Assembly: GCA_020628065.1 (NCBI GenBank)
Contig: JAHDFR010000042.1
Location: 1-32,169 of the forward strand
DNA: 32,169 nucleotides
Source: Acidimicrobiales bacterium
GTDB lineage: Bacteria > Actinomycetota > Acidimicrobiia > Acidimicrobiales > SZUA-35
Direction: 5' to 3'
The notes beneath the pieces were generated by a model that was given only the letters and a program-made list of their open reading frames with translations, made no database searches and was not told where the DNA came from. Position 1 is the first letter of the stretch. Every line of letters begins with the position of its first letter. A program made the translations under genes and the position numbers. Positions 1-32,169 of this stretch are shown here, piece after piece.

Positions 1-27
1 CGACCAGCGGACGTGCAGCGGCGACCT

Positions 28-1134
28 TCAGGCATGGGTTCTCGATTTACCCGGGTCGAAGAACGGGATGTTCTCCACTCGGGCCGAATACCGCACGCCG
101 TCTCCAACAACCGACAGCTCGGTCCCGGCCGAAGCGGCCGAAGGGTGCAGGTGAACCAATGCCAGGCTCTTGTTCAAACGGTGCGAGAACGCCGGGCTAT
201 TGACGGTTCCGACGTCACTGCCGTTCAGTTGGAGGCTCTCGCCACCGGCCACAATGTCGTCGTGGTCAATCGATATACCGGCCCCGACGAATCGCTCATT
301 GCCGACAGCGGCCAGGGCGCCATCGCGACCTCGATAGTCTGGCCCATTCTTCGAGATGGCCCAGCCAAGACCGACTTCTCCGGGGTAGTGCTCATCGGTC
401 ATGTCATAGCCGTAGAACAAAAGAGCGGCCTCCACTCGGACCTTGTCCAATGCGGTGAACGACGCCGGCATAACCCCGGCACCAGCCCCCGCTTCGACAA
501 TGGCATCCCAGATGGCGACAGCGTCGTCGGCCGAGGCGAAGATTTCGTAACCTCGTTCGCCCGAGTAGCCTGTGCGGCTGATCATGGCCGGGCGGCCGAA
601 CAGCAATCCGTCTCGGTGGTTGAAGTAGGCCACGGCGATCAGGTCAACGTCGGTATTGGTGTCCAATAGGTCCAACGACGACGGCCCTTGTAGCGAGATG
701 ATGTGGAGGTCGTCGTCCAGCTCGATGGTGACGTCTGCCTTCACAGCCGAGGCTTGGAGGAGTTCCATCGACGCTCCGGATCCGTGAACGAACAGCCAGT
801 CATCTTTCGTGTTTCTAAAGACAATGGCATCATCGGCCACGGTGCCTCGGTCGGAGAGCACGGCCCCGTAGGCCGACTGGCCGTCGGCAAGGCGCGTGAG
901 GTCCCTACTGTGGGTGTAGTCGACAACGGCTCCAGCCTCTGGCCCGCGAACACGCACCTTCTTTAGCGGCGACATGTCAAACATGCCGGCCGCCTCCCTG
1001 ATGGCGTCGTGTTCAGCGTTCGGACTGGTCGAGTACTCCCAAGCGGTACCCATACCGTTCCAGTCCTCGAGGCCTGAACCGAGAGCGCGATGGCGCTCGG
1101 CCAGCGCCGATGTCCGTGACAATTCTTCGGTCAT
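28..1134 (-). CDS. GcvT-like aminomethyltransferase (folate-dependent demethylase family)
   Basis: A protein of about 368 residues of the glycine-cleavage T-protein/aminomethyltransferase family, which moves a one-carbon group from an amine or sulfonium donor to tetrahydrofolate in the cytoplasm. Visible family blocks are MFDMSPLKKVRVRGPEA near the N-terminus, a central RTGYSGERGYEI block, and DKVRVEAALLFYGYD followed by VGLGWAI, matching the region after which the C-terminal barrel begins. I start at the ATG at 1134 because AAGGAG and AGGAG motifs lie just upstream; a longer frame to 1185 adds a non-conserved segment. It follows the MttB-like gene on the same strand after 91 bp, suggesting one transcription unit. 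No GcvH or GcvP is in view, so it is probably not the housekeeping T-protein but a substrate-specific relative. The donor is unknown. Confidence 0.85.
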   Translation of the reverse strand: MTEELSRTSALAERHRALGSGLEDWNGMGTAWEYSTSPNAEHDAIREAAGMFDMSPLKKVRVRGPEAGAVVDYTHSRDLTRLADGQSAYGAVLSDRGTVADDAIVFRNTKDDWLFVHGSGASMELLQASAVKADVTIELDDDLHIISLQGPSSLDLLDTNTDVDLIAVAYFNHRDGLLFGRPAMISRTGYSGERGYEIFASADDAVAIWDAIVEAGAGAGVMPASFTALDKVRVEAALLFYGYDMTDEHYPGEVGLGWAISKNGPDYRGRDGALAAVGNERFVGAGISIDHDDIVAGGESLQLNGSDVGTVNSPAFSHRLNKSLALVHLHPSAASAGTELSVVGDGVRYSARVENIPFFDPGKSRTHA

Positions 1135-1168
1135 AGTGCTCCTACTCCTTGGGAGGGTGTTGTCGGCG

Positions 1169-1194
1169 ATCGATCTGGTGCCCATCGATCTGGT
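1169..1194. repeat. 11-bp direct repeat in the MttB-GcvT gap
   Basis: ATCGATCTGGT occurs at 1169-1179 and again at 1184-1194, a 15-bp period. It lies upstream of the GcvT-like start and downstream of the MttB-like stop. It may be a regulatory site for the GcvT gene or a chance duplication. Confidence 0.6.
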
Positions 1195-1225
1195 TGGTCT
1201 AGATTCGGTGTGCGGTCATGCGGAC

Positions 1226-2809
1226 TCAGTACCAGGCATCGGGCATCGCCGCCCGGCGGTCATCCATGAAGGCATCCAACTCCCGCACCAGCGGCTCGTC
1301 CATCGGGGGTGGTTCGTACTCGGTCAACATCTTTTTCCACAAACGGTTGGCGCGCTGCTCGGCGTCGAGGGCACCGTCCTCGCTCCACTGCTCAAACGAG
1401 TTGGTGTCGGCCAGGAGAGACTCGTGGTTGGCCGTGGCGAAGTGCCGCATGGTGTGGGCGCTGGCCAGATAGTTGCCCCCTGGACCAGCCTCCCGGTAGG
1501 CATCGATTGCCAACTGTTCCTCACCTACGTCCAAGCCCCCCAGCTGTTTGTGCAACATGGCGCACCGATCCAGATCCAGCGCAAACTTCTCGTATCCGAA
1601 CGAAAGACCACCTTCCAACCAGCCTGCGGCGTGGATGACATAGTTGGTGCCGGCCAGGATGCCGGATGACATGGCATCGACGGACTCCTGCATTGCCTGG
1701 CCGTCAGCTACTTTGGACGCCGTGTAGTGGGCGCCACACCTAAGTGGCAGGTTCAGTCGTCGAGCCAATTGACCGACGGCGTAGGTGGCCAAAGCCGACT
1801 CGGCTGTTCCAAACGTCGGCGCACCGGACCGGAGGTTCATGGTGGTGAGAAAGTTGCCGTAGACCATGGGAGATCCGGGTCGGACCAATTGGCTAAGGGC
1901 AATGCCGGTCAGAGCCTCGGCATGAGCCTGGGCCACCAGTCCGGCAACCGTGACCGGACCCATGGCCCCACCGATGATGAAGGGCGAGATGACGCAGCCC
2001 TGATTGGCCCGGGCGTACACCTTCAGCGCTCCGCTCATGACGTCGTCCCACACCAGGGGGCTGTTGACGTTGATGTTGCCCTGGATGACACAGTGGCGGT
2101 CCATGAAATCGGAGCCGTACAGTCCGTCGAACACGATGCGGGCCATGTCGATCGAGTCTTGAGCACGCTGGGGAGATGTAACCGATCCCATGAACGGTTT
2201 GGTCGACCACCGTAGATGGGCGAACGTCATGTCAAGGTGCCGTTTGTTGACCGGCACGTCGACCGGCTCACAAACCGTTCCTCCGGAGTGGTGAAGCCAG
2301 GGCGTGGAGTAGGTCAACTTGACGATGTTCTCAAAGTCGACCATGGCGGCGTAGCGTCGTCCTCTATCGAGGTCGGTTACGAACGGCGGGCCGTATGCAG
2401 GCAGCAAGACGACGTGGTCACCGCCGATGGGCACAATCCGACCGTCCCGGCCGTACATGTTGAAGGTTGCCGGTGCGGTGGAGCACAGTTCGGCAGCATG
2501 ACCTGGTTCGAACCGAACTCGCTGGCCTTCAACCCGGGCTCCGGCCGACCGAAACAACTCCAGCGCCTCGTCATCGCCCCGGAATTCCACTCCGATCTCG
2601 TCGAGCAATCGGTCGGCGTGGCTCTCTATGGCATCGATCTGCTTGGCCGAGAAGGGATCGTAGGGCGGCAGCTTCCTCCGTATCGGCGGCATCGGGCCAT
2701 GACGGTTGCCGACAGTCGTTCGTTGAGCCCGCCCACGGCGGCCCCCTCCCCGTCTCGGGCGGGGTGCGGATTCAGTTGTTGACGCCGCGTCCGCAGAGTA
2801 AGCCCCCAT
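1226..2809 (-). CDS. Trimethylamine methyltransferase family protein (MttB-like, no pyrrolysine)
   Basis: About 527 residues, matching the MttB superfamily length once a basic Arg/Gly-rich N-terminal tail of about 45 residues is set aside. The fold is a TIM barrel that transfers a methyl group from a tertiary or quaternary amine to a corrinoid protein. Recognisable stretches include GNINVNSPLVWDD, SPFIIGGAMGPVT, the Gly-rich GTNYVIHAAGWLEGGLSF block and the terminal EYEPPP segment. The frame runs through the region where archaeal MttB carries pyrrolysine with no in-frame amber codon, so this is a non-Pyl member; characterised ones (for example MtgB) act on glycine betaine. The ATG at 2809 is preferred over a TTG at 2827. 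It is divergent from a LysR gene and precedes the GcvT-like gene. No corrinoid protein or corrinoid methyltransferase is in the window. Substrate unknown. Confidence 0.87.
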   Translation of the reverse strand: MGAYSADAASTTESAPRPRRGGGRRGRAQRTTVGNRHGPMPPIRRKLPPYDPFSAKQIDAIESHADRLLDEIGVEFRGDDEALELFRSAGARVEGQRVRFEPGHAAELCSTAPATFNMYGRDGRIVPIGGDHVVLLPAYGPPFVTDLDRGRRYAAMVDFENIVKLTYSTPWLHHSGGTVCEPVDVPVNKRHLDMTFAHLRWSTKPFMGSVTSPQRAQDSIDMARIVFDGLYGSDFMDRHCVIQGNINVNSPLVWDDVMSGALKVYARANQGCVISPFIIGGAMGPVTVAGLVAQAHAEALTGIALSQLVRPGSPMVYGNFLTTMNLRSGAPTFGTAESALATYAVGQLARRLNLPLRCGAHYTASKVADGQAMQESVDAMSSGILAGTNYVIHAAGWLEGGLSFGYEKFALDLDRCAMLHKQLGGLDVGEEQLAIDAYREAGPGGNYLASAHTMRHFATANHESLLADTNSFEQWSEDGALDAEQRANRLWKKMLTEYEPPPMDEPLVRELDAFMDDRRAAMPDAWY

Positions 2810-2820
2810 AGTCGCATCTT

Positions 2821-2838
2821 GAACCAACCATCCGGTTC
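2821..2838. promoter_or_regulatory. Candidate operator half: GAACC-N8-GGTTC dyad
   Basis: An inverted repeat, GAACC at 2821-2825 and GGTTC at 2834-2838, in the short spacer between the divergent MttB-like and LysR genes. It is next to a stronger palindrome. It would lie about 12 bp upstream of the MttB-like start, so it could be an activator or repressor site. Inference from symmetry and position only. Confidence 0.4.
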
Positions 2839-2839
2839 T

Positions 2840-2852
2840 GCACAGACTGTGC
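2840..2852. promoter_or_regulatory. Candidate LysR operator: perfect 13-bp palindrome
   Basis: GCACAG-A-CTGTGC is a perfect 6-1-6 inverted repeat located between the divergent starts at 2809 and 2891 and just upstream of the predicted -35 of the LysR gene. LysR-type proteins normally bind dyads in exactly this kind of divergent spacer, repressing themselves and activating the neighbour. Binding is inferred. Confidence 0.5.
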
Positions 2853-2855
2853 TTT

Positions 2856-2884
2856 TTTGGCCTAGCATGCGTTCACGTTATGCT
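2856..2884 (+). promoter_or_regulatory. Predicted leaderless promoter of the LysR gene
   Basis: A -10-like TATGCT at 2879-2884 ends 6 nt before the ATG at 2891, and a -35-like TTTGGC lies at 2856-2861 with a 17-bp spacer. No Shine-Dalgarno sequence precedes the ATG. This geometry is typical of leaderless transcripts in Actinobacteria and supports the ATG at 2891 as the true start. Confidence 0.5.
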
Positions 2885-2890
2885 CGGGCG

Positions 2891-3820
2891 ATGCACCCGC
2901 TGCTCGAGCGCATTCCCCGAATGCAGATGCTCGCCGTGTTTGAAAGTGCCGGACGGCTCGGATCGTTTACGCAAGCAGCCAGGGAGCTGGGCATAACCCA
3001 GCCGGGGGTCTCCCGACATATCCGGGATCTCGAACGGCTCACCGGGCGAGTGCTTTTTCACCGCACCGCCAACCGAGTTCGGCTCAACGCCGAGGGCGAG
3101 GCCATGTTGATTGCCGTTCAGGAGGCGTTCGCCACCATTGACCAACACCTACGGTCCAAACCGCGGACATCGACAACGTTCCTGCTGGCCGCCAATCCCG
3201 GTTTTGCCCAGCAATGGCTTGTACCCCACCTCGATCAACTTCAAGGAACGCTTGGCGACATCGACCTCTGGCTTCGACTGTTCGATCGCAACCGGGAACT
3301 GGGCGATGAAGCCTACGACGCAGCTATCCACCTAACCACTACCGCCAAACCTCCCCCTGGCACCAGGATGCTGTTCCCGGAGCGGGTACTTCCGGTGGCC
3401 ACACCCGAGTGCGCCGACTCCCTGGGGCTCGGATCGGAGTGCACGGCGAACGACCTCATCGACGTGCCTAAACTCCACCTCGATGCTCGAGATCGGGACT
3501 GGCTAGACTGGCATGGCTGGTTCGCCGCCCACGGCATTCAGTGGGAACCAACGTCCGCACACATCTCCTACAACAACTACGCCCTCGTCATGAACCATAC
3601 GATGGCTGGACATGGCGTGGCCTTGGCTTGGCGCGGCCTGGTGGATCGTGCTCTGGACTCGGGCGCCCTGGTGGCGGTCGGTCCGGAGGCAGACAATGAC
3701 GGCAATGCCTACCAGCTCATTCCAGCACCGTCAGCGTCGGCAGAGCTACTGGACCGTATCGCCACATGGCTGGACGAGATCCGAGAGTCACCCCCTTCGC
3801 CTTTTTCATCCAACAGCTAG
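2891..3820 (+). CDS. LysR-family transcriptional regulator (GcvA-like)
   Basis: A regulator of about 309 residues, the usual LysR length. The N-terminal winged helix-turn-helix is clear: FESAGRLGSFTQAARELG, then ITQPGVSRHIRDLE, then the wing VLFHRTANRVRL. The rest is the effector-binding domain, here of the GcvA/AmpR-like type. An upstream in-frame TTG at 2819 and ATG at 2867 would add non-conserved residues; the ATG at 2891 is favoured because of its leaderless promoter. It is divergent from the MttB-GcvT pair with two dyads between them, so it most likely controls those genes in response to their substrate. It is convergent with the SDR gene after a 50-bp gap. Confidence 0.88.
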   Translation: MHPLLERIPRMQMLAVFESAGRLGSFTQAARELGITQPGVSRHIRDLERLTGRVLFHRTANRVRLNAEGEAMLIAVQEAFATIDQHLRSKPRTSTTFLLAANPGFAQQWLVPHLDQLQGTLGDIDLWLRLFDRNRELGDEAYDAAIHLTTTAKPPPGTRMLFPERVLPVATPECADSLGLGSECTANDLIDVPKLHLDARDRDWLDWHGWFAAHGIQWEPTSAHISYNNYALVMNHTMAGHGVALAWRGLVDRALDSGALVAVGPEADNDGNAYQLIPAPSASAELLDRIATWLDEIRESPPSPFSSNS

Positions 3821-3860
3821 GGCACGGCGAGCGGGTCAACGATACTCACGGCTCAAATCT

Positions 3861-3873
3861 TGACTTTCAGTCA
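3861..3873. terminator. Small hairpin between convergent genes
   Basis: TGACT-TTC-AGTCA forms a 5-bp stem overlapping the stop codon of the SDR gene, downstream of the LysR stop. It lacks a U-tract and is short, so it is a weak candidate for a bidirectional terminator. Confidence 0.25.
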
Positions 3874-4707
3874 GCCGCGCTCGAGGTGATCCGCCTTGAT
3901 CTCGGCCAGTCGTTGTTCGACGGAAGAGATGTGCTGCTCAGGTTCGGTCAGGATCCAGAACCGCTCTAACCGGACGGCGTCGGCTACCAGCTCCCCTACC
4001 GCTTCAGGCGCCATACCGGCGGCAAGAGTCGAAGTGAGGCGGGACCAAAACCGCTTCTCGGGTTCGCCGACCAGGTGGCGATCAACATCGTCGGGCCGAT
4101 TGCGCTCTGATCGAACAACATTGGTTGCCACCGGACCCGGGCACAGCACGCTGGCCTTGACCGGGGACCCCAGTAGAGCAAGTTCGGCCCGCACCGAATC
4201 CATTAGACCGACAACACCGTGCTTGGCCGTGTGGTACGCCCCCAGCATCGGCCCACCCGCTAAGCCGGCCACCGATGACGTTGCCGTGATGTGGCCTTCG
4301 TCCTGACGCTTCAAAATGGGCAGGAATGTGCGCACGCCGTGAATGACTCCCCAGAGGTTCACGTCGATGATCCACTTCCACTCTTCTATCGACATGTCCT
4401 CGACCGGCCCGCTGGCGCCAACTCCGGCGTTGTTGGCCACCACATGGACCGCTCCGAACTCCGCCAGTGCGGCCTCGGCCAGTGCCTCCACCTGGAGTCG
4501 GTCGGAAACGTCGGTCAACACACCAACCGCCCTGTAGCCGTCGGACCGCAGTTGGTCGACCGCTCCATCGAGTGCCGCCGGTTCAACGTCGGCCATTACC
4601 AGCGACATACCGGCCCTAGCCAAGGCCCTTGCTATACCCAACCCGATTCCGCTGGCGGCACCGGTCACCACAGCCGTCTTGCCTGCTACGTCATACTCGC
4701 TATTCAT
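3871..4707 (-). CDS. SDR family NAD(P)-dependent oxidoreductase
   Basis: A classical short-chain dehydrogenase/reductase of 278 residues that interconverts an alcohol and a ketone. The nucleotide-binding motif TGAASGIG is at residues 15-22, NNAG at 92-95, the structural Asn at 117, the catalytic Ser at 144/145, and YHTAK gives Tyr158 and Lys162. Asp40 after the second strand favours NAD(H) over NADP(H). It is the last gene of a three-gene minus-strand operon, 19 bp after the monooxygenase stop. No clear ribosome-binding site precedes the ATG, so translation may be coupled. With a Baeyer-Villiger-type enzyme upstream, a likely role is oxidising an alcohol to the ketone that the monooxygenase uses. 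The actual substrate cannot be read from sequence. Confidence 0.9.
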   Translation of the reverse strand: MNSEYDVAGKTAVVTGAASGIGLGIARALARAGMSLVMADVEPAALDGAVDQLRSDGYRAVGVLTDVSDRLQVEALAEAALAEFGAVHVVANNAGVGASGPVEDMSIEEWKWIIDVNLWGVIHGVRTFLPILKRQDEGHITATSSVAGLAGGPMLGAYHTAKHGVVGLMDSVRAELALLGSPVKASVLCPGPVATNVVRSERNRPDDVDRHLVGEPEKRFWSRLTSTLAAGMAPEAVGELVADAVRLERFWILTEPEQHISSVEQRLAEIKADHLERG

Positions 4708-4726
4708 CGTCGTTCATAGTCGTTCG

Positions 4727-6415
4727 TCAGCTGTGTCGGCGGGCCGCATCGGCCCGGTCGATAGAGGCGAATTCAATGCCGGGGTAGCCGGTTTCGGCGA
4801 TCTCGGTTACCCGTGAGGTGTATCGGGGAGCGCCACCGAAGTAGGCCTGGTAGCGGACCGTCCCCTCCTGATGACCTTCCACGTTTGCGTTGTAGCCGGT
4901 GAACCATCCTTTGCTCCGGCGAAGCAGCAGACGTTCGTGGGCTCGAACCACCTCTTTCTGCCAATCCTGCTCGGCGCCGGGTTGTGCCTCGAATCGCTGG
5001 TAGCCGTTTTGGCGGACGTGCTCGAGTAGTCCGGTAACCCACTCGACTCCGCCTTCGATCGCTCGCGGAAAATTTGTTGAGCCCGACACGCTTTGTGGCC
5101 CGGCGACCATCAGAAAGTTGGGAAAGCCGCTGGTCAGGAGCCCGACGTAGGTGAGTGGACCGTCGCTCCACCGGTCGGCCAACCTCTGACCGTCTACGCC
5201 ACGAATGTCAATCCGATCATACGCTCCGGTGATGGCATCAAACCCGGTGGCGTAGACCAGGATGTCAAGGTCGTGGTCGGCAGCAGTTGTCCGAAGCCCG
5301 GTGGCCGTCACTTCCTCGATTGGGTGCTGCGAGATGTCGACCAACTCCACATTTGGGCGGTTGTAAGCCTCGAAGTAGTTGGTCTCCAACGGGAGGCGCT
5401 GCAACCCGAAACCATGGTCGGTGGGAATGAGCTTCTCCGCCACCGCCGGGTCGTTGACCCGCTGACGGATTCGAGTGGCGATGTAATCCGACATCTCCCG
5501 ATTGGCATCTTCATCAAGGAAGATTTCAGCGTAGTTGGCGGCCAGAATGGCGAACCCGGGCTGCCGGTACAGCTCGTCCCAGAGAGCTTTCCGTTCCTCG
5601 GGTGTATGGTCCCAGAAGCCCCATCGGGTTTGATGCTCGAACCCGCCGGGGGTAGCGGCGCAGGCGGCGAAAATCTCGTCGTATCGGGCTCGAATTGAGT
5701 CCATCTCGTCAGCAGAGATTGGCGCGTTGTTGAGCGGGCTGCTCCAGTTCGGCCGCCGCTGAAACACCGTCAACTGTTCCACCTTGTCAGCTATCTCGGC
5801 GATGATTTGGATACCGGTGGCCCCTGTTCCGATGATCCCGACTCTCTTGCCGGCCAAATTCAGAGCCGTCTTGGGCCAATGGAAGGTATGAAATGACTGA
5901 CCGCCAAAGCTGTCCATGCCGGGAAGGGCCGGCAAGGTCGGGGCTGAGAGCGGACCGAGGCTGGCCACCACGACCCGAGCGGTATATCGACGGCCATCGA
6001 CCAGTGTCAGATCCCACAGATGGTCGGCTTCGTCCCACTCCATCCGGTCGACCCTGGCGTTGAAACGCATGTGGCGCCTGAGGTCGAACTTGTCGGCTAC
6101 GAAATGGAGGTAGCGGAGATTTTCCGGTTGGGAGGAGAAACGCTCCTTCCAATGCCATTCGTCCAGCACCTCGTTGGAGAAGGAGTATCCGTAGGTGTAG
6201 CTCTCGGAGTCGAATCGGCAGCCCGGGTACCGGTTGCGATTCCAGGTTCCCCCCAGGTCGTCATCGGCTTCGAGCACAATGGCGTCGAAGCCCAAGTCGG
6301 TCAGTCGCTTTATGGCGTAGATACCGGAGACCCCGGCACCAATAACGATGACGTCACGGTGCTCAGCGCCGCTTCTGTTGGTTGAGTGCCGGCTGTTCGG
6401 TGTTTCTTGGATCAT
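4727..6415 (-). CDS. Baeyer-Villiger-type flavin monooxygenase
   Basis: About 562 residues, typical of class B flavoprotein monooxygenases of the cyclohexanone/phenylacetone type. It has an N-terminal FAD Rossmann motif GAGVSG (residues 26-31), GGTWNRNRYPG (55-65), the BVMO fingerprint FGGQSFHTFHWP (170-181) and a second, NADPH-binding motif GTGATG (196-201). The enzyme would insert an oxygen next to a ketone carbonyl to make an ester or lactone using NADPH and O2. I start at the ATG at 6415, which has GAGGA upstream and lies 4 bp after the preceding stop; an ATG at 6445 would overlap that gene. Its operon partners are the PPDK-like protein and an SDR, and an alpha/beta hydrolase that could open the product ester lies just beyond. 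Substrate unknown; carboxyl-side product steps are inferred. Confidence 0.92.
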   Translation of the reverse strand: MIQETPNSRHSTNRSGAEHRDVIVIGAGVSGIYAIKRLTDLGFDAIVLEADDDLGGTWNRNRYPGCRFDSESYTYGYSFSNEVLDEWHWKERFSSQPENLRYLHFVADKFDLRRHMRFNARVDRMEWDEADHLWDLTLVDGRRYTARVVVASLGPLSAPTLPALPGMDSFGGQSFHTFHWPKTALNLAGKRVGIIGTGATGIQIIAEIADKVEQLTVFQRRPNWSSPLNNAPISADEMDSIRARYDEIFAACAATPGGFEHQTRWGFWDHTPEERKALWDELYRQPGFAILAANYAEIFLDEDANREMSDYIATRIRQRVNDPAVAEKLIPTDHGFGLQRLPLETNYFEAYNRPNVELVDISQHPIEEVTATGLRTTAADHDLDILVYATGFDAITGAYDRIDIRGVDGQRLADRWSDGPLTYVGLLTSGFPNFLMVAGPQSVSGSTNFPRAIEGGVEWVTGLLEHVRQNGYQRFEAQPGAEQDWQKEVVRAHERLLLRRSKGWFTGYNANVEGHQEGTVRYQAYFGGAPRYTSRVTEIAETGYPGIEFASIDRADAARRHS

Positions 6416-6419
6416 GGCG

Positions 6420-8705
6420 TCATCCTCGACCGGCAGCCGCCTCATCGGCTCGGTTGCGGCCGGACAATCGGATCAACTCCTCGTGAAGTTCGAACCAAAC
6501 GGTGTGGTAGCTGTCTTTAAGCGGATGGGCCATCATGTCGACATCTCCTGACTCGACAGCACGCAGGGCATCGGTCAACCGTTCCAGGTAGCGACGGAGG
6601 CGAGGTTCCGCTTCGGCCACCTGTTGAATGATCGGCGTTATTCCTGCGTGAATTTCGGATCGGAGCCTGCCGACCACCTGGGCGTCATAGGCCCGATCGC
6701 TGTGGTCATTGGACACCTCCTCACCATCGATGGATCTCACCTGCCAGCTGGTGACCACGGCTTTGAAGTCGTCGTTGACCAAATGGAACGACCCCATGTG
6801 CGGCTCAATCCGATCCTTGAGTACCTCGGCCGCTTCCCGGTATGCAAGGTCGACTCTCTCTCGTAGTGCGGTTGACGGCAGGACTCTACCGTTTGGCATG
6901 GACTGGGCGTCTCCGGCTTGGACTAGGGCATCGAGGACCGGTGACAACTCGGATGGCTTGGCGCCCAGCACCCGGGCGATCGTTTCGGCGTCCCCCATTC
7001 CTTTCAGGGCCAGGGCGCGACCTACGGTTTCGGTCGTCACCGGCTCGCCGTCGCTGGTCGGTCGCTCGGCCGGGGCAGCATCGCTCTCGCCTCTGTCCCG
7101 TTCCCCCGAATCGCTGCTCGTCGACGACGGCACCAACCATGATTTCAGTACCCCAACCTCGGGAATCTCTACTTCATTGGCGTGGTGGGCTCCGAGGAAC
7201 ACTTGACCGGTATCGCCATCAACCGTTACCTCAGTCCCGGTCGGCAGGAACCGTTCACCGATCTGGATGCCGTCGGCGCCTACCTGGATCGCATCGGCTC
7301 CGACCACTGCCGGAACACCCCAACCCCGAGCGACCACGGCGGCGTGGCTCACTAATCCGCCCAGCGCGGTGACGATGGCTTTGGCCACCGCCATACCGGC
7401 GATGTCGGCCGGCGAGGTTTCGTTGCGCACCAGCACCACCGCTTCCCCCTTGGCCTCAGCGGTGAGAGCCGACTCAACCACGGTATGGATTCGACCAACA
7501 GCCCGGCCGGGTGAAGCAGCCAAACCGCATGTCAATTCCGAGTCGTTGCTGGTGGCGGCACTACCAGCCGTTTCGGTGGGCGGATCCTCCAAAATGTCGG
7601 CGACCCGCTCCAACGCCTGCTCTCTGGACAACGGAAAGTCCGTGTCGTCGGCCATGTCGATGGCCATGCGCAGTGCTGCCCTTGGACTTCGTTTGCCACG
7701 GCGGACCTGCAGCAACCACAGTCGGCCATCCTCGACGGTGAATTCGATGTCGACCAGATCAGCCAGATCTCGTTCCAGAACGATGATGGTTCGTTGGAGC
7801 TCGGCGGCAACCTCCGGCCATCGTTCGCCCATGACGGCGATCGGAAGAGTCCGATGAGTTCCGGCTACTACGTCTTCGCCTTGCGCTTCGGCCAGAAAAT
7901 CGCCGACGGTCGCCGGTTTCCCGGTTGATGGGTCCCGGGAGAAGGCAACGCCGGTTCCCGAACGTGTTCCCAGATTCCCGAAGGTCATCATCTGCACGGT
8001 GGCCGCCGTGCCCAGCTCGGCGTCGATGCCCTCTATCCGCCTGTATGTGGCGGCTCGCTCACCCTCCCATGACCGGAACACGGCGGCGACAGCGTGACGG
8101 ATCTGCACTTGAGGATCGTCCGGCACGGTAAAGCCTTCGGTCATGAGGTCGGTCGCCAACCTTCGCCCGGCATCGAACAGCGCCGGCGGCTCAAGAGACA
8201 CTCCATCATCTTGACCAAAGTGCCGCTCAGCCAACTCGGACAGCAGAGCGGCAGGTGCTTCAAGCACCACAGAGGCATACGACTGGATGAAGCGGCGGTA
8301 GGTGTCCCATCCGAATCGCTGGTTATCAGCGGCCCTACCCAAGCCATCCGCTACTGCTGGCGTCATGCCGACGTTAAGGACGGTGTCCATCATTCCCGGC
8401 ATCGAAACGGGAGCGCCTGATCTGATGCTCACCAACAGCGGGCGCTCAGGATCGCCCACCTTTCGACCAACGACGCACTCCAACTGTCCCAACCCTTGGC
8501 TGAGAGCAATGTCGAATGTCTCGTTCCAGCCGTTTGTTAGAAATCGCCGACAAGCCTGCGTGGTCAGCGTAAAGCCCGGCGGAACCGGCAATCCCATCGA
8601 CGCCATTCTGGCCAGCGCTGCTCCCTTGCCCCCGAGCAAGGCCGCCTGTAGACCTTCCTCAAGTTTCCCGCCGTCAGCGAACGACAGCCAGATTCGATCG
8701 TCCAT
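6420..8705 (-). CDS. PPDK-like phosphotransferase lacking the PEP/pyruvate barrel
   Basis: A 761-residue relative of pyruvate, phosphate dikinase. The N-terminal ATP-grasp part is well conserved: LLGGKGAALARM near the start, SIRSGAPVSMPGMMDTVLN, and SGTGVAFSRDPSTG. The swivelling phosphohistidine domain carries TALGGLVSHAAVVARG with the phospho-acceptor His at 454, ending near residue 505. Canonical PPDK then has a TIM barrel of about 340 residues that binds PEP/pyruvate and carries a catalytic Cys; that is absent. Instead there is an acidic, Ser-rich linker (about 520-560) and a C-terminal, mostly helical domain of about 200 residues that I cannot name. Shortened PPDK-like proteins are known in mycobacteria. 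It heads the operon with the monooxygenase, 4 bp upstream of it. It may phosphorylate a different substrate or a partner protein. Confidence 0.85.
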   Translation of the reverse strand: MDDRIWLSFADGGKLEEGLQAALLGGKGAALARMASMGLPVPPGFTLTTQACRRFLTNGWNETFDIALSQGLGQLECVVGRKVGDPERPLLVSIRSGAPVSMPGMMDTVLNVGMTPAVADGLGRAADNQRFGWDTYRRFIQSYASVVLEAPAALLSELAERHFGQDDGVSLEPPALFDAGRRLATDLMTEGFTVPDDPQVQIRHAVAAVFRSWEGERAATYRRIEGIDAELGTAATVQMMTFGNLGTRSGTGVAFSRDPSTGKPATVGDFLAEAQGEDVVAGTHRTLPIAVMGERWPEVAAELQRTIIVLERDLADLVDIEFTVEDGRLWLLQVRRGKRSPRAALRMAIDMADDTDFPLSREQALERVADILEDPPTETAGSAATSNDSELTCGLAASPGRAVGRIHTVVESALTAEAKGEAVVLVRNETSPADIAGMAVAKAIVTALGGLVSHAAVVARGWGVPAVVGADAIQVGADGIQIGERFLPTGTEVTVDGDTGQVFLGAHHANEVEIPEVGVLKSWLVPSSTSSDSGERDRGESDAAPAERPTSDGEPVTTETVGRALALKGMGDAETIARVLGAKPSELSPVLDALVQAGDAQSMPNGRVLPSTALRERVDLAYREAAEVLKDRIEPHMGSFHLVNDDFKAVVTSWQVRSIDGEEVSNDHSDRAYDAQVVGRLRSEIHAGITPIIQQVAEAEPRLRRYLERLTDALRAVESGDVDMMAHPLKDSYHTVWFELHEELIRLSGRNRADEAAAGRG

Positions 8706-8788
8706 ACGTCCTCACTCGGCGCACTCTGGTGGCTCAGCCCTTCATCAGGCAACGTAGCACGATGCAGTGCCGGCAATCACAGCCGGAG

Positions 8789-8836
8789 GTCTGGCTAAAC
8801 CGAGGAACTGCCACGCCGCAGGTTTCGATGCCAGAC
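8789..8836 (+). promoter_or_regulatory. Extended inverted repeat upstream of the hydrolase start
   Basis: GTCTGGC at 8789-8795 pairs with GCCAGAC at 8830-8836, and inside it AAACC at 8797-8801 pairs with GGTTT at 8821-8825, giving 12 pairs with a small internal loop and a 19-nt loop. The 3' arm ends 7 nt before the ATG at 8844, where no Shine-Dalgarno sequence is visible. It could be an RNA leader hairpin or a split operator in the divergent spacer. Confidence 0.5.
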
Positions 8837-8843
8837 TGAATCC

Positions 8844-10052
8844 ATGTCACCGGCTCAAACAATCAGGCATCCCGGAACCCCGGAAGGATGCGAGCGGATC
8901 GCCTACGCGGTCGGGTTCAAGGAGACCTCGACCTACAGCGACGTATACGGCGGAGGCGGTGCTGTGGTGGGCCTGGATTGCCACTTGATACGACCGATTG
9001 ATCAGCCGTCGAATCGGCTGATCGTCTTTATGCACCCGGTCGGAGGAGGGATGTACCTGCCGATGGTTCGCTCGCTGGCTGCCGCCGGCCACCATGTCCT
9101 TTGGGCCAACTCCCGCTACCGAGGGGCAGACTTCGCTTTGATTATGGAGAAAGTGGCCTGCGATCTGGGGGAAGCGATATCCGATGCCAGAGACCGTCTT
9201 GGCTACTCCAGCATCGTTCTCGCCGGGTGGTCCGGCGGCGGATCGCTGTCCATGTGGTACCAGGCGTTGGCTGAGGCAGGTGACGGAATATCGGAAACGG
9301 CAGCGGGTGATTCGTACGTCGTCAAGGCCGAGCGAATGCCACCGGCTGATGCTGTTCTCATGCTGGCCGCCCACGTCAGCCGACACCAGATTTTCACCGA
9401 ATGGATCGATCCGTCAATTCTTGATGAGACTCGTCCTGACGAACGCCAACCGTCGCTGAACCTCTACGATCCGGCCAACCCGAATCAACCCCCCTATTCG
9501 CCGGACTACCTGGCCACCTTCCGTGCAGCGCAGATCGACCGCAACCGACGGATCACCGACTGGGTGAAGGATCAGCTGGCCGCCATTCGGGCATCGAACA
9601 ACCCCCATGGGGAAATGGGGTTTACCGTTCACGGAACAATGGCCGATCCCCGATGGCTTGATCCGGCGCTCGAGCCCAGTGACCGTACTCCGGGTACTTG
9701 CTACCTGGGCGATCCGGCTGTAGTCAACGATGGCCCCGTGGGCCTGGCCCGCTTCTCCACCCTTCGCAGCTGGCTGAGTCAATGGAGCTACGACGACGCC
9801 CGGTGCGACGCCATTGACGCCGGTGGCATCATCACGGTTCCTGCACTGGTGGTTGGCAACAGCGCCGACGACGCCTGCACTCCCAGTCACACCAGTCGAC
9901 TGTTTGACGCCGTCGCCCATGACCGGAAACACCTTCATGTCGTTAAGGGAGCCAGCCACTACTACACCGGCCGTAACGGCCGAGAACACTTGGCCGAAGC
10001 GATCGGTGTGATCAGTCAATTCCTCAACAGCCAGCTGGGCCAGGTCGATTAG
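8844..10052 (+). CDS. Alpha/beta hydrolase
   Basis: A 402-residue serine hydrolase of the alpha/beta fold. HPVGGG at 64-69 fits the oxyanion region, and GWSGGG at 128-133 is the nucleophile elbow with Ser130. The late NSADDACTP segment likely provides the acid and GASHYY the catalytic His. No signal peptide is seen, so it is cytoplasmic. An insert of about 150 residues between the elbow and the acid region is probably a substrate-covering cap. It is divergent from the PPDK-monooxygenase-SDR operon, and a Baeyer-Villiger ester would be a plausible substrate; this is inference. It is tail-to-tail with the P450 gene with a 6-bp gap. Some relatives are annotated as uncharacterised hydrolases; the exact family is uncertain. 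Confidence 0.82.
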   Translation: MSPAQTIRHPGTPEGCERIAYAVGFKETSTYSDVYGGGGAVVGLDCHLIRPIDQPSNRLIVFMHPVGGGMYLPMVRSLAAAGHHVLWANSRYRGADFALIMEKVACDLGEAISDARDRLGYSSIVLAGWSGGGSLSMWYQALAEAGDGISETAAGDSYVVKAERMPPADAVLMLAAHVSRHQIFTEWIDPSILDETRPDERQPSLNLYDPANPNQPPYSPDYLATFRAAQIDRNRRITDWVKDQLAAIRASNNPHGEMGFTVHGTMADPRWLDPALEPSDRTPGTCYLGDPAVVNDGPVGLARFSTLRSWLSQWSYDDARCDAIDAGGIITVPALVVGNSADDACTPSHTSRLFDAVAHDRKHLHVVKGASHYYTGRNGREHLAEAIGVISQFLNSQLGQVD

Positions 10053-10060
10053 CGCTGGCT
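10029..10060. terminator. Inverted repeat across the convergent hydrolase/P450 stops
   Basis: AGCCAGC at 10029-10035 and GCTGGCT at 10054-10060 form a 7-bp stem with an 18-nt loop that spans both stop codons. There is no U-tract. It may act as a weak bidirectional terminator. Confidence 0.3.
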
Positions 10061-11309
10061 ATTCAGAGGGATGGAGCCTCAGCGGAAGTCGTTTCATCCC
10101 GTTGATGAAGCTCGACCACACATGCTCGACGTCACCGGCCGGCTCCAGACGATCGACTCGGTCGACCAGTTCGCTCAACATGCTCTTTGTCTCCAGCCTG
10201 GCCAAATGGGCTCCCATACAGAAGTGGGCACCGTACCCGAAGGCAATTTGAGGGTTGGGGTCCCTGGTGATGTCGAAGTTGTACGGGTCGTTGAACACGT
10301 CCTCATCCCGGTTGGCCGACAGGTACATCAATGCCAGCTTGTCCCCGGCCTCGATGGCCTGTCCGTGGAGTTCAAGCGGTGTGTGAACAGTCCGGCTCAT
10401 GTAATTGACTGGCGATGCCCACCGGGTGATCTCCTCCACTGCGGTATCCAGGTGGCGATCAGGGTCGGAGCGAAGCAGCTCCCATTGCTCAGGGTTCTCC
10501 GACAGAGCCTTGAGACCCCATGAGATGTTGTTCCTTGTCGTCTCGTTACCGGCCACAAAGACCAAAATCACGTAGCTGGCGTACTCGGCTTCTGTGAGTT
10601 CACCGGCGTCGACCTGCTCAACCAGCTCGGTGACGATGTCGTCAGCCGGTTCCCGTCGTCGCAGATCCGCAAGCTCGAAAGCATACGTTGTCATGTCGGC
10701 AATGGCCGACGCTCTACTCGCCGGCGAAGGGGCGTAGTCAGGATCGAGACTGGAGATTGTGGCGTTGCTCCAGTGCAGCAAGCGATCACGATCGTCGAAT
10801 GATGTGCCCATCAACTCGACGATCGCCATCATCGGGAACTCAACGGCCAAGCCGTCAACGATGTCGATGGCGTCGTTGTCTCCCGAAGTCATTGCCGTGT
10901 CCAGCAACCGGCCGGCCATTGACTTGTAGTGCTCGGTATATCGACGCACCACTTTCGGGGTGAAACTTCGGCTCACCATCAGCCGCTTCTCGGTGTGCTC
11001 CGGGCGATCCATCATCAGCAAGTGGCGTACACCGCCCTTGTCGTGGTCGTTGCGAAGGTTGTGGCCGGCGAAGTTGCCGACGTGCTCCAGGTTGCGACTG
11101 ACTTCCAGCACATCAGCATGGCGGGAGACAACCCAGGACTCACCAACCATGATCGGGTCGTCGATTTGCTGCCTGAACAGTGGCTGCTCCCGGCGTAGCC
11201 ACTTGAGCTGGTCGTGGGGCGGACCATTTCGGTAGGCGAGGTTGGACAGAACATCGATGTCGGCCGCATCGAAACTGACATCTAGCGTGGTGGAACCGGA
11301 TTCAACCAT
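10059..11309 (-). CDS. Cytochrome P450
   Basis: A soluble bacterial P450 of about 416 residues. The I-helix oxygen-activation motif appears as VAGNETTRN, the K-helix ExxR as EEITRWASP, and the haem-binding loop as FGYGAHFCMG with the proximal Cys near residue 364. The stretch HWSNATISSLDPDY and the I-helix wording resemble the actinobacterial CYP125/142 neighbourhood, enzymes that hydroxylate sterol or terpenoid side chains; this placement is only an impression. The ATG at 11309 gives the usual P450 length; a TTG at 11354 adds a non-conserved extension. It follows the acyl-CoA synthetase on the same strand with a 49-bp gap, as in side-chain oxidation pathways where a terminal carboxylate is made and then activated with CoA. 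No dedicated ferredoxin is adjacent; one lies at 17100-17480. Confidence 0.93.
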   Translation of the reverse strand: MVESGSTTLDVSFDAADIDVLSNLAYRNGPPHDQLKWLRREQPLFRQQIDDPIMVGESWVVSRHADVLEVSRNLEHVGNFAGHNLRNDHDKGGVRHLLMMDRPEHTEKRLMVSRSFTPKVVRRYTEHYKSMAGRLLDTAMTSGDNDAIDIVDGLAVEFPMMAIVELMGTSFDDRDRLLHWSNATISSLDPDYAPSPASRASAIADMTTYAFELADLRRREPADDIVTELVEQVDAGELTEAEYASYVILVFVAGNETTRNNISWGLKALSENPEQWELLRSDPDRHLDTAVEEITRWASPVNYMSRTVHTPLELHGQAIEAGDKLALMYLSANRDEDVFNDPYNFDITRDPNPQIAFGYGAHFCMGAHLARLETKSMLSELVDRVDRLEPAGDVEHVWSSFINGMKRLPLRLHPSE

Positions 11310-11358
11310 GGCCCAGTATGACCTTGGGGGTACGGTTGCGCCAAAGACCGCCAAGTTC

Positions 11359-12912
11359 TCAATTGTCGGAGCCGGACGTGGCTTCGCTACGAAGTTGTTG
11401 GCGTAGCTCTCGTTTTACCACCTTGCCGTAGTTGTTTGTGGGTAGCGATTCGACGAATCGGTACTCCTTGGGCCGTTTGTAGCGGGCCATGTGATCGAGA
11501 CATTGCCGGTCGAGCTCCTCGACGGTAGGGGTGTCGGTTTCCCCGTCCACCACGACGAAGGCAACGACGGCTTCGCCCCACTCATCGTCCGGTCGGCCAA
11601 CCACCGACACTCCACCGACCGCCGGATGGGCAAGGAGAACCTCCTCGACCTCACGGGGGTAGATATTCATACCGCCGCTGATTATGAGATCTTTCGAGCG
11701 GTCTCTCAAGGTGAGGTAACCCTCCTGGTCGAGACTTCCGACATCGCCGGTGTGCAACCAACCGTCCCTAATCGCTTCATTGGTGGCATCTGGTTGTTCC
11801 CAATAGCCGTTCATGACAACGCTTCCCCGAACAGCCACCTCCCCGATCTCGCCAACGGGAACGGGCAGACCCTCGTCGGAAAGTATCCGGATCTGCACAT
11901 CGGTTCTGGCCACCCCGACGCTTTGCACTCGTTCGCGCCACCGCCGATGAGCGACGTCGAGGTGATCGGCTTTCGACAAGGCGGTGATAGTCATCGGACT
12001 CTCACCCTGGCCATAGATCTGGGCCAGACGGGGGCCGAAGACGTCGAGGGCTTGTTCGAGGTCGTTGAGGTACATGGGAGCGCCGCCGTAAATGATGGTC
12101 TTGAGGCCTACCAGGTCGGCAGATCTCACTGCCGGCGATGCCGCCAATCGTTTGACCATCGTCGGCGCGGCGAAGAACGACATCCCTGACCAGTGACCGA
12201 TGAGTGAGGCAATCTCGCCATCGTCCACGCCACGCGATGCGGGCAACACACTGACAGCTCCGCGGGCAATATGAGGGAGACCGTACAGACCGGATCCATG
12301 TGACAACGGGGCGGCGTGGAGAACCGAGTCGCTTGCCTCGATCGGATCGATGTCGGCGAAGTAGCTCAGCGACATCATCAACAGGTTGTGGTGGCTGAGC
12401 GTCGCCCCTTTCGGACGACCGGTAGTGCCACTGGTGTAGAACAGCCAAGCCGGATCTGTTGACTGCCGTTCAACCAGAGACACAGCGGGTCCGCCCCGGT
12501 GCGTGTCCCAGACCTGACCAGGTGCCTCCAGTATCGCCCGCAGCGAAGTCACCGTTCCCATCAGCGCATTCACGTCATCGGCGTGACCCTGATCGACCAC
12601 AGCGATGGTGGCTGCGCTCTGGTCGAGTATGAAAGCGATCTCGTCCCGATGCAGCCGGGCGTTTACCGGGACCACCACCAAGCCGGCGTACCAGGCCGCG
12701 AACAACGCCTCCAGGTACTGGGGGCTGTTGTTCATGACGATAGCCAGGCGATCGCCTGGCCTCAGGCCGTACTCGTTCATCAACGCCCCGGCCAGCGAAG
12801 AGACGGCGCCGGCAAACGAACGCCAGTCGGCGTAGACCTCGTGACCATCGGCGATGGCGGCCTGATTGCCGAAACGAGTACCGTTGCGCTCGATCCACAC
12901 TGCCAGATTCAT
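11359..12912 (-). CDS. AMP-binding acyl-CoA synthetase
   Basis: About 517 residues of the ANL superfamily, which activates a carboxylate with ATP and joins it to CoA. The P-loop FYTSGTTGRPKGA, the YGQGESPMT aromatic/A5 block, GWLHTGDVG (A7), the hinge LRDRSKDLIISGGMNIYP (A8), and NNYGKVVKREL with the catalytic Lys are all present. I start at the ATG at 12912, beginning MNLAVWIERN as in the family; a frame reaching 13140 runs into the oppositely oriented PPOX gene and is not credible. It is divergent from that gene with a 45-bp spacer and leads into the P450. Candidate substrates are a branched or alicyclic acid from P450 oxidation, or methylmercaptopropionate as for DmdB; neither is shown by sequence. 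Confidence 0.93.
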   Translation of the reverse strand: MNLAVWIERNGTRFGNQAAIADGHEVYADWRSFAGAVSSLAGALMNEYGLRPGDRLAIVMNNSPQYLEALFAAWYAGLVVVPVNARLHRDEIAFILDQSAATIAVVDQGHADDVNALMGTVTSLRAILEAPGQVWDTHRGGPAVSLVERQSTDPAWLFYTSGTTGRPKGATLSHHNLLMMSLSYFADIDPIEASDSVLHAAPLSHGSGLYGLPHIARGAVSVLPASRGVDDGEIASLIGHWSGMSFFAAPTMVKRLAASPAVRSADLVGLKTIIYGGAPMYLNDLEQALDVFGPRLAQIYGQGESPMTITALSKADHLDVAHRRWRERVQSVGVARTDVQIRILSDEGLPVPVGEIGEVAVRGSVVMNGYWEQPDATNEAIRDGWLHTGDVGSLDQEGYLTLRDRSKDLIISGGMNIYPREVEEVLLAHPAVGGVSVVGRPDDEWGEAVVAFVVVDGETDTPTVEELDRQCLDHMARYKRPKEYRFVESLPTNNYGKVVKRELRQQLRSEATSGSDN

Positions 12913-12957
12913 TGCTCGTCTTTCGTTTTTCGGGCTTCTTCGGTCAGAATCGAGAGT

Positions 12958-13392
12958 ATGCGGCTCGAGGAATCCGATGCCAGGGGACGGCTGCAGGCCG
13001 CCGATCACGGCGTCCTGTGCACGGTCCACCCGATCCGAGGAGTTGACGCCGTCCCCGCGGTGTTCGCCCTGGACGATCTCGGTCTTACCTCTTGCCTGGG
13101 TGTACCAGTCGACAAGGTGAAGCCGAAGAGTTCGCCGCACCTACAACGTCAGAAGAACCTCGACGGCGACCCCCGGGCCACCTTTCTCGTCGAGCATTGG
13201 GATCCGAATGACTGGCTCAAGCTGTGGTGGGTCCGAGCTGAACTCAAAGCGGTCGTCAGTCCGGAGAGCCAATTGGTCGAGCGTCTAACTGAGCGTCTAA
13301 CCGGGAGGTATCACCAGTACACCAATCGGCCGTTCCACCACGTACTGGTCTTCGAAATTGACCGAGTAACCGGCTGGACCGCCGACGGATAG
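12958..13392 (+). CDS. PPOX-fold probable F420-dependent enzyme (Rv0121 type)
   Basis: A 144-residue protein of the pyridoxamine-phosphate-oxidase-like split barrel. The sequence GVLCTVHPIRGVDAVPAV, then VDKVKPKSS, then RATFLVEHWDP and LWWVRA are typical of the actinobacterial subfamily annotated as a probable F420-dependent enzyme. It would bind deazaflavin F420 or flavin and reduce a small molecule; no substrate is known. I start at the ATG at 12958; the open frame extends upstream but through the antisense of the acyl-CoA synthetase. A tandem 12-bp duplication at 13279-13302 adds the repeated residues ERLT-ERLT. It is convergent with the LLM-class oxidoreductase, another likely F420 user, with a strong hairpin between them. 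Confidence 0.85.
   Translation: MRLEESDARGRLQAADHGVLCTVHPIRGVDAVPAVFALDDLGLTSCLGVPVDKVKPKSSPHLQRQKNLDGDPRATFLVEHWDPNDWLKLWWVRAELKAVVSPESQLVERLTERLTGRYHQYTNRPFHHVLVFEIDRVTGWTADG
13279..13302. repeat. In-frame 12-bp tandem duplication in the PPOX gene
   Basis: GAGCGTCTAACT at 13279-13290 is followed directly by GAGCGTCTAACC at 13291-13302, encoding ERLT twice. The near-identity suggests a recent slippage event that kept the reading frame. Confidence 0.8.
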
Positions 13393-13404
13393 TTCAACCA
13401 TCCG

Positions 13405-13441
13405 CCGGCGTTCGCGCCGGACACCCGGCACGAACGTGCGC
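13405..13441. terminator. Bidirectional terminator-like hairpins
   Basis: CCGGCG-TTCG-CGCCGG at 13405-13420 is a 6-bp GC stem closed by a UUCG tetraloop, followed by a second hairpin with GCAC-GAAC-GTGC at its core (about 13426-13441). They fill the 53-bp gap between two convergent genes. There is no U-tract, as is usual in high-GC Actinobacteria. Confidence 0.6.
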
Positions 13442-13445
13442 CGAC

Positions 13446-14447
13446 CTAGCCGGCGTTGACTTTCGGCATGATCTCTTCGGCCAACACCTTGAGATCGTCG
13501 AGGGTCTTCGATACCGGCACGTCGGTGAAGGGAGGCCAGATCAGCGGCATGGTCAGCCCCGCCTCCTTCAGTGCCTTGAGGTTGTCAGTGATCTGATCAG
13601 CGGTGCCAATCAAGATGTTGCTGGCCTTACCGGAATCGGCTTGATCGCTCGGCTCATCGGTGATCACGAACCAGTACATGCTGCAGAGCTCAAGGCTGTC
13701 GAGGGCGTCGCCCTTGCCCAACTCGTCGAGCTCAGCCTGGATTGGTCCCCGCCAGTCGGCCAGCGCCGTCGCCGTGTCCTGGATACCTATCCAGCCTGAA
13801 AGGTCATATTTGGCAATTCGATTCGCTGATCGCTTCGGGTCCTTGAGGCCGCTGAAGAAGATTGGGGGGTGAGGATCCTGAACCGGTTTCGCGCCGAAGC
13901 CGCATCGGTCGAAGTCGGCGAACTCGCCGTGATACTCAAAAAGATCGTTGGTCCAGATGCCCTGACAGATCTCGATCGTCTCCCGAACGTGCTTGTGACG
14001 TTTCGGGAAGATTTGAGCGGCGCTGGCGGCCGCGAACTCTTCGGGCATCCAGCCCGCCCCAACGCCCACGTTCAGGCGTCCGCCGCTCAGATGGTCCACC
14101 GTGGCCAGCTCGGCGGCCAGGACACCCGGGGACCGATACGGGGTGTCGATGATGCTCATACCGATCCGGACTTTGCTGGTCTTGGCCGCCAGCCACGGAA
14201 TGAGTGGCCAACCCTGGAACCATTGCCCTCGGGCCGTCACCGGCAGAGCCTTGGGGAACTCGTCCATCATTCCAAAGGCGTACTGCAGTTCTTCTCGATC
14301 CGACGCCTCGGGAACCACAATGCGGTCCAGGGTCCAGACCGAGTCAAAGTCGAGATCCTCAGCCAGCAAGGTTAAGTCCTCAAGCTCCCGCACCGTGACT
14401 TCGTCACGAAAATTTGGCAGATACAGCGCAAGCTTCATGTCAGCCAT
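13446..14447 (-). CDS. LLM-class F420/flavin-dependent oxidoreductase
   Basis: A 333-residue luciferase-like TIM-barrel oxidoreductase. MKLALYLPNF opens the barrel, KVRIGMSIIDTPYRSPGVLAAELATVD is the cofactor-binding region, and LNVGVGAGWMPEEF is the hallmark segment of F420-dependent LLM proteins; RHKHVRETIEI follows. Members use F420 or FMN to oxidise or reduce alcohols, ketones or other small organics. The ATG at 14447 has a GGGGG-rich Shine-Dalgarno upstream at good spacing, so it is preferred over an ATG three codons later. It is divergent from the two-component system gene with a 148-bp spacer that holds a palindrome, and convergent with the PPOX gene. The exact substrate is unknown. 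Confidence 0.9.
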   Translation of the reverse strand: MADMKLALYLPNFRDEVTVRELEDLTLLAEDLDFDSVWTLDRIVVPEASDREELQYAFGMMDEFPKALPVTARGQWFQGWPLIPWLAAKTSKVRIGMSIIDTPYRSPGVLAAELATVDHLSGGRLNVGVGAGWMPEEFAAASAAQIFPKRHKHVRETIEICQGIWTNDLFEYHGEFADFDRCGFGAKPVQDPHPPIFFSGLKDPKRSANRIAKYDLSGWIGIQDTATALADWRGPIQAELDELGKGDALDSLELCSMYWFVITDEPSDQADSGKASNILIGTADQITDNLKALKEAGLTMPLIWPPFTDVPVSKTLDDLKVLAEEIMPKVNAG

Positions 14448-14499
14448 CGTTGGCCCCCTTCACGTCCGACCGCCGGACCGGAAGACCAGCGGTTTCCAC

Positions 14500-14516
14500 G
14501 ACACCGGTGTGGTGTC
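14500..14516. promoter_or_regulatory. Palindrome in the LLM/response-regulator divergent spacer
   Basis: ACACCGGTGT at 14501-14510 is a perfect 10-bp palindrome, and GACACC at 14500-14505 also pairs with GGTGTC at 14511-14516. A CGTCCGA/TCGGACG pair (14463-14469, 14522-14528) flanks it. The site is central in the spacer between divergent genes and is a candidate binding site for the adjacent response regulator. Inference. Confidence 0.4.
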
Positions 14517-14583
14517 TTGGATCGGACGTTACGAAACCAACCTCGGGCCGCTAACAACGCTGGATCAACTTTTCATCAACAGC

Positions 14584-14589
14584 TAAGCT
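14584..14589 (+). promoter_or_regulatory. Leaderless -10 box of the response-regulator gene
   Basis: TAAGCT fits the actinobacterial TANNNT -10 and ends 6 nt before the ATG at 14596. No Shine-Dalgarno sequence is present before that ATG, so the transcript is probably leaderless. No convincing -35 is seen. Confidence 0.45.
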
Positions 14590-14595
14590 CTGCTC

Positions 14596-15309
14596 ATGTA
14601 CGACGAGCATCGAGTGCTGGTCGTTGACGACGACGAAGGGGTTCGGACCGGCGTCTCTTGGGCGCTCGAGGCCGACGGCTTTGTCGTGCACGCAATGCAG
14701 AACGGCGTCGACGCCTTGGCGTCGATCGAGTCGGCGCCCCCGTCGTTGGTGGTTCTAGACCTGTCCCTTCCCGGTATCGGAGGTTTGGACATCCTGCGCC
14801 AGGTGCGGTCCCGGGAGGAACGCGAAGGTAGGCTGCGCGTTCCGATCATCATCCTTTCCGGCCGAGATGGCGAAACGGACCGTATCGTCGGTCTCGATTT
14901 GGGAGCGGATGACTATCTGGTGAAGCCGTTCTCTCCCGGCGAGCTTGCTGCCCGTGCCCGTTCCTTGCTGCGTAGGGCGACCGCTTACGTGTCTACCGCT
15001 GCCACTTTTGCCGTTAACGGGGTCGGAGTCGAGATTGACCGCGACGCCCGCGAGGTTTGGGTCGACGGTTCACTCGTGGACCTGACAGCCAAGGAGTTTG
15101 ATCTCCTCGACTATCTGGAAAGTCGCCCTCGTCGGGTCTGCACCAGAGAAGAACTGCTGGCGGCTGTGTGGACCACGTCGAGTCAGTGGAAGACTCCGGC
15201 CACGGTAACCGAACATATCTATCGCCTGCGACAGAAGATCGAAGTCGAACCGAGCAGGCCTCGATGGCTCCGAACTGTCCGAGCAGTTGGGTATCGATGG
15301 GAGGCGTAG
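14596..15309 (+). CDS. OmpR/PhoB-family response regulator
   Basis: A 237-residue DNA-binding response regulator. The receiver domain (about 1-120) has the acidic pocket Asp11-Asp13, the phospho-acceptor Asp55 in VVLDLSLPG, Ser88 and Lys110 in VKPF. The C-terminal winged helix (about 140-237) shows LTAKEFDLLDYL and the recognition region TVTEHIYRLRQKIE ending GYRW, as in OmpR/PhoB proteins. Its partner is the histidine kinase that starts at 15297 and overlaps it by 13 bp, so the two are almost certainly co-transcribed and translationally coupled. Phosphorylated protein would bind direct or inverted repeats near its targets; the palindrome upstream may be one. Regulon unknown. Confidence 0.93.
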   Translation: MYDEHRVLVVDDDEGVRTGVSWALEADGFVVHAMQNGVDALASIESAPPSLVVLDLSLPGIGGLDILRQVRSREEREGRLRVPIIILSGRDGETDRIVGLDLGADDYLVKPFSPGELAARARSLLRRATAYVSTAATFAVNGVGVEIDRDAREVWVDGSLVDLTAKEFDLLDYLESRPRRVCTREELLAAVWTTSSQWKTPATVTEHIYRLRQKIEVEPSRPRWLRTVRAVGYRWEA

Positions 15310-16556
15310 GGGTACTCACCAACACCGACGTGTCGGCCGTCCTTGACCACCAAACGTCGGTAATGGCCCAGCTGACGTCGGGAGCGACACTGAGCCAAGT
15401 GCTCGACAGCATCGTGTTGGCGTTGGAAGACCTCATCTCGGCGTCGCGCTGCTCGGTACTGCTGCTGCGCGATGGCGTGCTCCGTCACGGTTCGGCACCG
15501 TCTCTTCCGGCCCCCTACTCGGAAGCTGTCGACGGTTTGGCCCCCGGACCGCTGGCCGGATCCTGCGGCACGGCTGTTCACCTCGGAGAGCCGGTAATCG
15601 CAGTTGACGTCGGCACCGACCCCCGCTGGGTACAGTTCCGCCACCTGGCGATTGAGCACAACATCGGGGCATGTTGGTCAAGTCCCATTCGTTCCCATTC
15701 TCAGGTCGTTGGGACCTTTGCCGTTTACGCCTACGCCACCCACGAACCGGACGGCAGGGAGCAGGAACTTGTCCGTCGCTTCAGCCATCTGGCATCCATC
15801 GCCGTCGAGCACGACCGTGCGGTACGAGAGCGGCAAGCTCACCACGAGGCGGAGTTGGCCCGACAGTCGGCAGAACAGGCCAATCATGCGAAATCGCAGT
15901 TCGTCACCGCATTGAGCCACGAGCTCCGTACCCCACTTCAGTCCATTGCCGGATTCACCGAAAGTCTGGGAACGCTTGATCTTTCCCCTGACCAGCAGAC
16001 CAAGGCCCTGGACGGCATCGGCAAGGCCGCCTCGCACATCCTTTCCATCGTCGACGACGTGCTTGATCTCGCCCGGGTTGAGGCCGGAGCAATGCCTATC
16101 GCGGTCGAACAACTGAGCGCGTTGGACGTCATCGCCGACGCCATTGATCTTGTTCAGCCACTGGCCGCCCAGCGTGATGTCGCCATCAGCTGCCAGGGCC
16201 CGGCCATGACCGTTCTGGCCGACCGTCGGCGCCTTCAGCAGGTCATCTTGAATCTTCTATCGAACGCTGTTCGGTTCTCGCCCGACGGGGCTGCGGTCGA
16301 CATTCGAACCCATCTGACCAGGGCGGCAGCAGAGATTCACATAAGCGATCATGGCCCTGGTATCCCGGCGGATCTAATGGCCCGACTGTTTGTGCCGTTT
16401 GATCGCCTTGGTGCCGATGCCGGCCGGGAAGGTGGTGCCGGGCTCGGCTTGGTGTTGGCCAGGCGACTGGCGGAGGCGATGGAGGGTACGTTGGACATCG
16501 ACAGCGTCGTCGGCCGGGGCACCCATATGACTGTCAGCCTCCCGCTCCCCCGCTGA
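15297..16556 (+). CDS. Soluble GAF-domain sensor histidine kinase
   Basis: About 419 residues with no transmembrane segment, so a cytoplasmic sensor. Residues about 30-172 form a GAF domain (SASRCSVLLLRDG, then AGSCGTAV and the CWSSPI stretch), which commonly binds a small ligand or senses redox state. A short coiled coil (about 173-200) leads to the HisKA domain with the phospho-acceptor His208 in SHELRTP. The ATPase domain has NLLSNAVRFSP (N-box), DHGPGIP (G1) and GGAGLGLVLARRLAEAM (G2). I start at the ATG at 15297, inside the end of the response-regulator gene; a longer frame back to 15168 lies within that gene. The Cys residues at 52, 90 and 126 of the GAF region could be sensory, but this is speculation. 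Confidence 0.9.
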   Translation: MGGVGVLTNTDVSAVLDHQTSVMAQLTSGATLSQVLDSIVLALEDLISASRCSVLLLRDGVLRHGSAPSLPAPYSEAVDGLAPGPLAGSCGTAVHLGEPVIAVDVGTDPRWVQFRHLAIEHNIGACWSSPIRSHSQVVGTFAVYAYATHEPDGREQELVRRFSHLASIAVEHDRAVRERQAHHEAELARQSAEQANHAKSQFVTALSHELRTPLQSIAGFTESLGTLDLSPDQQTKALDGIGKAASHILSIVDDVLDLARVEAGAMPIAVEQLSALDVIADAIDLVQPLAAQRDVAISCQGPAMTVLADRRRLQQVILNLLSNAVRFSPDGAAVDIRTHLTRAAAEIHISDHGPGIPADLMARLFVPFDRLGADAGREGGAGLGLVLARRLAEAMEGTLDIDSVVGRGTHMTVSLPLPR

Positions 16557-16592
16557 CCGCACCGAAGCTCAGCCCGCCGGCACCGACTATTT

Positions 16593-16606
16593 GGCCGTCT
16601 GCGGCC
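16593..16606. terminator. Hairpin between convergent kinase and CoA-binding genes
   Basis: GGCCG-TCTG-CGGCC is a perfect 5-bp GC stem with a tetraloop in the 49-bp gap between convergent stops. No U-tract is present. A modest candidate for a shared terminator. Confidence 0.35.
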
Positions 16607-17100
16607 TAGATGGGGAGATCCAGGCGAGGTTTCCAGAAGGGCCGGAACAACTCGATCTTGGGGCAGCGGTCCATGACCACTTTTAGTCCGGCAGCCTCGG
16701 CCAGGGCGGCGGCGTCGTCGTCAAACACACCGATTTGACCCCAAAGCACCTTCGACTCGATGGCGATGGCCTGCTCCGCTATCCCGTAGAGCTCACTCGA
16801 CGGCCGAAAGACGTCGACCATGTCCACGGCCTTGCCTGACGCCACAATCTCCTCCAGCGATCGCCACACTTTCAGCCCTCGAATCTCGGTGAGCTTTGGA
16901 TTCGGGTTGACCGGAAGAATCTCGTAACCGATTTCGCTTAGTTGCCGGAGCACTCCGTAGCTGAACTTGGTCTTATCGGCGCTCGCCCCGATCATGGCGA
17001 TGGTGGTGACCGAGCGGAGTATCTCCGCCAGGTAGGAGGGCTCGTAGTTGTAGCGGGGTTTGATTGGCCCCTCGGCGATTTCCAGGTCGGCTTCTGCCAT
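16606..17100 (-). CDS. CoA-binding domain protein (YccU-like)
   Basis: A 164-residue single-domain Rossmann protein of the CoA_binding_2 family. After a short N-terminal tail, TIAMIGASADKTKFSYGVLRQL is the nucleotide-binding loop, followed by GYEILPVNPN, VDMVDVFRPSSE, VLWGQIGV and GLKVVMDRCPKIE, the conserved C-terminal Cys-Pro segment of the family. Such proteins bind CoA or acyl-CoA; their function is mostly unknown. The ATG overlaps the ferredoxin stop by one base (TGATG) and has AAGGAG five to six bases upstream, so it is the third gene of a coupled operon with the methanethiol-oxidase-like protein and the ferredoxin. That placement hints at a link with sulfur or C1 metabolism, but this is inference. 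Confidence 0.88.
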   Translation of the reverse strand: MAEADLEIAEGPIKPRYNYEPSYLAEILRSVTTIAMIGASADKTKFSYGVLRQLSEIGYEILPVNPNPKLTEIRGLKVWRSLEEIVASGKAVDMVDVFRPSSELYGIAEQAIAIESKVLWGQIGVFDDDAAALAEAAGLKVVMDRCPKIELFRPFWKPRLDLPI

Positions 17101-17480
17101 CAGGACTCCTTTGAAGTGGCCGTGTTTGCAATGATGCCGGGCTTGAGTTCGTGGGGCTCCAGCGGGTCGAGGAACGGGTTTCGGTAGAGCTTGTCGTGGC
17201 TCTCAACGCCAACATCGAGGACGCAATCCATCAGCGGTCGGGCGACGCACAATACGACGTAGCCGTTGGCGACCTGACGATTGTTGAGAGCGACCTGCTC
17301 TTGCTGGTCGACCTGACCATCGGTCAGCTTGGCGGCACACGTTATGCAACCTCCGTAGCGACAGCCATAGGGAAGATCGACGCCATGTTCCTCCAAGGTC
17401 TCCAGCAGTGGCCGATCGGCATCAACCACATAGGTCGCGCCGCCTTGATTGCCAATGGTTACTTTGTGGGTTGCAGCCAT
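17100..17480 (-). CDS. Plant-type 2Fe-2S ferredoxin
   Basis: A 126-residue electron carrier. The cluster ligands follow the plant-type spacing: Cys40, Cys45 and Cys48 in YGCRYGGCITC, and Cys78 in VVLCVARP. A C-terminal tail of about 40 residues follows the ferredoxin fold and is rich in Pro, Leu and acidic residues. I start at the ATG at 17480, 19 bp after the upstream stop; a longer frame to 17582 overlaps the preceding gene's conserved C-terminus and is not credible. It sits between the methanethiol-oxidase-like gene and the CoA-binding gene. Plant-type ferredoxins usually serve oxygenases or reductases, so it may supply electrons to an enzyme of this region; the P450 at 10059-11309 is another possible partner. 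Confidence 0.92.
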   Translation of the reverse strand: MAATHKVTIGNQGGATYVVDADRPLLETLEEHGVDLPYGCRYGGCITCAAKLTDGQVDQQEQVALNNRQVANGYVVLCVARPLMDCVLDVGVESHDKLYRNPFLDPLEPHELKPGIIANTATSKES

Positions 17481-17499
17481 GGCTTCGGCACCAATCCGC

Positions 17500-18873
17500 T
17501 CAGAGCCAGATGTCGCTGGTGCAGTCGCCGCCGGGATAGCGGGTCTCGTGGCATCGGCTGGGCCCGTTGGGTTCCTGACCAAAGTTGACCATGAACTCGG
17601 AGTTGATCGTCATGCCGCCGCTCTCGACGTCACAGTCGATCATCACCATGACACCGCCTTTGGTCCGAATCTCGGGATAGAACTGGTTGTCCCAGGTCGA
17701 AAACAGCGATGTGGTGACGTACATTCGCTTGCCGTCCAGCGACAACTGAAACATCTGAGGCCCGCCGGCGATCTCCACCCCGTTGACTTCGGGGGCTTTG
17801 CCCAACAAGCCTCCCATCCAAACCTGCCCGGTCAGAACCGGATTGTGAGGATCGGTGATGTCGTATTGCCGCATGTCGCCGTGCAGCCAGTTGTTGATGT
17901 AGAGGTACTTGTCGTCCATGGAGACGAGGAGCGCCGACATCACACCCGGTAGCGGAATCGGCCACTCAGGGTGAAGCTGATTCTCGACGTCGACCGTCTT
18001 CTCCCACTGCCAGGTCCCGTCGTCGCCCTTCCAGAAGTGGATGATGTTGGAGCTAAGGGCGGCGCAGCAGAAACCGTGGGTCGACTCCGGGTCGTGCATG
18101 AACTTGACCTCGAGCGGAAGGAGCCCGTCCTCTCCCAGATACATGGTCTGTATCGGCTGACGTTTCTCGAAGTCCCACACGTGGAGCCGACGCCCGTATT
18201 TGAGGTGACCGACTTCTTCCAGGTCGAAGCCGGGCATGAACGTGTTGGGGGCCGCCCATTCGGACGTGACCATCACGTTGTGTCGGGGCTGGTACCAAAA
18301 GTCGTAACCGAAGGGAATGTCTCCCATCGAGTTTTCCCACCGACCGACGATCTCGAAGTCCTTGTTCACATGCAGGTAGCCGCCGGGGGCTTCGCCTTTG
18401 GCATCTCCCAGGAAGGAAATGATGATGTCGGAGCCGAGGCAGTGAACGGTGTGGGGTCCGGACAGGTCGGCCTTGGCCTTGATCTCATCGCCATCAATGA
18501 TGGTGTGCAGGCTCGGTGCCCGAGGGTTGGTGGCGGTGTCCACCACGTAGATATTGTTCGATCGCACACCGGGCAGGAGCAGATACTGTCGGCTCATCGA
18601 CGAGTCATCGTGACAAGAGGAGCAGGCGTTCCAACCGGTGTGGTGAAGTTCATCTCCGATGTTTGGCATCTCGAGACGGTGGATCACCTGTGAGTAGGTC
18701 GGGCTTTCGGGGTCGGCGTCCAGGGTGGCCAGATAGTCGGGCTTTTGAATGCCGGTACCGGTGTAGAGCGCCACGGTGTAGAGCAGCTTCTCTCGAGGGG
18801 CCTTGATTGCCTCAGCCGGAGTTGCGTAGCCCGGTCCACAGCAGCTGTCTTTGGTGTCCGCTTCTGTGCCCAC
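17500..18873 (-). CDS. Selenium-binding protein SBP56 / methanethiol oxidase homologue
   Basis: About 457 residues of the SBP56 family. Bacterial members have been shown to be copper-dependent methanethiol oxidases that turn methanethiol into formaldehyde, hydrogen sulfide and hydrogen peroxide. Visible family signatures are CCGPGYATP and APREKLLY at the N-terminus, NACSSCHDD (Cys84 and Cys87), GPHTVHCLG, DPESTHGFCCAAL, LSLDGKRMYVT and the C-terminal RYPGGDCTSDIW. No signal peptide is present, unlike the periplasmic Hyphomicrobium enzyme, so it should be cytoplasmic. A GTG at 18915 would extend the frame, but it lies inside a 13-bp tandem repeat; I prefer the GTG at 18873, which has AAAGGGGA about 10 nt upstream. 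It heads an operon with ferredoxin and a CoA-binding protein and is divergent from an IclR/DmdA-like unit. The usual SCO1 and MauG-like neighbours are absent. Confidence 0.9.
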   Translation of the reverse strand: MGTEADTKDSCCGPGYATPAEAIKAPREKLLYTVALYTGTGIQKPDYLATLDADPESPTYSQVIHRLEMPNIGDELHHTGWNACSSCHDDSSMSRQYLLLPGVRSNNIYVVDTATNPRAPSLHTIIDGDEIKAKADLSGPHTVHCLGSDIIISFLGDAKGEAPGGYLHVNKDFEIVGRWENSMGDIPFGYDFWYQPRHNVMVTSEWAAPNTFMPGFDLEEVGHLKYGRRLHVWDFEKRQPIQTMYLGEDGLLPLEVKFMHDPESTHGFCCAALSSNIIHFWKGDDGTWQWEKTVDVENQLHPEWPIPLPGVMSALLVSMDDKYLYINNWLHGDMRQYDITDPHNPVLTGQVWMGGLLGKAPEVNGVEIAGGPQMFQLSLDGKRMYVTTSLFSTWDNQFYPEIRTKGGVMVMIDCDVESGGMTINSEFMVNFGQEPNGPSRCHETRYPGGDCTSDIWL

Positions 18874-18896
18874 TATTGGCTGTTCCCCTTTTGCCC

Positions 18897-18987
18897 TGTC
18901 ACTCGGTTGTGTCACTCGGTTGTGTCACTCGGTTGTGTCACTTGGTCGTATCACGTTGCCGTGTCACTTTACGGTGCCACTTTGGCG
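18897..18987. repeat. 13-bp tandem repeat array, seven units, in a divergent promoter
   Basis: Seven head-to-tail 13-bp units occupy the spacer between the methanethiol-oxidase-like gene and the IclR gene. Units 1-3 (18897-18909, 18910-18922, 18923-18935) are identical TGTCACTCGGTTG. Unit 4 is TGTCACTTGGTCG, unit 5 TATCACGTTGCCG, unit 6 TGTCACTTTACGG and unit 7 TGCCACTTTGGCG. The core TGTCAC is kept in five of seven. Identity is highest next to the oxidase gene and decays toward IclR, as expected if the array grows by slippage at one end. The 13-bp period is not helical. It could be an array of regulator sites, or a length-variable spacer that tunes the promoter. Confidence 0.9.
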
Positions 18988-19010
18988 TCTCGACTGTGAA
19001 TATCGTAGAC

Positions 19011-19038
19011 TGAGACTCCCATTCTCGCAATATGAGAC
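19011..19038. promoter_or_regulatory. Candidate IclR operator with alternating half-sites
   Basis: GAGA at 19012-19015, TCTC at 19023-19026 and GAGA at 19034-19037 alternate with an exact 11-bp offset, giving two overlapping inverted repeats and a TGAGAC direct repeat 22 bp apart. The site lies 20-47 bp upstream of the IclR start and just downstream of a -10-like TAGACT (19006-19011), where a repressor could block. Inference from symmetry. Confidence 0.4.
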
Positions 19039-19057
19039 CTACCATTCGTCTTGATCC

Positions 19058-19813
19058 ATGCACCTCGAACGTTTAGCACTCATACTTGAAATCGTTGGTC
19101 AGAAGGACGAGGCCACAGTCGCCGATGTCTGTGCACACTCCGACCTGCCCAAGCCGACGGCCTACCGCCTTGTCAACGATCTCACCGAAGCAGGCCTGCT
19201 CGACCCTGTCGGCAAAGGACGCTTCACTGTCGGAAACCGCCTTCGCCGAATCACCGAGGGTGACCAGTCGGACCAGGCACTGCTGGAAACCATCGCCCCC
19301 GTCCTAGCCGGAGCCGCCAGTGAGCACGGCGCTACCTTCTTCTTCTCCCGCCTCAGGGGTAAAGCAGTTGAAATCATCCACGTAGAAACGCCTGATACCG
19401 GGGTCTCGTTCCTGCATCCTGGTCTGGGCAAGCGCCCTCTACACGCCTGTTCCTGCTCAAAAGCTGTCGCCGCCTTCTCCCCCGCTGTCGCCGGTGCCGT
19501 CGCCGACCGGCTAAAGGCCTATACAGAATTCACGGTTACCAATACAGAGGACCTCCGCCACGAGTTCGAGCTGATCCGGAGTCGCGGCTATGCCGAGTGC
19601 GTCGAAGAACTGGAGCGCGGCATGTGCTCGGTGGCAGCCCCACTACCGACCATCAATGGCGAACCGACAATGTCGATTGGAAGCACCGGCTCGATTCGTG
19701 TTTTCAACCCGACCTACCGACAGAACATCGGGGCCGAGCTGATCGCCATGGCAGACCAGCTGTCCCAAAGGCTCGGTTGGACCGCAACCGAACCGACCAT
19801 CAATTCGGCCTGA
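19058..19813 (+). CDS. IclR-family transcriptional regulator
   Basis: A 251-residue regulator. The N-terminal winged helix-turn-helix (about 1-68) shows ATVADVCAHSDLPKPTAYRLVNDL and a GRFTVG wing. The C-terminal IclR effector domain has the family's HPGLGKRPLHACSCSKAVAAF and RGYAECVEELERGMCSVAAPL segments; the two Cys of ACSCS and the Cys of GMCS are in the ligand pocket region. The ATG at 19058 has only a weak ribosome-binding site. It is followed 24 bp later by the DmdA-like gene and is divergent from the methanethiol-oxidase-like operon, so it is well placed to control both. IclR proteins usually sense an intermediate of the pathway they regulate. Confidence 0.92.
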   Translation: MHLERLALILEIVGQKDEATVADVCAHSDLPKPTAYRLVNDLTEAGLLDPVGKGRFTVGNRLRRITEGDQSDQALLETIAPVLAGAASEHGATFFFSRLRGKAVEIIHVETPDTGVSFLHPGLGKRPLHACSCSKAVAAFSPAVAGAVADRLKAYTEFTVTNTEDLRHEFELIRSRGYAECVEELERGMCSVAAPLPTINGEPTMSIGSTGSIRVFNPTYRQNIGAELIAMADQLSQRLGWTATEPTINSA

Positions 19814-19837
19814 TATCGGCCGTTCAGAGAGGACACC

Positions 19838-21001
19838 ATGACTCAACCCGAGGACTTCGGCTTCGGAACACAAATTCGCAAGTCGCCGTACTTCGACGCC
19901 ACCGTCAGGTGGGGGGCAACGGGCTTCTCGGTGTACAACCACATGTACATCCCCAGGGACTTCGGTGACCCGGAACAGAACTTCTGGAACCTGGTCAATG
20001 ACGCCATCCTCTGCGACGTGGCGGTTGAACGCCAGGTTGAGATAACAGGACCGGACGCCGCCAGGTTCATGCAGACCCTCACTTGTCGGGACCTCTCGTC
20101 AATGGCCGTAGGCCAGTGCAAGTACATCTTGATCACCAACGCCCAGGGCGGGCTGCTGAACGATCCCGTGCTGCTTCGGCTGGGCGAGAACCACTTCTGG
20201 ATTTCCCTGGCCGACAGCGACATCTTGCTGTGGGCCCAGGGCGTAGCCGTGCATGCGGGAATGGATGTCAACATCGGCGAACCCGACGTCTCACCCCTCC
20301 AGCTGCAAGGCCCCAAGTCGGGCGAAATCATGAAGGCACTCTTCGGTGACGGCATCTCCGACCTCAAGTACTACTGGCTTCGCCATGTCGAACTCGACGG
20401 TATTCCGCTGGTGGTGTCCCGAACCGGCTGGTCGAGCGAGCTCGGCTACGAGATTTACCTCCAGGATGGCTCACGGGGAGATGACCTGTGGGAACTGATT
20501 ATGGCAGCCGGTCAACCGATGGGCCTGAAGCCGGGTCACACCTCTTCCATTCGGCGTATCGAGGGCGGCATGTTGTCCTACCACGCCGACGCCGACATTC
20601 ATACCAATCCGTTTGAGCTCAACCTCGACCGCCTGGTCAATTTGGATGCCGAAGCCGACTTCATCGGCAAGGATGCGCTGCGGGCCATCAAGGCCCAGGG
20701 TGTGAGTCGGAGACAAGTGGGCCTGGTGCTCGACGGGCCTGCGCTCGCTGGACCGAACACCTCGTTCTGGCCGATCGTGTCGGACGGCGCAAACCCAACG
20801 GTTGGAAGGGTGACCTCAGCCGTCTACTCACCTCGGCTGGAGAAGAACATCGCTCTGGCCATGGTTGCGGTGGACGAGACGGCAGTGGGAACAAGGCTGA
20901 CGGTGCACGCCGGTCACGGCCCGTTGGAAGCGACGGTCGTCGAGTACCCGTTCTTTGATCCCAAGAAGTCGATCACCACGGGCCAGGCCGCCACGGCATG
21001 A
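19838..21001 (+). CDS. DmdA-like aminomethyltransferase-family demethylase
   Basis: A 387-residue GcvT-fold protein on the branch that contains the DMSP demethylase DmdA. Shared wording with DmdA proteins, as I remember them, includes FSVYNHM, VERQVEITGPDA, RDLSSM, GGLLNDPV, FWISLADSDILLW, EPDVSPLQLQGPKS, RIEGGMLSY and VGRVTSAVYSP. DmdA moves a methyl from dimethylsulfoniopropionate to tetrahydrofolate, leaving methylmercaptopropionate. Differences exist: this protein has GYEIYLQD where DmdA has GGFEIYVEG, so it may be a paralogue with another methylated substrate. A GAGAGG ribosome-binding site precedes the ATG. It is the second gene after IclR and is divergent from a methanethiol-oxidase homologue, which is the context expected for DMSP use. 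Family call firm; DMSP activity moderate at best. Confidence 0.8.
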   Translation: MTQPEDFGFGTQIRKSPYFDATVRWGATGFSVYNHMYIPRDFGDPEQNFWNLVNDAILCDVAVERQVEITGPDAARFMQTLTCRDLSSMAVGQCKYILITNAQGGLLNDPVLLRLGENHFWISLADSDILLWAQGVAVHAGMDVNIGEPDVSPLQLQGPKSGEIMKALFGDGISDLKYYWLRHVELDGIPLVVSRTGWSSELGYEIYLQDGSRGDDLWELIMAAGQPMGLKPGHTSSIRRIEGGMLSYHADADIHTNPFELNLDRLVNLDAEADFIGKDALRAIKAQGVSRRQVGLVLDGPALAGPNTSFWPIVSDGANPTVGRVTSAVYSPRLEKNIALAMVAVDETAVGTRLTVHAGHGPLEATVVEYPFFDPKKSITTGQAATA

Positions 21002-21079
21002 CCATGCCGCCCAATCGTACGGCCTGAATCTTACGAGTCGGTATGCGGTCAAGGGGCCGACTGTGCCACGCTCTGAAGA

Positions 21080-22024
21080 GTGAATGACGAGCTTCGCATC
21101 GGTAATCTCTTTGGCGGTTCGCCCGATCGCGGCTTCTATGACGTTCCGTTGGCTGAACCAGGAACGGTTGAAGATGCCGACATCGTAGTCATGGGAGCGG
21201 CGACGGCCACGCCGTACGAGTCGGTCGGAGCCTATTGCGCCGGGGGCCCGGCGGCGATCCGGGCTGCGGTGGGGTGGCCCGGCATGGGCGACCACCACGA
21301 CTTCGACCTGGGTGGGGTCCTGCTACCTTCGGGCCGCGCTGTGGACTGGGGCGACCTGGCAATCTCCGAGACGGACTTCGGCCACAACCGTCAGCTGATT
21401 CACTCCAGCGTTGCGGCCGTACTCGAAGCGGGAGCCGTACCAGTTGTGTTGGGTGGCGACGATTCGGTACCGATCCCCTGCCTCCAGGCATACGACGGCT
21501 ACGGCCCCATCACCGTCCTTCAGCTGGACGCCCACATCGACTGGCGAGACGAAGTTCAAGGAGAGCGGCTAGGACTGTCAAGCAACATGCGTCGAGCCTC
21601 CGAGATGGCGTGGGTTGAACACATCGTCCAGGTCGGGGCCCGCGGGTCGGGAAGTGCACGTCCCCCAGATGTTGACGACGCCACGGCCTGGGGCGTCCGC
21701 CTGTTCCCGATGCGAGACGTCAGAGCAGATGGTATTCAACCGGTCATTGACGCCGTTCCTGATGATGCCAGGGTCTACATCGCCTTTGATATCGACGCTA
21801 TGGACCCGTCGGTCGTTCCCGGCGTCATCGGCCCTGCGCCCGGTGGGTTCCACTACGGACAGGTGGCCGACCTGCTGGCAGCGGTGGCCGACAAGGCCAC
21901 GATCGTCGGCTTCAACCTTGTCGAGTTCGCACCTGCGGCCGACGTCGGCAACAGAGGGGCGTTGGTGGCTTCACGGCTGACAGCCACTGTTATGGGCCTT
22001 ATCGCCCGACAGCGACACTCGTGA
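21080..22024 (+). CDS. Ureohydrolase-family protein (agmatinase-like) with altered metal ligand
   Basis: A 314-residue arginase/agmatinase-fold protein. These enzymes hydrolyse guanidino compounds to urea and an amine at a di-manganese site. The second motif LDAHIDWRD supplies Asp150, His152 and Asp154, and the third AFDIDAMDP supplies Asp237 and Asp239. The first motif reads LGGDDSVP, with Asp128 where GGDHS normally gives a metal-binding His. The region GLSSNMRRASEM replaces the usual His-Gly substrate loop. The subfamily is probably distinct, with a substrate that is not agmatine. The start is a GTG at 21080. It lies 78 bp after the DmdA-like gene and 36 bp before the next gene, so it may belong to the same unit. 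An amidine or guanidine linked to methylated nitrogen compounds is possible but speculative. Confidence 0.86.
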   Translation: MNDELRIGNLFGGSPDRGFYDVPLAEPGTVEDADIVVMGAATATPYESVGAYCAGGPAAIRAAVGWPGMGDHHDFDLGGVLLPSGRAVDWGDLAISETDFGHNRQLIHSSVAAVLEAGAVPVVLGGDDSVPIPCLQAYDGYGPITVLQLDAHIDWRDEVQGERLGLSSNMRRASEMAWVEHIVQVGARGSGSARPPDVDDATAWGVRLFPMRDVRADGIQPVIDAVPDDARVYIAFDIDAMDPSVVPGVIGPAPGGFHYGQVADLLAAVADKATIVGFNLVEFAPAADVGNRGALVASRLTATVMGLIARQRHS

Positions 22025-22060
22025 ACAAGTCGACCCAACGAATCAAGGTGGATACAACCA

Positions 22061-23317
22061 ATGAGTGCTCCCAGATTTGATGTGACCGTATTCGGAGCGA
22101 CGAGCTTCGTTGGCAAGTTGGTGGTCGACTACCTGTTGGAACGCTACGGCGCTGATCAACGTGGCTCAGATGGGAACCTGCGCTGGGCGGTGGCCGGCCG
22201 CAACCGGACCAAGCTGGAGCAACTTGTCGGCGAGCGTGACGCTGATGTTCCTATGGTTGTTGCCGACGCCGCCGACCGGATCGCTCTGGACGCCATGGTG
22301 GCCGACACCAAGGTCGTTATCTCCACTGTCGGGCCCTATGCCCTCTACGGCTCCGAGCTGGTGGCCGCTGTGACCGAAGCCGGAATTGACTATTGCGATC
22401 TGACCGGCGAACCGTTGTGGGTCCAGTCGATGATCGACCGTCACAGCGACGAGGCGGTGGCCAGCGGCGCCCGGATCGTTCCCAGCTGCGGTTTCGACTC
22501 CATCCCCTCGGACCTCGGGGTGTGGTTCACCCAGGCGCAGGCCCAGGAACGCTTTGGCCAGCCCTGCCGACAGATCGCCATGCGAGTGAAAGTCATAAAG
22601 GGTGGAGTCAGTGGCGGCACCGTGGCCAGCGGGCTGAATGCGGTGGAAGAGGTCGCTAAAGATCCATCACTTCGAAAAGCGTTGGGTAATCCCTACAGCC
22701 TCGCTCCCGCCGGGCAACGCTCAGGTGTACGCCAACCGAACGTGATCTCCCCTACCAATGACACGGCATCGGGGTCATGGGTGGCCCCGTTCATCATGGC
22801 TTCAGTCAACACCAAGGTGGTTCACCGCACCCACGCGCTCCTTGGCCGGCCGTGGGGCGATGACTTTACCTACGACGAAGCCATGATGACCGGTGGCGGC
22901 CCTGTCGGTTTGGCCCGAGCAACCGCCGTAACCGCCGGGCTGGGCGCCCTGGCCGGAGCCAGTGCCATTGGGCCGGTGCGCCGTCAGTTGCAAGAGCGAG
23001 TCCTACCCAAGCCGGGTACCGGACCTGACGCCGCAGCACGAGAATCGGGATTCTTCGATTTGCGCTTCTTCGGCCGCACCGCCGATGGTCGTACGATCAC
23101 CACTAAAGTCACCGGCGATCGGGATCCGGGATACGGGTCCACCGCCAAAATGCTGGCTGAAACGGCGCTGGCTCTACGCCACTCGCGCCCGGTGCCGGCT
23201 CCCGTCAACTCTGACATCCCAAGCATTGGGTTTCTGACCCCGGCGGTGGCTCTGGGTGATGCACTCATCGACCGGCTTGAAGAAAATGCCGGGCTAACGT
23301 TCTCGATGCTGGATTGA
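22061..23317 (+). CDS. Saccharopine dehydrogenase-like / trans-acting enoyl reductase-like protein
   Basis: A 418-residue NAD(P)-binding protein of the saccharopine-dehydrogenase-like family that includes mycobacterial trans-acting enoyl reductase proteins. The N-terminal Rossmann motif is FGATSFVGKLVVDYLL (about 11-26), followed by AGRNRTKL, STVGPYALYGSELV, DYCDLTGE and VPSCGFDSIPSDLG, all typical. A hydrophobic Ala/Gly-rich segment around residues 286-305 may touch the membrane. AAGGTGG nine bases before the ATG is a good ribosome-binding site. Family members reduce double bonds in lipid or polyketide intermediates, but most are uncharacterised. It is the last gene of the plus-strand IclR-DmdA-ureohydrolase run and ends against a strong terminator hairpin. 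Confidence 0.87.
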   Translation: MSAPRFDVTVFGATSFVGKLVVDYLLERYGADQRGSDGNLRWAVAGRNRTKLEQLVGERDADVPMVVADAADRIALDAMVADTKVVISTVGPYALYGSELVAAVTEAGIDYCDLTGEPLWVQSMIDRHSDEAVASGARIVPSCGFDSIPSDLGVWFTQAQAQERFGQPCRQIAMRVKVIKGGVSGGTVASGLNAVEEVAKDPSLRKALGNPYSLAPAGQRSGVRQPNVISPTNDTASGSWVAPFIMASVNTKVVHRTHALLGRPWGDDFTYDEAMMTGGGPVGLARATAVTAGLGALAGASAIGPVRRQLQERVLPKPGTGPDAAARESGFFDLRFFGRTADGRTITTKVTGDRDPGYGSTAKMLAETALALRHSRPVPAPVNSDIPSIGFLTPAVALGDALIDRLEENAGLTFSMLD

Positions 23318-23319
23318 CC

Positions 23320-23339
23320 CGTCCCCAGCCCCTGGGACG
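23320..23339. terminator. Bidirectional terminator hairpin
   Basis: CGTCCC-(C)-AG pairs with CT-GGGACG around a three-base loop, an 8-bp stem with one bulged C, filling the 26-bp gap between the convergent saccharopine-dehydrogenase-like and helicase genes. No U-tract. Confidence 0.6.
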
Positions 23340-23343
23340 AACC

Positions 23344-25227
23344 CTAGGCGACGTATCGACGAGCCTTGGCTTTGCGGCCGCGAATGCTGCTGCCGTTTAC
23401 TGCTCGAATCACTTCGTCCACGTTGGATTCCGGCACTCCGACCACCGAGTAGTGCTCGGAAATGCGGATCGGGCCGATGTCACTGCCTGACAGTCCTGTC
23501 TCGTTGGCGATGGCACCCACGAAGTCTCCCGGCCGGACGTGCCCTCTGCGCCCCACGCCGATGAACACCATCGCAGTGTCGGCATCAGCGTTGTAGTTCG
23601 ATCCTCGTTTGCTGCCTCGCTCACCGCGGCTGCCTCGATCACTCCGGGCCGCGCCTTGCCGACCCTCGTGGCGACGTCCGAACTTGCCTCCCCGATCTCG
23701 CTCCCCCCGTCGCTTGTCGCCCTTGTTCCTGCTCTCGGCGATCTCGGGGATGAAGCTCTCGTTGGTCTTCGGATTCCGGGTTTCGTGAATGAGCTTTATG
23801 GCTGCCACGGCGATATCTCGAAGTTCGGCAGCATTCGAGAGCTCGTGGACAACCCGGTAGTAGTCATCGACGTCGTCATCGGAACCAATCTGGTCCCGTA
23901 TGGCCTCAACCGTCAGCTCCAACTGACGGGACCGCAACGCCTCCACAGTCGGCACCTTGGCGATGTCCAGCTTGCGCCCTACGAGCCGCTCAATCCTTCG
24001 CAGTTGCCCCTTGGAGTTCGGCCCGGCCAGCGTGATCGCCACGCCTTCACGACCGGCTCGGCCAACCCGGCCGATTCGGTGAACATAGCTTTCCGGCTGA
24101 GTGGGAACGTCGTAGTTGACGACGTGGGTCAGCGTGTCGACATCGAGGCCGCGGGCGGCAACATCGGTGGCCAGGAGCAGGTTGGCGGTGCCGTCCCGGA
24201 GGCGGGCCATGACACGGTCTCGTTGCTGTTGATCCATGCCACCGTGCAGAGCTTCAGCTCGATAGCCACGACTGTTCATGGCGACGGTGAGTTCGTCCAC
24301 ATCTCGTCGAGTCTTGCAAAACACCAACGCCGAGTCGGGCGACTCGATGTCAATAATCCGCCCCAGGGCGGCGGGCTTGTGCTTGTTCTGGATCAGGTAG
24401 ACGGTCTGGCGCACCAGATCGTTGGCCGGTGCGTCTTTCCCCAAACCGACCTTGACCTGCATCGGGTCTTTCTGGTGGCGATCGGCGATGGAGCGAATTC
24501 GACCGGGCATGGTGGCGGAGAAGAGAACAGTTTGGCGGTTCGGCGGTGTCGCCTCCAGGATGGTCTCGATGTCTTCGGCGAATCCCATGTCGAGGATCTC
24601 GTCGGCCTCATCCAGCACAACCGTGGCCAGCTCGGCCAGATCCAGCAGCCGACGGTTGATCAGGTCAATGGTGCGTCCTGGGGTTCCGACCACCACGTGA
24701 GCGCCTCGCTTGAGGTCTCGGATCTGGTCACGGATGTCAGCCCCGCCGTACACGGCGACCGCCCTGACTCGTTGCTGTCGTCCGTACCCGCTGATGGCAT
24801 CACAGACCTGCACCGCCAGCTCACGGGTTGGCACCACCACGAGGGCAACCGGGGCACCGGCCTTACCGGCCTCGATCTGGTTGACGATCGGCAGAGCAAA
24901 CGCCGCGGTCTTTCCGGTACCGGTGGCTGCCTGCCCTAGAACGTCGTTGCCTTCAAGCAGGAGTGGGATGGTCTCGGCTTGGATGGGTGTTGGAGTGGTG
25001 TACCCCAAGTCGGCCAATGAGCTGAGAAGCTCCGGGCGAAGACCGAGCGAGGCGAAGCTTTCGCCGTCCTCGACATCGTCAACGTGTTCGCTGTCAACGT
25101 GTTCGCTTCCGTCGCCGTCTTGGTCGTGGGAAGATTCGTCGTTGAGCTCGGCGGACTCATCGGCATCGAAGTGGTCGGCAGGCGTAAACTCAGCCTGTTC
25201 GGCCGCGCCGAGGTGATCGCTGGACAT
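23344..25227 (-). CDS. DEAD-box ATP-dependent RNA helicase (DeaD/CsdA-like)
   Basis: About 627 residues. An acidic N-terminal tail (1-57) contains a tandem SEHVD repeat. The Q motif region is LGLRPELLSSLADLGYTTPTPIQ, Walker A is ATGTGKT (101-107), motif II is VLDEADEILD, motif III SAT, and motif VI HRIGRVGRAGR. After the two RecA domains comes a family linker domain, then an Arg/Gly-rich disordered stretch and a C-terminal DbpA-type RNA-binding domain (MVFIGVGRRGHVRPGDFVGAI). Such helicases unwind structured RNA, help ribosome assembly and are often cold-induced. The ATG at 25227 has AGGAG eight bases upstream; a longer frame to 25527 runs into the neighbouring oxidase gene and is rejected. 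The leader carries alternative hairpins that could control translation. Confidence 0.95.
   Translation of the reverse strand: MSSDHLGAAEQAEFTPADHFDADESAELNDESSHDQDGDGSEHVDSEHVDDVEDGESFASLGLRPELLSSLADLGYTTPTPIQAETIPLLLEGNDVLGQAATGTGKTAAFALPIVNQIEAGKAGAPVALVVVPTRELAVQVCDAISGYGRQQRVRAVAVYGGADIRDQIRDLKRGAHVVVGTPGRTIDLINRRLLDLAELATVVLDEADEILDMGFAEDIETILEATPPNRQTVLFSATMPGRIRSIADRHQKDPMQVKVGLGKDAPANDLVRQTVYLIQNKHKPAALGRIIDIESPDSALVFCKTRRDVDELTVAMNSRGYRAEALHGGMDQQQRDRVMARLRDGTANLLLATDVAARGLDVDTLTHVVNYDVPTQPESYVHRIGRVGRAGREGVAITLAGPNSKGQLRRIERLVGRKLDIAKVPTVEALRSRQLELTVEAIRDQIGSDDDVDDYYRVVHELSNAAELRDIAVAAIKLIHETRNPKTNESFIPEIAESRNKGDKRRGERDRGGKFGRRHEGRQGAARSDRGSRGERGSKRGSNYNADADTAMVFIGVGRRGHVRPGDFVGAIANETGLSGSDIGPIRISEHYSVVGVPESNVDEVIRAVNGSSIRGRKAKARRYVA
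25078..25107. repeat. 15-bp in-frame tandem duplication in the helicase gene
   Basis: GTCAACGTGTTCGCT occurs twice in a row (25078-25092 and 25093-25107), encoding a repeated five-residue acidic unit SEHVD in the disordered N-terminal tail. Perfect identity suggests a recent slippage event. Confidence 0.85.
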
Positions 25228-25316
25228 GGTTTGGCTCCTGATGTGTGCCGCATCTTTACTGCAGCTGGCCCTGTACGGCCCAGCTTCTGCCAAACCTTGT
25301 ACCTCCCACCGTACAG
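25228..25316 (-). promoter_or_regulatory. Structured helicase leader with mutually exclusive pairings
   Basis: On the minus-strand transcript, in order: A (CTGTACGG, 25316-25309), B (GGTTTGGC, 25296-25289), a GC hairpin H2 (AGCTGGGCC with GGCCAGCT, 25285-25263), and B' (GCCAAACC, 25235-25228), directly between AGGAG and the ATG. B and B' are a perfect 8-bp match that would hide the start region. A also matches 8 bases (CCGTACAG, 25278-25271) lying inside H2, so A pairing and H2 exclude each other. This resembles a translational switch or thermosensor. It depends on transcription beginning upstream of 25316. Confidence 0.5.
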
Positions 25317-25318
25317 TC

Positions 25319-25367
25319 CTGTGACGCCGTTCAGCGCCGTAGAGCGCTCGGCGGCCACCGGTCACAG
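25319..25367 (-). terminator. Nested hairpin after the oxidase gene
   Basis: CTGTGAC at 25319-25325 pairs with GTCACAG at 25361-25367; inside, GCCG (25326-25329) pairs with CGGC (25349-25352), and AGCGC (25333-25337) with GCGCT (25344-25348). It begins 19 bp after the stop of the DAO-family gene and precedes the helicase leader. Likely the oxidase terminator, though it lacks a U-tract and might be part of a longer leader. Confidence 0.45.
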
Positions 25368-25385
25368 CAGACTTTTCGGCCGATG

Positions 25386-26513
25386 TCAGCCGGTGGCTGA
25401 CCGTAAGCGATCGGGTGCAAGCCGTTCGGCCAGTTCGGAGAGTGCGACGCCGGTTACGTGGTCGGCCACGATGGCGGCTGCGGCCGGTGAGGTCTGGATA
25501 CCGGTTCCTCCCTGTCCCACACACCACAAGAAGTCCGGTTGCTCGGGGTCCGGTCCCAGAACGATCTCGCCGTCAGGTGAAAAGGTTCGTAGACCGGCCC
25601 ACGCTGTTTGGATCGACCGTGTCGGGAGGGTGGTGGCCGCCCTCACCCGTTCCAGAGCCAGAGCAACATCGAGCTCTTCGGGACGGGCGTCAAGCGGAGG
25701 CGACGGCGTGGCATCAGCCGGGGAATACAGGAAACCCCCGGCTTCCGGTTTGACATAGAACTGTTCGTCGGCATCAACCAGTAGCGGCAGATCAGAAGAG
25801 TCGATGTCGTCGGCCAGCACAGTGCACGCCGTTCGTCTCCGAGGCTCCAATCCAATCGGCGTGACCCCGGCCATTTCCGCCACCAGGTCTCCCCACGATC
25901 CAGCGGCGTTGACAAGAACACCCGCCGTGAGTTCACCGTCAACGTCAGCCGCTCGTATCACCCACGAACCGGCTCGTTCGACCTGCCAAACATCGTGAGT
26001 AACCAGAACTCGCCCGCCGGCTTGCCGCAAAGCCCGAACGTTTCGTTGCAGCGTCTCCTCGACGTCAATCTCGAAGGCCGCCTCGTCAGCCACAGCGGAC
26101 TCAACGTAGCCTTCGCGGAGGTAGGGGTGAAGCGCCCGGGCGCCCGCTTCGTCCAGCACTTCGACCGAGTTGCCGACCGCTTCGCAGGCCGCGACCTGAG
26201 CATCAATGCTGGTTTGCTGTTCGACGGAGCCGATGGTCAACATGGTGCGCTGCCGCAACAGCTTCTTGTTGTCTTCGACCCGCTCGAACCAGGCTCGCGA
26301 AGCTTTGGTCAGCAACCGCAGGTTGTGCGTTCCGTAGCCTTCAAGAAAGACGGCGGCCGACCGGCCGGTTGATTGCGTTCCAAGCTGGCCATGTCGTTCA
26401 CACAGAGCCACGGTTGCTCCACGCTGGGCCAGCGCAGCAGCCGCCGATGCTCCAGCTATGCCGCCGCCGACTACGCATACGTCGACGGTTGACTTCGATG
26501 GTGTTGCGACCAT
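25386..26513 (-). CDS. FAD-dependent oxidoreductase of the DAO family (amino-acid/sarcosine oxidase type)
   Basis: About 375 residues of the D-amino-acid oxidase superfamily, which oxidises primary or secondary amines. The FAD Rossmann motif CVVGGGIAGASAAAALAQRG is near the N-terminus (about residues 12-31), GTQSTGRSAAVF is the flavin-attachment region, VNAAGSWGDLVAEMAG is the mid-protein family block, and FLWCVGQGGTGIQTSPAAA is the C-terminal flavin-binding segment. FYVKPEAGGFLYSP lies in the substrate domain. Relatives are often named glycine, D-amino-acid or sarcosine oxidase/dehydrogenase; substrate cannot be fixed. I use the ATG at 26513; a GTG at 26522 is possible. It is divergent from a racemase only 12 bp away, and a racemase plus amino-acid oxidase is a sensible pair for D-amino-acid use. 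Confidence 0.88.
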   Translation of the reverse strand: MVATPSKSTVDVCVVGGGIAGASAAAALAQRGATVALCERHGQLGTQSTGRSAAVFLEGYGTHNLRLLTKASRAWFERVEDNKKLLRQRTMLTIGSVEQQTSIDAQVAACEAVGNSVEVLDEAGARALHPYLREGYVESAVADEAAFEIDVEETLQRNVRALRQAGGRVLVTHDVWQVERAGSWVIRAADVDGELTAGVLVNAAGSWGDLVAEMAGVTPIGLEPRRRTACTVLADDIDSSDLPLLVDADEQFYVKPEAGGFLYSPADATPSPPLDARPEELDVALALERVRAATTLPTRSIQTAWAGLRTFSPDGEIVLGPDPEQPDFLWCVGQGGTGIQTSPAAAAIVADHVTGVALSELAERLAPDRLRSATG

Positions 26514-26525
26514 GCCACCCACGTT

Positions 26526-27278
26526 ATGGTTTCGACTGTGAAAACAATCGGCTTGCTGGGCGGCATGAGCTGGGAGAGCTCGATCGAATACGAGCGACGC
26601 ATCAACGAAGGCGTCCGAGCCGCTCTTGGCGGCACCGCATCAGCCGACCTGATCATCAGAAGCTACAACTTCGCCGCTGTCGAGGCGCTACAAGAAGCAG
26701 GCGACTGGGATGCAGCCGGTCGACTTCTGGCTTGCGATGCACAACAGCTTGAGGCTGCCGGAGCCGACATGGTGCTGCTGTGTACCAACACCATGCACGT
26801 CGTCGCTTCCGTCGTTGAAGATGCCCTGTCGGTGCCGTTCCTTCACTTGGCCGACACCACCGCCGACGCGGTACTTGCCGATGGACTGACCACCGTTGCG
26901 CTACTGGGCACTCGTTACACCATGGAGGAAGACTTCTACCGTGGCCGGTTGATCGATGCCGGGTTATCGGTACTGGTGCCTGTCGAGCCGGACCTGACCG
27001 ACGTGCATCGGGTCATCTATGACGAGCTGGTTCAGGGCAAAGTGGTCGAGGCCTCCAAGCAACAATATTTGGAAGTCACTGGCCGTCTCGTGGAGCGCGG
27101 AGCCCAGGGCATCATCGCCGGCTGCACCGAGATCGAGCTGCTGGTGAGAGCCGAAGACCTCGACGTGCCGTTCTACCCTACGGCCCAGCTGCACGCCGAA
27201 GCCGCCGTGCGCCTCGCACTGGAGAACTACGTAAACGAACCGGGAGAGTCATGCCGTGAAAATGCCTCCAGTACTTGA
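26526..27278 (+). CDS. Aspartate/glutamate racemase family protein
   Basis: A 250-residue cofactor-independent amino-acid racemase. IGLLGGMSWESSIEYERRIN at the start, LLCTNTMH with Cys86, and IIAGCTEIELL with Cys200 are the two active-site cysteines, both present, so it should be active. The likely substrate is aspartate, glutamate or a related amino acid. It starts at the ATG at 26526, 12 bp from the divergent oxidase start, without a clear ribosome-binding site. Its C-terminus extends about 18 residues past the usual end and overlaps the start of the cupin gene. Together with the DAO-family oxidase it suggests D-amino-acid turnover. Confidence 0.92.
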   Translation: MVSTVKTIGLLGGMSWESSIEYERRINEGVRAALGGTASADLIIRSYNFAAVEALQEAGDWDAAGRLLACDAQQLEAAGADMVLLCTNTMHVVASVVEDALSVPFLHLADTTADAVLADGLTTVALLGTRYTMEEDFYRGRLIDAGLSVLVPVEPDLTDVHRVIYDELVQGKVVEASKQQYLEVTGRLVERGAQGIIAGCTEIELLVRAEDLDVPFYPTAQLHAEAAVRLALENYVNEPGESCRENASST

Positions 27279-27832
27279 TCAGTTCGTTGAAGCCTGCATC
27301 CCGCTGGCAGCCGACAGACGCCGTGACATCGTTGCTATCCGAGCTGGTCGCCGACCATGCCGCTCTGGTCGCTTCCATACCGGCGTTCCCCGAGCAGCCA
27401 GCCTCGGCCCGCGGCTGGACCCTCGGTGGGGAACATATTTGTCATCAAGCCGATGACTTGACAATCATGGTGCTCGACACGCTGCCGGGCGTTCTGCAGC
27501 CGCCCCACGACCACGCCATGACCGCCATCATCGGTGTCTTTCAGGGTCAGGAGGATCAGCGATTTTATGCCCGGTCCGACACCGGTGTGAGCCTAACCCG
27601 TCAGCGCTCGCTGCTACCCGGAGACACCATTGTGTTGGGCGAGAACGCCATCCACGCCATCAGCGCACCGGCTGACCGACCGGCCCGAGCCGTTCACGTC
27701 TACTTCGGCGATATCTATGCGGTCGACCGTTCGCTATTCCATCCCGACACATTGCAAGCCCATCCCTATACCGGCGATCGCTACGACGAGTTCTGCCGAC
27801 CGGACCCAGACACCGCAACCGCAACCGGCTGA
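27275..27832 (+). CDS. Cysteine-dioxygenase-like cupin, apparently frameshifted at the N-terminus
   Basis: A cupin of the predicted metal-dependent double-stranded beta-helix family related to cysteine dioxygenase. PHDHAMTAIIGVFQGQEDQRFY holds two metal-binding His and a Glu, and NAIHAI supplies a third His before AVHVYFGD. In this frame the first 16 codons (starting with TTG at 27275) do not look like the family, whereas another frame beginning at GTG 27256 gives the expected VLDQFVEACIPLAAD. Removing one base near 27316 joins that N-terminus to DAVTSLLSELVADH in this frame. So the intact gene was probably 27256-27832 with a one-base insertion, either a real mutation or an assembly error. 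GGAGAG precedes the GTG. It overlaps the racemase end. Substrate unknown, possibly a thiol. Confidence 0.75.
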   Translation: MISSLKPASRWQPTDAVTSLLSELVADHAALVASIPAFPEQPASARGWTLGGEHICHQADDLTIMVLDTLPGVLQPPHDHAMTAIIGVFQGQEDQRFYARSDTGVSLTRQRSLLPGDTIVLGENAIHAISAPADRPARAVHVYFGDIYAVDRSLFHPDTLQAHPYTGDRYDEFCRPDPDTATATG

Positions 27833-27868
27833 GTCTCAACGGACACTCGCCCGCCGGCAGGCCCGCCC

Positions 27869-28669
27869 CTAAATGTCGCTGAAACTGCCGCCTCGGCCGC
27901 GCCCCGAGGCAAATCGCTGAGCACCTTCACGGGTCTCGCCCGAACGCATGGTGGCGTCTCCCAAGAGTCCTTCGTTGGCCATAGCGGAGTCAAAATCCAG
28001 ATCCCACTGCTCGTAGGCGGAACGGCGGTCGCTGCGCATGCATCGCTGTGGAAAGGCGGCGATTTGCTCAGCGAGTTCGACCGCCGCCTCCAATGATGTG
28101 CCTGTCGGTACGACCCGGTTGGCGAGGCCCATCTGCTGCGCCTCCTGAGCACCCACAGCCCGGCCGGTGAGGATCATGTCCATGGCGTTGGAGTGCCCGA
28201 TGAGTCTGGGTAGACGAACCGTGCCCCCGTCAATCAGGGGCACCCCCCACCGCCGGCAATACACCCCGAAGGTGGCGTCTTCTTCGACCACCCTTAGGTC
28301 GCACCACAGCGATAGCTCAAGCCCCCCGGCGACGGCGTGTCCGGCGACCGCAGCGATCACCGGCTTGGCCAGCCGTAGATAGCTCGGCCCCATCGGGGCC
28401 AAGGCATCGTGGGGATCGATCGGAACCACAGGCGGTGGCGTGGGCTCGAAGGTCCCGTCTCCCACCGACTTGAGATCAGCCCCGGCGCAAAATGTCCCAC
28501 CCGCACCGGTGAGAACAGCGACCTTTACCGAGTCATCGCCATCGAAGTCAACAAACGTCTGGCCCAGTTTTCGGGCGGTCGGCGAGTTGACCGCATTGCG
28601 CACCTCGGGCCGGTTGATGGTTACGACGAGGATCTCGCCTCGCCGTTCGGTTAGAACGGTTTCGTTCAC
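27869..28669 (-). CDS. Enoyl-CoA hydratase/isomerase (crotonase) family protein
   Basis: About 266 residues of the crotonase family, which bind an acyl-CoA and stabilise its enolate. TGAGGTFCAGADLKSV forms the first oxyanion loop and HAVAGGLELSLWCDLRV the second, with Glu118. The second catalytic Glu of true hydratases is missing; the equivalent region reads CRRWGVPLIDGGTVRL, so hydration may not be its reaction. The GTG at 28669 is preferred because GGAG lies five bases upstream and the N-terminus matches the family; ATGs at 28687 and 28690 are alternatives. It is the last gene of a five-gene minus-strand operon, 37 bp after the inositol-phosphatase-like gene. A role as a DmdD-like enzyme is conceivable but unsupported beyond family. 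Confidence 0.9.
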   Translation of the reverse strand: MNETVLTERRGEILVVTINRPEVRNAVNSPTARKLGQTFVDFDGDDSVKVAVLTGAGGTFCAGADLKSVGDGTFEPTPPPVVPIDPHDALAPMGPSYLRLAKPVIAAVAGHAVAGGLELSLWCDLRVVEEDATFGVYCRRWGVPLIDGGTVRLPRLIGHSNAMDMILTGRAVGAQEAQQMGLANRVVPTGTSLEAAVELAEQIAAFPQRCMRSDRRSAYEQWDLDFDSAMANEGLLGDATMRSGETREGAQRFASGRGRGGSFSDI

Positions 28670-28706
28670 AGTTACTCCTGCGATCATCATGGATTCCGGC
28701 TATTGG

Positions 28707-29636
28707 TCAAGTCGAGTCTGCCGGAGGTTCCCAACTCTTGACCTCCGACCGTCGACCACGGCGGACCGCCCTAATGCGTTTGGCCAGCAGCCCGTCGGTG
28801 GCGAAGAGGACGCCGCGGTGACCCATCGAGGTGGAGTCGGCTCGGTTCAGATCGAGAGCAGCACCGGCCATGTCGGAAGCCACCGCACCACTTTCGTGAA
28901 ACAGGCAGGCGGTGGCGGCAAAGTCCCACAAACTTCCACCTCCGGTGGATACCGCCCGCTGCGAAGCCGGGTACTTGAAGTAGCAGCCGGGGGGTTGGGA
29001 CAGAACTCCACAGGCGTTCATGACCGCACCGGCGGTGGCGTCAAGCCGCACGCCGGTGAGGCCCATGCCTTGCGCCATCTCGTCGAGGGCGTCGATCACC
29101 TCGTCATGGTCATCTCGCTCGACGAAGCTGCGATCGGCGAATACTGACAGCATCTCTCCCCCGGGCTGCGACTCGCTCCGCCACGCTCTGTCGTTACGGA
29201 AGACGCCGCGGCCCGAGATTGCATGCCACAAGGTCGCTTCAACCGGGTCGTACACCACGCCAAGGTGCGGCGTTCCGTCACGGCCGACAAGGGCAATGGA
29301 GACGGCATAGCCTGGCGACCCTTCGACGAACGGCAGCGTGCCATCCAGCGGATCTATGCACCAAAAGTGATCGGCGGCCAGACGGCCTCCGTCATCGCTG
29401 CGTTCTTCGGTGAGAAGACCCAGCTCGAAACGTTGCAGGGTGGGCTTGAGCCCGGCAACGATGATCTCTTCGCTATGTCGATCAACTTCGGTCACCACCT
29501 GCGAGGCCAGGCTGGCGGCCCCGGCCTTACGCTCAACCTTCTGCGGCCGCGACTCGGCGATCATCTCCCCTGCTTTTTGCGCCGTCGAGACGGCAACTTC
29601 GGCCAGTTGCTGAAGGTCGGAAGCCGAAAGCTTCAC
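28707..29636 (-). CDS. Inositol monophosphatase-family phosphatase
   Basis: About 309 residues of the Mg-dependent, lithium-sensitive phosphatase family. Metal-binding motifs are TEE (76-78), WCIDPLDGT (92-100) and the later [15 protein letters not shown]. Substrates in the family are inositol phosphates, fructose bisphosphate, histidinol phosphate or 3'-phosphoadenosine nucleotides; this one could be any. The GTG at 29636 has GGGGA eight bases upstream and overlaps the stop of the kinase gene as GTGA, so translation is coupled; longer frames run into the kinase. The pairing of a small-molecule kinase with a phosphatase in overlapping genes is notable. Confidence 0.87.
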
Positions 29637-30637
29637 GGCGTTTCCCCGGCCAGGGCGACCAGGACCTCGTTGGCCAGCCGCTCGCTGTAACGGTGAAGCT
29701 TCCAGTGTCCGGGGCTCCATCCTTGAAGGAACCGGTAGAAGTCGGTCCAAGCCACCGGATAGAGAGCACGCCAATCCGCCTCGAGGGCAGCAAAGTCAAC
29801 CGACGTGGCTGATCGTTTCAACGCACCGGCCAGCATGTCGAAGTACCGGTTCAGCAGATCAGGAGCCATTGCCTCACTCTCGTCTTCGTCAAGGCAGCTA
29901 CTGATGAAGTAGGCCACGTCTTTCATGCCGCAGCCACCACCGACGTATTGAAAGTCGACCGCCGCCGCCTGGCGCCCGTCGAGGCTGAAACAAAAGTTGG
30001 CCAACTTGGCGTCGCCGTGAACGAAGGTCTGGTACGGACTGTCGGCGAGCCGACGGTCAATAGCTGCGGCCGCCGCTTTAAGCGGGCCGTCGTCAAGGGC
30101 GTCGAGTTCGTCGGGCCGGGTGGCCAGGTGCCAATAGGTCCCGGTAGACCAAAGCCCTCCGGGATGCTCTCCCAGGAACGTGGCGTGGAAACCGGCCAGC
30201 CATGACAGACAGGCGTCGAGCTCCGCCTCGGTTACGCGCTGCCGCCGCCCGGCGAACCCTGAGGCATCGAGGTCCTCCAGCACCAAGATGACCTCACCGG
30301 CACACTCTTCAACGGCCAGGCATTCCGGGACTCGGCACGAGTCCGGACACATCGGTGCGTATCGCTGGTACCACATGGTTTCGACCTGGTAAGACTGCAG
30401 CTTCCGCTCATGCGAGCGATCGGAGCTCCAGCCGTAGGGATGGTCGCGCTGCTCGGGCCAGCGCACGTGTTTGACGATCACGCTTGAGCGGGTTCCGCCG
30501 GCGAGGTGGCATCGCAAGATTTGCCCGTAGCCGCTCCAAAGACTCTGAATGACCTGGACGTCGACAATGGCTTGGGCATCAACCGCTTGCAGCACGAGGC
30601 CTCGGAGGTTGGCATCGATCTGATCGGGCACGGCCAC
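29633..30637 (-). CDS. Aminoglycoside-phosphotransferase/ecdysteroid-kinase-like protein
   Basis: About 334 residues of the APH-like small-molecule kinase group, on the branch resembling ecdysteroid kinase-like proteins. VIVKHVRWP likely provides the ATP-binding Lys, [13 protein letters not shown] is the catalytic loop with the general-base Asp and an Asn, and [23 protein letters not shown] is the metal-binding segment. Bacterial members phosphorylate unknown small molecules, and this is not evidence of antibiotic resistance. The start is uncertain: I use a GTG at 30637, with a GTG at 30631 and a TTG at 30640 nearby; the open frame to 30916 overlaps the phosphotriesterase-like gene and is not credible. 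Its stop overlaps the phosphatase start. Confidence 0.85.
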
Positions 30638-30701
30638 CAACGAAAGACTAACCGCACCTGCCGCAGGACAGGACCAACGGATGCCGTCGACGCCGACCCG
30701 C

Positions 30702-31742
30702 CTAGGCGAAGGCCAAGAACCGAGCCGGATTCTCTGTGACGAGAAGGTCGACGTCAGCTTGACTAAGCCCTCGCGCCCGTAGGCGGGGCATGACGTTGGT
30801 AACGAGATGGTCGTACCCCAGACCGCCGTAGGCATGCAGCCGATGTTTGGTGGCGATGTCGTGCGACAGCAGAATCTGGCGTTCAAAACCGTTTTCGAAG
30901 TGCCACAGCACAACATCCATACGTTGGGCGTCCGAAGGCATGTCGACTGCGGTGTTGGGCGGGTACCACGAGCTCTCGTTGCCGAAGAGATCGTATTCGA
31001 GGTAGATGCCGGTAGCGGCCATCTCCGCCAGCCAACTGCGATCTATGCATGTCCGGTCGATGTGACAGATTGCGGTCCGGGTGAGATCTCCGCCCTCCTC
31101 GGCCACGATCTGGGCGATTTCCTCCGGGGAGTTCGGATCACGGCCGGGGTGCACCATGAGTGGTGCGCCGGTCTCCACTTGCGCCGCCACGGCGGCTCGC
31201 AGGCTCTTCTTTTCATTGTCGAGCCACGGGTAGGTGCAGCCGATTTCCCCAATCAAGCCGGACCGCACGTCGGAGCCATCGATGCCAGTGGTGATGTCGT
31301 TGATGATCTCGCCGGTCAGCTGATCAACGGAACGGTCGGTCATGTCGGCGGGGTGGGTTCCGCCGAGGTAGTACCCGGCACCGATGATGATGTTCAATCC
31401 GGTGGCCTCGGCGATGCGGACCAGCGGATCAACGGATCGACCTAGACCGTTGTTTGTCGGGTCGACAACCGTCCTGCCACCGGCGGCGGCGAAACGTTGC
31501 AGCTCGGCGATCGCCATGGACTCAGAATCCAGATGCACGTTGTGATGGTTCGAGGTCCAGTGGTACGCCACCCAGCCGCGGTTTTCCAGACTGATGGGTT
31601 CGTCGGCCAGGTGAAGATCGGTCGGCGACGGCGGGTCCACGTACATGAACGACCCGTCCATCAGTACATGATCGTGGGCCAGGGTCAGTCCCAAGTCCTT
31701 GGCGTCAACCGCTCCAAGAACGGTTTGTGCCCGACCCTTCAT
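30702..31742 (-). CDS. Phosphotriesterase-family metal-dependent hydrolase
   Basis: A 346-residue amidohydrolase-superfamily protein of the phosphotriesterase/PHP/PTER type. Metal ligands are seen as AHDHV (His23, His25), GEIG (Glu166), MVHPG (His198), CHIDR (His227) and LSHD (Asp295). True phosphotriesterase uses a carboxylated Lys where this has Glu166, as in E. coli PHP, so organophosphate hydrolysis is unlikely; a lactone, ester or amide is more plausible. The [20 protein letters not shown] tail resembles PTER, whose mammalian form hydrolyses N-acetyltaurine. It follows the RidA-like gene by 8 bp and precedes the kinase by 64 bp in one operon. Confidence 0.9.
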
Positions 31743-31750
31743 CGCTTCGC

Positions 31751-32143
31751 TCAGGACAGAACCGCCCGAGCGCTGATTTCAACCAACAGACCTTCGAAGG
31801 CGAGATCGACGCCGCCGACAACCGTGGCCGAAGGACCGGGCGCCTCGAAGAATTCTTCCCGGGCCTGACCTGCCGCCGGACGGTAGCGGATGTCGGTTAG
31901 GAAGATGTCGAGAGCGACAACATCGTCGAGGGTCCCGCCGGCGGCCGTCACGTACGCCTCAATGTGTCGGAGGCATTGGCGGCATTGCTCCAGCGGGTCG
32001 TTGGCTCCAATCAGGTTGCCATCATCCATCGAGATCTGACCTGAAATGAAAAGCCAATCCCCTTTTTGAATGCACTGTGAGCCGGCGGCCGGATTCGAAG
32101 GCTCGGCCACGTTAGGAATCGAGATATTCGTGCGCTTGGTCAT
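31751..32143 (-). CDS. RidA/YjgF-family protein lacking the usual Arg
   Basis: About 130 residues of the Rid family, small trimeric proteins; the archetype deaminates reactive imines. Family blocks are WLFISGQISMD, DPLEQCRQCLRHIEAYVTAAGG and LLVEISARAV. The archetypal catalytic Arg in P-A-R is replaced: the segment reads GPSATVVGG, with Ala at that place. So imine deaminase activity is doubtful and this is likely one of the other Rid subfamilies found inside catabolic operons. I start at the ATG at 32143; a GTG at 32149 is possible. It is the first gene of the five-gene operon, close to the window end, so its promoter is mostly outside. The hydrolase next door suggests a shared small-molecule substrate. 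Confidence 0.9.
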   Translation of the reverse strand: MTKRTNISIPNVAEPSNPAAGSQCIQKGDWLFISGQISMDDGNLIGANDPLEQCRQCLRHIEAYVTAAGGTLDDVVALDIFLTDIRYRPAAGQAREEFFEAPGPSATVVGGVDLAFEGLLVEISARAVLS

Positions 32144-32169
32144 TAGCACTTTCTAGTTCGTCTGAGGGC

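Follow-up and report, generated by a model that had tools for sequence, protein, structure and literature searches.

Bacterial minisatellites, or VNTR loci, consist of short non-coding units arranged head-to-tail; they are lineage-specific, and identical copies lie in them beside diverged ones. The 13-bp tandem array described here, located next to a gene of the SBP56 (methanethiol oxidase) family in an Acidimicrobiales bacterium, resembles these loci in its non-coding head-to-tail units, in its lineage specificity, and in the presence of identical copies next to diverged ones. VNTR loci, however, vary in copy number between strains, whereas the comparison made here covers one genome per species.

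Direct repeats have also been described in marine Beggiatoaceae, where the heptamer TAACTGA forms about 169 sets of direct repeats in one genome, most of them upstream of a start codon. These repeats are mostly intergenic and have been suggested to act in translation (PMC4679880). The array is similar to them in being a set of direct repeats, intergenic and upstream of a start codon.

The gene pair that flanks the array also has a described counterpart. In Ruegeria pomeroyi, an IclR gene is found directly upstream of mtoX, in a predicted operon, and both genes are transcribed more strongly in response to methanethiol, DMSP, and MMPA (PMC5739008). As in that locus, an IclR-family gene adjoins here a gene for an SBP56-family oxidase; unlike in R. 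pomeroyi, the two genes are divergent and lie beside a DMSP-demethylase-like gene. The word "tandem" has no occurrence in the main text of PMC5739008, and among the best-ranked matches of a literature search, no repeat array was found at an SBP56 gene.

The window, by which we mean the whole stretch of 32,169 nucleotides that was analysed, carries the SBP56 gene on the minus strand (17500–18873, 457 aa from the GTG at 18873, a start assigned by comparison with relatives). Its product matches the Pfam family SBP56 with 672 bits (when scanned from 18915), while it reaches only 151.8 bits against the NCBIfam MtoX equivalog, whose cut-off is 650, and "methanethiol oxidase" is therefore a family-level name for this gene. 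The divergent regulator is encoded on the plus strand (19058–19813) and holds the Pfam domains HTH_IclR and IclR_C; its best NCBIfam matches are BhcR (85.7 bits, cut-off 350) and PcaR/PcaU/PobR (68.3 bits, cut-off 284.75). Directly after it, at 19838–21001, a GcvT-like gene follows; among NCBIfam models it matches DMSP demethylase best, its 362 bits falling short of the cut-off of 410. The proximity of this gene to the SBP56-family oxidase makes a DMSP/methanethiol locus possible.

Structure of the array and its comparison with congeners

Seven 13-bp units, of the type GTGACACAACCGA in the sense of the SBP56 gene, follow each other head-to-tail at 18897–18987 (minus strand). TRF gave two matches in this region, one at 18897–18954 (period 13, score 95) and another at 18935–18967 (score 38). 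Across the array, 64 of the 78 period-13 comparisons are identities, a value equalled in none of 20,000 shuffles, and the diverged units 4 to 7 taken alone retain 27/39, again equalled in 0/20,000. These results bear out the seven head-to-tail units of the preliminary description, and such an arrangement, beyond chance by both TRF and the shuffles, is that of a minisatellite. It is non-coding and frame-breaking, as shown by its period of 13 and by the stops that soon follow those of its GTG triplets that are out of the SBP56 frame.

Units 1 to 3 (18897–18935), which adjoin the SBP56 gene, are identical and likely represent the youngest copies; two mismatches separate unit 4 from them. The mismatches to the seven-unit consensus, from unit 1 to unit 7, are 1, 1, 1, 1, 5, 4, and 4, which describes a step and no smooth gradient. 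Accordingly, the three identical units reported earlier were recovered, while the progressive divergence attributed to the other four was not. A conserved TGTCAC core had also been claimed for the units. This hexamer is exact in five of the seven, with deviations in units 5 and 7, and when the best six-column window over the five distinct unit types was compared with column permutations, 5,640 of 20,000 were as conserved (five unit types provide low power), which leaves the claim weak. Much of TGTCAC is nevertheless still kept in the diverged units, an observation that counts against a near-neutral minisatellite.

The comparison set comprised 11 other genomes of the genus, one genome per species. 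Close relatives of both the IclR regulator (69–77% identity) and the SBP56 protein (88–92%) are present in five of them; in one of these (G007), the pair is split across two contigs, of which the one with SBP56 (C23) covers the spacer and the start of the IclR gene. Alignment of the spacers revealed that the array is absent in all five congeners that keep the divergent pair, and an exact GTGACA is found in none of their spacers. The other six genomes have no SBP56 match and are hence uninformative about the array. Its presence in related genomes, on which the preliminary description had made its own proposal depend, is thus contradicted, and the array would most simply have arisen in this lineage, by insertion or expansion. 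Absence from the sister species is also compatible with a newly gained role.

The conserved block and the leader of the SBP56 gene

A block of 54 bp (18993–19046, minus strand) aligns gap-free in all six species, with 19 of its 54 columns invariant as a raw count; because the pattern used to locate and cut it was built on TCTCA/CGATA, the columns of these motifs are favoured. From the six-species alignment, a candidate −35 element of SBP56 (TTGCGA, 19025–19030) and a candidate −10 element (TACGAT, 19002–19007) were recognized on the minus strand with a spacing of 17 bp. The combination TTGCGA-N17-TACGAT is likely to be the SBP56 promoter, a candidate obtained by comparison alone; a plain sigma-70 consensus scan did not report it.

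The candidate promoter is overlapped by three boxes of alternating direction that are aligned in the six species: GTCTCA, an inverted TGCGAGA, and GTCTCA. Box 1 is weaker in three species (G009, G007, and G006). In G006, boxes 2 and 3 change together, from GAGA/TCTC to GGGA/TCCC; in G003 and G008, a single side of the dyad formed by both boxes is altered alone. Among 77 centres, this dyad ties for second place with one other (26 of 48 cells, the best centre showing 27/48), and a palindrome made up of boxes 2 and 3 is only suggestive.

Published binding sites of IclR-family regulators include some with three boxes of alternating direction, and the three-box sites of PcaU, PobR, and HmgR resemble the block at 18993–19046 in that alternating boxes adjoin the regulated gene (PMC8222616). 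In contrast with those sites, the boxes described here, known from sequence alone, fit the family consensus GKTYCRY given in the same source inexactly. The block is a candidate three-box site and the likely IclR operator, and it is a better lead than the array. The proposal that the array itself holds multiple regulator sites is not supported by these data, as the conservation of its core does not significantly exceed that of the other unit positions and the conserved operator- and promoter-like sequence is located outside it.

The array sits between the candidate −10 element and the Shine-Dalgarno sequence of SBP56. Because the conserved promoter-like block is on its IclR side, the array is probably transcribed as part of the SBP56 mRNA leader, and not placed between the two transcription units, as had been stated. 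Since it is outside the −35/−10 spacer, it would not tune the spacing of the SBP56 promoter, another role suggested for it, and would instead lengthen the leader. Between the end of CGATA and the start codon of SBP56 there are 127 nt here and 36 nt without the 91-bp array, a length inside the 32–51 nt of the relatives, which was counted in favour of a lineage-specific insertion.

The array also bears on the start of the SBP56 gene. It contains seven minus-strand GTG triplets, of which that at 18915 is in the SBP56 frame (471 codons); of the remaining six, five open 9-codon frames and one a 3-codon frame. The GTG at 18873 (457 codons) is preceded by AAAAGGGGAA, and the Shine-Dalgarno-like region AAAAGGGGAAC of the gene extends over 18882–18892 (minus strand). 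In four of the five relatives, the Shine-Dalgarno sequence is GCAAAGGGG or GCAAAGGAG, with a weaker AGGGAG in G006, and the ATG of their SBP56 genes stands at about the position of GTG 18873. On comparison of the two sites, GTG 18873 is the better supported start, and the upstream GTG 18915 is probably spurious. This agrees with the preliminary description, in which GTG codons supplied by the array in different frames were held to create a misleading upstream start for the oxidase gene.

Origin and possible roles of the array

The explanation that we regard as probable is that of a lineage-specific minisatellite in the SBP56 leader, which probably arose by slippage and contributes little or nothing to regulation. 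According to this model, a short stretch between the −10 element and the Shine-Dalgarno sequence of SBP56 would have been tandemly duplicated in an ancestor of the species, and the array would then have grown via slipped-strand mispairing or unequal recombination. On this view, age and divergence would increase along the array, from the youngest copies next to the oxidase gene to the oldest and most diverged ones next to the promoter. Expansion by slippage at one end, already suggested in the preliminary description, fits the identical units near the SBP56 end. We infer that the array is transcribed, that it originated by slippage, and that it affects expression little or not at all.

It is unlikely, although it is the rival that survives best, that the array is a transcribed leader element in which the number of units tunes SBP56 translation or mRNA stability, in a manner similar to that of VNTR loci. 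Its position between the −10 element and the Shine-Dalgarno sequence would suit such a function, as would the lengthening of the interval between CGATA and the start codon from 36 to 127 nt, and the six added GTG triplets that open frames of 3–9 codons. The predicted accessibility of the start codon is also somewhat lower with seven units (0.55) than with none (0.70); across 0–7 units, however, it is irregular (0.42–0.71), and that of the Shine-Dalgarno sequence shows little change (0.83–0.94). Moreover, no unusual RNA fold was found in comparison with shuffles, either in the leader (z of 0.56) or in the array alone (−1.07), and the array is not conserved. An RNA switch was also considered and rejected: positions 18600–19300 yielded no Rfam match, there is no fold signal, and the Shine-Dalgarno accessibility is nearly constant with unit number.

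A newly gained element, in which the units would set oxidase expression by their number, acting either within the SBP56 mRNA or, at the DNA level, as imperfect half-sites for IclR (GTGTCA versus GTCTCA), appears quite improbable. If true, methanethiol use could be tuned rapidly within the species.

Slightly less probable still is that the neighbouring IclR regulator, or some other DNA-binding protein, binds the array as a set of low-affinity or decoy sites. On the plus strand of the array, GTGTCA is found four times and GTATCA once, and both differ from the GTCTCA box at a single position, but about 0.8 such hexamers would be expected by chance in 91 bp when both strands are counted (with even base use), and repetition multiplies any such occurrence, while the exact boxes are located in the conserved block, outside the array. 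Tandem sites have been predicted for many IclR-family regulators; nevertheless, the published ones are palindromes with centres 18–22 nt apart or three alternating boxes (PMC8222616), whereas the units of the array all point the same way and recur every 13 bp. In addition, the array is missing from the five sister species that have the pair.

Similar arrays elsewhere and meaning of the locus

Frame-breaking arrays, with periods that are not a multiple of three, are common in this genome: 18 were found in 875,282 sampled bases, two of them scoring above the 95 of the array described here, their coding status being given by a stop-to-stop measure only. The score of the window's array lies in the upper part of this sample, which was counted against the minisatellite explanation. 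The 73 pieces sampled are not random, since they include contigs with IclR paralogues (C297 and C286), with weak similarity to the array (C196, C274, C237, C287, and C63), and with pattern matches (C179, C165, and C239), and they exclude the pieces of C257 and C302, which hold both known 13-bp arrays. The periods of the 18 arrays are 8 (1), 10 (1), 13 (3), 14 (4), 16 (3), 17 (2), and 19, 20, 22, and 23 (1 each), with no peak at 13; when C257 and C302 are added, period 13 becomes the commonest (5), both contigs having been chosen for their arrays. Even-step sampling of 26 contigs (228,129 bases) gave 23 arrays with a score of at least 50, whatever their period, and a single first-order Markov simulation produced none.

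A second 13-bp array with the GTGACA core is present in the same genome (L045 1463–1532, on C302), upstream of a tatA/tatC-like pair, named from a reading of the translations. A third 13-bp array (L252 7364–7426, on C160) has an unrelated unit, TCTAACTTTGTGC, and is located where no long reading frame is present. An array of another genus of the family, at about 10168 of L232 (G013, C22) and with other neighbouring genes, has a unit, GTGACACGGCAAC, that is identical to one unit of the window's array. Both the core in common with the C302 array and the GTGACACGGCAAC unit in common with G013 count against the minisatellite explanation, and both could be coincidence.

Among 39 genomes of the family, the pattern for 13-bp arrays of GTGACA matched in eight (18 matches, nine of which correspond to the two arrays of this genome, G000). 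The control patterns gave similar figures: 7/39 for reversed GTGACA (15 matches), 9/39 for AGGTCA (13), and 6/39 for reversed AGGTCA (11). The GTGACA core is not over-represented in the 13-bp arrays of the family. An over-representation of one core like that of TAACTGA was thus not found (8/39 genomes versus 7 and 9 for controls), and unlike the network of PMC4679880, only two core-bearing arrays were found in this genome, with control cores as common in the family. With a step of 15 bp, matches appeared in 24/39 genomes and also in many for the reversed control; this step, as a multiple of three, admits coding repeats and provides no clean control. A scan of public genomes retrieved at least 115 stretches, and 89 of the 115 matches listed have two N7 spacers alike at six or more of seven places, indicating arrays of arbitrary units; the same holds for 9 of 21 stretches in a viral scan. 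No taxon with a special class of arrays is indicated among the matches listed in either scan (at least 115 public-genome and 21 viral).

That dispersed 13-bp GTGACA arrays constitute a regulon-like network in the family is barely credible: core-bearing arrays do occur upstream of the tatA-like gene of the same genome and in G009, G013, and G020, with an exact unit shared with G013, but the control patterns, reversed ones and AGGTCA included, appear at about the same rates (8/39 genomes versus 7/39, 9/39, and 6/39), the C160 array has an unrelated unit, and arrays of arbitrary units account for 89/115 public-genome stretches (of at least 115 matches) and 9/21 viral ones, and this candidate was dropped.

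At this locus, then, an eye-catching repeat beside a regulator gene is probably a lineage-specific insertion, and the conserved, probably working sequence adjoins it. The analysis also corrects what is likely a wrong start of the SBP56 gene. For the divergent IclR/SBP56 pair and its DMSP-demethylase-like neighbour, the block at 18993–19046 provides a specific hypothesis of where operator and promoter lie.
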